In this document: in pieces, positions 1 through 64,000 of the stretch
How positions within the stretch are numbered: the first letter of the stretch is position 1
Layout of the letters: every line of letters starts with the position of its first letter
Source: Herbiconiux aconitum
GTDB taxonomy: Bacteria; Actinomycetota; Actinomycetes; Actinomycetales; Microbacteriaceae
NCBI RefSeq assembly: GCF_024979235.1
Contig: NZ_JANLCM010000002.1
Span: 1,302,001 to 1,366,000 of the forward strand
Length of the DNA stretch: 64,000 nucleotides
Direction of reading: 5' to 3'
Notes under the pieces: generated by a model
The model's database searches: none
Told to the model about the DNA's origin: nothing
Seen by the model: only the letters and a program-made list of their open reading frames with translations
Position numbers and translations under genes: made by a program

Positions 1-1
1 G

Positions 2-505
2 ACCTGGGTGGGCGTCGGCGGCAGCCCCGAGTCGGTGGTGCGCACCGCTCGCTACGGATTCTCGCTGATGCTCGCGATCATCGGCGGCGACCCGGTGCGG
101 TTCGCGCCCTATGTCGACCTCTTCCAGCGGGCGCAGGACCAGTTCGAGACGGGCCGCCAGCCGATCGGCGTGCACTCGCCCGGCCACGTCGCCGACACCG
201 ACGAACAGGCCCGCGAAGAGCTGTGGCCGCACTACTCGGCCATGATGAACCGGATCGGCCGCGAACGTGGATGGTCGCCCATGGGGCGCGCCCACTTCGA
301 GCAGGAAGCCGGGCCGCAGGGCTCGCTCTACGTCGGATCGCCCTCGACGGTGGCTGCCAAGATCGCCAACACCGTCAAGACGCTCGGCGTCGACCGCTTC
401 GACCTCAAATACGGCAACGGCGGCCTCTCGCACGAGAAGCTCATGCACAGCATCGAGCTCTACGGCACCCAGGTGGTGCCGCAGGTGCGCGAGCTGCTCG
501 CGTAG
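2..505 (+). CDS. LLM-class flavin-dependent oxidoreductase, C-terminal part (5' end outside window)
   Basis: The reading frame is open from the left edge, so the gene is cut by the window and the GTG at 8 is probably internal. The visible ~167 residues start with a W-GVGGSPESVVR stretch and run through an AIIGGDP segment to LGVDRFDLKYGNGGLSHEKL, typical of the C-terminal half of luciferase-like monooxygenases that bind FMN or F420 in a TIM barrel. Substrate cannot be told. It converges on ogt, with a long palindrome between the two stops. Confidence 0.8.
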   Translation, partial: TWVGVGGSPESVVRTARYGFSLMLAIIGGDPVRFAPYVDLFQRAQDQFETGRQPIGVHSPGHVADTDEQAREELWPHYSAMMNRIGRERGWSPMGRAHFEQEAGPQGSLYVGSPSTVAAKIANTVKTLGVDRFDLKYGNGGLSHEKLMHSIELYGTQVVPQVRELLA

Positions 506-522
506 GCATCCGCTCGCAGGCG

Positions 523-574
523 ACTCGTCCCGAACGGGGCAGAATTCGGCGATCCTGCCCGGTTCGGGACGAGT
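523..574. repeat. Palindrome between convergent genes (possible bidirectional terminator)
   Basis: Twenty-base arms (523-542 and 555-574) pair with one mismatch around a 12-base loop. The left arm starts ACTCGTCCCGAA. There is no U-tract on either side. It lies between the converging stops of the flavin oxidoreductase and ogt. A related ACTCGTCCCGAATCGGG arm occurs at 14898. Confidence 0.75.
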
Positions 575-584
575 GAGCGCGCGC

Positions 585-1076
585 TCAGGCGGCTTCGCGG
601 GCCAGGAGGGAGCGCTTGACGTGGAGGCCCCAGGCGAAGCCGCCCAGGGAGCCGTCGCTGCGGAGCACGCGGTGGCACGGCACGAAGAGGGCGGGGGCAT
701 TGCGCGCACACGCGCTCGCCGCCGCGCGCACCGCACTCGGGCGGTCGAGAGCCGCGGCGAACTCCTGGTAGGTCAGGGGCTGCCCGGGTTCGATCTCGCG
801 GAGCTTCTCCCAGCCGAGCATGTGGAACGCGCCGCCCTGCTGCACCACCACGACATCGTCGATCGCGTGGATGTCGCCCTCGTAGTAGGCGCGCACCGCG
901 TCGGCGGCGGCGAGCGCCCCCGGCTCGAGGGACTCGGGTCGGCGGGCGGGTGCGAGGCGGGCCAGCAGAGCCTCCGGATCGGCGGTCCAGCCGGAGGAGA
1001 GCACCCGACCCTCCTCGTCGGCGATGATTCCGAACGGACCGTCGGGGGTGTCGACGAACTGGATGATGGCGGTCAT
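585..1076 (-). CDS. ogt: Methylated-DNA--protein-cysteine S-methyltransferase
   Basis: Predicted 163-residue suicide enzyme that removes O6-alkyl groups from guanine by transfer to its own cysteine. The active-site PCHRV motif is at residues 133-137 (acceptor Cys134), followed by the family-typical [12 protein letters not shown] and K-SLLARE elements. The start overlaps the stop of the upstream Ada-AlkA gene by ATGA, and an AAGGAG ribosome site sits 8 bases before it. Co-transcription with the alkylation-repair fusion fits one adaptive-response unit. An upstream in-frame extension is only the shadow of the neighbouring gene. Confidence 0.93.
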
Positions 1077-2851
1077 GGGGTGGTCTCCTTCGAGAGAGCA
1101 GGGGGCGTGGATGCCGGGCGGCGCCGGGCGGGTGGTGGAGCGGCCGGCGGTGCGGGGGCGGCGGTGCGCGGAGGGGGCTCCGGTGTCGGCGCGTCGGCGG
1201 GGGCGGGGCCGGGGCCGGGGCGGGCGGGCCGGCGGGCCGTCGCCGCATCGGCGGCCGCACCCCAGAGGTGCAGGCACAGGTAGGAGCGCCAGGGTGCGTA
1301 GTCGGCGGCCCATCCGGCCAACTCGCGCGGCGCATCCGGAAACCCGAGCGACCGGGCTCCGGCTCGCACCGCGACATCGCCCGTGAGCAGGATGTCGGGG
1401 TTGCCGAGCACGCGCATGGCGAGGTAGCCGGCGGTCCAGTCGCCGATGCCGGGGAGCGCGGTGAGCCGGCGGCGGAGCTCGGCCGCGTCGTCGCCCGACG
1501 AGAGTTCGAGCTCGCCGGACACCAGGGCTTCGGCCACGGCGACCACGGTGGCGATCTTGGCCCGTGGTCCGTAGAGCACCGATCCGGCGTGCTCGGCGAT
1601 TTGCGCCGCAGTCGGGAAGAGCAGAGTGGGCGCGCTCGGGGTGCCGCCGGCGAGTCCGGCACCCGTCGCCGTCGCCGTCTCCGTCGCAGTCTCCGTCGAC
1701 TCGAAGGGTGAGCCGGCGGCGACGGCGAGGCGGTGCAGCATCGTGCGGGCGGCGGAGACGGTGATCTGCTGACCGATGATGGCGCGGAACAGCATCTCGT
1801 GCGCGTCGACCGCGCCCGGCAAGCGGATGCCCGGCACCCGGGCGATGCGCGCGGTGAGCGCTCGGCGCGCGGCATCCAGGCCACCTGCCGCGATTTCGGG
1901 AGGAGCTGCGTGAGACGAAGGTCGTATGCGGGTGTCGTGCGACGCTGCTCCTCCCGAATCGACACCCGCGCCCGTGGCAACGGCCGCGAGGGCCGCATCG
2001 ATCGCCACGGGGTCGGCATCGAGATCGAAGAGTCGACGGATGCGCGCCACGAGCACCGGCAGATCGCCGAGTGCGGTGAGGTGCGCTTCGAGCAGCAGAC
2101 GCGACCCGCTGTGCCGCACGGTGAACCACGCCGGTCCGCCGGGCAAGGCGAGCGACCGGGTGTACGAGTCGGGGGCTGCGATCTCCACGCCCGGGATCGC
2201 CCGGGCCGCGAGCCACGCGAACACCCCGGCCGCGTCGAAGGGCTCGCGATAGGGCAGCGACAGCGCGATCGACCCCGGTGTCGCGACGTTCGCCCGCGAC
2301 TGCCGGGCCCGGATCTCGGTGGGCGTCAGCTCGAACACCTCGCCGACCGTGTCGTTGAACTGCCGGATGCTCGTGAACCCGGCAGCGAAGGCGATGTCGG
2401 CCATCGGGAGATCCGTCGAGGTGAGCAGGGTGCGTGCGGTCTGCGCCCGGTGTGCCCGCGAGAGCGCGAGCGGGCCGGCGCCGAGCTCCTGGCGCAGCAC
2501 GCGGGTGAGGTGGCGGGAGGAGTAGCCGAGGCGCCGGGACAGACCGTCGACGCCCTCGCGCTCGATCAGCCCGTCGGCGATCAGCCGCATGGCGCGCGCG
2601 GCCAGGTCGTCTCGCAGGTTCCAGGCCGGGGTGCCGGGCACGGCTTCGGGCAGGCAGCGTTTGCAGGCGCGGTAGCCCGCCTCGTGGGCCGCCGCGCTCG
2701 TCTCGTAGAAGGTGACGTTGACCGCCTTCGGCGTGCGCGCCGGGCAGCTCGGGCGGCAGTAGATGCCGGTCGAGCGCACCGCCGTGATGAACTGACCGTC
2801 GAATCGCGGGTCGCGGGAGGCGATGATCCGGTAGCGCTCGTCGAAGTCCAT
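1073..2851 (-). CDS. Ada metal-binding/AraC/AlkA fusion: DNA-3-methyladenine glycosylase 2 and adaptive-response regulator
   Basis: A 592-residue fusion. Residues 1-70 form an Ada-type zinc domain with the four cysteines C32, C36, C63 and C66, where methylphosphotriesters would be accepted. An AraC-type helix-turn-helix follows (about 80-175, with [16 protein letters not shown]). The AlkA N-domain and HhH-GPD glycosylase domain come next, with [15 protein letters not shown] and a likely catalytic Asp near residue 490 in GDVAVR. Two oddities: a palindromic insertion encodes residues about 298-320, and a proline-rich tail of about 50 residues ends the protein. It overlaps ogt by four bases. Family knowledge predicts autoregulated alkylation repair; induction is not visible in sequence. 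Confidence 0.9.
1892..1960. repeat. In-frame palindromic element inside the Ada-AlkA gene (copy 1)
   Basis: Arms TTCGGGAGGAGCTGCGT (1895-1911) and ACGCTGCTCCTCCCGAA (1942-1958) pair with one mismatch around a 30-base loop. On the coding strand it reads as 24 codons of the pattern SGGA-x2-HD-x5-SS-x-A-PPE, between the AlkA N-domain and the glycosylase domain. A sequence of the same length and frame lies in the oxygenase gene at 6191-6256. Confidence 0.8.
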
Positions 2852-2939
2852 GGGTCGATTCTGACACGGGCCTCCGACGCCTTCTAGCGGGAATCGGACA
2901 TCGCGGTGCGGTGTCGGTGGCCCGACGTATGGTCAAGAC

Positions 2940-4085
2940 ATGCCGACCAATCCCCGCGACATCTGCCGAGCAGCATCCCCGTCTCGCCCGCCTCTTCGCA
3001 CCCTCCGCGCCCAGTCGATCGTGCCGCCCTACCTGCTCGCGCGCATCGCCGCGGCCGACGCCTTCGGCATGGCCAAGGCGGCCGAAGCGGCGCGCAGGTC
3101 GTTGCTGGCCGACCCGCCGTTGCGGGAGGAGCGGGAGCGCGCATCCGATCGCACGCCCGCGACTCCCCCGTCGGCGCTGGCGGTCCCGGGCGCGGCTGCA
3201 GCCGTCGATCGCACCGTCTTCGACGCGGGCAACACCGAGACGCTGCCCGGTCGGGTGGTGCGCCGAGAGACGGATGCGCCGGTCGACGATGTGGCGGTGA
3301 ACGAGGCGTTCGACGGCCTGGGCGCCACCCACGCGCTGCTGCTGGAGGCGTTCGGTCGCGATTCGGTCGACGGCAAGGGCCTGCCGCTCTTGGCCACCGT
3401 GCACTACGGCCGCGACTACGACAACGCGTTCTGGGACGGGGAGCGCATGGTGTTCGGCGACGGCGACGGCGAGGTGTTCGGCCGGTTCACGGCGTCGCTC
3501 TCGGTGATCGGGCACGAACTGACGCACGGCGTCACGCAATACACGGCGGGCCTGGTCTATGAGGGGCAGTCCGGTGCGTTGAACGAGTCGTTCTCCGATG
3601 TGATGGGCGCACTCGTCGAGCAGCATCAGCTCGGCCAGAGGGCGGATGCGGCGAGCTGGCTGATCGGCGAAGGGCTCTTCACCGACGCGGTCGAGGGGCG
3701 CGCGCTCCGGTCGATGATCGCGCCGGGCACGGCCTACGACGACGACGTGCTCGGCAAAGACCCGCAACCGGCCGACATGGCGGGGTACATCGACACCCGA
3801 GACGACAACGGTGGGGTGCACCTGAATTCGGGCATCCCGAACCGGGCGTTCGCGCTCGCGGCCACCGAGCTCGGTGGGTTCGCGTGGGAGGGTGTGGGGC
3901 AGGTCTGGTACGACACCGTGGTGGGGGTCACGGAGCCTCTCGACCCTCGCGCGACGTTCGCGCAGTTCGCTGACGCGACGGTGGGCGCCGCGCGGGCGCG
4001 CTTCGGCGCGGAGTCGGCGGAACTCTCGGCGATCGAGCGGGCATGGCGTACCGTGGGCGTGAGGAGCGATGACACCCCAGGATGA
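2940..4085 (+). CDS. Protealysin-like M4 zinc metalloprotease
   Basis: A 381-residue thermolysin-family protease. It has no signal peptide; the N-terminus carries a short propeptide with the PPYLL motif (residues 29-33) typical of protealysin-type precursors. The catalytic HELTH is at 192-196, the third zinc ligand is Glu216 in NESFSD, and HLNSGIPNRAF supplies the usual active-site histidine region. The last 17 bases overlap the next gene, an emfourin-type inhibitor, giving a protease-inhibitor pair. No strong ribosome site precedes the ATG. Protealysins are commonly cytoplasmic or exported by unknown means; location here is not visible. Confidence 0.9.
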   Translation: MPTNPRDICRAASPSRPPLRTLRAQSIVPPYLLARIAAADAFGMAKAAEAARRSLLADPPLREERERASDRTPATPPSALAVPGAAAAVDRTVFDAGNTETLPGRVVRRETDAPVDDVAVNEAFDGLGATHALLLEAFGRDSVDGKGLPLLATVHYGRDYDNAFWDGERMVFGDGDGEVFGRFTASLSVIGHELTHGVTQYTAGLVYEGQSGALNESFSDVMGALVEQHQLGQRADAASWLIGEGLFTDAVEGRALRSMIAPGTAYDDDVLGKDPQPADMAGYIDTRDDNGGVHLNSGIPNRAFALAATELGGFAWEGVGQVWYDTVVGVTEPLDPRATFAQFADATVGAARARFGAESAELSAIERAWRTVGVRSDDTPG

Positions 4086-4506
4086 CGACACGACCCCCCG
4101 TTCACCAGCGGCTGGGGCCTCGGATGCGGGCGGCGACGGCGCCGGCCCGGCGGAGGACGCCGGCGGGCACGAACTGCGCATCACGGTCGCACGCTCGGGC
4201 GGGATCGCGGGCATCGGACCGACCTGGTCGGTGACCGCGTCGGAGGAGGCGGATGTCGACTCCTGGCTGTCGCTCGTCGAGTCATGCCCCTGGGACCCAC
4301 CGGAGACCGCTGAAGCAGGCGCTGCCGGTGACGGACGCCCGATCGGCGGCGGTGCCGATCGCTTCGTCTACACGATCCGCGTCTTCCTCCCCACCGCGGA
4401 AGAGCGCGACGCCCGAGTCCCGGAGCAGCGCCTCGACGGGCCCTGGCGAAACCTCGTCGATCGGGTGAAGGATGCGTCCCCCCGGACCGGAGGCGGGCCG
4501 CGCTGA
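4069..4506 (+). CDS. Emfourin-like protealysin inhibitor
   Basis: A 145-residue protein overlapping the 3' end of the M4 protease gene. After an acidic, Gly/Ala-rich stretch of about 35 residues comes ELRITVARSGGIAGI, matching the N-terminal strand and RSGG-x-AG signature of emfourin, the protealysin inhibitor family. A later strand reads FVYTIRVFLP. Family knowledge says emfourins block their cognate M4 protease by inserting into the active site. Tight coupling fits equal production with the protease. An acidic low-complexity N-terminus and a Gly-rich insert near residue 88 are unusual; assignment rests on motif and context. Confidence 0.8.
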   Translation: MTPQDDDTTPRSPAAGASDAGGDGAGPAEDAGGHELRITVARSGGIAGIGPTWSVTASEEADVDSWLSLVESCPWDPPETAEAGAAGDGRPIGGGADRFVYTIRVFLPTAEERDARVPEQRLDGPWRNLVDRVKDASPRTGGGPR

Positions 4507-4633
4507 GCGGGCACAGTGTAGATCGCTCGGTCGAGCTGTCCGCCGGCACCCGTCGCGTGCCACCTACCGACGCCTGAGCAGGTCGCGGGGGGCTCCGAGC
4601 GAGCCACTCCTCGGGCCACGGCAGAATGGGAGG

Positions 4634-5485
4634 ATGAGCTCCGCAGCCGGCCCCGACCGCACCTCGGCCGCACCCGGTTCCGGCGCGGTGCTCGAGTTCC
4701 GCGACGTGCGCTTCGTGCGTCGCGGGCGGGTGATCCTCGACGCCATCGACTTCGCGGTGCGCCCCGGCGAGCACTGGGCCCTGATCGGCCCGAACGGTGC
4801 GGGAAAGAGCACGATGCTGAGCCTTGGCGGCGCCCTGCAGCATCCGACGTCCGGCGAGGTCTTCGTGCTCGGCCACCGCATCGGGCGGGTCGAGTTGCAG
4901 CAGCTTCGGCGATCCATCGGGCACGTGAACCCGCGGCATCCGTTGACCTCGGCACTCACCATCCGCGAGGTTGTACTCACCGGCATCACGGGCACCATTG
5001 AACTCGTGCCTCGCTGGGAGCCGACTCCCGCCGAGTTCGCGCGGGCGAACGACTACGTGCACCTGCTCGGCCTCGACGGCAAGGCGGAGGAGGCGTGGAC
5101 GACGCTGTCCCAGGGCGAACGCGGCCGCACCCTGATCGCGCGGGCCCTGATGACCGACCCCGAGCTGCTGCTGCTCGACGAACCCTCGACCGGCCTCGAC
5201 GTCGCCGCTCGTGAGCAGTTGCTCGACACCGTCGACCGCGTGCGCATCGCCCACCCCGCTCTCGCCTCCGTGCTCGTGACGCACCACCTCGAGGAACTCC
5301 CGCGCAGCACCACGCACGCGATGCTGCTCGCCGACGGACGCATCACCTCGATCGGACGGGCGACGGATGTGCTCACCACCGCGAACATCACCGCCTGCTT
5401 CGCGCATCCGATCGAGATCGAACACCGCCACGGCCGCTGGCACGCACGCTCGACCGCGCACGCGGCGCCGTCGAGCTCCCCCTGA
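4634..5485 (+). CDS. ABC transporter ATP-binding protein, orphan
   Basis: A 283-residue single nucleotide-binding domain. Walker A is GPNGAGKST (about 52-60), the signature is LSQGERGRTLIARAL, Walker B LLLLDEPSTGLD, and the H-loop VTHHLEELP. No permease or binding protein lies nearby, so substrate and partners are unknown; a ModF-like or soluble role is possible. The start is uncertain: the ATG directly abuts GGGAGG, leaving little spacing, while a GTG at 4687 before VLEFRDV also fits. It converges with the MpaB-like gene across a perfect 20-bp palindrome. Confidence 0.82.
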   Translation: MSSAAGPDRTSAAPGSGAVLEFRDVRFVRRGRVILDAIDFAVRPGEHWALIGPNGAGKSTMLSLGGALQHPTSGEVFVLGHRIGRVELQQLRRSIGHVNPRHPLTSALTIREVVLTGITGTIELVPRWEPTPAEFARANDYVHLLGLDGKAEEAWTTLSQGERGRTLIARALMTDPELLLLDEPSTGLDVAAREQLLDTVDRVRIAHPALASVLVTHHLEELPRSTTHAMLLADGRITSIGRATDVLTTANITACFAHPIEIEHRHGRWHARSTAHAAPSSSP

Positions 5486-5502
5486 GCCGCCCGCGTTGAC
5501 GG

Positions 5503-5563
5503 ATCGAGTGGGCACGATTCGTGCCTGAACTCCCGCGTAGGGAACGAATCGTGCCCACTCGAT
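5503..5563. repeat. Perfect 20-bp-arm palindrome, family shared with 56982
   Basis: Arms ATCGAGTGGGCACGATTCGT (5503-5522) and its exact complement (5544-5563) enclose a 21-base loop. It lies between converging stops of the ABC ATPase and the MpaB-like oxygenase. The same arm, with one base changed, recurs at 56982-57042. Confidence 0.85.
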
Positions 5564-5576
5564 GCGGGATCGCCGG

Positions 5577-6536
5577 TCAGGCGTAGTCGGTGCGGATGCG
5601 CGCCACGTAGTGCCGCTGCGGCCAACGCCGCAGGGCGCGGGGCAGCACCCGGTAGACGGGGGTGCCGACGCGCACGAGGCGCGCGAACTTCCGCTGCCGC
5701 CTGGACGACCAGGCGAAGCGGTACTCCCGCCGCACCGACTCGGGAAGCAACGCCACAGTCACGAGCCGCGCCACCGGCATCACGGTGCGGATCGGCAGGG
5801 GCGCCTTCTCGGCCCGCAGCAGCGCATCCGCCACCCCGCGGATCGTGTCGTCGACGCGCAGTGTCGCCACGGTCTCGTTCCAATAGGCGCGGAACGTCGC
5901 GCGATCCGCCGGCCACAACTCCTCGGGCATCTGGAGAGTGGTGCCGAGTCGGGCGTATTCGCGATAGACGTGATCGGCCGACGCGTCGTCGAGCGGGCCG
6001 TACACGGTCTGGTACACGGTGAGCGCCGTGTCGTAGAGCGTCGCGGCCACCCAGAGCTGCAGCTGCGGGTCGTAGGCGTCGTACGCCGGGTCGGTCGGAT
6101 GCGCGGCGCCGGGTGCGGGCACCCCGGCGAGCGCGTCTTCGTGCGTGTCATGGGGCGGCTCGGTCAGCTGGGTTTCGCCAGTGGTGTTCATTTCGGGAGG
6201 AGGAGCACTAGACGAGGCCCCCACAGGCCGGTCGTGCGCGTCTGCTCCTCCCGAAACGGAGGCCGAACCGTTCTGCGACGGACGCGGCGGGTTGCGCACC
6301 CCCGCGTGCGCCCGGTTCACGGCGCGGCGCATGAGGCGCACGTCGTCGTCCGACCCCGTGGCGAGCGCGTAGATGTAGCTGAGGGTGGCGTTGAGTCGAT
6401 CCATCGGGCGGTTCGCGAAGTCGCTGTGGCGGGCGACGCCGTACCCGATCGCGGGGTAGGCGATCTGCAGCAGGATGGCACGCCCGGCGCCGGCGAGCAA
6501 CACGCTCTCGGGGGCGATGTCGGCGAGCGTCAGCAT
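5577..6536 (-). CDS. MpaB/latex-clearing-protein-like oxygenase (DUF2236)
   Basis: A 319-residue protein of the DUF2236 family, which includes the haem-dependent rubber oxygenase Lcp and MpaB. Recognisable elements are the N-terminal GAGRAILLQIAYPAIGYGVARHS-like region (split here by function), the central LQLWVAATLYDTAL and the C-terminal FAWSSRRQRKF. The substrate of most members is unknown. Between about residues 93 and 116 it carries an in-frame palindromic insertion like one in the Ada-AlkA gene, next to a Thr/Pro/Ala-rich linker. The start has only a weak ribosome site; it diverges from the flavoprotein gene 49 bases away. Confidence 0.82.
   Translation of the reverse strand: MLTLADIAPESVLLAGAGRAILLQIAYPAIGYGVARHSDFANRPMDRLNATLSYIYALATGSDDDVRLMRRAVNRAHAGVRNPPRPSQNGSASVSGGADAHDRPVGASSSAPPPEMNTTGETQLTEPPHDTHEDALAGVPAPGAAHPTDPAYDAYDPQLQLWVAATLYDTALTVYQTVYGPLDDASADHVYREYARLGTTLQMPEELWPADRATFRAYWNETVATLRVDDTIRGVADALLRAEKAPLPIRTVMPVARLVTVALLPESVRREYRFAWSSRRQRKFARLVRVGTPVYRVLPRALRRWPQRHYVARIRTDYA
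6191..6256. repeat. In-frame palindromic element inside the MpaB-like gene (copy 2)
   Basis: The left arm TTTCGGGAGGAG(GAG)CA (6191-6207) pairs with TGCTCCTCCCGAAA (6243-6256), with one 3-base bulge. The loop shares AGACGA-GG and GTCGTGCG with the element at 1892-1960. Translation on the coding strand again gives SGGA-x2-HD-x5-SS-x-A-PPE in 24 codons, so both copies use the same frame and orientation relative to their host gene. Confidence 0.8.
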
Positions 6537-6585
6537 GCTGCGACGGTAGCATCGCGAGCTCGGAGCACGACGATAGCCTGAGGAC

Positions 6586-8016
6586 ATGGAGCGCGATCCC
6601 GAGCATCCCGACCTTGAGGGCACCGCCGCGCCACGCACCGCCCCCACCCCCGACTGGGCCTCCCCCGTCTGGGACGTGCTCGTCGTGGGCGCCGGCCCCG
6701 CCGGCTCCTCGGCCGCTCGCACCGCCGCCGAGGCGGGCGCGTCGGTGCTGCTCCTCGACCGGTCGCCGTTTCCCCGCTACAAGACCTGCGGGGGCGGGTT
6801 GCTCGGCGAGTCGCTTCGGTTGATCCCCGAGCGGGCGCGCGCGACCATCGAATCGCGGGTCGCGGACACGCGATTCACGTCGCGCTTCGGCCGCCCGTTC
6901 CGGCTGCGCCGGGCCGATCCCTACCTCGCCATGGTGCAGCGAATCGAGTTCGACCAGGCCCTCGTGGAGGCCGCTCAGGATGCCGGTGCCCGCTTCGTCG
7001 ACGGAGTCGCGGTGCGCGAGATCACACAGCCGGGCGACGACAGCCCACTCGTCGGGGCCACAACGCCGGAAGAGTCCGTCGATCCCGCCGACGACGCTGC
7101 GATCGTGAGCGGATCGGATGCGGTCCCCCGCGAGCCCGACGACGCATCCGACCCCCTGATCACCGTGCGCACCACCGCCGGCACCGTGCGGGCGCGCGTC
7201 GTGATCGGCGCCGACGGTACGGGCGGTCGCGTGGGCCGCTACGTGGGCGTCACGCCCGGTGGCATCGACCTCGGCCTCGAAGACGAGATCGCGATGCCCG
7301 CCGACGACACCCGCTGGCGCGACACCGTCTACCTCGACTGGGGTGGCGCATCCGGAAGTTACGCCTGGGTCTTTCCGAAGGGCGAGTCGCTGACGGTGGG
7401 GGTGATCCAGCGGAAGGGCGCTCCGGATGCGACGCGCGACTACCTCGCCGCCTGGCGCGCGCACCTGGGGCTGGCCGGCGCCCGGACGCTGCACTCCTCG
7501 GGACACCTCACGCAGTGGCGCACCGACTCCTCCCCGCTCCGTCGTGGCCGCGTGCTGGTGGCGGGCGATGCGGCCGGCCTGCTCGAGCCGTGGACGCGCG
7601 AGGGCATCTCGTTCGCCCTCCGATCGGGGGCGTGGGCCGGGGCGGCAGCAGCTGGAGCTAAAAGAGCAGCAGCCTCGACGCCTCAAGCGGCCGGAGACCC
7701 TGCCGAGAGGGCCACACCACCGCACCCACCCGCCGAGCCGCACACATCCGCCACCCCGCGCGCAACCACCTCCCCGCGCGCACCCGACGACGCCCTCGCT
7801 GCCTACGAAGCGCGCGTGCTCGCGGAGCTCGGCGCCGAGCAGCGTGCCGGCGCTGCCATCCTCGCCACGTTCGAGCGGCACCGCGGCCTCGTCCACACTC
7901 TTCTCCGCACCCCGTGGGGCGCGCGCTACTTCGTGCGCTTCTGCCGCGGCGAGACCTCACTAGCCCGCTTCGCCCGCCACCGCTGGGCGATGCGCCTCGT
8001 GCGCTCCCTGGACTGA
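6586..8016 (+). CDS. Geranylgeranyl reductase-family FAD-dependent oxidoreductase
   Basis: A 476-residue flavoprotein. The Rossmann FAD motif VVGAGPAGSSAARTAAEAGA lies near residues 30-50, followed by LLDRSPFPRYKTCGGGL, the hallmark of the geranylgeranyl reductase branch of the p-hydroxybenzoate hydroxylase superfamily. The second FAD motif is VLVAGDAAGLLEPWTREGISFAL. These enzymes saturate isoprenoid chains of menaquinone, lipids or pigments; the substrate here is not known. Oddly, a low-complexity Ala/Pro/Thr segment of about 45 residues is inserted right after GISFALRSGAWAG, and an acidic linker interrupts the middle. No other isoprenoid genes are adjacent. Confidence 0.85.
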   Translation: MERDPEHPDLEGTAAPRTAPTPDWASPVWDVLVVGAGPAGSSAARTAAEAGASVLLLDRSPFPRYKTCGGGLLGESLRLIPERARATIESRVADTRFTSRFGRPFRLRRADPYLAMVQRIEFDQALVEAAQDAGARFVDGVAVREITQPGDDSPLVGATTPEESVDPADDAAIVSGSDAVPREPDDASDPLITVRTTAGTVRARVVIGADGTGGRVGRYVGVTPGGIDLGLEDEIAMPADDTRWRDTVYLDWGGASGSYAWVFPKGESLTVGVIQRKGAPDATRDYLAAWRAHLGLAGARTLHSSGHLTQWRTDSSPLRRGRVLVAGDAAGLLEPWTREGISFALRSGAWAGAAAAGAKRAAASTPQAAGDPAERATPPHPPAEPHTSATPRATTSPRAPDDALAAYEARVLAELGAEQRAGAAILATFERHRGLVHTLLRTPWGARYFVRFCRGETSLARFARHRWAMRLVRSLD

Positions 8017-8286
8017 CCCCCGCCCAAGCGATGCGCCGCTCATCCGCGGACATTGGCGCTAGCCCAGTCCCGGAATTCGCGAAAGCCCGCGGATCAACGC
8101 CGCGCGTGCGTTGCGGACGCCTCGCCCCGGCTGGCCTCGCCGCGCCCAGCGAACGCCGCGCCGCGCCTCGCCCAGCCAAGGCCACGCCTCGCCCAGCCAC
8201 GCCACGCCTCGCCTCGCGAACCCCAGACCACAGAGCAAACCCTCAGACCGCCGGGCGAACCCCGCAGGCCGCCGGGCGAGCTCGCC
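8017..8286. other. Gene-free stretch with degenerate short repeats
   Basis: 270 bases between the converging flavoprotein and MFS genes hold no credible gene. From 8160 to 8218 a unit of about 20 bases resembling CCACGCCTCGCCCAGCCA is repeated about three times; from 8237 to 8279 a 21-base unit ending CCGCCGGGCGA occurs twice. A short ATCCGCGG/CCGCGGAT pair lies near 8042 and 8087. Confidence 0.6.
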
Positions 8287-9606
8287 TCAGCGCCGCACGA
8301 TCGCGACGAACGGCTCCCGCCGGCGCAGGCTCAGACGCAGCCAGAGGCCCGAGCGCCGCGCGATCAGCACCCCGATCACGATCGCCGCCACCGCCGGCAC
8401 CGCCCCCGACAGCACCATCCCGACGTGCGCGCCGAAGTGCTCCACCACCCACCCCATCGCCGGTCCGCCGATCGACTGCCCGCCGAGCAGCACGAGCACG
8501 TAGAGCGACATCACCCGCCCGCGAATAGCCGTGTTCGACGACATCTGCACGAGCGCGTTCGCGCAGGTGATGAACATCAGCCAGCCGAACCCGACCAGCA
8601 CCAGGGCCGCACCGAACAGGTATTCGGTGGGCATCCATCCGCTCGCCGCCTGCAGCACGCCGTACACCCCCGCCAGCCCGATCACCGTGCGCAACCGCAC
8701 CACCCGCCGGCGGGTCGAGAGCAGCGCACCGGTCAGGGCGCCGACCGCGACGAGGGTGTTGAACAACCCGTATCCGCCCGGCCCCGCGTTGAAGACCTCG
8801 CTGGCGTAGGCGGCGAGGATGACGGGCATGTTCTGCGAGAACACGGCCAGTACGGCGATCATCACGATGGTCCAGAGGATGGCGGGCTTGCTGCGCACAT
8901 AGCGCACACCCTCGATCAGCTGCCCCTTCGCCCGCGGCGCCACCGGAGCCGGGAAGAGCTCGCTGACCCGCAGCCGACTGAGCGCGAACACGACGAGCGC
9001 GCAGGCCACCGCGTTGATGCCGAACGACCAGCCGGCCCCCACCGCGACGAGCAAAGCCCCGCTCACGGCCGGCCCGATCAGGCCGCCGAGCTGGAACATC
9101 GAGGAGTTGAGGCTGATCGCGTTCCGCAGATACCGCGGCCCCACCAGCTCGTTCGTGAAGACCTGCCGTGCCGGGTTGTCGATCACGGTCACGAGCCCCA
9201 GCACGACGGCCACCACGTAGATGTGCCACACCTGCACCGTGCCGGTGAGGGTCAGGATGGCCAGGGTGAGACTGGTGAAAACGGCGGCGGTCTGCGTGAT
9301 CATGAGCAGCACCCGCTTCGAATAGCGGTCGACGATCACCCCGCCCACCAGCCCGAACACGAGCATCGGCGCGAACTGCAGTGCGACGGTGATTCCCACG
9401 GCCGCGACGCTTCCCGAGAGCTCCAGCACGAGCCAGTCCTGGGCGATGCGCTGCATCCACACCGCTGTCATCGCGACGAGGTTCGTCAGGGCGAAGATGC
9501 GGTAGTTGCGCACCGAGAGGGAGACGAGGGTGTGTCGCCACGGAGGCGGGGAACTCTGGACGGTGATCGGTTCGGTCTTCGGATATTCGTTGAGAGTCGC
9601 TGTCAC
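8287..9606 (-). CDS. MFS transporter (enterobactin-exporter-like drug efflux type)
   Basis: A 439-residue major facilitator with about 12 hydrophobic segments. The N-terminus NYRIFALTNLVAMTAVWMQRIAQDWLVLEL and the motif-A-like GGVIVDRYSKR between helices 2 and 3 match the MFS_3 (EntS-like) group. It starts at GTG with CAGGAAC upstream. A LysR gene starts divergently about 100 bases away, so control by that regulator is plausible. The exported compound is not visible; no siderophore genes are present. Confidence 0.85.
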   Translation of the reverse strand: MTATLNEYPKTEPITVQSSPPPWRHTLVSLSVRNYRIFALTNLVAMTAVWMQRIAQDWLVLELSGSVAAVGITVALQFAPMLVFGLVGGVIVDRYSKRVLLMITQTAAVFTSLTLAILTLTGTVQVWHIYVVAVVLGLVTVIDNPARQVFTNELVGPRYLRNAISLNSSMFQLGGLIGPAVSGALLVAVGAGWSFGINAVACALVVFALSRLRVSELFPAPVAPRAKGQLIEGVRYVRSKPAILWTIVMIAVLAVFSQNMPVILAAYASEVFNAGPGGYGLFNTLVAVGALTGALLSTRRRVVRLRTVIGLAGVYGVLQAASGWMPTEYLFGAALVLVGFGWLMFITCANALVQMSSNTAIRGRVMSLYVLVLLGGQSIGGPAMGWVVEHFGAHVGMVLSGAVPAVAAIVIGVLIARRSGLWLRLSLRRREPFVAIVRR

Positions 9607-9702
9607 ATCAGTTCCTGGTAGATAGTTCGCCTTCTACAACGGTAGGGGTGCCGGCAGCATTCCGAGACTAAATTGGAGCTATAAGTCCTATTGGTTTTTC
9701 GA

Positions 9703-10596
9703 ATGATGAACGGATGCGCCGTGTTCGATCCCGCTCTCCTCCGCACCTTCCTGGCCGTGGCCGAGACGCACAGCTTCACGAAAGCGGCGGCCCAGCTCGG
9801 CCTCAGTCAGCCGACCGTCAGCCAGCAGGTGCGCAAGCTCGAGGCCGCGTCGGGCCGCCTGCTCATCGCGCGCGACACCCGGGTGGTGACCCTCACCGAC
9901 AACGGCGATGCCATGGCGGGGTTCGCGCGCACCATCCTCGCGGCGCACGCGTCAGCATCCAGCTACTTCTCCGGGTCGGCGATGCGCGGGCGTCTGCGAT
10001 TCGGCGCCGCCGACGACCTCGCCATCACGCAACTGCCGCGCATTCTGCGCCACTTCCGGCAGCTCTACCCGCAGATCAATCTCGAACTCACCGTGAACCA
10101 GAGCCTGCCGCTCTACCGACAGCTGAAGGCGGGGCGGCTCGATCTCATCTTCATCAAGCAGATCCCGGATGCGCCCGACGGCGCCATCCCGGAGCTCGGC
10201 CGGGTGGTGCGGCGCGACACGATGGTGTGGATCGCCGAGGAGAAGACCATCATCGAGCCGGGCGAACCGGTGCCGATGATCGCCTATCAGGCGCCGAGCA
10301 TCAGCCGGCAGCTCGCCATCGACGCGCTCGAAGCCGCGGGCCGCACCTGGCGCATCACCTGCAACACGCGCGAGGTGAACGGCGTGCTGGCGGCGGTGCG
10401 GGCGGGGATCGGGGTGGCGGCTTTTCCACACACGCTCATCCCCGACGACCTGGTGAAGGTGAGCAACAAGTTCGACCTGCCCGATCTCGGCGACGTCGAC
10501 TTCACGCTGCTCTCGAACCCCGCAGCCCCCGCCGAGCCCGTCGAGGCGCTCTCCTCCGCCATCCTCGGCCGCGCGCTCTCCCGCACGGGCGCCTGA
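9703..10596 (+). CDS. LysR-family transcriptional regulator
   Basis: About 298 residues. The N-terminal winged helix reads FDPALLRTFLAVAETHSFTK with helix-turn-helix AAQLGLSQPTVSQQVRKLE, followed by the type-2 periplasmic-binding-like effector domain. It is divergent from the MFS gene and likely controls it and itself. Start choice is uncertain among ATG 9703, ATG 9706 and GTG 9721; the last gives the usual distance to the helix-turn-helix, but none has a good ribosome site. The shared intergenic region (9607-9702) is relatively AT-rich and would hold the binding site. Confidence 0.85.
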   Translation: MMNGCAVFDPALLRTFLAVAETHSFTKAAAQLGLSQPTVSQQVRKLEAASGRLLIARDTRVVTLTDNGDAMAGFARTILAAHASASSYFSGSAMRGRLRFGAADDLAITQLPRILRHFRQLYPQINLELTVNQSLPLYRQLKAGRLDLIFIKQIPDAPDGAIPELGRVVRRDTMVWIAEEKTIIEPGEPVPMIAYQAPSISRQLAIDALEAAGRTWRITCNTREVNGVLAAVRAGIGVAAFPHTLIPDDLVKVSNKFDLPDLGDVDFTLLSNPAAPAEPVEALSSAILGRALSRTGA

Positions 10597-10610
10597 CCCT
10601 CCCGACGTCG

Positions 10611-10692
10611 CGCGAAGTCGCCTCCCCCTCGCGAAGTCGCGCTAAGTCGGCTCTGGGGACGCTCGAAGGGCGACTTAGAGCGACTTCGCGAG
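10611..10692. repeat. Three-armed palindrome between convergent genes, family shared with 59061
   Basis: Twenty-two-base arms (10628-10649 and 10671-10692) pair with one mismatch; the core is GCGAAGTCGCGCTAAGTCG. A third partial arm, CGCGAAGTCGC, lies just upstream at 10611-10621, so two alternative pairings are possible. It sits between the converging LysR and response-regulator genes. The same core recurs at 59061-59121. Confidence 0.8.
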
Positions 10693-10730
10693 CGGGGATG
10701 CACGAGGGATGCGGCGAGCGCAGCGGAGGG

Positions 10731-11402
10731 TCAGCGCTGGAGCCAGGCGAGCACTGCGAGCACGCGGCGGTGGTCGGTGCCGGTGTCGTCGAGAGCCAGC
10801 TTCTGGAAGATCGATGTCACGTTCTTCTCCACGGCACCCACGCCGATCACGAGGCGCGCTGCGATGGCCGCGTTCGTGCGGCCCTCGGCCATCAGGGCGA
10901 GCACCTCGTGCTCACGCGGGGTGAGCGTCTCGAGCGGATCGTGCCGCCGCCCGAGCAGCTGCCCCACCACCTCGGGGTCGAGCACGGTGCCGCCCGCGGC
11001 GATGCGGCGCACGGCGTCGTCGAGTTCGGTGAGCGACGCCACGCGGTCTTTGAGCAGGTAGCCGATGCCGCCGGCTCCGGATGCGAGCAGTTCCTGCGCG
11101 TAGGTCACCTCGACGTACTGCGAGAGCAGCAGGATGCCCACTCCCGGCCGGAGCTCGCGGGCCCGGATCGCCGCGCGCACACCTTCATCGCGGAACGTCG
11201 GCGGCATCCGCACGTCGAACACGGCGAGATCGGGTGCGGTGTCGGCGAGGGTGTCGAGCAGCGAGTCGCCGTCGCCGTAGGCGCCGACCACGTCGACCCC
11301 GGTCTCGGCCAGCACCCGCACGAGCCCTTCGCGCAGCAGCACCGAGTCATCGGCGACGACGACCCGCAGTGCGCGCTCGTCGCTCGCCTCCGAAACACTC
11401 AC
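10731..11402 (-). CDS. NarL/FixJ-family response regulator
   Basis: A 223-residue regulator. The receiver domain has acidic pocket VVADDS, phosphoacceptor Asp in VFDVRMPP, and the conserved Lys in YLLKDRV. The C-terminal LuxR-type helix-turn-helix reads LTPREHEVLALMAEGRTNAAIAARL-like, ending in the usual V-EKNVTSIFQKL. It follows the sensor kinase gene on the same strand, so the two form a two-component system. A palindrome-rich spacer of about 160 bases separates them, which may weaken co-transcription. Confidence 0.92.
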   Translation of the reverse strand: MSVSEASDERALRVVVADDSVLLREGLVRVLAETGVDVVGAYGDGDSLLDTLADTAPDLAVFDVRMPPTFRDEGVRAAIRARELRPGVGILLLSQYVEVTYAQELLASGAGGIGYLLKDRVASLTELDDAVRRIAAGGTVLDPEVVGQLLGRRHDPLETLTPREHEVLALMAEGRTNAAIAARLVIGVGAVEKNVTSIFQKLALDDTGTDHRRVLAVLAWLQR

Positions 11403-11458
11403 CCGCCCAGCCTAGAGCGCCGGGCGTCTCACCCCTCGGGTCCCGCATCGCCGCGCAC

Positions 11459-11543
11459 GTGACGAACGGATGGAGGTGGTGCCGGATTCGACACCGCCCT
11501 CCATCCGTCGTCACGATCCGCCGAGTCGCCACCCGTTCGTCAC
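11459..11543. repeat. Three-armed inverted repeat between sensor kinase and response regulator
   Basis: GTGACGAACGGATGGAGG (11459-11476) can pair with CCTCCATCCGTCGTCAC (11498-11514, one bulge) or, by its first 11 bases, with CCGTTCGTCAC (11533-11543). The two hairpins exclude each other. Unlike most such elements here it separates two genes of one transcription unit. Confidence 0.65.
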
Positions 11544-11565
11544 TCGATCGGATGCGCCGCGCAGG

Positions 11566-13242
11566 TCAGATGAGCGGATCGGCCGGGTAGGCGCCGGGTC
11601 CGGTATCCGCGGGCCGGTCCGATCGCGACACAGCAGCCGACGCTGACCCCGGCACGGCGGTCGACGCCTGCGCCGATCCCGAGGCTGCCTCGGCAGCCGA
11701 CCCCGCGGACGACGCGGCGGCCGAGGCCGACGCGGCCGCCACCGTGAACGGGAGGTGCGCCGCGAGCACCGTCGGGCCACCGACCGGGCTCATCAGCTCG
11801 AGCGAGCCCCCGACACCCCGGAGACGCTGCTCGAGCCCGGCGAGACCGTGGCCCTCGAGCGGTGCCGCTCCTCCGCGCCCGTCGTCCATCACCGTCACGT
11901 CGAGCCACGACGGCACACCGGCACCACCGGGCGTCGCACCGCCCACCGCGCCGGCCACCGCCGCGGCCGCGCCGGCCTCCGCGCCGACGGGCGGCCGCAC
12001 CGCGACCCGCACCTCCACCGACCGGGCTCCCGCGTGCTTGGCCGCATTGGCCAACGCCTCGCTCGCCACGAAGTACGCGTTGCGTTCGATCTCCTGCGGC
12101 ACCCGCAACCCCACCGGGAGCGCGCTCACGATCCGCGTCGGCACGGGACTCCGCACCGCCGCCGACTCCAATGCCGCCACGAGCCCTCGATCCATCAGGA
12201 TCGGCGGCGCGAACCCACGCGACAGCGACCGCAGCTCATCGAGCGCCTCGCGTGACTGGGTCATCGCCTCGTCGATCAGCTGCCGTGCCCGCGCCGGATC
12301 GGTGTCGATCTGGCGCTCGGCGGCCGCGAGGTCCATCTGCAAGCGCACGAGGCGCTGCTGCGGTCCGTCGTGGATGTCGCGTTCGAGCCGTCGCAGGGAG
12401 TGCCCCTCGGCGGCCACGGCGGCCCCGCGCGACGCCGAGAGCTCCAGCACCTCGCGACGCAGCGCATCCGACCGGAACGGGCCGAGCATCCCGCGCGCGA
12501 TTCCGTAGTGGATCGACACCAGCCCCCGGGTGATGAACGGCAGCGTCACCAAGAAGATCACGCCGGCCACGAACAAGACGATGTTGTCGCCGAGCCGTTC
12601 GTCGACGCCCGTGCTCGTGCCCGGAACGAAGAAGTCGACGATGACGCTGTAGAGGCTCCATCCGCGGTCGCCCTGAGGAATCCACCGGCTGTAGAACCAG
12701 TACGTCACACCGCCGAGCCCGCTCGCGACCCAGGTGATCGTGATCGACCAGGTCGTCACGCCCACGACGAAGTTCACGACGGAGCCGTGCAGCAGAGCGA
12801 GCCAGTAGTGCCCGTTGCGAAACACGGTGAACATCCGCGTGAACCAGCCACCCCCGGTCACCACCCGCCATTCGGGCGTCGGGATGCCCGGGAAGCCCGC
12901 CGCGCGCAACCGCAGCACTTCGAAGGCACCGAATCCCCGGGCCACCCACATCGTGGCCACCAGCAGGAAGAAGCCGACCACGATCACCAGAGTGCTGACC
13001 CCCGTGCTGAACAGGGTGACCAGGGTCACGAAGCTCGCGATCACGATCGGCAGCGTCGGCAGCAGGAAGCCGAGCTCGCGCGGCACACCACGCCAGAGGT
13101 TTCCGTAACGGATGCCGCGACGGGCGGGAGGCGATGACGCCATGCGCGGGCCTCCCTGCTCCTCGTGCGTGTGCTGATCGGCGTGCCGCCGACTCTCGTC
13201 GGCCTCGATGCCGACGACTTCGTCGTTCTCAGTGGTGGTCAT
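11566..13242 (-). CDS. Sensor histidine kinase (HisKA_3/HATPase, NarL-system partner)
   Basis: About 558 residues. A charged N-terminus precedes four to six membrane segments (LLPTLPIVIASFVTLVTLF onward) in a putative sensor region, then the dimerisation/phosphoacceptor motif ERDIHDGPQQRLVRL, and an ATPase domain with N box EALANAAKHA and G boxes DDGRGGA and GHGLAGLEQRL. The ATG at 13242 has AAGGGA upstream and overlaps the multicopper oxidase gene by 14 bases; an in-frame start at 13287 lies deeper inside that gene. The last 60 residues are Ala/Ser/Gly low complexity with no family counterpart. The inducing signal is unknown. Confidence 0.88.
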   Translation of the reverse strand: MTTTENDEVVGIEADESRRHADQHTHEEQGGPRMASSPPARRGIRYGNLWRGVPRELGFLLPTLPIVIASFVTLVTLFSTGVSTLVIVVGFFLLVATMWVARGFGAFEVLRLRAAGFPGIPTPEWRVVTGGGWFTRMFTVFRNGHYWLALLHGSVVNFVVGVTTWSITITWVASGLGGVTYWFYSRWIPQGDRGWSLYSVIVDFFVPGTSTGVDERLGDNIVLFVAGVIFLVTLPFITRGLVSIHYGIARGMLGPFRSDALRREVLELSASRGAAVAAEGHSLRRLERDIHDGPQQRLVRLQMDLAAAERQIDTDPARARQLIDEAMTQSREALDELRSLSRGFAPPILMDRGLVAALESAAVRSPVPTRIVSALPVGLRVPQEIERNAYFVASEALANAAKHAGARSVEVRVAVRPPVGAEAGAAAAVAGAVGGATPGGAGVPSWLDVTVMDDGRGGAAPLEGHGLAGLEQRLRGVGGSLELMSPVGGPTVLAAHLPFTVAAASASAAASSAGSAAEAASGSAQASTAVPGSASAAVSRSDRPADTGPGAYPADPLI

Positions 13243-14812
13243 GTCCGGTCCCTTCGATTGTCCCAGCACCCTGGCCCGGTTCGACAACCACGAACTGGCC
13301 CATCATGCCCTGGTCTTCGTGCCACAGGAGGTGGCAGTGGTACATGTACGGCGCATCCGGATCGGCGTAGTCGTCGAACCGCATGATCAGGCGCACCTCG
13401 GTGTCGGGTGGCAGGTACACGGTGTCCTTCCACCCCCCGAGCTCGGGTGGAGGAGGCGCACCGCCCACGCTCAGCACCTGGAACTGCACGTCGTGCACGT
13501 GGAAGTTGTGGGGCAGCTGCATCTCGTTCCGCACCGTCCAGAGTTCGGTGGCGCCGAGCTCCACGACCTGGTCGATGCGGTCCATCTGCATCACGTCGTC
13601 GTCGATGGCGAAACCGTCGAGGGTGATCGTGCGCCGGGCGGTCACGTCGGATTCGCGGAGGCGCTCGATCGTCGTCAGCCTGGCCGGCGCATCCGGGGCC
13701 GAGGCTGCCGGTGTCAACGACGCCGCGGCCCGCAGCTGCAGCACGTCGAAGCGGTCGGCGCCGCCGTTGCGACTCGCCACTTCGGGCTCGGTGCCGAGAT
13801 CGGGCGGGGTGGACCGCAGCGTCGTGGTCTCGCCGGGAACGAAACGCACCACGATCTCGGCCCGCTCTCCGGGAGACAGACGGATGCGCGTCGCCGGCAC
13901 CGGCGCATCCAGCAGCCCGCCGTCGCTCGCGATGAGCTGCACGGTGCGGTCGTCGGCGAACTCGAAGTCGTAGGTGCGCGCGGTCGAGGCGTTCAGCAGG
14001 CGCAAGCGCACCGCCTCGCTCGTGACGTCGAGGTAGGGACCGAGCGTGCCGTTGACGAGGAGCGTATCGCCGAGGGCGCCGACGAAGCCGCGGGTGCCGT
14101 CGTCGAAGGCGCCGTCGGAGGTGAAACGTTTGTCTTGCACGATGAGAGGGATGTCGTCGACGCCGTAGTTCCTCGGGAGCGCGAGGGCCGCTTCCTCCGG
14201 ATCGCGCACGAGGAAGAGCCCCGCGAGTCCGCGTGCGACGTGCGCCTCGGTGCGGCCGTGCGGATGCGGGTGGTACCAGAGCGTGGCGGCGGGCTGGTCG
14301 ATGGTCCAGGTGGGCGACCATGTGGTGTCGGGAGCGATCGGCTGGTGCGGACCGCCGTCCATCGCGGCCGGGAGGTGCATGCCGTGCCAGTGCACGGTGG
14401 TGGCCTCGGGGAGTTCGTTGCGCACGTCGACGCGCACCTTCTCGCCGCGATCCGCGACGAGAGTGGGGCCGAGGTAGCTGCTGTTGAAACCCCAGGTGGG
14501 TGTCTGTGCACCGGACTGGAATTCGGTGGTGCCGGTCTGTGCGGTCAGGTCGAAGACGCGGGTTCCGGATGCGTCGAGCCGGCCTTCGTCGAGGGGCGGA
14601 ACGGCGAGCGCACGGTCGAACTCCACCGCTCCGACCGTGTCGACCCGCCCGCCGTCGAGCAGTCCGGGCACGATGCCGCCGAGCGCACCGCACCCGCCCA
14701 GTCCGATGGCGAGTACGGCGCCGCCGGCGAGCAGCACCCCCGCGGCGGCGAGGGTGGCGCGCGGCCTCCGCACTCGCGTGCGCGGTCCGATTCGTGGGGA
14801 TGTCCTGACCAT
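13229..14812 (-). CDS. Multicopper oxidase, lipoprotein type
   Basis: A 527-residue three-cupredoxin oxidase. All copper ligands are present: HWHG (about 141-144), WYHPHPHG (179-186), LPHNFHVHD (from 435) and HCHLLWHEDQGMM (from 492), the last holding the type 1 Cys and an axial Met. The N-terminus is a twin-Arg-like RRPR region, hydrophobic stretch and lipobox LGGC, so it is probably exported and lipid-anchored. Likely roles are copper or metal oxidation or phenol oxidation; not distinguishable. It is the first gene of a unit with the sensor kinase and regulator, which suggests control by them. An in-frame ATG 36 bases upstream exists but lacks a ribosome site. Confidence 0.92.
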   Translation of the reverse strand: MVRTSPRIGPRTRVRRPRATLAAAGVLLAGGAVLAIGLGGCGALGGIVPGLLDGGRVDTVGAVEFDRALAVPPLDEGRLDASGTRVFDLTAQTGTTEFQSGAQTPTWGFNSSYLGPTLVADRGEKVRVDVRNELPEATTVHWHGMHLPAAMDGGPHQPIAPDTTWSPTWTIDQPAATLWYHPHPHGRTEAHVARGLAGLFLVRDPEEAALALPRNYGVDDIPLIVQDKRFTSDGAFDDGTRGFVGALGDTLLVNGTLGPYLDVTSEAVRLRLLNASTARTYDFEFADDRTVQLIASDGGLLDAPVPATRIRLSPGERAEIVVRFVPGETTTLRSTPPDLGTEPEVASRNGGADRFDVLQLRAAASLTPAASAPDAPARLTTIERLRESDVTARRTITLDGFAIDDDVMQMDRIDQVVELGATELWTVRNEMQLPHNFHVHDVQFQVLSVGGAPPPPELGGWKDTVYLPPDTEVRLIMRFDDYADPDAPYMYHCHLLWHEDQGMMGQFVVVEPGQGAGTIEGTGHDHH

Positions 14813-14897
14813 GTCCCCAGCCTCGCGAAATCGCGGCGCTCCCCCCATCCGGCCCGCTCACGAATCGGGGGTGGGGTTATCCCCCGTCCCCGCTCCC

Positions 14898-14949
14898 ACT
14901 CGTCCCGAATCGGGCCAAAAGAGCGAGGGAAGGCCGATTTGGGGCGAGT
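14898..14949. repeat. Imperfect palindrome, related to the 523-574 element
   Basis: ACTCGTCCCGAATCGGGCC (14898-14916) pairs with GGCCGATTTGGGGCGAGT (14932-14949) with two mismatches and one bulge. The outer ACTCGTCCCGAA is identical to the arm at 523. It lies between codirectional genes. Confidence 0.6.
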
Positions 14950-14950
14950 C

Positions 14951-15107
14951 GCGCGAGCTCGCGACGCGGTGCCCGCGAGGGCGCACGCTACAGGCCCTTG
15001 TCGACGACCCAGGGTGAGCGCGAGGCCGGGGCGCGAGCCCGCGACGCGGTGCCCGCGAGGGCGCACGCAACAGGCCCTTGTCGACGACCCAAGGTGAGCG
15101 CGCGGCC
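14951..15107. repeat. 80-bp direct tandem repeat, two copies
   Basis: Copy 1 (14951-15030) and copy 2 (15031-15107) differ at only a handful of positions. Each contains GCGACGCGGTGCCCGCGAGG, then CAGGCCCTTGTCGACGACCC. No reading frame of note runs through it. Confidence 0.85.
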
Positions 15108-15200
15108 GCGTCAGCGACCGCACGCGAACATGTCGCGCGGCGCCGGGCAAGGACCGGTGCCGCCCGAGGACGCCGCGCGAAGCACGGCGCCCGAGGACAG

Positions 15201-17078
15201 CTAGCGCCGGCGCCGGACGTCAGGCAACAGGGCGCCCCACGACCGCCCCCGAACCGCACTCACCCACACCCCCGCGCCGTAGGCGAGGTCGTCGAGGCGG
15301 CGGGCCAGCGCGAACCGCACCGGATCGAGCCTCACCCGCGTGCGCCGGTGCTCGATCGCCACGTCGGCGAGGTGCGCGACGAGAACCGCGCGTCGCAGGC
15401 GGGCCGATAGCAGGCATCCGATCGCCACCGCCGGCCACCAGTGCCGCAGCAGCAGAGCCATGGCCTGCACGAGCGAGGCGAGCAGTCCGTTGGCGGTGAG
15501 CCCCGCTGCCACCCGCACCGGATGCTCGCTCTTCGACAGCTTCGACGCCAACCGCCACACGGTCACCGCACTGATCGCGAGCGCCACCGGCACCGACCAC
15601 CGGCGTTGCGCGAGCAGAACCGCCACCACTGCGGCGCTCCACGGCGCGAGCACGGCGGGCGCGATGTCGTGCGGGTGCCGTTGGGCGAGCGGATGCGCGC
15701 CGGTTCCGTAAAAGGACTTCCGCGCCATCCACTCGCCCACCGTCGTGCGGTGCTCGTGCCACACCGTCGCGGCGGGTTCGTAGCGCACGCGGAGGCCCTG
15801 GTCGGCGAGCCTCCACACGAGGTCGACGTCTTCGCCGACGCGCATCCCGGCATCGAAACCGTCACCGAGGGCGTCGACGCGTGCCACCAGGAACGTGCTC
15901 GACACCCACGACACTGGCGCGCGCTGGCGCACGATCGCGGGCTGTTCCCCGAGGTCGAGGCTCGATCGGGCATCTTCGTAGCGCCCGATCCAGTTGAGGC
16001 CCTTCTCGCCCGGCAGCCCCAGCACACGCGGGGCGACGAGGGCGACCTTCGGGTCGGCGAAGTGGCGGAGCAGCGTGTCGACGGTCTCCGGATGCGCCAC
16101 CACGTCGGAGTCGACGAACACCACGAACGGGGTGGTCACGAGCCGCAGTCCCGCGTTGCGGGCGGCCGCGGGGCCGGCGTTCTCGGCGAGCTCGAGCACC
16201 TCCGCGCCCCACCGCGCGGCGGCGGCGCGGGTGCCCCCGGGGTCGACGGAGGCGTCGTCGACGACGATGATGCGCGGGTGCGCCACCGACGCGGTATCGC
16301 GCTCGCCGGGCGCGGGACGCGCTCGCCCACCGCGGCCGATCGGCCACCCGGGCCCGCCTTCGGGTGAGGAGCTCGAGCGCTGCGGATCACCGTCGCCACC
16401 CGACACCGCGCCGGAACGCGAATCACCCCACCCCCGGGGCCCGGGCATGGCCGCAGACGACGTGAGCGCCGCGAGGAGGCGGTCGAGCGCCACCGGACGA
16501 TCGCGCACGGGGATGACGTAGGTGACCTCGGCCGGGTCGCCCGGCCGAAGCGTCGAGACGACGGGGTCGGCGATGCCCGCCTCGAGCAAGCGGTCGGCCA
16601 GCACGGCGGTCGGGCGGTCGCGGATACGCAGCTCGCGTCCGTCGAACAGGCCAGCGGCCGCAGCGGTGAGGTAGAGCACGCGGGTGGGCGCGCCGCCGAT
16701 GAGTGCGCGCCCGCCGTCTTTCACCCGCACCCGCCGGTTGAGTCGCACCACGCTCCCCGGCGGTAGCCCGCCGGACCGCGGCGCCTCCGCCGCCCCTCCG
16801 ACGTGATCGTCGCCCGAGCCGCCACGAGCGCCGCCCTGTGACGCGTCGATCCGGGGTGGGGTGCCGCCATGCGCCGGCGTGCCGGAATGCGGTGGGGCGT
16901 CCGACTGCGGTGACACGTCTGCCTGCGGTGGCGTGCCGCCCTGCGGATGCGTGCCGTCGCGCGGCGAGGCGCCCGCCCGCGGTGGGGTGCCCCCCTGCGG
17001 TTGCGTGCCGTCGCGCGGCGAGCCGTCCGCCTGCGGTGGCGTGCCTGCGCGGCGATCGGGCGGTGGGTGATCCGTCAT
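15201..17078 (-). CDS. mftF: Mycofactocin system glycosyltransferase MftF
   Basis: A family 2 glycosyltransferase of 625 residues. By family knowledge it adds the oligoglucose chain to the mycofactocin core at the membrane. The catalytic domain has VTYVIPVRDRP, IIVVDDASVD, the DSD metal motif in VFVDSDVVAHP, and a QRHPHDIAPAVLAPW-like region leading into hydrophobic C-terminal segments. The ATG overlaps the mftE stop by four bases. It is longer than usual members (about 470): the first ~110 residues are an 18-residue Pro/Gly/Thr repeat, and a Gly/Ser/Pro-rich insert of about 60 residues splits the domain before IIVVDDAS. Confidence 0.9.
   Translation of the reverse strand: MTDHPPPDRRAGTPPQADGSPRDGTQPQGGTPPRAGASPRDGTHPQGGTPPQADVSPQSDAPPHSGTPAHGGTPPRIDASQGGARGGSGDDHVGGAAEAPRSGGLPPGSVVRLNRRVRVKDGGRALIGGAPTRVLYLTAAAAGLFDGRELRIRDRPTAVLADRLLEAGIADPVVSTLRPGDPAEVTYVIPVRDRPVALDRLLAALTSSAAMPGPRGWGDSRSGAVSGGDGDPQRSSSSPEGGPGWPIGRGGRARPAPGERDTASVAHPRIIVVDDASVDPGGTRAAAARWGAEVLELAENAGPAAARNAGLRLVTTPFVVFVDSDVVAHPETVDTLLRHFADPKVALVAPRVLGLPGEKGLNWIGRYEDARSSLDLGEQPAIVRQRAPVSWVSSTFLVARVDALGDGFDAGMRVGEDVDLVWRLADQGLRVRYEPAATVWHEHRTTVGEWMARKSFYGTGAHPLAQRHPHDIAPAVLAPWSAAVVAVLLAQRRWSVPVALAISAVTVWRLASKLSKSEHPVRVAAGLTANGLLASLVQAMALLLRHWWPAVAIGCLLSARLRRAVLVAHLADVAIEHRRTRVRLDPVRFALARRLDDLAYGAGVWVSAVRGRSWGALLPDVRRRR
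16870..17049. repeat. 54-bp minisatellite in the 5' part of mftF
   Basis: Units start near 16870, 16924, 16978 and 17032 with the core TGCGGTGGCGTGCCGCCCTG. The middle two are nearly identical and the outer ones diverged or partial. The 54-bp period keeps the frame and encodes 18-residue units such as GGTPP-x5-SPRDGT-x-PQ. Confidence 0.85.
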
Positions 17079-17890
17079 CGCAGCATCCCACGGGGGTCGG
17101 GAGCGTCGGCGGCGACGCGACGGAGGGCATCCGTCACCATCGCGTCGAAGAGCGCCGCGCCCTCGGCAGCGGTCGCTCCGCTCGGGTCGCCCAGGATGCC
17201 TGACTCCGACACCGCGGCGACACCGCCCGCCGCCAGGAGGGGCAGCAATTCGGTCATCGGCGCCGTGTTGCCCGCACCGGGCAGCGGAAGCCGCACCGCC
17301 GTCGGCGCGAGGTGCAGCATGAGCGAGGTCTCGGTGCGCCCGGCGTGCGCGTCGCGCACAGACCCGCCGAGCCCGGCAGGCGCGTCCGCCACGGAGCCTG
17401 CGGGCACGGCGGGCGCATCCGCCAGCGCCCCGGCCTCGCCGGCTCTCGACGCCGCGCCGCGCTCGGGGGCCGGCACGGCACACGGCAGCCACGCGACGCC
17501 GTGGTTCTCGGCGCGGAGCTGGGGCACCGCCGACACGAGGGTCGCCACGTTGCCGCCGTGGCCGTTCACGATGACGACCCGCGCCGCCCAGGTCGACAAC
17601 GAGCGCACCAGTTCGATCAGCACGAACCGCAGTGCCTCGTGTCCGATCGAGATCGTGCCCGGGAACGACTGGTGCTCCCCGCTGGCGCCGTAGGCCAGCA
17701 CCGGCGCGACCACCACCGGGTCGCCGGCGGAACGCATCCGTTCGCCGACAACGGATGCGACGGCGCGCGCGATCACGGAGTCGGTGTCGAACGGCAGGTG
17801 AGGTCCGTGCTGCTCGGTCGACCCGATCGGCAGCAGAACGGTCGCGCCCGGCGGCACGGACGGCCAGCTCAGGGCGTCGAGTCCGGTCAC
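17075..17890 (-). CDS. mftE: Mycofactocin biosynthesis peptidyl-dipeptidase MftE
   Basis: A creatininase-family metallohydrolase of about 271 residues that releases the cross-linked Val-Tyr product (AHDP) from processed MftA. Metal-site motifs are all present: LLPIGSTEQHGPHLPFDTD, GASGEHQSFPGTIS and IVNGHGGN. An Ala/Gly-rich insertion of about 50 residues follows the ENHGVAWLPC segment and is not typical. It lies between mftD and mftF, overlapping mftF by ATGA. The GTG at 17890 gives the usual N-terminus; GTG 17902 and ATG 17947 are alternatives and no site has a clear ribosome sequence. Confidence 0.92.
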   Translation of the reverse strand: MTGLDALSWPSVPPGATVLLPIGSTEQHGPHLPFDTDSVIARAVASVVGERMRSAGDPVVVAPVLAYGASGEHQSFPGTISIGHEALRFVLIELVRSLSTWAARVVIVNGHGGNVATLVSAVPQLRAENHGVAWLPCAVPAPERGAASRAGEAGALADAPAVPAGSVADAPAGLGGSVRDAHAGRTETSLMLHLAPTAVRLPLPGAGNTAPMTELLPLLAAGGVAAVSESGILGDPSGATAAEGAALFDAMVTDALRRVAADAPDPRGMLR

Positions 17891-17988
17891 GTCGCCCACG
17901 CTATCCGTTGGGCTCCCCGAACGCCCGCGACGGCCTCTTCCCGCCACAGGTTCGCGTCGAGAAACGCAAACGTGAAGTCCACCTCGTG

Positions 17989-19320
17989 CTACTTCTTCTC
18001 AGCCTCGGCCTTCGCCAGTGGCTTCGCGGTGCGCGTGCGCGGCCCCGCCTTCGACCCGGCGCCGGCCGGCGGCGCAGCAGCGGCGCTCGACGCCGCAGCC
18101 GACGATCCGGCAGCACCCCCGGCCCCACCGTCGTCACCCGCGGCCGATCCCGCCCCGAGCGTGCGCGTGAACCCTTCAGGAATCACGAGGTCATCAGGCC
18201 CGAGCTCGTGCACCGACGCATGCCCGGTGCCGAGCACCGCCGAATCCAGTCCGCCGCGCAGGATGTCGAGCACGTTCTCCACCCCGGCCTGCCCGTTGGC
18301 CGCGAGCCCCCAGAGGTAGGCCCGCCCGATCATCACGGCCCGGGCCCCGAGCGCGACCGCCTTCGCCACGTCTCCGCCGCGCCGCACCCCACCGTCGAGC
18401 ACGACCTCGATCTGGTCGCCGACCGCCGCAGCGACCGACGGCAGCATCCGGATGGTCGCCGGCGTGGTGTCGAGGTTGTTGCCGCCGTGGTTCGACACCG
18501 AGATCGCGGTCACACCGGCGTCCACCGCACGGAGCGCGTCGTCGATCCGCGTCACGCCCTTCAGCATGAACGGCCCGCCCCACTCCTCACGCAGCCATGC
18601 GACGTCTTCCCACGTGGGCGGCGGTGTCTGCATCCACTCGTAGTAGGCCCCGAAGAACGTCGGCGCCACGCCCCCGGGCGGCTGCAGGTTCGGCGCGGTC
18701 AGGTCGGGCAACTCCCGCCGCCGCAGGTACGCCAGAAGCCAGGCCGGATGCGGCAGCACGTTCGGCGCGAAGTTCACCATGGTCTTCAGGTCGAGCTTCT
18801 CGGGAATCGAGGGGCTCCCCCAGTCGCGCCCGTTCGAGAACGACCAGTCGAGGGTGGCGATCAGCCCGCGCGCACCGGCCTTCCGGGCCCGGTCCATCCG
18901 CTGGATCATCGCATCCCGCGTTCCCGTCCAGTACATCTGGAACAGCGTGTTCGGGTTCGCCGCGACGACCTCTTCCACCGGCTTCGACGCGAACGAGGAC
19001 AGCCCCATCGTGATGCCTCGATTGGCGGCGGCGCGTGACACCGCGACCTCGCCATCGGGATGCACGGCCTGCACCCCCGTGGGAGAGATCATCACGGGGA
19101 ACGAGAGCGGCAGCCCCATCACCGAGGTCGAGAGATCGCGGGAGGGCTTGTGCCCCGCGACGTGCGGCGCGAATCCGATCTCCGAGAAGGCGCCGATGTT
19201 GTCTTCGATCGTGAGGCCGCGCTCGGAGCCGGCCACCAGGGCCCCGTACACCGAGGAGGGCAAGCGCTTCTGCGCCCGGCGCTGCGCCTCGGCGACCGTT
19301 TCGAACCAGGGATTCGCCAT
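17989..19320 (-). CDS. mftD: Pre-mycofactocin synthase MftD
   Basis: A 443-residue FMN enzyme of the lactate-oxidase-like alpha-hydroxyacid dehydrogenase family. By family knowledge MftD oxidatively deaminates AHDP to pre-mycofactocin. Seen here: MANPWFETV start, FPVMISPTGVQAVHPDGE, and the flavin-site segment SVSNHGGNNLDTTPATI, with NN where lactate oxidases have RQ, as expected for MftD. GARAVMIGRAYLWGL follows. The C-terminus adds about 55 residues of Ala/Gly/Ser low complexity. It begins the mftDEF unit; a predicted MftR site lies 60-72 bases upstream. An in-frame ATG at 19362 is less likely. Confidence 0.93.
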   Translation of the reverse strand: MANPWFETVAEAQRRAQKRLPSSVYGALVAGSERGLTIEDNIGAFSEIGFAPHVAGHKPSRDLSTSVMGLPLSFPVMISPTGVQAVHPDGEVAVSRAAANRGITMGLSSFASKPVEEVVAANPNTLFQMYWTGTRDAMIQRMDRARKAGARGLIATLDWSFSNGRDWGSPSIPEKLDLKTMVNFAPNVLPHPAWLLAYLRRRELPDLTAPNLQPPGGVAPTFFGAYYEWMQTPPPTWEDVAWLREEWGGPFMLKGVTRIDDALRAVDAGVTAISVSNHGGNNLDTTPATIRMLPSVAAAVGDQIEVVLDGGVRRGGDVAKAVALGARAVMIGRAYLWGLAANGQAGVENVLDILRGGLDSAVLGTGHASVHELGPDDLVIPEGFTRTLGAGSAAGDDGGAGGAAGSSAAASSAAAAPPAGAGSKAGPRTRTAKPLAKAEAEKK

Positions 19321-19379
19321 CGAATTCTCACTCTCTTCTCGGTACGACGTCGACGAGAACAACTGCCGACATTCTATCT

Positions 19380-19392
19380 GACACTCGGTGCC
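19380..19392. promoter_or_regulatory. Predicted MftR operator upstream of mftD
   Basis: GACACTCGGTGCC matches the inverted-repeat pattern GACAC-N3-GTGCC also found between mftR and mftA. Read on the mftD strand, GGCACCGAGTGTC is followed after three bases by TAGAAT, a plausible -10 box, so a bound repressor would block the promoter. Assignment is inference from the shared motif. Confidence 0.55.
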
Positions 19393-19405
19393 AAAACATC
19401 ATCGA

Positions 19406-20374
19406 TCATGTTCGGAACAACTCCCCCAGCGCCGGCGCGATGTCGTGGAAGGTGCGGATGGCGTGGAACCCACCCCGCCCGATCCGCGCCAGTTCGCGCC
19501 CGAGCTCGACATCTTTCTCTCCGCTCGTATCGAGCAGCACGTCGAGCCGGGGCAGTCGCCCGGCGAACGGTCGCGGGTCGGGCCCGGCGTTGTGCACGCA
19601 GTCGGAGAGCAGGATGACGCGGGCATTCCGCGGAGGCACCCCCGCCAGTTGCGTGGCCGCGAGCTGCAGCGGGAACGCGATGTTGGTGAGCCCACGGGCC
19701 GGGATGCGGAGCATCTCGTCGAGCAGCTCCATGGGGCGCACCGGGTCGCCGAGCCGCTGGAGCACGGCGGCATCCGACCAGAACGCGATGACCGCCAGCG
19801 CGTCGTGCCCGCCCTGCCCGATCTCGGCGGCGAGCGCCCCCACGGTCGCCGCCGCAGTGCGCACCCGCTCCCCTTTCATCGACCCCGACACGTCGACCGC
19901 GAGCACCACGGAGCGCCGGGCGCGCACGCGTTCGCGCACGATGATATCCTCGTCGTCGGGCACCGGATGCTCGGCGAGCATCTCGAGGGTCTGGTCGAGG
20001 TCGATGTCGTCGCTCCCGCCGCGATACGGCACGCTCGCGAAGTGGCCCGAGCCGCGGTCGCGCGCGGTGTCGACCTTGGGCTTCGGCACCGAGAGGCGGG
20101 CCGCGATCTGCGCGGCGCGGGCTCGCACCACCGGGTCGAGTTGAGGATCCTCGTCGCTGAGAGGGATGACGGAAGCCGGGTCGTCGGTGAATCCCGCCCC
20201 CGACCCGGTCGGCCGACGCGCACCCGAGCCGGCGGAACGCCCCGGCTGCGGCCGCAGCACGAGCCCAGCGCTCGAACCGGCCACGTCGAACACGGTCGGA
20301 TCGGCGTCGAGCTGCTTCGGCTTGCGCCTCAACGGCTTCGCCCCGCGCGGAGGCTCAGCACTGCGTCGCGACAC
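19406..20374 (-). CDS. VWA-domain protein of MoxR-VWA pair
   Basis: A 322-residue protein with a basic, disordered N-terminal third and a C-terminal von Willebrand A domain. The MIDAS metal site is complete: DVSGSMKG, a Thr in the GLTNIAFPL loop, and the Asp in LLSDCVHN. It starts at GTG, 24 bases after the MoxR stop. MoxR ATPases with VWA partners insert metals or remodel enzyme complexes, as in methanol or CO dehydrogenase maturation. Its position between the SDR array and mftD suggests it serves mycofactocin-linked redox enzymes, but the client is unknown and no such multi-subunit dehydrogenase is in the window. Confidence 0.85.
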   Translation of the reverse strand: MSRRSAEPPRGAKPLRRKPKQLDADPTVFDVAGSSAGLVLRPQPGRSAGSGARRPTGSGAGFTDDPASVIPLSDEDPQLDPVVRARAAQIAARLSVPKPKVDTARDRGSGHFASVPYRGGSDDIDLDQTLEMLAEHPVPDDEDIIVRERVRARRSVVLAVDVSGSMKGERVRTAAATVGALAAEIGQGGHDALAVIAFWSDAAVLQRLGDPVRPMELLDEMLRIPARGLTNIAFPLQLAATQLAGVPPRNARVILLSDCVHNAGPDPRPFAGRLPRLDVLLDTSGEKDVELGRELARIGRGGFHAIRTFHDIAPALGELFRT

Positions 20375-20398
20375 CGGGGAGTCGGCCTCGACGGCTCT

Positions 20399-21322
20399 TC
20401 ATCCGGGCTCGGCGCGGGCGGGCTCCAGGATGAAGTGGTCTTCCCAGATCTCGCGCAGCACCCGCTCGGGCGTTGTCTCGGCGGCTTCGTCGAGGTGGAT
20501 GCGCCCCGACAGCGACACGAGCATGGCGTCGAAGAGGGTGGTTCGATAGGCGTCGTCGGTCGGCGCCGGTGACGACTCGTCGAACCCCCGAAGCGCGAAC
20601 AGCTCGTGCGCCACCAGGGCGCAGTCGATCGCGCCCCGCACGCTGGAGCCCTGCCGCACATCCGGATGCGTGCGGGTCGCCCGGGTGAGCGCGACGGCGT
20701 CGGGGATGATGCGTTCGGCCAGCGGGCCCAGCAGTCCGGTGCGGAGCGCGACGATGCCACGTTCCGATTCGGCGTCCTGGTAGCCCACGACGATGCGGTT
20801 GAGGCGGTCGGCGACGCTCGTCGAGAGCCGCGTGGTGCCGACATTGTCGAAGGGGTTCATCGACGCGATCACCCGGAAGGTGGGCTGCGCTTCGATGAGC
20901 CCCACCCGCGGCACCTCGATCGCGCGGTCGGCCATCGCGGTGAGCAGCGTGTTGAGGGTGTCCTCCGGCGCACGGTTGAACTCCTCGATGTAGAGGAAAC
21001 CGCCCTGTCGCATCGCTTCGACCAGGGGCCCGGCCACGAAGTTGTCGGCGCTGTAGTCCTCGCGCAGCACCCGTGCCGGGTTGTGGTGGCCCACCAGCTT
21101 CGCCGGCGTCAGGTCGGCGTTGCCCTCGACGAAGAGCAGCGGGATGCCCCACTCCTCGGTGATCGCCTTGAGCATCGTCGTCTTCGACGTTCCCGGCGGG
21201 CCCTCGAGCACGAGGTCGCGGCCGGCGGCGACGGCCGCGAGCGCGAGTTCGAGCTCGCGTTCACGGCCCACCAGGTGCGCGGCGATCCTGCGGCGGGTCT
21301 CCGCCACATCCGTCTCACCCAT
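20399..21322 (-). CDS. MoxR-family AAA+ ATPase
   Basis: A 307-residue AAA+ chaperone ATPase. Walker A is EGPPGTSKTTMLKA (about 39-52), Walker B FLYIEEFNRAP, sensor 1 FRVIASMNPFDNVGTTRLS, with the arginine-finger segment SVADRLNR. A GGAGGGATGG ribosome site precedes the ATG. It is transcribed between the last mycofactocin-type SDR gene and its VWA partner, with 39 bases to the SDR stop, so it probably belongs to the mft transcript. It would supply energy for activation of an unidentified client. Confidence 0.9.
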   Translation of the reverse strand: MGETDVAETRRRIAAHLVGRERELELALAAVAAGRDLVLEGPPGTSKTTMLKAITEEWGIPLLFVEGNADLTPAKLVGHHNPARVLREDYSADNFVAGPLVEAMRQGGFLYIEEFNRAPEDTLNTLLTAMADRAIEVPRVGLIEAQPTFRVIASMNPFDNVGTTRLSTSVADRLNRIVVGYQDAESERGIVALRTGLLGPLAERIIPDAVALTRATRTHPDVRQGSSVRGAIDCALVAHELFALRGFDESSPAPTDDAYRTTLFDAMLVSLSGRIHLDEAAETTPERVLREIWEDHFILEPARAEPG

Positions 21323-21361
21323 GCATCCATCCCTCCAGCCCGGTCGACCCGGGCACAGCCC

Positions 21362-22201
21362 TCACTTGATCGTGTACCCGGCGTCGATCTTCAGCTCGGT
21401 TCCCGTGACGTAACGCGCCTCGTCGGAGGCCAGATACAGCACGGCGTTCGAGATGTCGATCGCCTCCACCCAGGGGATCGGCAGCGCGTTGGTGGTGGCG
21501 AAGATCTCGGCCGCCGCCTCCTGAGTGGGGTGTTCGACATCCGGCATGAACAACCGGAAGGTCGCCTCGTTGAGGATCATGTCGGTGGCCACACCCGTGG
21601 GATGCACCGTGTTCACGCGGATGCGGTGCGGAGCGAGTTCCAATGCGAGCGTGCGCATGATCCCGACCACGGCGTGTTTCGACGCGGTGTAGGCCACCAC
21701 GTTCGGCGTGCCCTTGAGACCCGCTGCCGAGGAGGTGATGATGATCGACCCGCCCGTGCCCTGCTCGATCAGGTGCGGGATGACGGCTTTCGCCGTGTGC
21801 CAGACGCCTTTCGAGTTGATGTCGTTCACCATGTCCCACTCGTCGTCGGAGACCAGGTGCGACTGCTCACCGAACGCGAAGATGCCCGCGTTGGCCGACA
21901 CGATGTCGACGTGCCCGAGTTCGGCCACGCCCTCGTCGAGGGCGGCCTTCAGCGCGTCGTAGTCGCGCACGTCGGCCTTGCGCGCCACGATCCGCCGATC
22001 GAGCGCCTCCACCTGGCGCACCGTCTCGGCGAGATCCTCCTCGGTGGCGCCCGGGTAGAACCGGTCCATTCCGGGAATCGACTCCGCGATGTCGATCGCG
22101 ATGATGTCCGCACCCTCCGCCGCCAACCGCAGGGCGTGCGACCGCCCCTGCCCACGGGCGGCGCCGGTGATGAAGGCGACCTTGCCGTCTACGCGTCCCA
22201 T
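21362..22201 (-). CDS. Mycofactocin-coupled SDR oxidoreductase (copy 4)
   Basis: A 279-residue short-chain dehydrogenase of the mycofactocin-associated subfamily. Motifs: TGAARGQGRSHALRL for NAD binding, NAGIF, and active-site Ser with YTASKHAVV giving Tyr and Lys. The helix insertion typical of this subfamily lies between the first Rossmann strands (SIPGMDRFYPGATEEDLAET). Members hold NAD(H) tightly and pass electrons to mycofactocin. The gene is last of four in tandem, 10 bases after copy 3. Its variable substrate region (ATFRLFMPDVEHPTQEAA) differs from its paralogues, so a different alcohol is likely. Confidence 0.92.
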   Translation of the reverse strand: MGRVDGKVAFITGAARGQGRSHALRLAAEGADIIAIDIAESIPGMDRFYPGATEEDLAETVRQVEALDRRIVARKADVRDYDALKAALDEGVAELGHVDIVSANAGIFAFGEQSHLVSDDEWDMVNDINSKGVWHTAKAVIPHLIEQGTGGSIIITSSAAGLKGTPNVVAYTASKHAVVGIMRTLALELAPHRIRVNTVHPTGVATDMILNEATFRLFMPDVEHPTQEAAAEIFATTNALPIPWVEAIDISNAVLYLASDEARYVTGTELKIDAGYTIK

Positions 22202-22211
22202 CCGGCGGCCC

Positions 22212-23045
22212 TCACTTCACCGCAGCGCCGGCGTCGACCGGCAGCATGACGCCGGTGACGTAGCGCGCTTCGTCGGAGGCCAGCCAGAGCACTGCGTTCG
22301 AGATGTCGACCGCTTCGACCCACGGAATGGGCAGCGCGTTCATCGCGATCGCGGCGTCGGCGAAGTCCTGCTTCGTGGGGTTCTCGAGGTCGGGCCGGAA
22401 CAGGCGGTAGATGGCGTCGTTCTGCACCATCGGGGTGTCGACCGTGGTGGGGTGGATGCTGTTCACGCGGATGAAGTCGGGTGCGAGCTCCAACGCCAGG
22501 GTGCGCATGAGCCCCACCACGCCGTGCTTGGCCGAGACGTAGTGCGAGATGTTCGGGTAGGCGAAGATGCCGGCATCCGAACTCGTCAGAATGATCGACC
22601 CGCCGTTGCCGCCGGCCCGAAGGTGCGGGATCGCAGCCTTCGCGGTGCGCCACACTCCCCCGAGGTTGATGTCGATCATGTTCTTCCATTCCTCATCGGG
22701 AATGTCTTGCGACAGGTTCGGCGAACCCGAGATGCCGGCGTTCGCCGAGACGATGTCGAGCCGGCCGAGTTGGGCGACGCCCTCGTCGAGCGCTCCCTTC
22801 AGCTGGTCGAAGTCGCGCACGTCGGCCTTGCTGGCGACGATGCGGCGGTCGAGCGCTTCGACCTGCCGCACGGTTTCGGCGAGATCCTCCTCGGTCGCTC
22901 CGTCGTAGGGGTTCTCGGGGATCGCCTCGCAGATGTCGATCGCGATGATGTCGGCGCCTTCCTGCGCCAGCCGGATCGCGTGCGAGCGCCCTTGCCCGCG
23001 AGCCGCGCCGGTGATGAATGCGACCTTTCCTTCTACACGCCCCAT
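22212..23045 (-). CDS. Mycofactocin-coupled SDR oxidoreductase (copy 3)
   Basis: A 277-residue paralogue starting MGRVEGKVAFITGAARGQ. It has the catalytic Tyr and Lys in YVSAKHGVV and the subfamily insertion CEAIPENPYDGATEEDLAE. The start follows GAAAGGAGCACGCA, identical to the leader of copy 2, a mark of gene duplication. A longer open frame upstream is a shadow of copies 1 and 2. By family knowledge it oxidises an alcohol with a bound nicotinamide regenerated by mycofactocin. Confidence 0.92.
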   Translation of the reverse strand: MGRVEGKVAFITGAARGQGRSHAIRLAQEGADIIAIDICEAIPENPYDGATEEDLAETVRQVEALDRRIVASKADVRDFDQLKGALDEGVAQLGRLDIVSANAGISGSPNLSQDIPDEEWKNMIDINLGGVWRTAKAAIPHLRAGGNGGSIILTSSDAGIFAYPNISHYVSAKHGVVGLMRTLALELAPDFIRVNSIHPTTVDTPMVQNDAIYRLFRPDLENPTKQDFADAAIAMNALPIPWVEAVDISNAVLWLASDEARYVTGVMLPVDAGAAVK

Positions 23046-23098
23046 TGCGTGCTCCTTTCGTCGTGAGCCCGCAGGCCCGTGAGCCCGGAGGCTCGGAT

Positions 23099-23935
23099 CT
23101 ATTTGATGAGCGAACCGGCATCCACCGGCAGAGTGACGCCGGTGACGTAGCGGGCCTCGTCGGAGGCGAACCACAGCACGGCGTTCGAGATGTCGACCGG
23201 ATCGACCCACTTGATCGGCAGCGCATTGAGCGTCTGGAACCGCTCGCCCACCACGTCGCGAGTGCGCTCGGCCAGCGGCAGGTCGCCCGCGAACAGCGCG
23301 TAGGTGGCGTCGTTGTGGATCATGTCGGTGTCGACACTGGTCGGATGCACGGAGTTCACCCGGATGAAGTCGGGCGCGAGTTCGAGCGCGAGGGTGCGCA
23401 TCAGCCCCACCACGCCGTGCTTCGCGGCCACGTAGTGTCCGATGTTCGGGATGGCCATCAGTCCGGCCGTCGACGAGGTGAGCACGATCGATCCGCCCTT
23501 GCCGCCCGCCTTCAGGTGCGGCACGGCCGCCTTGACGGCGTGCCAGACGCCGGTGAGGTTGGTGTCGAGCATGTCTCCCCACTGCTCCTCGGTGAGCTCC
23601 TCCATACTGCCGAAACTGAAGATGCCCGCGTTCGCGGCCACGATGTCGAGGCGGCCGAGTTGTGCGACCCCGTCGTCGACCGCCGCTTGCACGGCCTCGT
23701 AATCGCGCACATCCGCTCGCGTGGCGACGATGCGCCGATCGAGCGCTTCGACCTGGCGAACGGTCTCCTCCATGTCGGCCGGAGTCGACATCGGGTAGGG
23801 CACCGAGTCGATCTGGTCTTCGATGTCGACCGCGATGATGTCGGCGCCTTCCTGCGCCAGCCGGAGCGCGTGGCTGCGCCCCTGCCCCCGTGCCGCGCCG
23901 GTGACGAACGCCACCTTTCCTTCTACACGCCCCAT
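23099..23935 (-). CDS. Mycofactocin-coupled SDR oxidoreductase (copy 2)
   Basis: A 278-residue paralogue. It shows TGAARGQGRSHALRL, the insertion DQIDSVPYPMSTPADMEET, NAGIF and YVAAKHGVV. The leader GAAAGGAGCACGCA before ATG is the same as that of copy 3. The substrate-loop segment ATYALFAGDLPLAERTRD is distinct from the other copies. It is codirectional with its paralogues and MftC, in a row without internal promoters that I could recognise. Confidence 0.92.
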   Translation of the reverse strand: MGRVEGKVAFVTGAARGQGRSHALRLAQEGADIIAVDIEDQIDSVPYPMSTPADMEETVRQVEALDRRIVATRADVRDYEAVQAAVDDGVAQLGRLDIVAANAGIFSFGSMEELTEEQWGDMLDTNLTGVWHAVKAAVPHLKAGGKGGSIVLTSSTAGLMAIPNIGHYVAAKHGVVGLMRTLALELAPDFIRVNSVHPTSVDTDMIHNDATYALFAGDLPLAERTRDVVGERFQTLNALPIKWVDPVDISNAVLWFASDEARYVTGVTLPVDAGSLIK

Positions 23936-23980
23936 TGCGTGCTCCTTTCGGTTGATCTTCTCGACGCCCGGATGGTCGGG

Positions 23981-24790
23981 TCAGTACTGCGTGTTGCCGG
24001 CGTCGACCGTCAGCTCGAGACTCGTGACGTAACGCGACTCGTCGGAGGCCAGGAACAGCACCGCGTTCGACTGGTCGACCGGCTCGGTGATCTCGATCGG
24101 CAACAGGTTGGCGAGCATGCCGCCGAGCTTCGGATGCGCTTCGAGCAACGGGCCGAACGCCCCGCCACCCAGCGTGCCCATGGGCGTGTTGACGCCGGTG
24201 GGGTGGATGGTGTTCACCCGCACGTTGTACTCCGAGAGCTCGGTCGCGTAGGCCCGCATGAGACCGACGACGGCGTGCTTCGAGGCGACATAGGCCGAGA
24301 GGAACGGCAGGCCCTTGATGCCCGCGGCCGAACTCGTCATGATGATCGATCCGCCCCCGTTGTCGATGAGGTGCTGCGCGGTGGTCTGCAGGGTGTTCCA
24401 GGTGCCCGTGAGGTTGGTGCCGATGGTCTGGTTCCAGACGTCTTCGGAGGTGCCCTTCCAATCGGCGATCACGCAGATGCCGGCGTTCGCCACCACGATG
24501 TCGAGCTTGCCGAGCTGTGCCACGCCCTCGTCGACCGCGGCTTTCAGGGCGGCGCGGTCGCGCACGTCCACCTTCGTGGCGATGATCCGGCGGTCGAGAG
24601 CTTCGACCTGACGCACGGTCTCGGCGAGATCCTCCTCGGTGGCCGAGGGGTAGTCGATGTTCGGGATGTGGTCGGCCAGGTCGACCGCGATGATGTCGGC
24701 TCCCTCTTCCGCCAACCGCACGGCGTGCGATCGACCCTGTCCGCGGGCGGCTCCGGTGATGAAAGCGACTTTGCCTTCGACTCGACCCAT
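23981..24790 (-). CDS. Mycofactocin-coupled SDR oxidoreductase (copy 1)
   Basis: A 269-residue paralogue, the one nearest mftC and the most diverged of the four. It shows TGAARGQGRSHAVRL, the insertion DHIPNIDYPSATEEDLAET, NAGICVIAD and YVASKHAVV. Its substrate loop (GTLGGGAFGPLLEAHPKLGG) is Gly-rich and unlike the others. I place the start at ATG 24790, matching the MGRVEGK start shared by paralogues, with AGAGGAAC upstream; an ATG 21 bases earlier overlaps that ribosome site. Confidence 0.92.
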   Translation of the reverse strand: MGRVEGKVAFITGAARGQGRSHAVRLAEEGADIIAVDLADHIPNIDYPSATEEDLAETVRQVEALDRRIIATKVDVRDRAALKAAVDEGVAQLGKLDIVVANAGICVIADWKGTSEDVWNQTIGTNLTGTWNTLQTTAQHLIDNGGGSIIMTSSAAGIKGLPFLSAYVASKHAVVGLMRAYATELSEYNVRVNTIHPTGVNTPMGTLGGGAFGPLLEAHPKLGGMLANLLPIEITEPVDQSNAVLFLASDESRYVTSLELTVDAGNTQY

Positions 24791-24850
24791 TGTTTGTTCC
24801 TCTCTCTCCACACACGGGTCGTGGATGCGGCCCGTGGCCTTGCTCCCGGG

Positions 24851-26203
24851 TCAGTGTCCCGGGGTGAATCCGGCGAGGGGGTTCTCCTCGCACGCGCTGA
24901 CCGGCGGATGCGCCGGGCGGGTGAGCGACAGCGTCACCGCAACGGGGCGGCGGGTCTTCACTGCGTCTGCCGTGATGAGTCCGGTGGAACTCGGTTTGCC
25001 GTCACGCCGCGGGCCGCGCACGGTGCTGTGCGAGTGGTCGCCCTCGGGCTTCGGAATCGACCCGTCCATCTTGCGCTTCTCGAGCGCCGCTTCTCCGAAC
25101 CCGCGCACGCACTCCGGGTCGGGGCCGTCGAGCGGCAGGCCGGTGAAGAACTTGGCAGCCATGCAGCCGCCCTTGCAGGAGTCGAAGAAGCTGCAGCTCG
25201 TGCAGGCGCCGCCCGACTGGGGCTTCCGGAGCCGTGTGAACAGCTCGGAGTTGCGCCAGACCTCTTGGAATCCGCCGGTCTCCCGAACGTTTCCGGCGAG
25301 GAACTCGTCGTGGATCGCGAACGGGCAGGCATACACGTCACCCACCGGGTCGATCAGGCACACCACTCGCCCCGCGCCGCAGAGGTTCAGGCCCGGCAGC
25401 GCCGAACCGTAGGCCGAGAGGTGGAAGAAGGAGTCACCGGTGAGCACGTTGTCGCCGTTGGCGACGAGCCAGTCGTAGAGTTCGCGCTGCTGCTCGGGCA
25501 GCGGGTGCAGTTCGTCCCAGACATCCGCTCCCCGGCCCGACGGGCGCAGGCGGGTGAGGCGCAGCTGGGCACCGTATTCGTCGGCGATCGCCTTGAACTC
25601 GTCGAGCTGCGGGATGTTCTGACGCGTGCAGACCACCGAGATCTTGAACCCGGTGAATCCGGCGTCTTTCATGTTCTGCATGGCGCGCATCGCGGTTGCG
25701 TAGGAGCCCGGGCCGCGCACGTGGTCGTTCACCTCGGCGGTGGCGCCGTCGAGCGAGATCTGCACGTCGACGTAATCGGAGCTCGCGAGTTTCTGGGCGA
25801 CCTCGGGCGTGATCTTCACGCCGTTGGTCGAGAACTTCACGCCGACCTTGTGGGCGGTGGCGTAGTCGACGAGCTCCCAGAAATCAGAGCGCACCGTGGG
25901 CTCGCCGCCGCCGATGTTGACGTAGAAGACCTGCATCCGCTCGAGCTCGTCGATGACCGCTTTGCACTCCTCGGTGCTCAATTCGCGCGGATCGCGGCGG
26001 CCGGACGACGACAGGCAATGCACGCACGACAGGTTGCAGGCGTAGGTCAGTTCCCAGGTGAGGCAGATCGGCGAATCCAAGCCGTATTCGAACAGGTCGA
26101 CCAGTCGCCCCGGTTTGGCCGGGGTCGACGGCGACGGCGGGGCCGAGGGTGTGGGTGGCGGGCCGGGCTTCGGGGCTTCGGGGCGGGCATCCAGGAGTGT
26201 CAT
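24851..26203 (-). CDS. mftC: Mycofactocin radical SAM maturase MftC
   Basis: A 450-residue radical SAM/SPASM enzyme. The SAM cluster motif C-x3-C-x2-C is C56, C60, C63 in LTYACNLSCVHCLSS. Auxiliary-cluster cysteines lie in CGAGRVVCLIDPVGDVYACPF and CTSCSFFDSCKGGCM. By family knowledge it decarboxylates the C-terminal Tyr of MftA and cross-links it to Val. The ATG overlaps the mftB stop by four bases, matching their need to act together. A Pro/Ala-rich N-terminal tail (about 30 residues) and a C-terminal extension of about 60 residues after ALEKRK exceed the family norm. Confidence 0.95.
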   Translation of the reverse strand: MTLLDARPEAPKPGPPPTPSAPPSPSTPAKPGRLVDLFEYGLDSPICLTWELTYACNLSCVHCLSSSGRRDPRELSTEECKAVIDELERMQVFYVNIGGGEPTVRSDFWELVDYATAHKVGVKFSTNGVKITPEVAQKLASSDYVDVQISLDGATAEVNDHVRGPGSYATAMRAMQNMKDAGFTGFKISVVCTRQNIPQLDEFKAIADEYGAQLRLTRLRPSGRGADVWDELHPLPEQQRELYDWLVANGDNVLTGDSFFHLSAYGSALPGLNLCGAGRVVCLIDPVGDVYACPFAIHDEFLAGNVRETGGFQEVWRNSELFTRLRKPQSGGACTSCSFFDSCKGGCMAAKFFTGLPLDGPDPECVRGFGEAALEKRKMDGSIPKPEGDHSHSTVRGPRRDGKPSSTGLITADAVKTRRPVAVTLSLTRPAHPPVSACEENPLAGFTPGH

Positions 26204-26490
26204 GACGACCTTTCGACGACCATCGACGACTGCGCGAGCGTGTGGAGGGCCTGCTGGTAACGCGGCAGATCGGCGTCGCCGACGCCCGCCGATTCGCAGG
26301 CCGCGCGCACGGTGGGAGCGGTCGCGAGCGATTGGACCACCGCGAGCAGCGTGCGGTCTTTGAGGAACGACAGCTTGCGCGTGCCGAAGTGATAGAGCAG
26401 AGCGCCGAACGGTTCAGGACGCACGGACACCTGGGGATGCAGATCCCACGCCGTGTCCAGATCCAGCCCGCTAGAATTCAGCACAGGCAT
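26200..26490 (-). CDS. mftB: Mycofactocin precursor-binding chaperone MftB
   Basis: A 96-residue protein with the family-typical string WDLHPQVSVRPEPFGALLYH followed by FGTRKLSFLKD. It has the RRE (PqqD-like) fold that holds the MftA peptide for MftC. It begins 9 bases after the mftA stop and overlaps mftC by ATGA, so the three genes are translated from one message. Nothing unusual is seen. Confidence 0.95.
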   Translation of the reverse strand: MPVLNSSGLDLDTAWDLHPQVSVRPEPFGALLYHFGTRKLSFLKDRTLLAVVQSLATAPTVRAACESAGVGDADLPRYQQALHTLAQSSMVVERSS

Positions 26491-26499
26491 GACAGCGGC

Positions 26500-26616
26500 T
26501 CAGTAGACGCCGCACATGCCATCGATCGAAACTTCTTCGACCAGCGAGTCGGACTCGATCACCGCCGTGTCGTCGGCGAGGATCTCAGCCGAGGTGGTTG
26601 TTTCACGTGCACTCAT
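26500..26616 (-). CDS. mftA: Mycofactocin precursor peptide MftA
   Basis: A 38-residue peptide gene, too short for routine gene finding. The protein starts MSARETTTSAEIL, is acidic in the middle, and ends in the diagnostic core IDGMCGVY. The final Val37-Tyr38 pair is the substrate that MftC modifies and MftE releases. A GAGGAG ribosome site lies 7 bases before ATG. It is the first gene of the leftward mft operon, with a predicted MftR site and TAGTAT -10 box upstream, divergent from mftR. Confidence 0.96.
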   Translation of the reverse strand: MSARETTTSAEILADDTAVIESDSLVEEVSIDGMCGVY

Positions 26617-26681
26617 GGGATTCTCCTCATGGTCGTAATTCGTCAACATCGTCGATTTACTGTGATGGAGACGATACTAAT

Positions 26682-26694
26682 GACACCGAGTGCC
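26682..26694. promoter_or_regulatory. Predicted MftR operator between mftR and mftA
   Basis: GACACCGAGTGCC is an inverted repeat (GACAC/GTGCC, one mismatch) matching the copy upstream of mftD. On the mftA strand it reads GGCACTCGGTGTC, followed by ATTAGTAT, so it would overlap or abut the -10 box. On the other strand it ends 20 bases before the mftR start, which fits autoregulation. Confidence 0.55.
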
Positions 26695-26713
26695 GAATGG
26701 AAGGGGTGACCGG

Positions 26714-27313
26714 ATGACGACGCAGGCCCGACTCGGCCGGGCGCCCTCCACCTCTCAGGCCGAGCTCAGTCACATCGCCCTGCAGCTGTTCGTGGAGCAC
26801 GGATTCGACGCCACCACGATCGACGAGATCGCCGCGCGGGCGGGCATCGGCCGCCGCACCTTCTTCCGTTACTTCCCCTCGAAGAACGACCTGCCCTGGG
26901 GTGACTTCGAACACCTGCTCGACCGGATGCGCCAGTATCTGCAGGACCTGCCGGCGTCGCTTCCCCTCGTGGAGGCGCTGCGGGCGGCCGTGATCGAGTT
27001 CAACCGCTTCCCGGCAGCGGAGGTGCCGTACCACCGGCAGCGTATGGAGCTGCTCCTGAACGTGCCGACGCTGGTGGCGCACTCGACGCTCCGGTACGCG
27101 TCGTGGCGGCAGGTGGTGGCGGAGTTCGCAGCCGCGCGTCTGGGGGTGCCAGAAGACAGCCTGCAGCCGCAGGCGATCGCCTGGACTTATCTCGCCGTGT
27201 CGCTCTCGGCCTACGAGCAATGGCTGAAGCACGACGACGCCGACCTGATCGCGCTGCTCGATTCGGCGATCGGGATGCTCGACACCACGTTCGACTCGCG
27301 CTCGTCGCGGTAG
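26714..27313 (+). CDS. mftR: Mycofactocin system TetR-family regulator MftR
   Basis: A 199-residue TetR regulator. The helix-turn-helix TTIDEIAARAGIGRRTFFRYF is followed by PSKNDLPWGDFE, the string typical of MftR. Family knowledge: MftR represses the mft operon and is released by long-chain acyl-CoA ligands. It is divergent from mftA. GGAAGGGG lies 7 bases before ATG 26714; an earlier in-frame GTG overlaps the operator and is less likely. Confidence 0.93.
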   Translation: MTTQARLGRAPSTSQAELSHIALQLFVEHGFDATTIDEIAARAGIGRRTFFRYFPSKNDLPWGDFEHLLDRMRQYLQDLPASLPLVEALRAAVIEFNRFPAAEVPYHRQRMELLLNVPTLVAHSTLRYASWRQVVAEFAAARLGVPEDSLQPQAIAWTYLAVSLSAYEQWLKHDDADLIALLDSAIGMLDTTFDSRSSR

Positions 27314-27315
27314 GG

Positions 27316-29136
27316 GTGGCCGGCGTGGCGGTGAGCGCGGGCGGCTCTCTGACCGAGCCCGAGTACGACGTGATCGTCGTGGGGGCCGGCGGGTCCGGGG
27401 CGCCTCTGGCCGCGCTGCTCGCCGCAGACGGGTCGCGACGGGTGCTGCTGCTCGAAGCGGGGCCGGCACCCGCCACCGCCGCCGGGATGCCGACCGAGCT
27501 GCTGGATGCCGGCACGATCCGCGGGGCCGACCCGGCGCATCCGGACAATTGGGCGTTCGAAGCGCAGCTCATGCCGTCGCGGGCATATTCCGTCGCGCGC
27601 GGGCGCATCCTCGGTGGGTCGACGACGATCAACGGTGGGTACTTCGTGCGGCCGCGCCGCGCCGACTTCGACGACTGGGTGGCGCTCGGCAATTCGGAGT
27701 GGAGCTACGAGGCGTGCCTGCCGTTCCTGCGGGCGCTCGAGTCCGACGCCGAGTTCGGTGCCGATGGAGCGCTGCACGGTTCGACCGGGCCGATGCCGGT
27801 CGCTCGTCCGGCGCTGCGGCGCGGAGAGGGCGGCGCGGGTGGGGAGTCGGGCCCGGTGCGCGCGAGCGCGGTGGTCGGCCACGCGGGTAGTGACGTGGAA
27901 TGGGCCGCGGGGGCGCATCCGGTGACCGCCGCGTTCGCCGCTGCCGCCGACGCCGAGGGCTACGCCCGCGAGCTCGACAAGAACGGCGAGCAGCCGGCGG
28001 GCCACGGTCCGCTGCCGATGAACGTGCGCGACGGCGTGCGCTGGAACACTGCGCTGGCCTACTTGCTGCCGCTCGCCGGCCACCCGAACCTCGAGGTGCG
28101 GGGCGACACGGTGGTGCGCCGTGTCGTCTTCGCGGGCACGCGCGCGGTGGGGGTGGAGGTGGCGGAGGGGCGCGGCATCGGCCACGCGGCCGGCCTGGCT
28201 GGCGCGGCGAGCGCGGGCGACGCGGCGCGCACGGGCGACGCGACCAGCCTGGCCCACGCGGCGAGCGCGGGCGACGCGGCCGGTGATGCGAAGCCTGCCG
28301 GCCCCGCGACCGATGATGCGAAGCCCACCGTCATCCGCGCGCGGGAGGTCGTGCTCGCGGCGGGGGCGATCCAGTCCCCCACCCTGCTGCTGCGCTCGGG
28401 CATCGGGCCGCGGGGCGAGCTGGAGCGGCTCGGCATCCCGGTGGTGGTCGACTCCCCCGGCGTCGGTGCGGGCTTCAGCGATCACCCGCAGGTTCAGCTC
28501 ACCTGGCGCCCGCGGGCGGAGGTGGCCGCCCTCGACCCCCGCCGACGACCGGCGATGGAGAGCGTGCTCAACGCCACGCTCGACGACGGCACCGAGCTCG
28601 AAGTGCTGCCGCTGCTCAAACCCATGACCTACCTGCTCACCGGCGAATCCGTCGGCGAACCCGACCTCACCGTCCTGGTGGCCGTGCAGAACGCGGAGTC
28701 GCGTGGAAGCATCCGTCTGCCCTCGTCCGACCCGCACGCACCCCCGATCATCGACTACGACTACCTCGCTTCCCCCGCCGACCGCGCCCGGATGCGCGCC
28801 GCCGTCCGCCACGCGGCCGCCCTCCTCGAGTCCCCCGCCTTCACCGCGGTCTCACGCGGCCTCACGAACATCGACGCCGCCACCCTCGCCGACGACTCCG
28901 CACTCGACGCCTGGGTGCGCGCCACTCTCGGCACGGCCATCCACCTCTCCGGAAGCGCCCGGATGGGCCCGCCCGACGACCGCGGCGCCGTGGTCGACCA
29001 GCACGGTCGCGTGCGCGGTGTCGAAGGTCTCCGGGTGGCCGACACCTCGATCCTCCCGACGGTCCCCCGCCGCGGCCCGGCCCTCACGGCGGTGCTCCTC
29101 GGCACCCGCCTGGCCCACATCCTCGCCGCCGACTGA
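27316..29136 (+). CDS. mftG: Mycofactocin dehydrogenase MftG (GMC oxidoreductase)
   Basis: A GMC-family flavoprotein of about 606 residues. Seen: FAD motif VIVVGAGGSGAPLAALLAADG, GMC signature RILGGSTTINGGYFVRPRRA, and the C-terminal LSGSARMGPPDDRGAVVD with GLRVADTSILP. By family knowledge MftG reoxidises reduced mycofactocin and feeds electrons into respiration. It starts within a few bases of the mftR stop; GTG at 27316, 27325 or 27331 are all possible. A Gly/Asp/Ala-rich tandem insertion of about 45 residues follows VEVAEGRGIG. It is the only mft enzyme here on the plus strand. Confidence 0.92.
   Translation: MAGVAVSAGGSLTEPEYDVIVVGAGGSGAPLAALLAADGSRRVLLLEAGPAPATAAGMPTELLDAGTIRGADPAHPDNWAFEAQLMPSRAYSVARGRILGGSTTINGGYFVRPRRADFDDWVALGNSEWSYEACLPFLRALESDAEFGADGALHGSTGPMPVARPALRRGEGGAGGESGPVRASAVVGHAGSDVEWAAGAHPVTAAFAAAADAEGYARELDKNGEQPAGHGPLPMNVRDGVRWNTALAYLLPLAGHPNLEVRGDTVVRRVVFAGTRAVGVEVAEGRGIGHAAGLAGAASAGDAARTGDATSLAHAASAGDAAGDAKPAGPATDDAKPTVIRAREVVLAAGAIQSPTLLLRSGIGPRGELERLGIPVVVDSPGVGAGFSDHPQVQLTWRPRAEVAALDPRRRPAMESVLNATLDDGTELEVLPLLKPMTYLLTGESVGEPDLTVLVAVQNAESRGSIRLPSSDPHAPPIIDYDYLASPADRARMRAAVRHAAALLESPAFTAVSRGLTNIDAATLADDSALDAWVRATLGTAIHLSGSARMGPPDDRGAVVDQHGRVRGVEGLRVADTSILPTVPRRGPALTAVLLGTRLAHILAAD
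28204..28280. repeat. 54-bp-period repeat inside mftG
   Basis: GCGGCGAGCGCGGGCGACGC occurs at 28204 and again at 28258, 54 bases apart, in frame, within a GACGCG-rich stretch. Just downstream GATGCGAAGCC is repeated 30 bases apart (28286, 28316). It encodes an AASAGDAA-type linker. Confidence 0.75.
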
Positions 29137-29152
29137 CCCCCTCCCCACCTTT

Positions 29153-29223
29153 CTCCTCACGAATCGCCAAAATCCGCCCTCATTTCGGGGTTGGGAGTGC
29201 GGATTTTGGCGACTCGCGAGGAG
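29153..29223. repeat. Palindrome downstream of mftG
   Basis: Twenty-five-base arms (29153-29177, 29199-29223) pair with two mismatches; the perfect inner part is TCGCCAAAATCCGC. The loop is 21 bases. It starts 17 bases after the mftG stop, between codirectional genes, and may act as a terminator although no U-run follows. Confidence 0.75.
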
Positions 29224-29295
29224 GGGCGGGAGGAAGAGGGGGAGGAGGACAGAGGACGGAGGGACGAACGACGGGGGCGGTGGGAGGATGGGGGC
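29216..29295 (+). other. Purine-rich tract upstream of methyltransferase gene
   Basis: Nearly all bases in this stretch are G or A, with several GGG/GGGG runs and GGAGGAGG. It ends in GGGAGGATGGGGGC just before the start codon. It may form a G-quadruplex or triplex, or may simply be a strong ribosome-binding zone. Confidence 0.5.
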
Positions 29296-30048
29296 ATGGC
29301 CAGAGACAAGTCGTTCGCGCTCTCGTTCGGAACCGAAGCCGCCGCCTACGACCGCGGGCGCCCCGGATATCCTCTCGACGCCGTGGAGTGGCTGCTCTCC
29401 CGCGCCGCCACCGACGACGGACGCCAGCCCGACGTGGTCGACGTGGGTGCCGGCACCGGCAAGTTCACGGCCGAACTCGTAGAGCGCGCGGCATCCGTCA
29501 CCGCCGTCGAACCGGATGCGCAGATGCGCGCTCGCCTTTCCGCGAATCTTCCCGGGGTGGTCGCCGTGGCCGGTACCGCCGAGGCGATCCCGCTCGGCGA
29601 CGACTCCGCCGACGTGGTGGCCTTCGCGCAGGCGTGGCATTGGGTCGACGTCGACGACGCCTCCCGCGAAGCGGCGCGCGTGCTGCGGCCGGGCGGGGTG
29701 CTGGCTTTGATCTGGAACATCCGCGACGACTCGGTCGACTGGGTGGCGCGATTGGGCGAGATCATGGGCGCATCCGAAGCCGAGCGCTTCGCCAGCACCA
29801 CCCCGCCCCTCGGCGAACCGCTCACCCGCGACGCCTACGCCGAGTTCCACTGGGTGAACCCGCTCAGCCACGACGAGTTGCTCGCGATGGTCACCTCCCG
29901 CAGCTATGTCATCGCGATGCCCGCGACCGAGCGGGCGGCGATGCTGGACCGCATCGAAGAACTGCTGCGCACCCACCCCGACCTCGTCGGCCGCGACCGC
30001 TACGACATGCCCTACGCGACCCGCGTCACCATCGCTCGCGAGTTCTGA
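29296..30048 (+). CDS. Class I SAM-dependent methyltransferase
   Basis: A 250-residue methyltransferase. The SAM motif VVDVGAGTGKFTAEL, acidic VTAVEPDAQM and the FAQAWHWVDVDDASREAARV-type post-motif (read in two parts) are typical of the UbiE/Tam-like group. The N-terminus reads SFALSFGTEAAAYDRGRPGYP, common in actinobacterial members. The methyl acceptor is unknown. It is followed after 40 bases by a small hypothetical gene and MFS pump on the same strand. Confidence 0.88.
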   Translation: MARDKSFALSFGTEAAAYDRGRPGYPLDAVEWLLSRAATDDGRQPDVVDVGAGTGKFTAELVERAASVTAVEPDAQMRARLSANLPGVVAVAGTAEAIPLGDDSADVVAFAQAWHWVDVDDASREAARVLRPGGVLALIWNIRDDSVDWVARLGEIMGASEAERFASTTPPLGEPLTRDAYAEFHWVNPLSHDELLAMVTSRSYVIAMPATERAAMLDRIEELLRTHPDLVGRDRYDMPYATRVTIAREF

Positions 30049-30088
30049 GCCGGGCGCCGCTGTCGGCGGCCCGCGATAGCATCAGGTA

Positions 30089-30460
30089 ATGGCATCACTC
30101 ACCCTCGTCCGCCCCCAGAAGCACACGGTGGTGAGGTCGTTCGCGGGTCATCTCGAGGCGGCTCCGGATGCGGTCTTCCGCGGTCTGGTGCAGCGCTTCG
30201 GCACCCTGCGGGGTGGCGACGAGGGCCAGTCGTTGGTCGACGAGGCGAGCCGCACGGTGATCGTGCAGGGCAACTGGTGGTACCGCGGCGAATACCGCGC
30301 GCGGCCCGAAGGCACCGGCACACTGCTCGAATACGAGATCGTCAACGTCGCTCCCACCGTGCACTGGGCGGGGCCGATCGCGGGCCGTCGGGAGATCCGC
30401 AGCGCACCCGCGGCCTTCCAGGCCCTGCTGACGGAGCTCGAGGCCGAGGCCACCGCATGA
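30089..30460 (+). CDS. Conserved hypothetical protein, possibly SRPBCC-like
   Basis: A 123-residue protein I do not firmly recognise. The pattern SFAGHLEAAPDAVFRGLVQRFG, a central strand pair TVIVQGNWWYRGEYRA, and GTLLEYEIVNVAP resemble the START/SRPBCC lipid-binding fold. Its stop overlaps the start of the MFS gene by ATGA, so the two are translationally coupled. A ligand shared with that transporter is conceivable but not shown. Confidence 0.7.
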   Translation: MASLTLVRPQKHTVVRSFAGHLEAAPDAVFRGLVQRFGTLRGGDEGQSLVDEASRTVIVQGNWWYRGEYRARPEGTGTLLEYEIVNVAPTVHWAGPIAGRREIRSAPAAFQALLTELEAEATA

Positions 30461-31887
30461 CCGCCGTCGACGGGGTCGGCTTCCGCTCGAAGCGCGGCCC
30501 GATCCTCATCGCCCTCATGGTCACCACCGGCCTCGTGGCCATCGAGGCCACCATCCTCGCCACCGCCGTGCCCTCGATCGTCAAAGACCTCGGCGGTTTC
30601 GCGCAGTTCCCGTGGCTGTTCTCGATCTACCTGCTCTCGCAGGCGGTGTCGGTGCCGATCTACGCCAAGCTCTCCGACATGGTCGGCCGCAAGCCGATCA
30701 TCCTCATCGGCATCAGCCTGTTCCTCGTGGGCTCGATCCTCTGCGGTTTCGCCTGGAGCATGCCCGCCCTCATCGCCTTCCGCGCCGTGCAGGGGCTCGG
30801 CGCCGGCGCCGTGCAGCCCATGGCGCTCACCATCGCCGGAGACATCTACACCGTCGCCGAGCGCGCCAAGACCCAGGGCTACCTGGCGAGCGTGTGGGCC
30901 ATCTCCTCGGTGGTCGGCCCGACGCTCGGCGGCCTGTTCTCCGAGTTCGTCTCCTGGCGCTGGATCTTCTTCGTGAACGTGCCGATCTGTGTCGTGGCGG
31001 GCTGGATGCTCATCCGCCGCTTCCACGAGACCATCGAGAAGCGGCCGCATCGCATCGACGTGCCCGGGGCGGTGCTGCTCACGGTCGGCATGAGCGCGAT
31101 CATCCTGGCCTTCCTCGAAGGCGGGCAAGCGTGGGCGTGGGTCTCACCCGAGAGCTTCGGCGCTTTCGCACTCGGGTTGGCCGCACTGGTGGCGTTCTAC
31201 TTCGTCGAGAAGCGGGCGGCCGAGCCGATCATCCCGATGTGGATCTTCTCGCGGCGCCTCCTGGTCACCACCACCCTGCTCGGCCTCGGGGTGGGTGCGA
31301 TGCTGATCGGGCTCACCTCCTACATCCCCACCTATCTCGAGGGCTCGATCAACGTCTCCCCGCTGGTCTCCGGGCTCGCGCTCGCCGCGCTGACACTGGG
31401 CTGGCCGGTCTCGGCCTCGCTCTCGGGGCGGCTCTACTTGCGGATCGGCTTCCGCGCGACCGTGCTCATCGGGCTGAGCCTCGCCGTGCTCGGCACCCTC
31501 GCGCTCACCCTGTCCGCATCGGCGCCGTCGATCGCGATGGTCGCCATCTGCTGCTTCGTCATCGGCTTCGGGATGGGCTGGGTGGCGGCTCCGAGTCTCA
31601 TCGCCGCGCAGTCGAGCGTCGCCTGGAGCGACCGCGGCGTGGTCACCGGCACGAACCTGTTCGCCCGGTCCATCGGCAGCGCGGTCGGCGTCGCCGTCTT
31701 CGGCGCCATCGCGAACGCGATCCTGGCCGCAGCGCCCGAAGGCGAGCACGACCCGGCCGCCATCGTCGCGGCATCCGGAGCCGTGTTCACGGCCGTCGCG
31801 GTGTGCGCGGTGCTGACGGTGGCGGCGGGCCTCCTGATGCCGCGGTCGCGCGTCGAAGACGTCGAACTGGTCGCCACGCGGGAGTAA
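30457..31887 (+). CDS. MFS drug-efflux transporter, DHA2 (14-helix) type
   Basis: A 476-residue transporter. ALMVTTGLVAIEATILATAV is the first helix with the family's ATI-A signature, KLSDMVGRKPIILIGI is motif A, and WRWIFFVNVPI is the characteristic DHA2 motif at helix 6. About 14 hydrophobic segments are visible. It overlaps the preceding hypothetical gene by four bases. Substrate is unknown; likely expels toxic organic cations or drugs in exchange for protons. Confidence 0.9.
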   Translation: MTAVDGVGFRSKRGPILIALMVTTGLVAIEATILATAVPSIVKDLGGFAQFPWLFSIYLLSQAVSVPIYAKLSDMVGRKPIILIGISLFLVGSILCGFAWSMPALIAFRAVQGLGAGAVQPMALTIAGDIYTVAERAKTQGYLASVWAISSVVGPTLGGLFSEFVSWRWIFFVNVPICVVAGWMLIRRFHETIEKRPHRIDVPGAVLLTVGMSAIILAFLEGGQAWAWVSPESFGAFALGLAALVAFYFVEKRAAEPIIPMWIFSRRLLVTTTLLGLGVGAMLIGLTSYIPTYLEGSINVSPLVSGLALAALTLGWPVSASLSGRLYLRIGFRATVLIGLSLAVLGTLALTLSASAPSIAMVAICCFVIGFGMGWVAAPSLIAAQSSVAWSDRGVVTGTNLFARSIGSAVGVAVFGAIANAILAAAPEGEHDPAAIVAASGAVFTAVAVCAVLTVAAGLLMPRSRVEDVELVATRE

Positions 31888-31934
31888 CCGAGCAGGTCTC
31901 GCCCGGCGTCGTGGCCGGACGGTATCTTTGCACC

Positions 31935-33338
31935 ATGTCCGAGACCCTCACCCCGGCCGCTCCCCCGGCACCGGCCTCGGCTCCGGGCGCGCGCCGGCGG
32001 CGAAAGTTCTCGATGAACGCCGTGCTCGACAATCTGTTCTTCGTGGTGGCGGGTCTCGCCTCCATCTGGCTCGCCTATCTGGTGCTCACCGACGGCTTCT
32101 CGATGGGCTGGGCGCAGGTCTGGTTCTACGTGGTGTTCTGGGTGATCGTGGCGTACGTCGCGCTGCCGCGGCTGCACCGCATCCTCACCAACATCTACGT
32201 GCCCAACTACTTCATCGGGCGCACCCGCACGAGCGACGGTCTGCTCGGAGATCCGGTCAACCTCGGCCTCCTCGGCAGCGAGGAGCAGGTGCACACCGCC
32301 ATGATCGCGGCCGGCTGGACGAGGGCCGACGACCTCACCTTGAAGAGCGCCAGCCGCATCGTGGCATCGACGGTGCTCCGCCGCAGCTACAACGAAGCGC
32401 CGGTGAGCCCGCTCATGCTGTTCGGCCGCAACCAGGACTTCGCCTACCAGCAGGAGGTCAAGGGCAACCCCGCGAAGCGCCACCACGTGCGGTTCTGGCG
32501 CTGCCCGGATGCCTGGCTGTTGCCCGGCGGTCACCACACCGACTGGCTCGCGGCGGGCACCTACGACCGCGCGGTGGGCTTCTCCCTCTTCACGCTGCAG
32601 ATCACTCACAAGATCGACGAGAACACCGACATCGAACGCGACCACATCGTGACGACGGTTCAGGATGCCGACCCTGCGGTGACCGTGCGCGTGCTGGAGG
32701 ACTTCGCCACCGGCTATCACTCCCGCAACGGCGGCGGCGACACCATCGTGACCGACGGCGACCTGCCGATCGTCGACCTTCAGGCCGTGCAGCCGAGCGC
32801 CGAATCGGTGGCCGAGACGCTCGCCCCCGTTCCCACCCCGCACACCTCGGCGAACGCGAGTGCCCTGCCGGAGAAGGCGGTGCGGCGCCCGGCGCAGATC
32901 ACCTTCGGCGCGGTCGTGGTGCTGCTACGCGCTCTGACACCGATGGTGCTGATCGTGCTCATGCTGGTCGACTGGCAGAACATCCGTGACGGCCTCGAGG
33001 TCGACCTCGGCATGGACCTGCCCACCGTCGACCTGCGCGACGCCACGCTCTGGGTGCTCATCGGGTTCACCGCCGCCTTCGGGGTGGCCGAGGTGCTGTT
33101 CGGGCTCTACGTGTTCTTCGGCAGCAACGTGGCACGCATCGCGGTGATGACCTTCAGTGTCATCAACATCATCATCGCCGCGGTCGAGCAGGCGACGGGG
33201 CACCAGGCGATCACGCTCGGAACGAACCTGATCGGGGTGTCTCTCGACATCCTCATCCTGATCGCCCTGTCGAGCAGCCGGGCCCGCGACTTCGCCCGGC
33301 GGCCCCGCGACAAGAAGGCCTCGCGCGCCGCGGTGTGA
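31935..33338 (+). CDS. LssY C-terminal-domain-like membrane protein
   Basis: A 467-residue membrane protein. A basic N-terminus leads to two hydrophobic segments (FFVVAGLASIWLAYLVL and WFYVVFWVIVAYVAL), then a soluble region of about 230 residues with DPVNLGLLGSEEQVHTAM and RHHVRFWRCPDAW, matching the LssY C-terminal domain, then four further membrane segments. LssY-like proteins are linked to envelope or secretion functions but their action is unknown. It begins 47 bases after the MFS stop. Confidence 0.8.
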   Translation: MSETLTPAAPPAPASAPGARRRRKFSMNAVLDNLFFVVAGLASIWLAYLVLTDGFSMGWAQVWFYVVFWVIVAYVALPRLHRILTNIYVPNYFIGRTRTSDGLLGDPVNLGLLGSEEQVHTAMIAAGWTRADDLTLKSASRIVASTVLRRSYNEAPVSPLMLFGRNQDFAYQQEVKGNPAKRHHVRFWRCPDAWLLPGGHHTDWLAAGTYDRAVGFSLFTLQITHKIDENTDIERDHIVTTVQDADPAVTVRVLEDFATGYHSRNGGGDTIVTDGDLPIVDLQAVQPSAESVAETLAPVPTPHTSANASALPEKAVRRPAQITFGAVVVLLRALTPMVLIVLMLVDWQNIRDGLEVDLGMDLPTVDLRDATLWVLIGFTAAFGVAEVLFGLYVFFGSNVARIAVMTFSVINIIIAAVEQATGHQAITLGTNLIGVSLDILILIALSSSRARDFARRPRDKKASRAAV

Positions 33339-33361
33339 CCCCCTTCAGACTGTGACCGGCA

Positions 33362-34333
33362 TCACGCGTCGGCGGGCACGCGGATCTGCACACCCCCGGG
33401 CGCGACCCAGGTCTTCAGCGCCACCGCCCGGCCGAAGCCGTCGCCGTCGAGCTCGATCTCCTCGGGCTTGCTCAACTGCACCACGAGTTCGCGGCCCTTC
33501 AGGTAGTTGAGCGCCCGCACCTCTTTCGTGGCGCCCATCAGCTTGCGGCCGGCGGTCGTGCGGCGCAGCACGCCGTTCTCCCAGAAGATCTTCACCATGA
33601 TCTGCACCCACCCGATGAACCCGTCGGGTCGCAGGATGACGATGTCGAAGACTCCGTCGTCGATCGACGCGTCAGGGAGCAGCAGGATGTTGGCCGGCAG
33701 CGAACCGCAGTTGCCCACCATGATCGAGTTGGCACGCACCGACCGGTTGCCGCGTTTGTCGAGGTTGTACCGGATGCGCAGGTGGTTCTTGTCGCGGAGC
33801 ACCTGAACGATCGCCTTCGCGTAGGCCAACCACCCCACGCGCTCCTTCAGGTCCTCGTCGGTCGCGGCGAGCATCTTGGCATCGAGCCCGAGGCCGGCCA
33901 TCACGAGGTAGGCGTGCTGGGTGACGGTCTGGTCTTCGTGGCGGATGCGGATGATTCCCAGATCGACGGGCCGGTTCTTTCCTTGGAAGGCCGTGTGCAG
34001 CGAATTGCCCACGTCGTCGAGCGTGAGGTCGAGGTTTCTGGCGAGCAGGTTGCCGGTGCCGGAAGGCAACAGGGCGAGCGGAACCTTCGAGTCCTGCAAG
34101 CTCTCCGCCACCGCACGAACCGTGCCGTCGCCGCCGGCCGCGATCACGAGATCGACCCCCTCGTCGAGGGCCTTCTTCGCCTGCCCCTGGCCCGGGTCGT
34201 CGACCTCGGTCTCGAGCCAGAGCGTCTCGGCCCAGCCCGCGGCCTGCTCCTCCGCCGTGACGGCGGCACGCAGGGCTTCGAGGTCGACTTTGGTGGGGTT
34301 GTACACGAGAGCGGCGCGCCGGGTCGAGGTCAT
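33362..34333 (-). CDS. Diacylglycerol/sphingosine kinase-family lipid kinase
   Basis: A 323-residue member of the DAGK catalytic family. The nucleotide motif AAGGDGTVRAVAESL and PSGTGNLLARNLDL are clear, as are YLVMAGLGLDA and the C-terminal LDGDGFG. It phosphorylates a lipid such as diacylglycerol, feeding phosphatidate back to membrane synthesis. The ATG has a poor ribosome site. It follows a nucleotidyltransferase-like gene by 28 bases on the same strand, and converges with the LssY-like gene. Confidence 0.92.
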   Translation of the reverse strand: MTSTRRAALVYNPTKVDLEALRAAVTAEEQAAGWAETLWLETEVDDPGQGQAKKALDEGVDLVIAAGGDGTVRAVAESLQDSKVPLALLPSGTGNLLARNLDLTLDDVGNSLHTAFQGKNRPVDLGIIRIRHEDQTVTQHAYLVMAGLGLDAKMLAATDEDLKERVGWLAYAKAIVQVLRDKNHLRIRYNLDKRGNRSVRANSIMVGNCGSLPANILLLPDASIDDGVFDIVILRPDGFIGWVQIMVKIFWENGVLRRTTAGRKLMGATKEVRALNYLKGRELVVQLSKPEEIELDGDGFGRAVALKTWVAPGGVQIRVPADA

Positions 34334-34361
34334 GCTGGCGACCGTACCAGGCGTCGAGCAC

Positions 34362-35240
34362 TCACGCCCCTCTTCCGAGCTCGGGGAAGTCGTCGCCGAA
34401 GAGAGCCCGCAGGTAGCCCTCGGTGCGGTCGAGATCGCCGTCGACATACGCACCGATGGCACGCCGCGAGCTCGACGCGGCCCGCTCGATCGGGAACTGC
34501 GCCTCGAGGGCCCGCCCGAGCGTGGCGCAGGCGCGCACGGGCTGGGTCTGTGTCGGGCTCGTGAGGTCGGCCACAGGGGCGAGGGCGTCGGAGGAGAGCC
34601 GTTCCCAGATCCAGCAGAGATCCCAGAGCAGGCTGAACGAACGCTGCTGCAGGGCTTGGCGGATGGCGACGGACTCGAGGTAGTACGACGACACGGCGAC
34701 CTGCTGCCGATGCTTCCAGGCGAGCAGCAGGCGGATGAGGATGCCCAGCGACCCGTCGTCGTCGATGCGCGAGAGCAGCACGGTGCGCGCTGTCGGCCGG
34801 TGTCGTACCCAGCGATGCCCCGCATCCGGAACCCAGAGCGAGTCGGCGGTGTCGGCCGGATCGCCGCTCGCCTCGTAAGCCGGGATGAGGCGCACACCCG
34901 GGCTGCCCAGACGCTCGATCACGAGCGAGTCGTCGCGGGTCGTGGCGGCCGAGAGCGCGTCGACGGGGATGACGGCGTGCAGCAGCTCGAGCGAACGCGC
35001 GAGCGACTTGGGTTTCGCACCGCGCAGCACCACCACGACGTCAAACAGGCTTCCGCCGTGCACTGCGGTTCCGTGCAGGAACGACCCGGTGTCGACCATC
35101 CGCAACACCCGGCCGTCGGTGGCGACCGAGTCGGCGATGCGGTTGCGCAGCTGCGTGGATGCGTCGACCTCGGCGGTCGAAGGGCGTACCGATTCACCGA
35201 AGGCCAGAAAAGCGTCTGCGATCTGCTCGGGCACGGTCAT
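34362..35240 (-). CDS. Nucleotidyltransferase-like protein with degenerate active site
   Basis: A 292-residue protein with VDTGSFLHGTAVHGGSLFDVVVVL near residues 49-72 (quoted in part), which aligns with the GS-x10-D-x-D nucleotidyltransferase motif of the OAS/CD-NTase fold. The first catalytic Asp position is Leu and only the second Asp remains, so catalysis is doubtful. The helical C-terminal half contains LIRLLLAWKHRQQ, like the helical region of that fold. No effector, sensor or CBASS gene is next to it. GGGAGG directly abuts the ATG. Confidence 0.6.
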   Translation of the reverse strand: MTVPEQIADAFLAFGESVRPSTAEVDASTQLRNRIADSVATDGRVLRMVDTGSFLHGTAVHGGSLFDVVVVLRGAKPKSLARSLELLHAVIPVDALSAATTRDDSLVIERLGSPGVRLIPAYEASGDPADTADSLWVPDAGHRWVRHRPTARTVLLSRIDDDGSLGILIRLLLAWKHRQQVAVSSYYLESVAIRQALQQRSFSLLWDLCWIWERLSSDALAPVADLTSPTQTQPVRACATLGRALEAQFPIERAASSSRRAIGAYVDGDLDRTEGYLRALFGDDFPELGRGA

Positions 35241-35308
35241 CCTCCCGGCTTCGAATCTACTCCGATCTCCTCCGATCCCGTCCGAGCGCCGCTTGCCGAC
35301 TCAGAGCC

Positions 35309-35956
35309 TTAGGAGGAGCGGCCCCGCTTCGGCTTGCCGCCGTAGTGCTGGTCGGCGAGCTCCCAGAGGTCGAATTCGCGGAGGCGGCGCATCCGTTCGT
35401 CACGGTCGCGGAAGTACTCCTCGTCGACCACCACGTTCGACACGCGTTCGACGTCGTCGAGACGGTTGGACAGTTCGCGGCCGATGTCGTCCCAGGCGGC
35501 TCCGCGGGCGTCTTCGACGACGGTCGCGACCCACTTCGGATCGGCGGCAGCCAGACGGATGTCGCGAGCGACGTCGTGGTAGACCCGGCGCCGCGCGGCC
35601 AGCAGTTCCACGTCGCGCGACTTGTAGTCGTGCTCGTGACGCGCCACCCCGCGGTCGCCTTCGGCATGCTCGATGACCTCGTCGGCGTGCTCTTCGTTCA
35701 TCTCCTGCTCGAGCGCGACCTCTTCGACGACGGCGCGCACGATCTCCGCCGCCCGGTCACGATCGAAGCGCTGGTCGTCGCGGAGGGCCGCCACGATCAG
35801 GCGGTTCTTCACGGCCATCACCACCGAGAACCGGGCGATGAGCATGCCGTCGACGATGGCCGCTTCGACGCTCTCCGGACCGAACGACTCGGGCGCCTCG
35901 ACCGGTTTTCCGGTCGCCAGCCAGCGGGGTGCCCGCTCTCGACGCCGCCAGCCCAT
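35309..35956 (-). CDS. Conserved hypothetical actinobacterial protein
   Basis: A 215-residue, strongly charged protein not recognised as an enzyme. It has a hydrophobic-helix-like middle (SVEAAIVDGMLIARFSVVMAV), then a long acidic helical region (RAVVEEVALEQEMNEEHADE) and a basic tail KPKRGRSS. AGGAGGGTGG precedes the ATG. Coiled-coil or regulatory binding is likely but a function cannot be given. Confidence 0.75.
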   Translation of the reverse strand: MGWRRRERAPRWLATGKPVEAPESFGPESVEAAIVDGMLIARFSVVMAVKNRLIVAALRDDQRFDRDRAAEIVRAVVEEVALEQEMNEEHADEVIEHAEGDRGVARHEHDYKSRDVELLAARRRVYHDVARDIRLAAADPKWVATVVEDARGAAWDDIGRELSNRLDDVERVSNVVVDEEYFRDRDERMRRLREFDLWELADQHYGGKPKRGRSS

Positions 35957-36060
35957 GGTCCACCCTCCTCGCCCTTCCAGGATACGGGCCCGCTCCCGCC
36001 GCGCCGGCGCGCCGCCGACCGCTCTTCGGGAAGGCCGCGACGGGGGCAGGGGCAGGAACG

Positions 36061-36504
36061 TCAGCCTGCGGGCGGGGCCGCGCAGAGACGGTGCGCGATC
36101 CACGTCGACGCCTCACCGAGCGCCAGGCGACCGGATGCGACGAGCCGCGTGAACTCGATCGCCGCGTCGGTCAGACGCCCATCGGCCGAATCGGGTCGAT
36201 CCCGACCGAGGTGCACCGACGCCCAGCGTGCGGGAGTGGGTCCGATCCGGGTGGCCACGGCGACGATCCCCGCGAAGTGCCGGGCCTGGCCGCGCGTGCT
36301 GTCGTCGAACTCGGGCGCGAAACCCTGGCCCACGATGCGATTGCGCCCACCCCGAGCCGCGTCGAGCAGCCAGAGCGGCCCGGTGCGCACCCCTCCGGCG
36401 GCGTGCCCGAACTCCACCAGGAAGCGGCGGGGCGTTGCCCGGGAGGCGATCGCCCGCCCCGCGATCTCGTCGGCGACCGAGCAGAGCCGCGTGCACGCAT
36501 CCAT
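36061..36504 (-). CDS. Hypothetical protein
   Basis: A 147-residue frame on the same strand as its neighbour. It contains RNRIVGQGFAPEFDDSTRGQ and ARHFAGIVAVATRIGPTPAR, which look like a folded globular protein, but I do not recognise the family. GGAG lies directly before ATG. Codon third positions are GC-rich in this frame, supporting expression. Confidence 0.6.
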   Translation of the reverse strand: MDACTRLCSVADEIAGRAIASRATPRRFLVEFGHAAGGVRTGPLWLLDAARGGRNRIVGQGFAPEFDDSTRGQARHFAGIVAVATRIGPTPARWASVHLGRDRPDSADGRLTDAAIEFTRLVASGRLALGEASTWIAHRLCAAPPAG

Positions 36505-36613
36505 TCTCCGAGCGTAGTGACGCCGGCTGAACCCGCGCCGGGATGCACCCCTCCCGATTCCGCAGCGCCGAGGCCGAGCCGATAACATCGCCCTGAGAGG
36601 CAGGGGGGCCATC

Positions 36614-36925
36614 ATGGGAACACTCGTGTACGGACCGCACGGTTCGGAATTCGAGTTCGACGACCGCGTGCTCGCCCACCTGCGAGTGGTGATCGTCACC
36701 AAGTTCCGGCGACGCGAGTCGTTCACCCTCAGCTGGGAGCTCCACCGCGAGAGCGGGGGCGGGCGGGTGTCGCTGTGGCTCGACCCGGCCATTCCACTGC
36801 AGTTCCACTTCTTGGGCGGTCGGGAGCCGGCGCTCAACCGCGAGTGGATCGAACAGCTCGCCATCATCGCGGGCACGACCACGGGGTTGGTTCCGCTCGA
36901 GGAGCCCGGAGCGCCCGGCGCCTGA
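36614..36925 (+). CDS. DUF7882-family protein
   Basis: A 103-residue protein with MGTLVYG, DDRVLAHLRVVIVTKFRRRE, GGRVSLWLDPAIPLQFHF and LNREWIEQL, a pattern characteristic of a small family widespread in Microbacteriaceae and often mislabelled ATP-dependent DNA ligase. No ligase motif is present. Function is unknown. GGCAGGGGGG precedes the start. Confidence 0.85.
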   Translation: MGTLVYGPHGSEFEFDDRVLAHLRVVIVTKFRRRESFTLSWELHRESGGGRVSLWLDPAIPLQFHFLGGREPALNREWIEQLAIIAGTTTGLVPLEEPGAPGA

Positions 36926-36938
36926 GGCGGGTTCGGAG

Positions 36939-37517
36939 CTAGGCCGGCGGAGACCAGAACGGATCGCGCCCGATGAACCCGAGCAGGCGGGTCTGCGCAT
37001 CCGATCCGGCCGGCACCGGCACCCGCGCGCCGTACTGACCCGATGCCCTCATGACGGGCTCGATCGGCTCCATGCCACCCAGCAGATCGGCGCAGAAGTC
37101 GAGGTCGAGGTGGGCGTTCTGGCCGGTCGCGGTCGCGAGATCCCAGGTGTGCATGAACACGTCGGCGGTGTAGAACTGGTCGATCGCCTGCGGGAGCGGG
37201 ATGTCGCCGATGTGCCGGTCCGCGAGCATCCGCTCGCGTGTGGCAGGGTCGTCGAGCAGGCCCTGGATCGCGTCGGTCTGCGTGCGCCAGGCGTCGACGG
37301 GATCATCGTCGACGGATGCGCCACGCGGCAGCACGACACCGCTCCCGTTCTCGAGGAACGCCGGAAACCATTCGACCAGGTGCCCGACGACGTCGCGGGC
37401 GGTCCACTCGGCGACGGGTGAAGGCGCATCCCACCCGTCGGGGTCGACGGAGGCCACGCGGGCGCTGAAGATCGCGGCGATCTGCCGATGCCGCTCGGCC
37501 GGCTCACTCGCGAACAT
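36939..37517 (-). CDS. TIGR03086-family metal-binding protein (maleylpyruvate isomerase-like)
   Basis: A 192-residue DinB/MDMPI-fold protein. The N-terminal VAEWTARDVVGHLVEW supplies the first metal-ligand His, and DVFMHTWDLATATG the characteristic second region. Many actinobacterial members are assumed thiol-dependent transferases using mycothiol, but the substrate is unknown. It converges with the DUF7882 gene (13 bases between stops). Confidence 0.85.
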   Translation of the reverse strand: MFASEPAERHRQIAAIFSARVASVDPDGWDAPSPVAEWTARDVVGHLVEWFPAFLENGSGVVLPRGASVDDDPVDAWRTQTDAIQGLLDDPATRERMLADRHIGDIPLPQAIDQFYTADVFMHTWDLATATGQNAHLDLDFCADLLGGMEPIEPVMRASGQYGARVPVPAGSDAQTRLLGFIGRDPFWSPPA

Positions 37518-37576
37518 GCCCCCACGGTACCGGGCCGAGGTGGCGGGTGGCCAGTACTCGGGCCACGAAGCGGGGC

Positions 37577-38146
37577 TCAGGGCGGGGGCGCCGTGAGCAG
37601 CGCGGCGCGCTCGGCGAGGTACGCGGCCACCGGAGTGAGGCCTGCCGGGCCGGGCTGCTTGTTCCAGCGCACCATCACGGTGCCGTCGGCGAGCGCCACG
37701 GGGCCCGACCCGGCGATCAGGCTCGCGGCGTCGAGCGCGATCGGCGTGGTGTCGTAATTGACGGTGTCGCCGCGATCGAAGGCGCCTTGATAGGCGGCGC
37801 GTCGGTAGTCGCGGCGCTCCTCGGCGCGAGGCGACTGGTTCGTGACGCGGCCCGGGTCGATGGCGCGCGTGACGGCACCGACCTCGTGCAGCCGGCCCTC
37901 GGCATCCAGGAGCAGCACGCCGAGTCGCCAGACCCGCGTGATCGGCACGAGCACGGGCCCGCGACGGATGCCCAGGATGCTCCGCCGCTGCTTGAACGCC
38001 CCGAGCGCCTCGGTTCGTGCGCCCGACTCGGTGAGGCTGCGCACGAGGTCATCGAGCGTCACGCGAAGCGCCGCAGAGGCCGCTGCGGCCGCTGCCGCCA
38101 CCTCGGCGCCTGTTTCCCCGGCCCCCGTCGAGTCGCCGCCATCCAT
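37577..38146 (-). CDS. Conserved hypothetical protein
   Basis: A 189-residue protein with an Ala-rich start, followed by QRRSILGIRRGPVLVPITRV and VWRLGVLLLDAEGRLHEVGAVTRA (shown in parts), then a C-terminal region with ALADGTVMVRWNKQPGP. It resembles actinobacterial proteins of unknown role; I cannot name the family. It lies upstream of and codirectional with the TIGR03086 gene, separated by 59 bases. Confidence 0.7.
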   Translation of the reverse strand: MDGGDSTGAGETGAEVAAAAAAASAALRVTLDDLVRSLTESGARTEALGAFKQRRSILGIRRGPVLVPITRVWRLGVLLLDAEGRLHEVGAVTRAIDPGRVTNQSPRAEERRDYRRAAYQGAFDRGDTVNYDTTPIALDAASLIAGSGPVALADGTVMVRWNKQPGPAGLTPVAAYLAERAALLTAPPP

Positions 38147-38224
38147 GCTCCGACGCTACTAGGTCGTGTTGCTCAATCATCAGAAGGCAAAGACCGTGAA
38201 TCGTCGCGGTAGGCCGCCGGTGAA

Positions 38225-39178
38225 TCAGTGCGCTTCGCCGGGGACTGGTGGCAGCGGATAGGTGATGCCGGTCAGTCGTTCTGAGGCCTGCCACAGCGCG
38301 TCCTGGGCACCGGGGTCTTTGGATTGGGTGTTCGAGTCGACGCGGGTCGGGTATCCGGTGAGTTGGAAGGGCCCGGCCGGGCCGTAGTACTCGCCGCCGA
38401 TCGCTGCCGGATCCGTTGCGGCTCGGGCTGGGGAGAGGACGCCGATGGACTTGTCCTGCATGATGAGGCCGGTCAGCCAGCGCGCCCGGGGGCCGTAAAG
38501 GAACCGGGCGAGCGGGCTGAGGTCCCGGGTGAACTCGGTGCGGGATTGTCCGGGGTGCGCAGCGAGCGAGACCGTGTCGGCATGACCGGCAGCGAGACGG
38601 CGCTGCAACCCATAGGCGAACATGAGGTTCGCCAGTTTCGAGCGCGAGTAGACGCCGTTGCGGTCGTACGCCGTATCGGCCATCAGGTTGTCGAAGTCGA
38701 GCCGGGACCGAGCGTTGGAAATACTGCTCATCGTCACCACTCTCGATCCCGGGGTGGATGTCATGGCACCGATCAGCAGCCCGGTGAACGCGAATACCCC
38801 GAGATGGTTCGTGGCGAACGTCAACTCGAAACCCTCCGGGGACACGCGTCGCTCAGCAGAGCCAAGCATCCCGGCGTTGTTGATCAACAGATCCACTCGT
38901 TCGTGCCGGTCCAGGATGTCTGCGGCCGCGTGCCGCACGGAGGCGAGTGAGCCCTGTTCCATGAGCACCGCGTCCACCTCTGCACCGCGGTGCGCGGACC
39001 GGAGCGACTCAGCGGCGCTGGCAGCACGCTCGGCCGACCGGGACACCATCGTCACGGCGGCGCCTTTTGCCAGGAGCAGGCTCGCCAATTCGAAACCGAG
39101 TCCAGCGTTGCCTCCGGTGATCACGGCCCGCCGTCCCAGCTGGTCCGGTACCTGCTCCTGTGTCCATCGATTCGCCAT
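38225..39178 (-). CDS. Short-chain dehydrogenase/reductase (retinol dehydrogenase-like)
   Basis: A 317-residue SDR. VITGGNAGLGFELASLLLAKG is the cofactor motif, LLINNAGML the structural NNAG, and the catalytic Tyr and Lys are in VYSRSKLANLMF. Length and pattern match the protochlorophyllide/retinol-reductase-like group, distinct from the mycofactocin SDRs. It diverges from a TetR gene, with two perfect operator palindromes between them, so repression by that regulator is likely. An ATG 33 bases upstream overlaps the promoter region and is less likely. Confidence 0.9.
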   Translation of the reverse strand: MANRWTQEQVPDQLGRRAVITGGNAGLGFELASLLLAKGAAVTMVSRSAERAASAAESLRSAHRGAEVDAVLMEQGSLASVRHAAADILDRHERVDLLINNAGMLGSAERRVSPEGFELTFATNHLGVFAFTGLLIGAMTSTPGSRVVTMSSISNARSRLDFDNLMADTAYDRNGVYSRSKLANLMFAYGLQRRLAAGHADTVSLAAHPGQSRTEFTRDLSPLARFLYGPRARWLTGLIMQDKSIGVLSPARAATDPAAIGGEYYGPAGPFQLTGYPTRVDSNTQSKDPGAQDALWQASERLTGITYPLPPVPGEAH

Positions 39179-39202
39179 CGGGTCCCACTCTCGTACACTG
39201 AG

Positions 39203-39220
39203 ACGGGACAAGCATCCCGT
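39203..39220. promoter_or_regulatory. TetR operator site 1 (SDR/tetR intergenic)
   Basis: ACGGGA-CAAGCA-TCCCGT has perfect 6-bp arms. An identical-arm site lies 32 bases on (center to center, about three helical turns), so two dimers could bind the same DNA face. It lies 25 bases before the SDR start. Confidence 0.75.
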
Positions 39221-39234
39221 TTAGAAGCGACTAT

Positions 39235-39252
39235 ACGGGATGCGCGTCCCGT
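39235..39252. promoter_or_regulatory. TetR operator site 2 (SDR/tetR intergenic)
   Basis: ACGGGA-TGCGCG-TCCCGT repeats the arms of site 1, and the following TTTAG is also shared. It ends 13 bases before the tetR start, overlapping where its ribosome site (TAGGAGTGG) begins. Confidence 0.75.
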
Positions 39253-39265
39253 TTAGGAGTGGATC

Positions 39266-39817
39266 ATGACGAAGACGCGTGCGGACGCGGTCCGGAACCG
39301 CAGCTCGATCCTCGATGCCGCAGTGGAATTGTTCGCAACGCAGGGACTCGAGGCGTCGGTGCAGGCCATCGCCGACCAGGCGGGAGTGAGCACCGGCACC
39401 GTGAGTCGACACTTTCCGACAAAGGATCTCCTTTACGAGGCGGTGCTGAGTAGAGGCATGGACGAGCTCGCGGAACTCGCACGGTCCTACCGATCCGAGA
39501 GGGATCCCGGGCCGGCGTTCTTCGCGCTCTTCGACGCGGTCGTGACAGCGGGTTCAGTCAACCGAGGTCTCGCGCAACGACTGAATGCCGCCATCAACCC
39601 GAAGGCCATCGCCTCGATCGGGAAGAGTGTCCAGATTCTCTGCGACGAGCTGGAAGCCACACTCAGCGCAGCGCAGCGGGCGGGAGCGGTCAGGCCGGAG
39701 CTCACCCTCGAGGATGTCGAGACACTCATGGACGCATGTATGAGCCGAACCGACGCTCCGCAGCGGCTGGCTGCCGTCGTGAAACAAGGGCTTCGACCCG
39801 TGAGCAACACGCCCTAG
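39266..39817 (+). CDS. TetR-family transcriptional regulator
   Basis: A 183-residue regulator. The DNA-binding domain reads ILDAAVELFATQGLEAS with helix-turn-helix AIADQAGVSTGTVSRHFPTK; the C-terminal ligand domain is variable. TAGGAG precedes ATG. It is divergent from the SDR gene and flanked by twin palindromes, so it most likely represses both. This gene pair is slightly lower in GC than its surroundings, hinting at transfer. Confidence 0.92.
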   Translation: MTKTRADAVRNRSSILDAAVELFATQGLEASVQAIADQAGVSTGTVSRHFPTKDLLYEAVLSRGMDELAELARSYRSERDPGPAFFALFDAVVTAGSVNRGLAQRLNAAINPKAIASIGKSVQILCDELEATLSAAQRAGAVRPELTLEDVETLMDACMSRTDAPQRLAAVVKQGLRPVSNTP

Positions 39818-40335
39818 TCCGAGGCGGATGCGCGCTCGCGCTCCCGCGCCTCCAGCGCGTCCCAGTAATCGTGGGGCCGCAGCCCCGCCAACCAGCTGAG
39901 CAGGATCACCCCGGCGACCCCGCGCGTCGACGCGAACAGCGGGAGCAGGAGCGTTTCGAGGTGGAACCCGAAGGTCAGGGCGGTGAGGCCGAACGCCGCC
40001 GCTGCGACGGCACACGACCCGAGCACCGTCACGGCCCAGCCCGGCAAGCGCGCCGCCCAGGCGAGGGCGAGAACTCCGGCCGTGAACCCGCCCACCCCGA
40101 TGCCGAGCAGCGCCCCGACGCCTGCACCGACCATCGCGCCGAAGATCGCCAGCCCGACCGACCCGCTGCCGCCGAGCCACACCGGATCGAGCAGGAGATT
40201 CGACACAGTGGAGACGAGCGAGTACTCGACACCGATCTGTGCGCCGACGACGATTCCGCCGGGAATCGCGAGCACCGCGACCCGGGCGAGCGGTCGGCGA
40301 CGGGCGGTCGCCGACTCGCTCGCCCGTTCCGTCAT
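39814..40335 (-). CDS. Hypothetical membrane protein
   Basis: A 173-residue protein with about four hydrophobic segments, including VAVLAIPGGIVVGAQIGV, GLAIFGAMVGAGVGALLGIG and AVTVLGSCAVAAAAFGLTAL. Not recognised. Its ATG overlaps the stop of the secreted-protein gene upstream by four bases, so they form one unit. Its stop overlaps the convergent tetR stop by a few bases. Confidence 0.7.
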   Translation of the reverse strand: MTERASESATARRRPLARVAVLAIPGGIVVGAQIGVEYSLVSTVSNLLLDPVWLGGSGSVGLAIFGAMVGAGVGALLGIGVGGFTAGVLALAWAARLPGWAVTVLGSCAVAAAAFGLTALTFGFHLETLLLPLFASTRGVAGVILLSWLAGLRPHDYWDALEARERERASASD

Positions 40336-41516
40336 ACTCCGCCGCCTCCGCCGCTTCCGCTCGCGTGGTCGGCGACCCGCTGCCAGTACAGTAGCCAATT
40401 GGCTCCGGCGATGCGGGAATTCGCCACGTTGACGAGCACCCCCAGATCACGCAAGATCTTCGCGTGCACGTAGAGGTGGATGTACCCGCTCGGATCGTTG
40501 TACCAGGAGAACGTGACCATCGACCCCGCGCCGTCGAAGTGCCCGGCCTGGGCGAGGAACTGCATCGCTCCACCGTTGGCGGTCTGCATCCGCACCGGTG
40601 CCGCCGTGAGCTCCAATGAGAAGGGGCTCGCGTTCAGATTCAGGATCTGACCGTCGACCGGATAGGAGCGCGGCGCTCCGTTGATCGGGAAGTAGCAGTT
40701 GAAGCAGGTGTGCAGCAGCCGGTCGACGGCGGATTCCGTCGCCTTCGGATAGGTGGCGTGATATCCCGGGAGTGCTGCCGAGAAATCGTAGGTGTAATAC
40801 CAGGTCGGATCGATGAGCACCGGATACGCCGTGTCGGCCGCGAGCTCGACGTGCTGGGTGAGCGTCGACCCACTCCACGAGTACGACGTCGGCAGCGCCC
40901 TCCCCTGCGCATCCACTGCCCACGCCTCGCCGAGCGAGCCGATGTAGTGGTGCGACGGGTCGGACAGGATCGTGTCACCTCCCGGCAGTGCGGTGGTGTA
41001 ACTGCCCGCGGGAACGCCGAAGGTGTAGGAGAAGTCGTCGCCGGCGGACGCGTCGGCCAGAGCCGTGAGCATCCGCACGCCGTTCTGCACGGGTTGCAGG
41101 TAGGCGGCCGAAGACGCTCCGGGCTCGGCGAACGTCGTGATCCCCTGCGCCACCTGGGCTTGCCCGCGGGCGCCGTCGATCGTGACCGAGACCGGCAACC
41201 CGGCCCCCTCGGTCTCGGTGGGTGAGAGGAGCAGCGGATGCGCCGGGTCGGTGGGAAGGTCGGCGCGGAACGGTGCGACGCCGGTCTCCGCCTCGACCAC
41301 CGCAGCCTCGGCGGCGGTGGGTGGGATGCTCGTCTCGGCGAGGATCTCGGGGGCCAGCCGCCCGATCAGACCGAGCGGATCGGTGATCGGGGGCGGCGCA
41401 TCCGGTGGCGAGGTGATGGCCCCGGCCGGAGTGCTGATGAATGCGCTTGCAGCGGTCGCAACCACGGCCAGTGCTGAGGTGAGAAGCCGCAGCTTGAGTC
41501 GATGAGAAATGGGCAT
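40332..41516 (-). CDS. Secreted protein of unknown function
   Basis: A 394-residue exported protein. The signal peptide is LLTSALAVVATAASAFIS with a likely cut after TPAGA. The middle contains AYPVLIDPTWYYTYDF, a segment seen in many actinobacterial secreted surface proteins just before adhesive or RHS-like regions. The C-terminal half ends in a Gly run and carries a CFNC pair. Role is unknown; envelope or extracellular. It is translationally coupled to the membrane protein gene downstream. Confidence 0.75.
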   Translation of the reverse strand: MPISHRLKLRLLTSALAVVATAASAFISTPAGAITSPPDAPPPITDPLGLIGRLAPEILAETSIPPTAAEAAVVEAETGVAPFRADLPTDPAHPLLLSPTETEGAGLPVSVTIDGARGQAQVAQGITTFAEPGASSAAYLQPVQNGVRMLTALADASAGDDFSYTFGVPAGSYTTALPGGDTILSDPSHHYIGSLGEAWAVDAQGRALPTSYSWSGSTLTQHVELAADTAYPVLIDPTWYYTYDFSAALPGYHATYPKATESAVDRLLHTCFNCYFPINGAPRSYPVDGQILNLNASPFSLELTAAPVRMQTANGGAMQFLAQAGHFDGAGSMVTFSWYNDPSGYIHLYVHAKILRDLGVLVNVANSRIAGANWLLYWQRVADHASGSGGGGGV

Positions 41517-41612
41517 CGAGAGGCCTTTCGTGTGACACCACCCCCGAGGCCCTGCCGACGACGACAGCTTATACACATGATGTGTTTAATGCTCATGTGT
41601 ACGGAGCATTTC

Positions 41613-42842
41613 TCAGCTTCGTGTCGCGGCGACCTCCGGAATCGATCCCGTCGACGGGGCGCCCGTCGCGCGCCGCCGCCAGAGCCAACCGACCTGGAAC
41701 ACCACGAGCGCGAGCAGCAACGCTCCCGCCGCGACCTCGGGCACCAGTTCGCCGCCACCGATGCCGAAGGCGGTCGCGCCGAGGGGCGGGGCCAGGGCGA
41801 TACCGGCGTACATCGCGGTCGAGAACCACGAGAGAGCGATTCCGGAGGTGGCCGGATCGATCTCGATCAGTCGGTGCTGCAACGGCAGCGTCGACGCGTT
41901 GGCTGATGCGCCCCAGAGGGCGAACAGCACCGCCGTGCCGACCAGACTGTCGGCCACCAACGGCAGCGCAGCGAGGGCGGCGAGCTGAAGCATCAGGGCG
42001 GCCGCGGTCATCACGCGGCTGCCGAAGCGGTCGACGAGGCGACCGGCGAGCACGTTGCCGACGACTCCCGAGACCCCGAAGACGAGCAGGAGCACGGCGA
42101 GCAGCGAGCTGATGTCACCCGTCGCCTGACTCGTGACGGCGGAGCTGAAGATGTAGACCGCGTTGAATCCGCAGAACACGAGCAGCGCTGCGGCGAGGGT
42201 CAACAGGATGCGCGGGTCGGCGAGGGTCGCGAAGCGGCGACGCACCGAGACGGAGTGACCGAGGGGAACACTGCGCACGAAGAAAACGATGGCGACGGAG
42301 ACGAGCACCGCGAGCCCGGCGAGCGCGAACAGCGGCAGCCGCCAGCCACCGAAGGTCGCGAGCGCGGTGCCGAGGGGAGCGCCGAAAGCCGAGGCGGCAG
42401 TGAAGCCCACGGCCACGAAGGCGATGGCGCGCCCACGTCGCTCGACCGGAGCGAGCGCTGCCGCGGCCGCCGTGGCGGCAGGCACGAGAGCGGCGCCACC
42501 CAACGCGGCGACGAGGCGCCCGGCCGTGAATACTTCGAGGCCCGGCGCGGCAGCGGCGATCACCGTTCCGACCGCGACGAGCGCGGTTCCGGCGGCCATC
42601 AACGTGGTGCGCGAGAGGCGCGGCAGCAGGATGGAGATGGCCGGAGCGGCGATGGCGACGACGATCGCGTAGTAGGAGATGGAGTAGCTGACCTGGTCGG
42701 GCGACACCCCGAACGACGAGGCGATCGACGGCAGCAGGCCGGCGATGACGAACGCATTGGTGGCGACCACGAAAAGACCGACGGCGAGGATCGCCAGGCG
42801 CGAGGTGAGCCGATGCGCGTATGATTGTTCGATCGATGTCAT
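41613..42842 (-). CDS. MFS transporter, DHA1 drug-efflux type
   Basis: A 409-residue 12-helix transporter. Helix 1 is AILAVGLFVVATNAFVIAGL with the DHA1-like N-FVIAGLLPSIA pattern, and VVGNVLAGRLVDRFGSR is the second motif A-like loop. A palindromic operator lies immediately upstream and a small ArsR-type regulator is divergent, so it is probably induced by a ligand of that regulator. The ATG at 42842 has no ribosome site and may be leaderless. Confidence 0.88.
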   Translation of the reverse strand: MTSIEQSYAHRLTSRLAILAVGLFVVATNAFVIAGLLPSIASSFGVSPDQVSYSISYYAIVVAIAAPAISILLPRLSRTTLMAAGTALVAVGTVIAAAAPGLEVFTAGRLVAALGGAALVPAATAAAAALAPVERRGRAIAFVAVGFTAASAFGAPLGTALATFGGWRLPLFALAGLAVLVSVAIVFFVRSVPLGHSVSVRRRFATLADPRILLTLAAALLVFCGFNAVYIFSSAVTSQATGDISSLLAVLLLVFGVSGVVGNVLAGRLVDRFGSRVMTAAALMLQLAALAALPLVADSLVGTAVLFALWGASANASTLPLQHRLIEIDPATSGIALSWFSTAMYAGIALAPPLGATAFGIGGGELVPEVAAGALLLALVVFQVGWLWRRRATGAPSTGSIPEVAATRS

Positions 42843-42856
42843 ACGATTACGATAGC

Positions 42857-42880
42857 ATAGTTTGATGTTCATCGAACTAT
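42857..42880. promoter_or_regulatory. Palindromic operator between MFS and ArsR-type regulator
   Basis: ATAGTTTGAT-GTTC-ATCGAACTAT has 10-bp arms with a single mismatch in one of the most AT-rich spots of the window. It lies 15 bases from the MFS start and overlaps a likely -10 region (TATGCTATCG on that strand). Confidence 0.7.
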
Positions 42881-42944
42881 CGACGATCGACCCGATGGAT
42901 GTGCTGCGAGGGCAGCACCCGCGATCGGCGAAGAAGGAGGACGG

Positions 42945-43265
42945 ATGACGAACGACTACCCGGTGCCCGACATGGCCGACGTCGAGTTGGTCGACGTGCT
43001 GCGCGCGGTCGCCGATCCGATCCGGCTGCAGATCGTGACGGTGCTCTGCGACGGCGAACCGCACCCGAAGAGTGCTCCGGAGTGGGGCTTCGAGGTGCAG
43101 AAGTCGACGCTCGCCCACCACTTCAAGGCCCTGCGCGAAGCGGGAATCACGCGCACCATCGTCGACGGCCGCACCCACGCCATCCAACTGCGCCGGGCGG
43201 AGCTGGATGCCCGGTTCCCGGGGCTCGTGAACGCATTGACGCACGCCGGGCAGGCCGCTGTCTGA
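42945..43265 (+). CDS. ArsR-type winged-helix regulator
   Basis: A 106-residue regulator. DVLRAVADPIRLQIVTVLCD is the entry helix, EVQKSTLAHHFKALREAGI the recognition helix and wing approach, with THAIQLRRAEL after. AAGGAGGACGG precedes ATG. Cys occurs once and no metal-binding pair is visible, so it is probably not a metal sensor. It would control itself and the divergent MFS gene through the operator at 42857. Confidence 0.9.
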   Translation: MTNDYPVPDMADVELVDVLRAVADPIRLQIVTVLCDGEPHPKSAPEWGFEVQKSTLAHHFKALREAGITRTIVDGRTHAIQLRRAELDARFPGLVNALTHAGQAAV

Positions 43266-43304
43266 GGCTTGGTCGATGTCGGAGGTGTCGGGCATAGTCG
43301 GAGC

Positions 43305-43916
43305 ATGAACGACAGCGACTCCTCACCGACCGACCCGGCCAAGGCCGTGCTCCTCGGTTACTTACGCAAACGCCGCGCCGATCTGCTCGCCAAGCTCGAC
43401 GGGCTCGGCGAATATGACGTGCGCCGCCCGATGACGCCGACCGGCACGAGTCTGCTCGGGCTGGTGAAGCACGTCGCGAGCGTCGAGCTCGGCTATTTCG
43501 GCGAGGTGTTCGACCGGCCGACGCGGGAGCTTCCCTGGTATGCAGATGGCGCGGAGCCCGACGGCGACATGTGGGCGTTCGCCGACGAGACGCGCGCCGA
43601 GATCATCGAGCTGCACCACTACTCGGCCGAGCACAGTGATGCGACGATCGAGGCCTTGCCGTTGGAGGCGCGCGGCGAGGTGTCGTGGTGGCCGCCGGAG
43701 CGGCGGGAGGTGACGTTGCAGCAGATCCTCGTGCACATGATCGCCGAGACCGCGCGGCACGCGGGCCACGCCGACATCATCCGCGAGTCGATCGACGGGG
43801 CGATCGGCAACGGTCCTGCCGACCCGAACATCCCGGTGCGCTCCGCCGCCGACTGGGAGGCCTACCGCTCCCGCCTCGAGACCGCCGCGCGCGCGGCCAC
43901 TGCAGCCGCCGGCTGA
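43305..43916 (+). CDS. DinB-family protein (DUF664)
   Basis: A 203-residue DinB-fold protein. SLLGLVKHVASVELGYFGEVFDRP holds the first metal-ligand His (read in two parts), and LVHMIAETARHAGHADIIRE the last two, as in DUF664 proteins. Function is unknown; members bind a metal and may be thiol transferases. It follows the ArsR-type gene by 39 bases and may be cotranscribed. Confidence 0.88.
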   Translation: MNDSDSSPTDPAKAVLLGYLRKRRADLLAKLDGLGEYDVRRPMTPTGTSLLGLVKHVASVELGYFGEVFDRPTRELPWYADGAEPDGDMWAFADETRAEIIELHHYSAEHSDATIEALPLEARGEVSWWPPERREVTLQQILVHMIAETARHAGHADIIRESIDGAIGNGPADPNIPVRSAADWEAYRSRLETAARAATAAAG

Positions 43917-43929
43917 CGGTCGCTCCGGA

Positions 43930-43946
43930 GCCCTACCGGGTAGGGC
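43930..43946. terminator. Hairpin terminator between convergent genes
   Basis: GCCCTAC-CGG-GTAGGGC is a perfect 7-bp stem with a 3-base loop, followed by ATTTCC. It lies 14 bases after the DinB stop and before the convergent cupin gene stop. The short U-like run suggests use on the plus strand. Confidence 0.7.
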
Positions 43947-43998
43947 ATTTCCTGCGCTCGTGGAGGCGCAGAGGTCCTCTGCGGCGCACCGCCGAGCG

Positions 43999-44550
43999 CT
44001 ACTCCGGCGCCGACTCGGGGTCGCACTTCGTGAGGTCGGTCTCGGCCAGCGGGTCGCCTTCGGGGATGACGTAGGTCACGAGCAGAACCACGTCGCTGTC
44101 GCCCTCGTTCTTACCCTCGTGCACGTAGTGCGGGCCCTCCACGATCGAGTCGCCCGTCTGGTAGACGTGCACGCCGCCCGGGTAGACGGGCGCGTAGTGG
44201 GTGAGAGCGCCCTGCTCCACCACGGCGATCAGCTGTCCGTCGTGACAGTGCTTGCCGGTGCCGGCACCCGGGTGGATCGTGATGCGCCGGAACGCGACCT
44301 GCGTGGGGCCGGCGACCTCGACGTCGACCGCCGCGTCCTGCTCTCCCTTGCCGAGCTCCTCGACCACGACGGGGGCGTCGGTCGCCGGCGCGGAAGCCGT
44401 CGGCGTGGGCGACGCGGCCGGTGTGATCGCGTCGGCGCTCGACGAGGGTGAGGCGACGGATGCGGTGGGCGTCGCCGCGCATCCGGCGGACGTGGCGGCG
44501 AAGACGACAGCCAGGGCTAGAACGACGGCGGTGGCGGGGCGGTTCTTCAC
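43999..44550 (-). CDS. Cupin-domain lipoprotein
   Basis: A 183-residue protein. The signal peptide AVVLALAVVFAATSAGC ends in a lipobox, so it should be anchored outside the membrane. After a Ser/Thr/Ala/Pro linker, a cupin barrel shows PGAGTGKHCHDGQLIAVVE (metal-binding HCH) and VEGPHYVHEGKNEGD. Secreted cupins of this kind have unknown ligands. It converges with the DinB gene across a hairpin. Confidence 0.85.
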   Translation of the reverse strand: MKNRPATAVVLALAVVFAATSAGCAATPTASVASPSSSADAITPAASPTPTASAPATDAPVVVEELGKGEQDAAVDVEVAGPTQVAFRRITIHPGAGTGKHCHDGQLIAVVEQGALTHYAPVYPGGVHVYQTGDSIVEGPHYVHEGKNEGDSDVVLLVTYVIPEGDPLAETDLTKCDPESAPE

Positions 44551-44928
44551 GGTGGACCTCTTCGTTGGCGGATCGTGGAGGGTGCAGAATCTGGACCGGC
44601 GCCGGGTGGAGCCGTGCGGGGTGGAACGGCGACGAGTGGAGCGGTGCGGTGGGGAGTGGCGCGGTCGGCGTCGGCAGGGAATCCCTGATCATCGTCGCAG
44701 AACGCCCCACCGAGCGTCCGGCCCGCCGCACCCCCACTTCGGGGAGCGCGCGGAAGGCCGCAGATAACGAGTCGATTGCGACGATCCACCGCCCGGCGCG
44801 CCTGCCACTCCGACGCGGATGCCGCTGCCTACCCTGATCTCGGATGCGGACAGGGCCGGGGGCGCATCCGTCGACCGCATCGGTTTCGGGCGGCGATCGC
44901 AGGCGAATCGGCCGAGAGCTGCGACACG
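44551..44928. other. Gene-free region
   Basis: 378 bases between divergent genes. A GTGGAGC-GTGCGG-type motif recurs imperfectly three times between 44618 and 44655. No convincing gene or palindrome is seen; promoters for the cupin gene and for the membrane/deacetylase pair should lie here. Confidence 0.6.
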
Positions 44929-45747
44929 ATGACGACGACCAGGGAGCGACTCGAGCGCCGGTGGACGCCCGGGCGCGTCGTGCTGCTCGTCGTCGGCATC
45001 GTCGTGGCCGTGCTCGTCGTCGGGGCGGGGGTCGCGCTGTGGTGGCTGCCGCCGGTGCTCGCCGAAACCCCGCGGGAGCGCCTCGTGACGTCGACGCCGG
45101 TGCGGGTTCAGGATGCGTCCGGCAGCGCCGGCGTGGAGGTCGCGCCCGGCTGGGTGCCGCTCGGCATCGGCCCCTTCCTGTCCGACGACGCCGCGACACT
45201 GCTCTCCCCCGACGGCGTATACCGTGCAGAGCTCGGCCTGGCCCCACTGCCGGAGGTGAGCCCGACGTCGGTCGCATCCGCGCTCGCCGCTCTGCTCGCA
45301 GCACACGACCTGGACGCAGGGGCCGCGGACTCCTCGGAGCGAGCTTCGAACCCGGATCGCGACACCGGCGCCGATGCCGACAGCGGACCCGCGGGCCCGA
45401 CCGACGAGGCGGCGAGCGGCATCCGCTGGAGCGAAGAGACCCTCACGTCGGGCGTCACGGTGCGCTACGCCGACATCGTTCGCGGCGACACGACCTCCAC
45501 GGTCGCGATCGTGCTGCCGCCGGTGGGCTCCCTCGCCGATCCGGCGGCAGGCACGACCGCGGGCACCGCCGCCTCGGCATCACCCACGCTCGCTCTCACC
45601 CTGGTCGCCGCGGTCCCCACCGCCGACGCCGCTGCCTACCGCACCGTCACGGCCGACCTGGTGGCCACCGCGACTTTCGCGCGCGCAGCGACCGGTTCGC
45701 CGACCCCACCCGCAGCCGGCGCCGCCAGGGCGGGTGGTGCATCATGA
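44929..45747 (+). CDS. Single-pass membrane protein of unknown function
   Basis: A 272-residue protein with one strong membrane helix (VVLLVVGIVVAVLVVGAGVA) near residue 17-36 and an extracytoplasmic domain. A Ser/Asp/Ala low-complexity stretch lies near residues 125-160. It is not recognised. Its stop overlaps the start of the deacetylase gene (ATGA), suggesting a shared role at the cell wall. Confidence 0.75.
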   Translation: MTTTRERLERRWTPGRVVLLVVGIVVAVLVVGAGVALWWLPPVLAETPRERLVTSTPVRVQDASGSAGVEVAPGWVPLGIGPFLSDDAATLLSPDGVYRAELGLAPLPEVSPTSVASALAALLAAHDLDAGAADSSERASNPDRDTGADADSGPAGPTDEAASGIRWSEETLTSGVTVRYADIVRGDTTSTVAIVLPPVGSLADPAAGTTAGTAASASPTLALTLVAAVPTADAAAYRTVTADLVATATFARAATGSPTPPAAGAARAGGAS

Positions 45748-47594
45748 CGCATCGAGCCCGGCATATCGTGCAGCCCCTTCGCTCCGCCCTCGCCCGGGTC
45801 TCCGGCCACGCGTCCCTCCCTCCGCGCGCCGGACGCGCCGTTCCCGTTCGCCCGACTCCCGGCGAGCGCCCCCGTCACACCGCCCTCGCGCCGGTCTCCC
45901 GCCACGCGTCCCTACACCTGCGCGCCGGACGTGCCCGACCCGATCGCCCGACGACGGGCGCGCACCACCGTCGCATCGCCTCCGCCGTGGGCATCCTCAC
46001 CTCCGTCGCCCTGCTCGCGGGGTGCGCGAGCATCCCCTCCGCCCCGGCCTGGGCTCCGCGCGAGCCCGCGCCAGCAGCCCTCAGCATCTCCGGCACCGGC
46101 GCGACACCCGCCCAACCCGCCGACTCCCCCGCCCCGGGAACCCCTGCCGGTCTCGACGTGCGCCTCCTCTACAGCGACGACGTCGCCTCCCCCATCGCCG
46201 CGCGCTGGGCAGAGATCCCCGGCAACCAGCCCTTCACCGACACGCTCCGCGGTCGCGTCACCACTGCCATCGCGGAGCACGCCGCCGCGACGGGCACACC
46301 CTACGAGCCCGCCGCCGACGCCCCCGACATCCCACCCGAGGCCCGTGGCTGCGTTCCCGGCTCGTCAACCCGGCCCGCGCTCGAGCTCCTCGCCGATCCC
46401 GCGCTCACCCCGCCCGGCGGCGGGCCGTCGCTCACCATCACCTGCGAGATCATCGCCGCCGCCGGCACGGTGCTCGTCGAAGCCCTCCGCACCACCACCG
46501 CGGAGGCCGGCCAGGTCATCTCCGACGACACCACCGTCTACTACGCCGACACCTCTGGTGCCTTCGTGACCACGAGTGACACCCTGATCAGCGACGACGG
46601 CCTCCGCACTCTGCTGCGCCTCGTCGTGCAATCATTGAAAGTGCGAGCCGGCGCCCTGGAGCCCGAAATGGTGCAGAGCGTCGACGAGTTCCCGGTGGAG
46701 CAGCTCCGCACCCTCTTCGCTCACTTCTCCTTCGCGCCCGACGGTTCGCTCGTCGTGCACGTCCCGGCCGACTTCAGCACTCCCGAGCTCGACCGACTCC
46801 GCGGCGGTGGAGCGGGAGCCGCAACCGGTGCCGCAGCCACGACCGCACCCGAATCCGCCCCCTTCTTCGTCACCGTTCCCGCCACCACCGCGGCCGCCCT
46901 CCTCACCCAACCGGGCTCGCAGGTGCAGTCGGTGCTCGCATCCGGAGCACCGCTCGCCGTGCCCGCCGCCCCGTGGCGCGGCACCGAGAGCGTCGACTGC
47001 GCCCTCTTCGCCTGCGTCGCCGTGACCTTCGACGACGGCCCGGGCGAGCACACCGCCGACGTGCTCGACGCCCTCGACGCCCGCCGCGCGGCCGCGACCT
47101 TCTTTCTGCAGGGGGTGAACGTGGGCGGCCACGCCGGCGAGGTCGCGCGGATGCAGGCCGAAGGGCACGAGATCGGCAGCCACACCTGGAACCACCCCGA
47201 CCTCACGAAGCTCACCGACCCCGAGATCGCCGACCAGCTCGCCCGCACGAGTCAGGCGATCCTGGAGGCGTCGGGGCAGCGGCCGTCCACGTTCCGTCCG
47301 CCCTACGGAGCCGTCGACCCTCGGGTGCTCGCCCAGACCGAGCTCCCCGCCATCCTCTGGACCATCGACACCAACGACTGGCGACTGCCCGACGACGAGA
47401 CCCTGCTCGATCGCGCCGCGCTGCAGCCGAAGCCGGGCGCGATCATCCTGCTCCACGACGTTCACGAGAACACCGCGAGGATGACGCCCGCCATCCTCGA
47501 CGGCCTGCTCGGCCGTGGTTTCACCCCGGTCACGGTGCAGCAGCTGCTCGGTGGCCGACTGCCCGCCGCGCACACGACGACGACGCACGGCTGA
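45744..47594 (+). CDS. Polysaccharide deacetylase lipoprotein
   Basis: About 616 residues from the overlapping ATG. The C-terminal NodB domain has VAVTFDDGPGEHTADVLDAL (catalytic Asp and metal Asp), GHEIGSHTWNHPDL (His pair), RPPYG and ILLHDVH, so it is a metal-dependent deacetylase acting on peptidoglycan or another glycan. The lipobox LLAGC lies near residue 95 instead of the N-terminus. The preceding ~80 residues are a 32-residue tandem repeat, so the true start may be a GTG near 45987 (VGILTSVALLAGC). An RsiV/DUF3298-like region may lie between. Confidence 0.85.
   Translation: MTHRARHIVQPLRSALARVSGHASLPPRAGRAVPVRPTPGERPRHTALAPVSRHASLHLRAGRARPDRPTTGAHHRRIASAVGILTSVALLAGCASIPSAPAWAPREPAPAALSISGTGATPAQPADSPAPGTPAGLDVRLLYSDDVASPIAARWAEIPGNQPFTDTLRGRVTTAIAEHAAATGTPYEPAADAPDIPPEARGCVPGSSTRPALELLADPALTPPGGGPSLTITCEIIAAAGTVLVEALRTTTAEAGQVISDDTTVYYADTSGAFVTTSDTLISDDGLRTLLRLVVQSLKVRAGALEPEMVQSVDEFPVEQLRTLFAHFSFAPDGSLVVHVPADFSTPELDRLRGGGAGAATGAAATTAPESAPFFVTVPATTAAALLTQPGSQVQSVLASGAPLAVPAAPWRGTESVDCALFACVAVTFDDGPGEHTADVLDALDARRAAATFFLQGVNVGGHAGEVARMQAEGHEIGSHTWNHPDLTKLTDPEIADQLARTSQAILEASGQRPSTFRPPYGAVDPRVLAQTELPAILWTIDTNDWRLPDDETLLDRAALQPKPGAIILLHDVHENTARMTPAILDGLLGRGFTPVTVQQLLGGRLPAAHTTTTHG
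45786..45977. repeat. 96-bp tandem repeat at the 5' end of the deacetylase gene
   Basis: Two copies start at 45786 and 45882. Both read GCCCTCGC-x-GGTCTC-x-GCCACGCGTCCCT in outline, and in protein AL-x2-VS-x-HASL-x2-RAGRA. The period preserves frame. It precedes the lipoprotein signal, where such a sequence is not expected. Confidence 0.8.
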
Positions 47595-47606
47595 CCGCGA
47601 TACATA

Positions 47607-47620
47607 CAACCGAAAGGTTG
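47607..47620. promoter_or_regulatory. ArsR operator site 1
   Basis: CAACCGAAAGGTTG, inverted arms CAACC/GGTTG. A second site with the same arms lies 41 bases downstream and covers the start of the regulator gene. Confidence 0.75.
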
Positions 47621-47647
47621 CGCAGACCATCGACCGCGAGTATCGTA

Positions 47648-47661
47648 CAACCAAATGGTTG
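47648..47661. promoter_or_regulatory. ArsR operator site 2, overlapping the first start codon
   Basis: CAACCAAATGGTTG includes the ATG at 47655. The site extends to TACAACCAAATGGTTGCA. Binding here would block transcript initiation or elongation at the gene start. Confidence 0.75.
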
Positions 47662-48026
47662 CACAATTGATGAGCGAGACCGAGGCGGATGCCGTCTTCC
47701 ACGCCCTCGCCGACACCACCCGCCGCGACATCGTGCGGCGGGCGATCCGGCGGGAGCAGTCGATCTCGAGCCTGGCCGAGCGCTACACGATGAGTTTCGC
47801 GGCCGTGCAGAAGCACGTCGCGGTGCTCGAACGTTCGACCCTCATCGTCAAGGAACGACGAGGCAAGGAGCAGATCGTGCGAGCGAACCTCGACACCCTG
47901 CGCCGGGCCACCCGTCTCCTCGACGAGTTCGAAACCATCTGGCGCGACCGCGTGGTGCGCATCGACGCCCTCCTCGCCGAGGAGACGTCGCACGACGAAA
48001 CACCCCCGCAGAAAGCAGAAAGGTAA
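47655..48026 (+). CDS. ArsR-family regulator (SRPBCC-linked)
   Basis: A 123-residue regulator. DAVFHALADTTRRDIVRRAI and SISSLAERYTMSFAAVQKHV give the winged helix. It precedes an SRPBCC gene by 5 bases, the common ArsR/AHSA1 pairing. ATG 47655 lies within the operator; ATG 47670 (MSETEAD) is an alternative start. Neither has a good ribosome site. No metal-binding cysteines are seen. It should repress itself and its partner. Confidence 0.9.
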   Translation: MVAQLMSETEADAVFHALADTTRRDIVRRAIRREQSISSLAERYTMSFAAVQKHVAVLERSTLIVKERRGKEQIVRANLDTLRRATRLLDEFETIWRDRVVRIDALLAEETSHDETPPQKAER

Positions 48027-48031
48027 GAACG

Positions 48032-48526
48032 ATGCCGGTCATCAGCACTGACAAGAACACCGATGCACTCAGCCTCACCTTCGTCGCCGAATTCGACGCC
48101 GACGTCGAGCGGATCTGGCAGCTCTGGTCCGACCCGCGCCAGCTCGAGCGCTGGTGGGGTCCGCCCACCTGGCCAGCCACCTTCACGCAGCACGACGTGG
48201 TGGTGGGCGGCGAATCGCGCTATCACATGACGGGGCCGGAGGGCGAGAAGTCGCGCGGATGGTGGCGCATCACCGCCGTCGACGCCCCCACCCACCTCGC
48301 CTTCGACGACGGCTTCGCCGAGGAGAACGGCGAACCGAACGGTGACATGCCGGTCGTCCACGGCTCCGTGAGTCTCGAAGACGTCGACGGCCGCACCCGG
48401 ATGACCACGGTCAATCAGTTCGAGTCGGTCGACCAGATGGATCAGCTGATCCAGATGGGCATGGACGAGGGCATGCGCCTTGCGATGGGCCAGATCGACG
48501 AGTTGCTGGCCACCGCCCGGGCTTAG
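48032..48526 (+). CDS. SRPBCC (AHSA1-like) domain protein
   Basis: A 164-residue START-fold protein. EFDADVERIWQLWSDPRQLERWWGPP (read in two parts) is the AHSA1 signature, with a later helix QMDQLIQMGMDEGMRLAMGQ closing the ligand cavity. These proteins bind hydrophobic ligands and often act with an ArsR regulator; the ligand is unknown. GAAAGGTAAGAACG precedes the ATG. The stop overlaps the convergent ArsR gene by four bases. Confidence 0.9.
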   Translation: MPVISTDKNTDALSLTFVAEFDADVERIWQLWSDPRQLERWWGPPTWPATFTQHDVVVGGESRYHMTGPEGEKSRGWWRITAVDAPTHLAFDDGFAEENGEPNGDMPVVHGSVSLEDVDGRTRMTTVNQFESVDQMDQLIQMGMDEGMRLAMGQIDELLATARA

Positions 48527-48867
48527 GCGCCGATCGGTTCGCCCGCGTCACCGGCGCGCTTCGTCTTGACCTTGCGCACCTCGCGCAGCACGATCTGCTC
48601 GGGGCACACGGTCGAGAGGAAGTCGCCGACCGAGAGGGCGAGCCGGTCGCCCACCAGCGAGTAGAGGATGCGGTTGGCGTCGCGCCGCTCGGTCACGAGA
48701 CCCGCCGCGCGCAGCACCGACAGGTGCCGGGAGATGGTGGGACCGGACGCCTCGAACCGCGCCGCGATGTCGCCCGCGGCCAACTCGCCGTCTTTCAGAT
48801 CCTGAAGGATCTGGCGGCGGGTCGGATGCGCGAGAGCCGAGAAGATGTCGCTCGTGCTGTCAGCCAT
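48523..48867 (-). CDS. ArsR-family regulator, second
   Basis: A 114-residue regulator. IFSALAHPTRRQILQDL and ASGPTISRHLSVLRAAGLV are typical of the SdpR-like group, followed by LYSLVGDRLALSVGDFL. It has one cysteine in VCPEQ. A 16-bp perfect palindrome lies 9 bases upstream, likely its own operator. No obvious target gene follows in the same direction; the divergent small gene at 48955 could share control. Confidence 0.9.
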   Translation of the reverse strand: MADSTSDIFSALAHPTRRQILQDLKDGELAAGDIAARFEASGPTISRHLSVLRAAGLVTERRDANRILYSLVGDRLALSVGDFLSTVCPEQIVLREVRKVKTKRAGDAGEPIGA

Positions 48868-48876
48868 ATTAGCAAC

Positions 48877-48892
48877 TTAGCACATGTGCTAA
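48877..48892. promoter_or_regulatory. Perfect 16-bp palindromic operator
   Basis: TTAGCACATGTGCTAA is self-complementary over its full length. Additional TTAGC half sites lie either side (48869, 48892), giving room for more than one dimer. It is AT-richer than its surroundings and lies between the ArsR gene and the plus-strand genes. Confidence 0.75.
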
Positions 48893-48954
48893 TTAGCGAG
48901 CGGTGGGCACTGTTCGGCCTGCCCTCCGGAGCCCACCAGGACTATCCTCGAAGC

Positions 48955-49107
48955 ATGACCGATTCACGGAGTGCAGCGGGCAGAGACCCCGATTCCGGTC
49001 TGGGTTCGGGCGAAGAAGTCGACTCGTTCGACCGCGATCTCGAAGACAAGATCCACAAGTACATCGCGGCCGCGACGCCCACCGACGGCCCGGCTCCCGC
49101 CGGTTGA
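48955..49107 (+). CDS. Small hypothetical protein, 50 residues
   Basis: A short acidic protein (MTDSRSAAGRDPDSG, then DSFDRDLEDKIHKYIAAATP). Its stop overlaps a TTG in frame with the NUDIX protein, so it may be coupled to that gene. It has no recognised domain. Expression is supported mainly by its position. Confidence 0.5.
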   Translation: MTDSRSAAGRDPDSGLGSGEEVDSFDRDLEDKIHKYIAAATPTDGPAPAG

Positions 49108-49655
49108 GCGCCTTCGCCTCTGCACTCGAGGCCGTGGACTCCGTCGAGCCCCTCGATGACGCCGATCGGGCGACCCGGATGCGCGTGCTCGCGTTCTTCG
49201 AGGCGGGCCCGGCGATCCTGGCCCGCCACCCGCATCCGGTGCACGCCACCGCGAGCGCCTTCGTGTTCGACGCCGAGTACCGGCAGGTGCTGTTGTGCTT
49301 CCACAAGAAGGGGCGATTCTGGGTGCAGCCCGGCGGACACCTCGAACCGGCGGACGCCACCGTCATCGACGGCGCCCTGCGCGAGGCCCGAGAGGAGACG
49401 GGAGTCGAACCCCCGGCCGGAACCGCACCGACGATCGTCGACGTCGATGCGCATCGCCTCTCCAGCCGTTTCGGGCACTGCACCGAGCACCTCGACATCG
49501 GCGTGGCGTTCACGGCCGATCCTGCCACCGCACTCCGCGCGAACGACGAGGTCGAGGGCGTGCGCTGGTGGCCGGTCGATGCGTTGCCGGGCGACGCGGC
49601 GACGGGTCTGGATGCGCGGATCGCCAAGATCCTCGAGCGCCTGCGTTCCCGCTGA
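49104..49655 (+). CDS. NUDIX hydrolase
   Basis: About 183 residues. The NUDIX box is GGHLEPADATVIDGALREAREETG-like, with the REAREETG core intact, and a VFDAEYRQVLLCFHKKGRFW entry strand. It hydrolyses a nucleoside diphosphate derivative or similar. The start is uncertain: TTG 49104 (overlapping the previous stop) or GTG 49134 fit the usual length. An upstream in-frame extension overlaps the previous gene and is not supported. Confidence 0.85.
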   Translation: MSAFASALEAVDSVEPLDDADRATRMRVLAFFEAGPAILARHPHPVHATASAFVFDAEYRQVLLCFHKKGRFWVQPGGHLEPADATVIDGALREAREETGVEPPAGTAPTIVDVDAHRLSSRFGHCTEHLDIGVAFTADPATALRANDEVEGVRWWPVDALPGDAATGLDARIAKILERLRSR

Positions 49656-49663
49656 GCCGGAGA

Positions 49664-49715
49664 CGCGGGTCGCGGGTCGCGGGTCGGCGGCGTCAGGCGT
49701 CAGGCGTCAGGCGTC
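49664..49715. repeat. Two adjacent heptamer tandem arrays
   Basis: CGCGGGT is repeated three times without a break (49664-49684), then after CGGCGG comes CGTCAGG three times plus CGTC (49691-49715). It lies between the converging NUDIX and amidotransferase genes, running into the latter's stop region. Confidence 0.85.
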
Positions 49716-50546
49716 CCGCAGGAACGCCTCCTGCCGATAACTCCCGTCTTCGAGCACCGCGACCGTCGACTCCGGCACTTCCACGAACGCGCCGGGCAGG
49801 TCGCTGAGCGGTTCCGACACGATCACCCGCGCTCCCGCGCCGTATTGCCGCAGCCGGTCGATGTCGGGGTAGGTCTCCTGCAGAGCACCCATGTCTTCGG
49901 AGTAGAACAGTGTGCGCGACCGGTGCTCGCTCGAGTAGCGGAACGCCCAGATGGTCGATCCGTCGGTCACCGCGAAGGTGCCCTGCACCGGATGCGGCAC
50001 GCTCAGCGCGTCCCCGATCCGTTCGACCTCCCGGATCGCCCGCCCCATCGCCCCGATCGGGTCGGCGGCGAGCCCGAACGTCACGGCGAGGTAGAACAGC
50101 GCCTCCGAGTCGGTGGTGCCCCGGATCGAGCTGAACAGGGCCGGCTCGATCTCGAGCAGGATGTCGCGTTTCATCACGCCGAACTGCCGCAGCACTCCGT
50201 TGTGCATGAACATCCAGTTCTGATGGCGGAACGGATGGCAGTTGGTCTGCTGGATGGGCGGCCCGCTCGCTGCACGCACGTGCGCGAAGAACAGCGGACT
50301 CTCGATCGCGTGCGCGAGCTCCTGGAGGTTCTCGTCATACCAAGCCGGCTCGATGCTGCGGAAGAGTGTGGGCGCCCTGCCCGGCGCGGCGTCTGCCGGA
50401 TACCAGCCGATCCCGAACCCGTCCCCGTTCACCGTCTCCTTGCCGAGCGGCGAGTGCAGCGACTGCGCCACCAGCGAGTGCGGGGTGTCGAGGATGAGGG
50501 TCGACGGATGCAGATCCGGCCCCGCGTAAGCCACCCACCGGCACAT
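49707..50546 (-). CDS. Class II glutamine amidotransferase (EgtC/DUF-type)
   Basis: A 279-residue N-terminal-nucleophile hydrolase. Cys2 of MCRWVAYAGP is the nucleophile. NGDGFGIGWYP, AHVRAASGPPIQQTNCHPF and FMHNGVLRQF form the glutamine-binding site. Such single-domain proteins resemble EgtC of ergothioneine synthesis, but no other ergothioneine gene is near, so its substrate is unknown. It is separated from the reductase gene by about 90 bases. Confidence 0.9.
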   Translation of the reverse strand: MCRWVAYAGPDLHPSTLILDTPHSLVAQSLHSPLGKETVNGDGFGIGWYPADAAPGRAPTLFRSIEPAWYDENLQELAHAIESPLFFAHVRAASGPPIQQTNCHPFRHQNWMFMHNGVLRQFGVMKRDILLEIEPALFSSIRGTTDSEALFYLAVTFGLAADPIGAMGRAIREVERIGDALSVPHPVQGTFAVTDGSTIWAFRYSSEHRSRTLFYSEDMGALQETYPDIDRLRQYGAGARVIVSEPLSDLPGAFVEVPESTVAVLEDGSYRQEAFLRDA

Positions 50547-50637
50547 CTGCGAACCTCCCGACTCCCCGATCTCGACCCTACGCGCGCCCGATGCGCCGGC
50601 ACCAGAGGGAACTCGGGCCGACCGGCGGGTAGAGCGC

Positions 50638-52395
50638 TCACCGCCCGAGGTGCTGATGCACCGAGGAGATCACCACCGACCCCTCGCCCACGGCCGAGGC
50701 CACGCGTTTCACCGACCCGCGTCGCACGTCGCCCACGGCGTAGAAGCCGGCCAGCGACGACTCGAGCGGCGCAGGCGGCTCGTCGTGCGGCCAGGCGAGG
50801 CGTCCGCCCTCGACCACCACGTCTCGCCCCGTGATCACCGACCCCCACTTGTCGCGCAGGATGGCGGGCGGCAACCAGCTCGTGTGGGGCCGGGCACCGA
50901 TGGTGATGAACAGCGCTTCGCAGGCTACGACGCTCTGTTCGCCCGTGAGGGTGTCGGCCAGCACGATCCGTTCCAGAAGCGGTGCCGCCGGCGGGTGCGC
51001 GGCCTCCGCTCCGACCACGCGCGCGCGCGTGACGATCCCGACCCCCGCGGCGGCGAGCTCGTCGATCAAGTACTGCGACATGCTCTCGGCCAGAGCCGCA
51101 CCGCGGATCACGAGCGCAACGGATGCGGCGTAGCGGCTGAGGTGCAGAGCCGCCTGCCCGGCGGAGTTGCCGCCCCCGACGACGTACACCGCCTTCCCCT
51201 CCTGCGCCCGCGCCTCGACGGAGGTGGCGCCGTAGAACACCGACACGCCCACGAAAGGCTCGAGCTCCGGCACGGCGAGCCGCCGGTACGAGACGCCGCT
51301 CGCGAGAACCACCGCACCGGCCCGCACGCTCGAACCCGGCTCCTGTTCCCCGTTCGCGCCATCCGACTCCCCGCCCGCCTGGGCCTGGGGACCGACGTCG
51401 CCTGCCGGCGGCGCCTCGAGCACGAAGGCGCCATCGGCGTCGAGCTGCAGGCCCGTGGCGCGGCGAGCGTGCGCGAAGCGCGCCCCGAAGGCCCAGGCCT
51501 GCTGGTAGGCCCGCTGGGCCAGATCGGCGCCGGACGCCCCGCGCGGAAATCCGAGGTAGTTGCGGATGAGCGAACTCGACCCGGCCTGCCCACCGATCGA
51601 CTCCGCCTCCAGCACCACCGTGGTCAACCCCTCCGAGGCGGCGTAGACCGCCGCCGCGAGTCCCGCCGGCCCGGCTCCGACGATCGCGAGATCGACCGGC
51701 TCCCGCGGCAGCGACGTGGTGAGTCCGTAGGCGGCGGCGAGGGCCGCATCGTCGGGGTCGCGCAGAATCCGCCCGTCCGGCACCCGCACGAGCGGCACCC
51801 CGGTGTACTCGGCACCGGTGCCGGCAAGTAACGACTGCGCCTGCGTCGACGTCGGCGCCACCGCATCCGCTCCCACCCCTCCTCGCGTGAGCAGGATGCG
51901 CAACGCGTGCGTGCGGGCGACCGCCGGATCGCCGATCACGGCGAACCCGGTGCGCACCCGTCCGGATGCGCGCTCCCAATCGTGCAGCAGATCGGTGACG
52001 GCGCGGTGGAACGACTCGTCGGGCTCACGGGCCGGAACGACGAGGTAGTAGTCGACGAGGGTACGGGCCATCAGGTCCGAGATCGTGCGCGCTGTCTCGG
52101 ACTGCGCCCACGACCCCCAGTCGATGAGCACGCTGCGCCGCACGTCGGGGTAGAGACTGCGGGCCCAGGCGAACAACGGATGCGCGGGGTCGCCACCGCC
52201 GGCCCGCGCGATCACCAGCGCCAGGTCACGCCCGTCGCTCTGCAGCGCATCGAGCCGGCCGCGCGCATCCGTCTCGCTCGCCGACGGAAGCACTTCGTAG
52301 TCGCTGCCGTACCGCCGCCGGAGCTGACGCACCACGGCCTCGCGGGCGGGCGCATCCGGAGCGCACACCAGGATGGCCGCCCGTTCGTGCGTCAT
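50638..52395 (-). CDS. Fused receiver/thioredoxin-reductase-like flavoprotein, degenerate sites
   Basis: A 585-residue protein matching the fused response regulator/thioredoxin reductase architecture. The N-terminal receiver lacks the acidic pair (VCAPDAP) and a phosphorylatable Asp at the usual place, so phosphorylation is doubtful. A glutaredoxin-like linker precedes the FAD domain (VDLAIVGAGPAGLAAAVYAA, SIGGQAGSSSLIRNYLGFP). NADPH motif VYVVGGGNSAGQAALHLS and AGFYAVGDVRRGSVKRVASA are intact, but the redox CxxC is replaced by FYGATSVEA. It may be a peroxide- or quinone-type reductase instead of a disulfide reductase. A low-complexity Gln/Gly/Glu insert lies near residue 380. Confidence 0.85.
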   Translation of the reverse strand: MTHERAAILVCAPDAPAREAVVRQLRRRYGSDYEVLPSASETDARGRLDALQSDGRDLALVIARAGGGDPAHPLFAWARSLYPDVRRSVLIDWGSWAQSETARTISDLMARTLVDYYLVVPAREPDESFHRAVTDLLHDWERASGRVRTGFAVIGDPAVARTHALRILLTRGGVGADAVAPTSTQAQSLLAGTGAEYTGVPLVRVPDGRILRDPDDAALAAAYGLTTSLPREPVDLAIVGAGPAGLAAAVYAASEGLTTVVLEAESIGGQAGSSSLIRNYLGFPRGASGADLAQRAYQQAWAFGARFAHARRATGLQLDADGAFVLEAPPAGDVGPQAQAGGESDGANGEQEPGSSVRAGAVVLASGVSYRRLAVPELEPFVGVSVFYGATSVEARAQEGKAVYVVGGGNSAGQAALHLSRYAASVALVIRGAALAESMSQYLIDELAAAGVGIVTRARVVGAEAAHPPAAPLLERIVLADTLTGEQSVVACEALFITIGARPHTSWLPPAILRDKWGSVITGRDVVVEGGRLAWPHDEPPAPLESSLAGFYAVGDVRRGSVKRVASAVGEGSVVISSVHQHLGR

Positions 52396-52546
52396 CGCGA
52401 TCCACTCCTTCCGAACCGCTCGAACAGCGGCGATGGTACTCGCCGCGGGCGTCGGTGACCAGAGTCCCCGGCGCCTTCCGGCGAGGCTCCGACCGGAATT
52501 CCGCACCGCACGACCGGTGCGCGCTGCATCGCGGTAGAGTCGCGAC

Positions 52547-52795
52547 ATGAGTGACGTTGACAGCTATCTGGCCCGACTTCTTGCCGATGAGCCGTCCGGA
52601 ATCGGTGCCACGGCCATCACTGTCCCGGTCGACGACGGCAAGGCGCACGAGCTGATCGCCTTGCACAACAGCGACGACATGTACGACGTGTGGAAGACCG
52701 ATTCCACGAAGATCGAGGGCGGCAGCTGCACCTACGGACTCTTCGAGCACAACATGCCCGACCCGGGAGAAGCTTTCCTCGTCACCCCCGCCTGA
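52547..52795 (+). CDS. Small conserved hypothetical protein
   Basis: An 82-residue acidic protein: SDVDSYLARLLADEPSG, then DDGKAHELIALHNSDDMYD and SCTYGLFEHNMPDPGEAFL. Not recognised. It is divergent from the fused reductase and converges with the methyltransferase. Codon usage is typical of the genome, supporting a real gene. Confidence 0.7.
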   Translation: MSDVDSYLARLLADEPSGIGATAITVPVDDGKAHELIALHNSDDMYDVWKTDSTKIEGGSCTYGLFEHNMPDPGEAFLVTPA

Positions 52796-52813
52796 GCGAG
52801 TCGCATCGGCTCG

Positions 52814-53584
52814 CTACGGGCGATGCGAGGCGAGGCGCAGCTGCAGGAAACGGAAGACCTGATCCGATCCGGTGACCCGGCCGTATTCGTCGGTCACCCG
52901 CGTGACGAACTCGTCGTGCCGCTCCGGCGGCAACCGGTCGGTGTACGCCGTGAAGCCGAGCGCGCACCAGGCGCGGAAGGCCGCGGCGCTGCCGAAGTCC
53001 CAGGCGAGGTCGCGCTCGGTCGCGTCGTCGACCACGAGTCCGGCCGAGGTGGCGATGTCGCGCCACTCGCCTCGCGTGCGGTGCACGTGCGGGGCGCCGA
53101 ACCCGCCGAACCAGTCGGCCCAGGCCGGCGCGGTCGCCACCGAGAACGCCACGTCTTCGACCGAGGGCCGCTCCCCCTCGGGCACGAACTGGCAGACGAC
53201 GGCGGCTCCCGGATGCACGGCCTCGCGCAGCCGCGACAGCGCCGCCACCGAGTCGTGCACCCAGTGCAACGCGTTGAGCGACACGGCCAGGTCGAAGGGC
53301 TGCGCCGTGGTGAAGGTGGTGACGTCGCCTTCGATGAACTCGATCGACGGATGCGCGTCGTCCCGTGCCGCGCGGATCATGAGCGGCGAGGGGTCGAAGC
53401 CCACCACCTCGGCGACCTCCGGCCGGTCGGCGATGAGCCGGGTCACGAATCCGTCGCCGCATCCGGCGTCGAGCACACGCGCGTTCGGTGGCGGGCTCAA
53501 CTCGGCGGCGAACCGTCGACCGAGGTCGTGCTGCAGGGTGGCGATCTCGGCGTAGCGGTCGCCGTCCCAGTCGGGCGTGGTCAC
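52814..53584 (-). CDS. Class I methyltransferase, trans-aconitate methyltransferase-like
   Basis: A 256-residue methyltransferase. RVLDAGCGDGFVTRLIADRP is the SAM motif, VVGFDPSPLMI the acidic loop, and DLAVSLNALHWVHD the post-motif. RHDEFVTRVTDEYG and the length resemble Tam. The acceptor is not certain. The next gene upstream on this strand is a small hypothetical 22 bases away. Confidence 0.88.
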   Translation of the reverse strand: MTTPDWDGDRYAEIATLQHDLGRRFAAELSPPPNARVLDAGCGDGFVTRLIADRPEVAEVVGFDPSPLMIRAARDDAHPSIEFIEGDVTTFTTAQPFDLAVSLNALHWVHDSVAALSRLREAVHPGAAVVCQFVPEGERPSVEDVAFSVATAPAWADWFGGFGAPHVHRTRGEWRDIATSAGLVVDDATERDLAWDFGSAAAFRAWCALGFTAYTDRLPPERHDEFVTRVTDEYGRVTGSDQVFRFLQLRLASHRP

Positions 53585-53606
53585 GCGGATCGATCCCCGA
53601 TCCCGG

Positions 53607-53945
53607 TCACGCCAGCGGCCGCAGTTCGGCGGGCATCGGCCACGCGAGCTCGTACTCCCGCAGCGGCACGGTGATGTCGCCGAAGTCGTCTTTCTTCACC
53701 CGGATGCGCTGGGTGCTGACCTCGGTGATCCGCACGCGCAGCGACACTCCGTCGACGTCGAGCAGGAACGGATCGGCGAGGTAGCGGAGGCCGCGCTCGT
53801 CGAGCAACTCCTCGGCGTCGAACCAGTCGATCGGGCCGCTCACCTCGCGTCCCAGCAGGTCGATGACGACGAATCCGTCGCCTTCGGGTCGCATCCACCC
53901 CACGAGCTCCCCGTCGCCTCGCCGATGCTCGATCCATTCGTCCAC
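53607..53945 (-). CDS. Conserved hypothetical protein
   Basis: A 112-residue protein with DGFVVIDLLGREVSGPIDWF and a later VPLREYELAWPMPAELRP, a pattern I know from actinobacterial hypotheticals without assigned function. It is codirectional with the methyltransferase and probably cotranscribed. Confidence 0.75.
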   Translation of the reverse strand: MDEWIEHRRGDGELVGWMRPEGDGFVVIDLLGREVSGPIDWFDAEELLDERGLRYLADPFLLDVDGVSLRVRITEVSTQRIRVKKDDFGDITVPLREYELAWPMPAELRPLA

Positions 53946-54001
53946 CCCTCGACGCTAATGGATGCGCGCCGTTTGCGGTGAAGATGTCCTACGCGCCCGA
54001 C

Positions 54002-55435
54002 TCAGCTCAGGTGGCCCGAGAGGCGGCGGTGGAAGACGGAGCTGCGCCCGTCGAGCCCCTCGACCGAAGCCTCGATGCCGTGCTGCCGGTACTTCGTCAC
54101 CACGGAGTCGAGCGCGGCGACGCTCGAGGCGTCCCAGATCTGCGAGTCGCTGAAATCGATCACCACCGCGGGCGGATCGTCGGCGTAGGAGAAGCGCTCC
54201 ACCAGGTCGTTGCTGCTGCCGAAGAACAGCGGCCCGTGCACGGCATACCGCGCGACGGCATCGGGGCCCGAACCCGCCACCACCCGCGTCACGCTGATGA
54301 CGTGCGCCACCCGTCGAGCGAACAACACCATCGCGAGCACGACTCCCACCAGCACCCCGATCGCGAGGTTGCCGGTCGCCACCACCACCGCGATCGTCAC
54401 CGCCATCACCAGGCTCTCGGGCAGCGGCATCCGGCGCAGCGTCGAGGGCCGCACGCTGTGCCAGTCGACCGTGGTGATGGCCACGATCATCATCACCGCG
54501 GCGAGCGCCACCATCGGGATCTGCGCCATCACGTCGGAGAGCAGCGTCACCATGGCGAGCAGCACGAGCCCCGCCACGAAGGTCGAGATGCGGGTGCGGG
54601 CCCGGGCCATCTTCACGTTCACGATGGTCTGGCCGATCATGGCGCATCCGGCGATGCCGCCGTAGAAGCCTGCCAGGATGTTCGCGACGCCGAGCGCCCA
54701 CGACTCACGGTTCTTGTGCGAGCGGGTGTCGGTGATGTCGTCGACCAGCTTGGCGGTGAGGAGGGTCTCGAGCAGGCCGACGAAGGCGACGCTGAGCGCG
54801 GTGGGCCAGACGATGGCCAAGGTCGACAGGTTCAGCGGCACGAGGAACGGCGTGATGCCGGGCAGCGCTCCGCCGATGGCGCCCTCGTCGCCGACGTTCG
54901 GCACGGTGAGGTGCGCGAGCATGACGATGGCGGTCACCACGACGATCGCCACGAGCGGCGCGGGCACGGCCTTGGTGAAGCGCGGCAGCACGAGGATGAT
55001 CACGACCGTCAGCGCGAACAGCGGATAGACCAGCCAGGGCACGTCGATGAGGTGCGGAACCTGCGCGACGAAGATGAGGATGCCGAGGGCGTTGACGAAG
55101 CCGAGCATGACGCTGCGCGGGATGAACCGGGCCAGGCGGGCGAAGCCGAGCAGACCGAACGCGATCTGCACGATGCCGGCGAGGATCACCGCGGGCAGCA
55201 GGTATTCGACGCCCTGATCCTTCACGAGCGGGGCGACCACGAGCGCCACCGAGCCGGCAGCGGCGGTGACCATGGCGGGCCGGCCGCCGAGCACCGACAT
55301 GCTGAGCGCCAGCACGATGGATGCGACGAGGCTGACCTTCGGGTCGACGCCCGCGATCACCGAGAACGAGATGACCTCGGGGATGAGGGCGAGGGTGGTG
55401 ACGATTCCCGCCAGCACCTCGCGGCTGAGGAGCAC
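54002..55435 (-). CDS. SulP-family anion transporter with STAS domain
   Basis: A 477-residue transporter. About 12 hydrophobic segments begin with LAGIVTTLALIPEVISFSVI (SulP signature), with GFYGGIAGCAMIGQTIVN later, and a C-terminal STAS domain (PPAVVIDFSDSQIWDASSV). It probably imports sulfate or bicarbonate. It starts at GTG; upstream in-frame codons reach a stop without another start. A plausible ribosome site is lacking. The divergent ECF sigma gene is about 190 bases away. Confidence 0.9.
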   Translation of the reverse strand: MLLSREVLAGIVTTLALIPEVISFSVIAGVDPKVSLVASIVLALSMSVLGGRPAMVTAAAGSVALVVAPLVKDQGVEYLLPAVILAGIVQIAFGLLGFARLARFIPRSVMLGFVNALGILIFVAQVPHLIDVPWLVYPLFALTVVIILVLPRFTKAVPAPLVAIVVVTAIVMLAHLTVPNVGDEGAIGGALPGITPFLVPLNLSTLAIVWPTALSVAFVGLLETLLTAKLVDDITDTRSHKNRESWALGVANILAGFYGGIAGCAMIGQTIVNVKMARARTRISTFVAGLVLLAMVTLLSDVMAQIPMVALAAVMMIVAITTVDWHSVRPSTLRRMPLPESLVMAVTIAVVVATGNLAIGVLVGVVLAMVLFARRVAHVISVTRVVAGSGPDAVARYAVHGPLFFGSSNDLVERFSYADDPPAVVIDFSDSQIWDASSVAALDSVVTKYRQHGIEASVEGLDGRSSVFHRRLSGHLS

Positions 55436-55626
55436 CGGTGAACGGAGAGCGCCGACGGTGGTGATCTCGCGCTGCGGGCCGGACGCACCGTTCTCGTGAG
55501 CGATCGTCGTCCCCGTCTGCCGTGATCCGTGCCGGGCACGCGCGTCGCCCGTGCGCGACTGTGCCCATCGATTCTACCGAGGCGGGCGAGGGTGAAATGT
55601 CTCATCGCAGCCGGACATGAGCCATC

Positions 55627-56256
55627 GTGGACTCTGTGAAAAGCACCGACCGGTTCGACCAGCACCTGCACCTGGTGCTCGAACCGCTCCGCCGCTATCT
55701 CGCGCGCCGCACCGATGCGGCCACGGCCGACGACGTGCTCGGCGAGACATTGCTGGTGCTGTGGCGGCGGGCCGACGACATCCCGGAGCATGACGCGGAT
55801 GCCCTCCCCTGGGCGATCGGCGTCGCCCGCTTCCAGTTGGCCAACGCCGAGCGCACGGCCCGGCGGCAGAGGCGGCTGTTCGCGCGCATCGTGACCGTCG
55901 ACCGGCCCGAGGCGGCGATCGACCCGCACCACGGGCGGGCGTCGCACGACGGCGATGGCTGGGACGGTGGCGGCGCGGGTCGTTGGGGTGGGGGCCAGGG
56001 CGACGACGGCGACGCGGTCGAGCGCATCCGGTCCGCTCTGGCGGCACTGCGCCCTGCGGACGCCGAGATCCTCCGTCTCGCAGTCTGGGACGAGCTGGGC
56101 ATCCCTCAGATCGCGATGGTGCTGGGCATCACGTCGAATGCGGCGAGCATCCGGCTGCACCGGGCACGCAAGCGGCTGCGCGCGGAGTTCGAGCGCATCG
56201 GAAAGGGCGGGGGCTCATCCGGACATGACGGGGTGAAGGAGGGAGAGACCGCATGA
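55627..56256 (+). CDS. ECF-type RNA polymerase sigma factor
   Basis: A 209-residue sigma factor from GTG. Region 2 shows DDVLGETLLVLWRRADDIPE and WAIGVARFQLANAERTARRQ, and region 4 ELGIPQIAMVLGITSNAASI then RLHRARKRLRAEF. The linker between them holds a Gly/Asp-rich insert (HHGRASHDGDGWDGGG and more) not usual in the family. The next gene, overlapping by ATGA, encodes a membrane protein likely to act as its anti-sigma factor. Confidence 0.88.
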   Translation: MDSVKSTDRFDQHLHLVLEPLRRYLARRTDAATADDVLGETLLVLWRRADDIPEHDADALPWAIGVARFQLANAERTARRQRRLFARIVTVDRPEAAIDPHHGRASHDGDGWDGGGAGRWGGGQGDDGDAVERIRSALAALRPADAEILRLAVWDELGIPQIAMVLGITSNAASIRLHRARKRLRAEFERIGKGGGSSGHDGVKEGETA

Positions 56257-56969
56257 ACCCGCACGACGACGAGAACACGCCACGGCCGCCGGCGAGCGCC
56301 GCGACGCCACCGCCCCCGGGCACGCCCGACCGGACGGCAGCGTCGCAGCAGCCGGCCGACGCGGATGCCGCGCTGGAGCGCCTGCTCAGCCGCGCCGATC
56401 CGGCCCGCTCCCTCCCCCCGCTCGACCCTGCACGCACCACGTCCCTGAAGGAGACCACCATGAGCCGCGCCGACGAACGAACCGCCACCCCCTCCCCGGC
56501 CCCCCGCCCGCGCCGCCGCCTGAGCTGGGCGATCGCCGTGGGTGCCGCGGCCGCCGTGCTGGCCGTGGTGGGCATCTCCGTCGCCGTGCAACTCGGCGCT
56601 TCGTCGCCGCAGGTCACCGAGCTCGCGGCCGGCCCGGGCAACGGTGCCGAAATCGCGATGAAGTGCGCGGAGATCACGCCCGAGATGCTCGCCGGCTACG
56701 CGGATGTCGCGTTCGAGGCCACAGCCACGAGCATCGCCGACGACGGCACGGTCACGCTGTCGGTCACCGACCGCTACGCCGGAGACATCACCGACATCGT
56801 GGAGGTTCCGCAGGGCGACGACGTGATGCTCGACGGGATGCCGCTGCACTACGACGAGGGTTCGTCGTACCTCATCGCCGCGAGCGACGGGTCCATCCTC
56901 AGCTGCGGTCAGAGCGGCCCCGCCACCCCCGCCCTCGAGCAGCTCTACGCCGCCGCGTTCGGCCGCTGA
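56253..56969 (+). CDS. Putative anti-sigma factor/membrane protein
   Basis: A 238-residue protein overlapping the sigma gene. A cytoplasmic N-terminal region of about 90 residues (low complexity, with ALERLLSRADPARSLPPLD) is followed by one membrane helix (LSWAIAVGAAAAVLAVVGIS) and an outer domain with MKCAEITPEMLAGYADVAFE. Topology and coupling fit an ECF anti-sigma factor, but no zinc-binding HxxxCxxC motif is seen. The outer domain would sense an unknown signal. Confidence 0.75.
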   Translation: MNPHDDENTPRPPASAATPPPPGTPDRTAASQQPADADAALERLLSRADPARSLPPLDPARTTSLKETTMSRADERTATPSPAPRPRRRLSWAIAVGAAAAVLAVVGISVAVQLGASSPQVTELAAGPGNGAEIAMKCAEITPEMLAGYADVAFEATATSIADDGTVTLSVTDRYAGDITDIVEVPQGDDVMLDGMPLHYDEGSSYLIAASDGSILSCGQSGPATPALEQLYAAAFGR

Positions 56970-56981
56970 CGCACTCCCGCC

Positions 56982-57042
56982 ATCGAGTGGGCACGAATCG
57001 TCGCGCATCCGGCCTGTCTCCGACGAATCGTGCCCACTCGAT
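56982..57042. repeat. Palindrome, family shared with 5503
   Basis: Arms ATCGAGTGGGCACGAATCGT (56982-57001) and ACGAATCGTGCCCACTCGAT (57023-57042) pair with one mismatch, with a 21-base loop as in the 5503 copy but of different sequence. It lies 13 bases after the anti-sigma gene stop, ahead of the codirectional epoxide hydrolase. Confidence 0.85.
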
Positions 57043-57064
57043 ACGCGCGGCGTAGGGTGACGGC

Positions 57065-58258
57065 ATGCCGGACACCCTGTTCCGCCCCGAACCGTTCACG
57101 ATGAGCACCGATCCTGCGGCGCTCGACGACCTGCGCCGCCGGCTCCGCGCCACACGATGGCCGGATGCGATCGAGGGCGCGGGTTGGACGCTCGGTACCG
57201 ACGTCGCCTACCTCCGCGAGCTCATCGACTACTGGGCGAACGACTTCGACTGGGCCGCGCAGGAGGCCGCCCTGGCCCGGCATCCGCATTTCCGCGCGCG
57301 ACTCGGGAGCGGTGCGCACGGTGGCGCTAGCACCGGTCTGGACATCCATTTCGTCCATGCCCGTGCCGCAGGGGGAACGCATCCGCTCCCCCTCGTGCTC
57401 TCCCACGGGTGGCCGGATTCCTTCTGGCGCTACACGAAGGTCATCCCGCTCCTCACCGATCCGGGCGCACATGGCGGCGACCCCGCCGACGCCTTCGACG
57501 TCGTCGTTCCCGACATGCCGGGCTACGGCTACTCCGATCGCCCCACCGATCGTCCGCGCAACTCCATCGACGTCGCCGCTCTCTGGGCCGAGCTCATGCA
57601 CGGCCTCGGTTACGACCGATTCGTAGCCGCCGGCGGTGACATCGGCAGCCACGTGAGCCGGTATCTCGCGCTCGATCACCCCGACAGCGTGATCGCCGTG
57701 CACCGAACGGATGCCGGCCTCCCCCACTTCTCCGGCGACCCGGCCCTGCTCACAGCCGAAGAACGGCAGTGGATCGACGAGTCGGTGCGCTGGGCCGCGA
57801 CCGAGGGAGCCTACGGCGCCATCCACCGCACGAAACCGCAGACGGCCGCCGCCGGGCTCAGCGATTCTCCGGCCGGGCTTGCCGCGTGGATCGTGGAGAA
57901 GCTCCGCTCGTGGAGCGACTGCGGCCCCGACGGCGACCTCGAGAGCGTGTACAGCAAGGACGAGATCCTGACGAACATCACCATCTACTGGCTCACTGAG
58001 ACCATCGGATCGTCCATGCGCATGTACCACGCCAATGCCGCCATCCCGCCCGAACAGCTCGCCCGCCGCGTCGAGGTGCCGAGCGGGTTCTCCCTCTTCC
58101 CGGGCGACATCATGCGCCCGCCACGCGCCTGGATCGACCGCACCGCGAACGCCGTGCGGGTCACCGAGCCTGCGCGCGGCGGCCATTTCGCCGCCTTCGA
58201 GCAGCCCGAGCTCTACGCCGAGGAGCTGCGCGCGTTCTTCCGTCCCTTCCGCCGGTAG
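57065..58258 (+). CDS. Epoxide hydrolase, alpha/beta hydrolase fold with EHN domain
   Basis: A 397-residue enzyme. The N-terminal EHN region includes DDLRRRLRATRWPDAIEGAG and YLRELIDYWANDFDW. The oxyanion loop is LSHGWPDSFWRY, nucleophile Asp in AAGGDIGSHVSR, and catalytic His in GGHFAAFEQPE. It opens an epoxide to a diol; the natural substrate is unknown. No strong ribosome site is near ATG, but the palindrome upstream ends 22 bases before it. Confidence 0.92.
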   Translation: MPDTLFRPEPFTMSTDPAALDDLRRRLRATRWPDAIEGAGWTLGTDVAYLRELIDYWANDFDWAAQEAALARHPHFRARLGSGAHGGASTGLDIHFVHARAAGGTHPLPLVLSHGWPDSFWRYTKVIPLLTDPGAHGGDPADAFDVVVPDMPGYGYSDRPTDRPRNSIDVAALWAELMHGLGYDRFVAAGGDIGSHVSRYLALDHPDSVIAVHRTDAGLPHFSGDPALLTAEERQWIDESVRWAATEGAYGAIHRTKPQTAAAGLSDSPAGLAAWIVEKLRSWSDCGPDGDLESVYSKDEILTNITIYWLTETIGSSMRMYHANAAIPPEQLARRVEVPSGFSLFPGDIMRPPRAWIDRTANAVRVTEPARGGHFAAFEQPELYAEELRAFFRPFRR

Positions 58259-58383
58259 CCCGCATGCGTCGGGCCGCAGAGCGGCCGGCGGCCGGCGGCC
58301 GGCGGCCGAGAATCCACGACGCAGGAACGGATCGAGCAGGAATCGAGAAGCGTCGGCCGTGGCGCATCCGTAGCGTCGTCGTC

Positions 58384-59040
58384 ATGACAACCATCGACTC
58401 CATCACCCTCGACGTTCCGGATGCCGCCGCCGCGGAGACCTTCTATGCCGCGTTCGCACTCGGCGACCGCCTGCGAGTGCGTCAAGCCGGCGCTGCCGAC
58501 GGTGCCGCCAACGCCGCCGCCACGCACGCCACCTCCGGGTTCCGCGGCTACACCCTCTCGATCACGGTCTTCCAGCCCGCCACCGTCCATGCCTTGATCG
58601 ACGCGGCCGTCGCCGCCGGCGCCACCGTTCTGAGGCCTGTCGCGAAGTCGCTCTGGGGCGTGGGCGGCAGCATCCAAGCGCCCGACGGCGCCATCTGGAA
58701 GGTCGCCACCACGGCCAAGAAGGACACCGACCCGAGCGACCGCCGCATCGACACGCTGGTGCTGCTCCTCGGAGTCGACGACGTCTCGGCGAGCAAGAAG
58801 TTCTACGTCGAACACGGACTCGAGGTCGGCAAGAGCTTCGGCAAATACGTGGAGTTCGCGCTGCCCTCGAGCCCCGTGAAGCTCGGCCTCTACAGCCGCA
58901 AGGCACTGGCGAAGGATGCCGGTGTGCCACCCGAGGGCAGCAGCTCGCACGGCCTCGCCATCGCCGGCGACGCGGGCGCATTCACCGACCCCGACGGCTT
59001 CGCCTGGACTGTCTCCCTCCCCACCCCCGCCTCCACCTGA
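58384..59040 (+). CDS. VOC/glyoxalase-like protein
   Basis: A 218-residue protein with two VOC half-modules: ITLDVPDAAAAETFYAAFAL in the first and LVLLLGVDDVSASKKFYVEH in the second. These fold into a paired beta-alpha-beta-beta-beta barrel used by glyoxalases, dioxygenases and resistance proteins. Metal-binding residues are not clear. Start at ATG follows CGTAGCGTCGTCGTC with a weak ribosome site. It converges on the membrane protein across a 26-bp palindrome. Confidence 0.85.
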   Translation: MTTIDSITLDVPDAAAAETFYAAFALGDRLRVRQAGAADGAANAAATHATSGFRGYTLSITVFQPATVHALIDAAVAAGATVLRPVAKSLWGVGGSIQAPDGAIWKVATTAKKDTDPSDRRIDTLVLLLGVDDVSASKKFYVEHGLEVGKSFGKYVEFALPSSPVKLGLYSRKALAKDAGVPPEGSSSHGLAIAGDAGAFTDPDGFAWTVSLPTPAST

Positions 59041-59060
59041 GCGCACCCGCATCGGCGCGC

Positions 59061-59121
59061 CGCGAAGTCGCGCTAAGTCGCCCCTGCACGGCACTCAGGG
59101 GCGACTTAGCGCGACTTGGCG
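59061..59121. repeat. Palindrome with 26-bp arms, family shared with 10628
   Basis: Arms 59061-59086 and 59096-59121 pair with one mismatch around a 9-base loop; the core CGAAGTCGCGCTAAGTCG matches the element at 10628-10692. The right arm covers the stop codon of the convergent membrane-protein gene, so the element contributes its last codons. Confidence 0.85.
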
Positions 59122-59999
59122 GGCAGATCCTGCGCGACCAGCACCCGCGGGTCGTCGGCGTTCCACTTCTGCACCGACTGCAGCACCCAGAACGCGACGA
59201 ACAATGCCAGCGCGATCGCCTCGCCCACGAACAACGGCGAGGGGGTCACCTCGAGCGTCAGACCGAAGCCGACCACCGCGATGATGGCCGCCAGGTCGAC
59301 CACGAGGGCGGCCGCGACGATCCAGTAGCCGACCCGCAACCAGCGCGGCGGGCGGCGCTCCCGCGGGTCGACCGGATCGAAGGCGTTGGCGACGGCGACC
59401 GCGGCGATCAGGCCGAAGAAGATGACGGCCGACACCAGGTGCGCCGAGGCCAGAAAGACGTCGGGCGCGAGCAACCAGCCGAGCAGCACGCTGATCAGCA
59501 CCACGAACGCGATGGCGAAGGAGGGCGCGACCGTGCGAACCACCACTCGCCCCTCACGCGCGACCCGCACGGACGCCACGACGATCGCCACCACCAGCAC
59601 CAGCGTGCCGAAGACGAGGTAGGTCCACACGCCGAGCTCGACCTCCGGCAGTACGGCGTCGGGAACGCAGGTGAGCCCCGGCCCGCACCGGTACGGCGTG
59701 CCCGGCACCCGCCCGGGCGCCAGCAGGGTGGGCACCAGCGCGATGATCGGGGCGAACAGGGCCGCAGCATCCAGGAGCACCCGTTGGATGCCCTGCCCCG
59801 AGAGCGCGAGCATGGCGAACGACGCCGTGATGAGCGCGCCCACGAGCACGTTTCGGGCGGGCGTGTAGTAGTAGGCGCTGACGGAGACGAGGATGCCTTC
59901 CTTCACCGAGATGATCGCCACGGCGACCCCGATCAGCACCACCGTGCCGGCGATGCCGAGGCGGAGGTTGCGGTAGGTGCGCTGCAGCGTCGTGCTCAC
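59106..59999 (-). CDS. Multi-pass membrane protein of unknown function
   Basis: A 297-residue protein with about eight hydrophobic segments, from LGIAGTVVLIGVAVAIISV to EAIALALFVAFWVLQSVQKW. An outer loop contains GPGLTCVPD. It is not recognised. It starts at GTG. Its final residues LPAKSR are encoded within a long palindrome. Confidence 0.75.
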   Translation of the reverse strand: MSTTLQRTYRNLRLGIAGTVVLIGVAVAIISVKEGILVSVSAYYYTPARNVLVGALITASFAMLALSGQGIQRVLLDAAALFAPIIALVPTLLAPGRVPGTPYRCGPGLTCVPDAVLPEVELGVWTYLVFGTLVLVVAIVVASVRVAREGRVVVRTVAPSFAIAFVVLISVLLGWLLAPDVFLASAHLVSAVIFFGLIAAVAVANAFDPVDPRERRPPRWLRVGYWIVAAALVVDLAAIIAVVGFGLTLEVTPSPLFVGEAIALALFVAFWVLQSVQKWNADDPRVLVAQDLPAKSR

Positions 60000-60058
60000 G
60001 GTGCCATTCGATCACTGCAGCACCGACATCGCCAGGCGTGAGCGCTAGCGTTGAGGCC

Positions 60059-61036
60059 ATGACAGATCTTCGCCAGACCCGACCGTTCGGACGCACCGGA
60101 TTCGACGTCACCCCCCTCGCCCTCGGCACGTCGTCGTGGGGGCAACTCCGCGCGGGCGAATCGGGCGACGAGCGCGACGCCCGCATCCTCGAGGTGGCGC
60201 AGGCGTTCTTCGCCGATGCGCTCGACACCAACCTCCTCGACACCTCGAACATGTACGGCCCGACCGACGCCGGTCATCTCTCCGAGCTGTTCGTGGGGCA
60301 GGCCCTGGCACAGGCCGGCGGCGTGGCCACGGGGCTGGTCATCCAGACCAAGCTCGACCGCGACACCACGACCGACGACTTCAGCGGCTACCGGATGCGC
60401 CGCTCGCTCGAGGAGTCGCTGGATCGGCTCGGTCTCGATCGCGTCGACGTGCTCTACCTGCACGACCCCGAGGTGGTCGGCTTCGACGCCGTGATGGAGC
60501 CGGGCGGCGCGGTCGAGGCGCTGGTGGAGATGAAGGAGCAGGGCCTCGCGACCTCGATCGGCATCTCGGGCGGCCCGGTGGACATGCTGCAGCGCTTCAT
60601 CGAGACGGACCTCTTCGACGCGCTGGTCACCCACAACCGCTTCACCCTGCTCGACCGTTCGGCAGGCGCCCTGCTCGACGCAGCGACCGAGCGCAACGTC
60701 GGCGTCTCGAACGCGGCGCCGTACGGCGGCGGGGTGCTCACCGGTGAACTGTCATTGGCCGGCCGCTACGGCTACCGCCCGATCCGCCCCGAGATGGCGG
60801 CCGCGCTGGCCCGACTTCGCTCGATCTGCGAGCAGCACGGTGTGGCGATGGGTGCGCTGGCGCTCGGCTTCAGCCTGCGCGACCCACGGGTGCACACGAC
60901 GATCGTCGGCGCCTCTTCGCTCGACCGGTGGACGCAGGCGGTAGCGGATGCGACGGCCGCGGCCGCCGTGCCCGAGGAGGTCTGGGCCGAGCTCGCCGAC
61001 CTGGCCGACGGCGTCCCGCCGCACGACGCCGAGTAG
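60059..61036 (+). CDS. Aldo/keto reductase
   Basis: A 325-residue NADPH-dependent oxidoreductase. The catalytic tetrad is visible: Asp and Tyr in LLDTSNMYGPTDAG, Lys in VIQTKLDRD, His in VLYLHDPEVV. The C-terminal cofactor segment TTIVGASSLDRW fits. The family group is that of D-threo-aldose/L-fucose dehydrogenase-like enzymes, but the substrate is not certain. It is divergent from the membrane protein gene. Confidence 0.9.
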   Translation: MTDLRQTRPFGRTGFDVTPLALGTSSWGQLRAGESGDERDARILEVAQAFFADALDTNLLDTSNMYGPTDAGHLSELFVGQALAQAGGVATGLVIQTKLDRDTTTDDFSGYRMRRSLEESLDRLGLDRVDVLYLHDPEVVGFDAVMEPGGAVEALVEMKEQGLATSIGISGGPVDMLQRFIETDLFDALVTHNRFTLLDRSAGALLDAATERNVGVSNAAPYGGGVLTGELSLAGRYGYRPIRPEMAAALARLRSICEQHGVAMGALALGFSLRDPRVHTTIVGASSLDRWTQAVADATAAAAVPEEVWAELADLADGVPPHDAE

Positions 61037-61050
61037 CCGCTGTTCCCCTC

Positions 61051-61134
61051 GCCGAAACGACGGAGAACTCGGGCGACACGCCGCTCGCACCTCCGTCGTT
61101 TCGGTGCGGGGCCCGACTTCTCCGTCGTTTCGGC
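61051..61134. repeat. Three-armed palindrome between convergent genes
   Basis: Twenty-four-base arms (61051-61074 and 61111-61134) pair with one mismatch; the core is CGAAACGACGGAGAA. A third copy of the right arm, CTCCGTCGTTTCGG, lies in the loop (61091-61104), so the left arm has two possible partners. It starts 14 bases after the aldo/keto reductase stop. Confidence 0.8.
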
Positions 61135-61163
61135 AGCCGGGTGAGATGTCGGGCCGCGGCCGC

Positions 61164-61694
61164 TCACGGCAGGAACAGCCGCGGCCCGGCTCGCATCTCG
61201 CTCGCGTCGAACGCGAAGGCCGGCCGGGATGCGTCGCCCACGTGGATGCCGTACTCGTCCAGCCCCTCAGGCACGCCCTCGATGACGATCGGGAACCCGC
61301 ATCCGACGACACCGTTGGCCGACATCACGTCGGAATCCCACTGTCCCACCTGGATCTCCCCCGCGGCGAGCACGCCCGACGGCCCGACGACTTGTGCCTC
61401 GCCGCCGGCCACGATGTCTTCGAACCCGGCGGGGGCGACGCAGCTGGAGTCGCCGTCGTCCCACACGCGTTGCCGCCGCTCGGCATCCTTCTCGGCGGTC
61501 ATCTCACGGTCGGTGATGAGCACGAAGCCGTAGACCGTGCGGGTCTCGGCGACGGCCGCCGCGGTGGGCGACGCCGGTTCCCCGGCCCCGGGCAGCAGCG
61601 GCGGCCCTGGCAGCAGGGAGCACCCGCTCAGCACCCCGCCCACGATGCCTGCCGCCACAACTGCTCCGCCCATGCGTCGCGCGATCGCCCTCAT
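61164..61694 (-). CDS. Putative lipoprotein of unknown function
   Basis: A 176-residue exported protein with signal peptide GAVVAAGIVGGVLSGC and lipobox. The mature part has YGFVLITDREMTAEKDAERR and two cysteines (SSCVAPAG, VVGCGFP) likely to be disulfide-bonded. Function unknown. It is downstream of a membrane protein gene in the same direction (92 bases between). Confidence 0.75.
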   Translation of the reverse strand: MRAIARRMGGAVVAAGIVGGVLSGCSLLPGPPLLPGAGEPASPTAAAVAETRTVYGFVLITDREMTAEKDAERRQRVWDDGDSSCVAPAGFEDIVAGGEAQVVGPSGVLAAGEIQVGQWDSDVMSANGVVGCGFPIVIEGVPEGLDEYGIHVGDASRPAFAFDASEMRAGPRLFLP

Positions 61695-61786
61695 ACGCCC
61701 CTCATTCCCATTGCAGGCAACCGCTCGCTGCCCCGTCGATCCTGCCAGATCCCGAGAGGGCCAGGACACCCTGGTCGGGCTCCGCC

Positions 61787-62659
61787 TCAGAAGGTTCTGG
61801 TGCCCGCCTGATCGAGGCGGTCGATCGGCAGATCGAAGAGGTGCGGCGTGACGTAGAGCCCCAGTGCCTTGTCGAGCGGCACGCTCGTGTACGGCCCGAG
61901 CGCGATCTCCCCGAACTCGTCGAGGCGGGCATCGACCTCGGTCGCCGTCTCGGCATAGAAGTTGGCCGCGGTCGACGAGCGCACGGCGGCGATCGACGCA
62001 TCCGTCGGCTGCTCGCCGGCGAGCGGAAGGTCGGCGGCGAGCACGTCGAGGTCGGCGCAGGCGCCGTTGACACCCACGAACCACGATTGCGTGCGCGCCG
62101 CGTTGCTGCCCGACTGGATGCCGACCTCGGCGACCTGAGCCGGGCTCGACACGCTCAGGGGCGGCACCGCGACGAGCTGCCGTGAGTTGAGCACCTCGTC
62201 GGCCGGCGCAGACCCGACGTTCTCGGCTTCGCCCAACGCGCGGTCTTGAAGATGCACGGTGCTGCGGATCGGCGTGGTGAACGTGGGCATGAATTCCGGA
62301 TCGCACGACAAGACCGAGTAGAGCACCACACGCCCAGCGTCGTCGGCGACGGTCATCACCGAATGGTCGCGGCGCAGGTAGATCGACTGGGTCAGCCCTG
62401 CTCCGGGAACACTCTGGACGAGCGCCGGCTGGCCGAGCAGGCTGGTGACGAAGTCGGCCGAATCGCCCGCGTGGATCTGGCTCAGCAGGTTGTACTCGAC
62501 CGGACGCCAGAAGATCGTGTTCACGGCGTTCGGAACGAACAGAACGAGAGCGCTGATGGCTGCGAGCAGTCCTGCGCACCAGGTGACGGCCTTGCCACCG
62601 TTCAGAAACCACTGCGCCGGCCGGGCGAGCGGGAGGGATGCGCGTGGCGTCGTGCCCAT
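61787..62659 (-). CDS. Single-pass membrane protein of unknown function
   Basis: A 290-residue protein with one clear membrane helix (WCAGLLAAISALVLFVPNAV) near the N-terminus and an outer or inner domain with FVTSLLGQPALVQSVPGAGL and YSVLSCDPEFMPTF. I cannot assign it. It is codirectional with the lipoprotein and the ABC-F gene. Confidence 0.7.
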   Translation of the reverse strand: MGTTPRASLPLARPAQWFLNGGKAVTWCAGLLAAISALVLFVPNAVNTIFWRPVEYNLLSQIHAGDSADFVTSLLGQPALVQSVPGAGLTQSIYLRRDHSVMTVADDAGRVVLYSVLSCDPEFMPTFTTPIRSTVHLQDRALGEAENVGSAPADEVLNSRQLVAVPPLSVSSPAQVAEVGIQSGSNAARTQSWFVGVNGACADLDVLAADLPLAGEQPTDASIAAVRSSTAANFYAETATEVDARLDEFGEIALGPYTSVPLDKALGLYVTPHLFDLPIDRLDQAGTRTF

Positions 62660-62707
62660 GACCTGATCATGCCACCACCAGCCGACGACAGCCGGATGCG
62701 CGGCCGG

Positions 62708-64000
62708 TCAGTCCTCTGCGACCTGCCCTGCCGAGACGTGCCAGTGCCGGTTCAGCCGCACCGTCGACAGCATCCGCCGATCGTGGGTCACCAGCAGCAG
62801 GGTGCCTGTGTACGACTCGAGCGCCTCTTCGAGCTGCTCGATGGCCACGAGGTCGAGGTGGTTGGTGGGCTCGTCGAGCACGAGCAGGTTCACGCCGCGG
62901 GCCTGCAGCAGGGCGAGCCCCGCTCGGGTGCGCTCCCCCGGCGACAGCTCGTCGACGGGCCGTCCCACGTGATCCGCCTTCAAACCGAACTTCGCGAGCA
63001 GCGTGCGCACCTCGGCGACGGGCCAGTCAGGCACCTGCGCCTCGAAGCTGTCGGCGAGAGACGACGTGCCGGCCAACACCGCGCGCGCTTGGTCGATCTC
63101 GCCGATAGCGACGGATGCGCCGAGCGAGGCCTGCCCCGCAGTCGGCGCGACCCGCCCCAGCAGCAACCGCAACAGGGTCGACTTGCCCGCTCCGTTGGGC
63201 CCCGTGATGCCGATCCGGTCGCCCGCATCCACCTGCAGCGACACCGGGCCCAGCGTGAACGTGCCCTGCGTCACGACGGCGTTCGACAGCGTCGACACGA
63301 CCGACGACGACCGCGGCGCCGACCCGATGGTGAACTGCAGTTGCCACTCCTTGCGCGGCTCCTCCACCTCGTCGAGCCGCGCGATGCGGCTCTCCATCTG
63401 CCGCACCTTCTGGGCCTGCTTCTCGCTCGACTCAGCGGATGCCTTGCGCCGGATCTTGTCGTTGTCGGGCGCCTTCTTCATCGCGTTGCGCACCCCCTGA
63501 CTCGACCACTCGCGCTGCGTGCGGGCCCGGCCCACGAGATCCGCCTTCTTCTCGGCGAACTCGTCGTACTCCTCGCGCGCGTGCCGCCGGGCCGTCTCGC
63601 GCTCTTCGAGATAGGCGTCGTACCCCCCGCCGTAGACCCGATTGCTGCCCTGCGCGAGGTCGAGTTCGAGCACGCGGGTGACGCTGCGGGCGAGGAACTC
63701 GCGGTCGTGACTCACCAGAACAACGCCGCCGCGAAGACCCCGGATGAACGCCTCGAGCCGCTCGAGACCGTCGAGGTCGAGATCGTTGGTGGGCTCGTCG
63801 AGCAGCACGATGTCGAAGCGCGACAGCAGCAGGGCGGCGAGACCGACGCGAGCCGCCTGCCCTCCCGAAAGGTCGGTCATGAGAGCGTCGGATGCCACCC
63901 CCAACCCGAGCTCGGAGAGCACCACCGGGAGTCGCTCCTCCAGATCGGCGGCGCCGCTCGCGAGCCAGCGGTCGAGGGCGGTGGAGTAGACGTCGGCCGG
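62708..64000 (-). CDS. ABC-F family ATPase, N-terminal part outside window
   Basis: The frame is open to the right edge, so the N-terminus and first Walker A are missing; a GTG at 63925 is internal. Visible: first-domain signature DLSGGQAARVGLAALLLS and Walker B VLLDEPTNDLD, the inter-domain linker rich in Arg/Lys (REWSSQGVRNAMKKAPDNDK), then the second domain with GPNGAGKSTLLRLLLG, ELSPGERTRAGLALLQ and VLDEPTNHLD. ABC-F proteins act on the ribosome, in translation control or drug protection. Which subfamily is not determinable. Confidence 0.92.
   Translation of the reverse strand, partial: PADVYSTALDRWLASGAADLEERLPVVLSELGLGVASDALMTDLSGGQAARVGLAALLLSRFDIVLLDEPTNDLDLDGLERLEAFIRGLRGGVVLVSHDREFLARSVTRVLELDLAQGSNRVYGGGYDAYLEERETARRHAREEYDEFAEKKADLVGRARTQREWSSQGVRNAMKKAPDNDKIRRKASAESSEKQAQKVRQMESRIARLDEVEEPRKEWQLQFTIGSAPRSSSVVSTLSNAVVTQGTFTLGPVSLQVDAGDRIGITGPNGAGKSTLLRLLLGRVAPTAGQASLGASVAIGEIDQARAVLAGTSSLADSFEAQVPDWPVAEVRTLLAKFGLKADHVGRPVDELSPGERTRAGLALLQARGVNLLVLDEPTNHLDLVAIEQLEEALESYTGTLLLVTHDRRMLSTVRLNRHWHVSAGQVAED

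What the first reader, a model, noticed from the sequence alone, without database searches (positions are those of the whole stretch)
1892..6256. Palindromic element inserted in frame in two unrelated genes, resembling Rickettsia palindromic elements
The sequences at 1892-1960 (Ada-AlkA) and 6191-6256 (MpaB-like oxygenase) share palindromic arms (TTTCGGGAGGAG / CTCCTCCCGAA) and loop words (AGACGA, GTCGTGCG). Translated in their hosts both give 24 codons of the pattern SGGA-x2-HD-x5-SS-x-A-PPE, same frame and orientation, at domain linkers. Known analogues (RPE) occur in Rickettsia; I know of none described for actinobacteria. A mobile or repeated element that persists in coding frame is inference.
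Basis: partly seen in the sequence, partly recalled or inferred. Interest (0 to 1): 0.78.

Follow-up and report, generated by a model that had tools for sequence, protein, structure and literature searches.

The report
Palindromes at Herbiconiux gene ends
The two matching palindromes belong to a family of about 44 palindromes of 66 bases with nearly identical ends, scattered through this bacterium, mostly in the gaps between genes and close behind stop codons, with a few carried in frame inside genes, much like the REP repeats known from other bacteria.

Summary
Confirmed and extended. The host is a Herbiconiux (Microbacteriaceae). Both copies belong to a genome-wide family: 34 perfect-armed palindromes (reversed control 0), 44 copies examined. 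The ends TTTCGGGAGGAG/CTCCTCCCGAAA are almost invariant, the spacing is nearly fixed (62 bp between core arms in 31 of 34) and the interior is variable. Genes are not the main habitat: 39 of 44 own copies are called intergenic (16 convergent, 21 co-directional, 2 divergent), 4 inside genes, 1 at a contig edge. 26 of 37 measured copies lie within 40 nt of a stop codon. 24 of 44 sit at the position of an H. ginsengi copy; in 21 such pairs arms are 96% and interiors 64% identical, four-fold codon sites 70%, so the ends look constrained and the interiors drift in place. In-frame copies: Ada-AlkA, MpaB-like, amidohydrolase, probably DyP peroxidase; in H. daphne LigD and, as three tandem units, a P-type ATPase. 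Best reading: a REP-like family of 3'-end palindromes in an actinobacterium, with occasional tolerated coding insertions. It lacks the GTAG/CGTC tag, RAYT and a U-tract. Other palindrome families share the niche. The RPE analogy is only partly apt; function and mobiliser are unproven.

The parts
1894..1959 (.). A-type 66-bp palindromic element, in frame in the Ada-AlkA gene (residues 298-320)
1894..1905 (+). left arm TTTCGGGAGGAG
1948..1958 (+). right arm CTCCTCCCGAA
1073..2851 (-). host gene: Ada metal-binding + AraC HTH + AlkA_N (Ada-AlkA fusion); the element lies in a linker whose length varies widely among 16 genus genomes
6191..6256 (.). A-type 66-bp palindromic element, in frame in the MpaB-like gene (residues 94-116)
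6191..6202 (+). left arm TTTCGGGAGGAG
6245..6256 (+). right arm CTCCTCCCGAAA
5577..6536 (-). host gene: MPAB_Lcp_cat oxygenase-like; the element is in a loop of variable length
5503..5563 (.). a different long palindrome (20-bp arms ATCGAGTGGGCACGATTCGT) between convergent genes; same niche, other family
56982..57042 (.). second 61-bp copy of that other family, in a co-directional spacer

Best explanation
A REP-like family of dispersed palindromes in Herbiconiux. Each unit is about 66 bp: two 12-bp inverted ends of nearly fixed sequence, a nearly fixed distance apart, around a drifting interior with a small second motif and a centre close to CCGTATACGG. Units spread to new sites by an unidentified route and are kept mainly just downstream of stop codons, between convergent genes or between co-directional genes. 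There, when transcribed from either side, they could form a long hairpin at the 3' end of the message; I infer that they mark or protect transcript ends in both directions. Something that reads the end sequence itself (a protein on DNA or RNA, or the mobilising enzyme) would explain why the ends stay fixed while the interior drifts. Copies inside genes are insertions tolerated in flexible linkers: the ends carry no stop codon in any frame and 66 bp is 22 codons. Shown: family, copy number, anatomy, positions, conservation in place, sites filled in one species and not in another, in-frame copies. Inferred: hairpin formation in the cell, the 3'-end role, sequence-specific recognition, the route of spread and the exact size of an insertion.
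For: Copy number: 34 exact-arm palindromes, control 0; 84 two-strand BLAST matches, i.e. 42 places (40 of 43 candidates scored); 93 two-strand covariance-model hits at E<=0.1 (150 of 8136 candidates scored). Arms occur as pairs: of 81 exact 11-mers I assign 76 to elements and 5 stand alone, equal to the 5 of the reversed control (assignment by reading the list). Position: own 16 convergent, 21 co-directional, 2 divergent (P 1e-4 for few divergent and 5e-4 for many convergent against intergenic bases; 0.002 and 0.007 against junction counts); H. ginsengi 15, 18, 1 likewise. Nearest stop codon: median 19 nt, 26 of 37 within 40 nt. Orthology: 24 of 44 own copies map to a ginsengi copy. In 21 pairs arms are 0.957 identical and interiors 0.642, against 0.484 between non-orthologous pairs (0 of 5000 permutations reach it); four-fold sites 0.702. 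Both ends differ together (arm type A against B) at one orthologous site while 35 of 42 interior bases agree (L008/L133). Pairing excess in ginsengi next to the arms (P 0.0005). Sites filled in own but not in ginsengi: L005, L009, L014, and L011 by its left flank.
Against: In own the two halves of a copy are not more alike than halves of different copies (P 0.28; 0.12 over all, 0.67 next to the arms, 0.014 in the centre), so pairing is not what holds the interior. No U-tract: T is 7.6% of the 12 nt after the arm. In own co-directional spacers only 12 of 21 copies are nearer the upstream stop than the downstream start (15 of 18 in ginsengi). In H. daphne the place bias is weaker: 4 convergent, 3 co-directional, 2 divergent, 4 inside of 13. 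Most convergent spacers have no long palindrome (5 of 12 in the window, 13 of 62 in 400 kb of ginsengi have one), so the element is not obligatory. No mobilising enzyme was found and no target duplication could be read. Arm conservation is inflated to some degree because copies were found by their arms.
Confidence: 0.6

Rival explanations
1. A DNA-level binding site: a dedicated protein binds the paired arms on double-stranded DNA (nucleoid site or transcription roadblock at gene ends); the inner motif changes with the protein.
For: Nearly single-base fixed spacing: 31 of 34 exact own copies are 62 bp, and 11 of 11 distinct B-type copies are 62 bp though 38-44 interior bases were allowed. Arms are fixed and occur as pairs. 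The inner motif differs by species (ACGA in own, ACC in ginsengi) at sites that descended in place. No copy-specific pairing in own over all. A 750-kb element-free stretch lies roughly opposite dnaA (P 0.02).
Against: The stop-codon bias is not expected of a chromosome-structuring site. Pairing excess in ginsengi next to the arms. No candidate protein was sought or identified.
Confidence: 0.2
2. A purely selfish miniature mobile element (MITE- or RPE-like) with no host role: ends are kept because only copies with good ends move; gene-end position reflects where insertion is harmless.
For: Inverted ends, constant length, species-specific variants, sites filled in one species and not in another, coding insertions absent from relatives.
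Against: Copies at orthologous sites are old (four-fold identity 0.702), yet their ends have not decayed (0.957) while their interiors have. Solo exact ends, which could flank a larger element, are at control level. No Y1/RAYT transposase in own, ginsengi or daphne; other transposase families were not searched.
Confidence: 0.17
3. Chance resemblance or an ordinary protein motif shared by two genes.
Against: 34 copies against 0 for the control pattern, 39 of 44 called intergenic.
Confidence: 0.01

Closest known systems
REP / BIME repeats (GTAG- and CGTC-tagged REPs; PMC3733652: abstract, passages and section 15 seen)
   Same: Dispersed palindromes next to 3' ends (<20 bp in convergent pairs), between convergent and co-directional genes, some inside genes and often DNA repair genes, a DNA ligase among them; grouped units.
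   Different: 66 bp instead of 20-40 bp; no unpaired GTAG or CGTC tag; no RAYT in the own, ginsengi or daphne genome. The paper's main text has no word beginning with 'actino'.
Rickettsia palindromic elements (RPE; passages of PMC2229807 and PMC10969869 seen; Ogata 2002 not held)
   Same: Palindrome carried in frame inside unrelated protein genes.
   Different: Given as 105-146 bp or about 150 bp, and nearly half of those first reported are in genes; here 4 of 44 are. Different host phylum; sequence relation not tested.
MITEs (RUP, ERIC, Correia; passages of PMC2229807 seen)
   Same: Short, inverted ends, constant length, mostly intergenic, in-frame fusions known.
   Different: No target duplication seen by eye, no related full transposon found, ends conserved in place.
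TRIT / U-tract-free terminators of mycobacteria (recalled; only mentions of TRIT and RNIE in PMC3526491 were seen)
   Same: Sequence-conserved hairpin at actinobacterial gene ends (recalled).
   Different: Not compared in sequence; a scan of 4 own loci against Rfam gave no match above a family cut-off.
Neisseria DNA uptake sequences as inverted pairs (recalled)
   Same: Short fixed word found as inverted pairs at gene ends, with clade dialects (recalled).
   Different: Here the single word is not enriched outside the pairs.

Membership tests
REP (GTAG/CGTC) | palindromes of 20-40 bp | tested here: not met
   62 bp between core arms in 31 of 34, 66 bp in all; definition
REP (GTAG/CGTC) | unpaired GTAG or CGTC tag at one end | tested here: not met
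   the outer consensus is CGTT on the left and AACGG on the right, which pair; no one-sided tag in the consensus of 75 copies (orientation of copies is arbitrary)
REP (GTAG/CGTC) | extragenic, near 3' ends, convergent and co-directional spacers | tested here: met
   (weaker in H. daphne)
REP (GTAG) | RAYT (PF01797) in the genome | tested here: not met
   1 of 16 genus genomes has a PF01797 match (G003, which has no copies); own, ginsengi and daphne have none; 5 of 14 control genomes ring
RPE | in-frame insertion in protein genes | tested here: met
   own Ada-AlkA, MpaB-like, amidohydrolase, probable DyP; daphne LigD, P-type ATPase
RPE | length about 105-146 bp | tested here: not met
   66 bp; RPE length; some RPE families are short REPs
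MITE | target site duplication | tested here: inconclusive
   spacers too diverged; none seen by eye
MITE | full transposon with the same ends | tested here: inconclusive
   solo exact arms at control level in the own genome (5 against 5); their surroundings were not read
Intrinsic terminator | hairpin followed by a U-tract | tested here: not met
   hairpin predicted for the two window copies, but T 7.6% after the arm, at most 3 T in 8, 68 flanks
DNA uptake sequence | single copies strongly enriched genome-wide | tested here: not met
Rfam RNA families | match above gathering score | tested here: not met
   4 own loci scanned; 6 sub-threshold hits to miRNA models only

The most novel reading that the evidence does not exclude
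Herbiconiux marks many gene ends with a class of palindromes about 60 bp long, built in several interchangeable sequence 'dialects' (A, B, the longer-armed type in G012/G002, and unrelated families such as ATCGAGTGGGCACGAATCGT). One length rule serves all, and a dedicated factor reads the paired ends and acts in both directions at transcript ends; the dialect changes with the factor, so that old sites are rewritten in concert within a lineage.
Probability: 0.2. Interest if true: 0.75.

Novelty: new variant of a known kind. Interest (0 to 1): 0.52.

Why it matters
REP-type repeats are reported mainly from Proteobacteria (PMC3733652, abstract), and what they do is only hypothesised. A family in an actinobacterium without RAYT, whose ends are strongly conserved at orthologous sites over a divergence at which four-fold sites are 70% identical, helps to tell 'kept because it does something there' from 'recently moved'. 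Orthologous sites that carry different palindrome types are natural swap experiments, and in-frame copies in DNA repair proteins repeat a pattern reported for REPs elsewhere.

Tried and rejected
Uptake-sequence idea: rejected, single arms are not enriched. RAYT-driven REP: not supported. Classical intrinsic terminator: no U-tract. Phage or plasmid origin: the six viral-contig hits to a relaxed pattern differ in length and interior and look unrelated; one query from one own locus found nothing in plasmids. The Ciceribacter hit L073 looks like chance and was dropped before alignment A1 (75 of 76 copies used). Rfam: nothing above cut-off in 4 loci. Nucleoid-site idea: the element-free 750-kb stretch has only P 0.02 and may reflect where conserved genes lie. 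My early reading 'no covariation' was too broad. On the pooled alignment the cells changed on both sides (306 against 216) are reached by 0 of 500 shuffles and by no slid control, while the number of pairs with such a change (25 against 23.2) is reached by 27 of 500; much of this comes from species consensuses that differ. Within species, no excess in own over all, an excess in ginsengi. Four copies were called inside genes by the first, cruder gene call; three of them were re-read by coding frame: the second L019 copy is intergenic, L022 unclear (counted as edge), L010 an N-terminal extension. Of the matched pairs, 21 entered; pairs with a 63-bp member (L007, second L019 copy) and second partners of doublets were left out. 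The ginsengi set leaves out the four low-scoring hits L135-L138 and the Ada and MpaB sites. L039 has only one exact arm and is the most doubtful of the 44 copies; without it there are 43 copies and 6 solo arms.
Full report
Observation. Both palindromes are present as described and share arms, length and translated pattern. They fold well as single strands on either strand (z -3.9 to -4.9), though the fold alone proves little.

Family. A pattern of the two 10-base arms 25-55 bases apart finds 34 palindromes in the 4.16-Mb own genome and none for the reversed control. I examined 44 own copies: 34 exact, 9 further BLAST places and one B-type copy. Of the 34 exact copies 31 are 62 bp between core arms, two are 63 and one is 60. 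The exact 11-base arm occurs 81 times in the genome: by my reading of the list 76 in elements and 5 alone, and the reversed control also gives 5. So the unit is the pair.

Anatomy. From outside in: CGTTTCGGGAGGAG, a weakly conserved stretch with G at column 13, a second conserved motif (ACGA at columns 20-23 in own; A-C-C at 20-22 in ginsengi), then a centre close to CCGTATACGG. In own, the two halves of one copy are no more alike than halves of different copies (31 copies 0.548 against 0.537, P 0.28; 37 copies 0.548 against 0.528, P 0.12), with a weak signal in the centre (P 0.014) and none next to the arms (P 0.67). In H. ginsengi they are more alike next to the arms (40 copies, 0.594 against 0.501, P 0.0005), also without the copies of ACGA type (34 copies, P 0.0005), but not in the centre (P 0.11 and 0.89). 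On the pooled alignment of 75 the cells changed on both sides exceed all shuffles and slides, much of which reflects consensuses that differ between species.

Relatives. The named collection of 84,980 species genomes gave 37 stretches: 22 H. ginsengi, 9 H. daphne, 2 H. moechotypicola, 3 Subtercola boreus, 1 Ciceribacter (the window's own genome may be left out there). In the genus 4 of 16 genomes have exact-arm copies (own 34, G004 24, G001 12, G005 2) and 7 of 16 have model hits. Ten loci from G012 (8) and G002 (2) show a longer-armed variant (GTCGGTACGGGAGGAGAATC..., model match 73 bp). A second arm type B, TTTCGGGCGAAC, with the same 62-bp core, is present in 11 distinct copies in the sequence held (2 own, 9 ginsengi), several of them beside an A-type copy.

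Place. Own copies: 16 convergent, 21 co-directional, 2 divergent, 4 inside, 1 edge. Background intergenic bases (464 kb: own window plus 400 kb of ginsengi): 7,473 convergent, 21,764 co-directional, 13,011 divergent. Few divergent: P 1e-4; many convergent: P 5e-4; by junction counts 0.002 and 0.007. H. ginsengi shows the same: 15, 18, 1, and 1 inside, of 35. In H. daphne the bias is weaker: 4 convergent, 3 co-directional, 2 divergent and 4 inside, of 13. Nearest stop codon: median 19 nt, 26 of 37 own copies within 40 nt; in co-directional spacers 12 of 21 own and 15 of 18 ginsengi copies are nearer the upstream stop. Gene calls are my own codon-score calls, not an annotation.

Evolution in place. 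24 of 44 own copies lie at the position of one of 39 ginsengi copies; the Ada and MpaB sites add two more, both degenerate in ginsengi. In 21 pairs of 62 bp the arms are 0.957 identical, the interior 0.642, non-orthologous interiors 0.484 (0 of 5000 permutations reach it); four-fold codon sites are 0.702 and third positions 0.752. Interiors thus descend from a common ancestor and drift about as fast as four-fold sites, while arms hardly change. That copies were found by their arms inflates this to some degree. At L008/L133 the two species differ in arm type at both ends (A against B) with 35 of 42 interior bases equal; L152/L127 is the reverse case, 25 of 42. Of 17 own loci without a ginsengi partner that I compared with 400 kb of ginsengi, five had orthologous flanks there (L005, L006, L009, L011, L014), and four were aligned. 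L005 and L009 have short ginsengi spacers without the element; L014 and L011 (right flank not aligned) have ginsengi spacers with another, unrelated long palindrome. L006 was not looked at further. The L014 one belongs to a group of three in the ginsengi sequence held.

Inside genes. In 16 genus genomes the two host genes have linkers of very different length; only own and ginsengi show the segment. Other coding copies: own amidohydrolase (B type; A type in ginsengi), own DyP peroxidase N-terminus (possibly in front of the true start), daphne LigD between the primase and phosphoesterase domains, and three tandem 43-codon units in a daphne P-type ATPase. The ATPase units are lacking in 9 of 9 relatives aligned (of 120 hits listed), although three of them have other extra residues there. 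Different frames are used: SGGA...PPE, FGR...SRN, VREE...TSSR. 15 of 34 exact own copies are open in all six frames (element plus two bases each side as set in the script).

Comparison. REPs (PMC3733652: abstract, passages and section 15 seen) sit mostly within 20 bp of the 3' ends of convergent genes, occur inside genes and often inside repair genes. The present family shares that, but it is longer, untagged and without RAYT in its main carriers. RPEs (passages of the reviews PMC2229807 and PMC10969869) share the in-frame insertion. I therefore call it REP-like, not a REP of the tagged families and not an RPE. My literature searches listed no description in Microbacteriaceae or other actinobacteria; the library is open-access only and I saw listings, not every paper.

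Wider picture. The window holds further long palindromes (10 with arms of 12 or more against 3 and 0 in two shuffles), most of them at gene ends and some in repeated families of their own. The element may thus be one dialect of a broader habit of placing palindromes of about 60 bp at gene ends; 5 of 12 convergent spacers in the window and 13 of 62 in the ginsengi stretches have such a palindrome.

Noticed in passing
window 5503-5563 and 56982-57042: Two 61-bp palindromes with the same arms (ATCGAGTGGGCACGA-TCGT), in a convergent and a co-directional spacer; a similar arm occurs in Subtercola (L044:4601). A separate gene-end palindrome family.
   Followed up: partly
window 10628-10692 and 59065-59117: Two palindromes sharing AAGTCGCGCTAAGTCG, both between convergent genes.
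   Followed up: partly
window 523-574, 29164-29212, 61051-61134: Further long palindromes in convergent or co-directional spacers; 523-574 has arms close to the family's arm but inside out.
   Followed up: no
L049, L056, L060, L172 (H. ginsengi): Palindrome family with arms CGACCCGCCAAAATCCGCCC and a length of 61-73 bp; another with CCGTCAGTTCGT-like arms (L076, L135, L164, L176).
   Followed up: no
L042:2098-2416: H. daphne P-type ATPase carries three tandem in-frame 129-bp units, each with one element copy.
   Followed up: yes
L065:1189-1614: Cluster of four elements (B, A, A, A) in one H. ginsengi convergent spacer; A-B doublets also in L031, L056, L063.
   Followed up: partly
G000 C2:453-1203 kb: Element-free 750 kb roughly opposite dnaA (C1:1.036 Mb); P 0.02 for the largest gap, contig order assumed.
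   Followed up: partly
L081:1452-1578: In H. ginsengi the Ada-AlkA site holds a B-type element and a truncated A-type element side by side, both in frame.
   Followed up: yes
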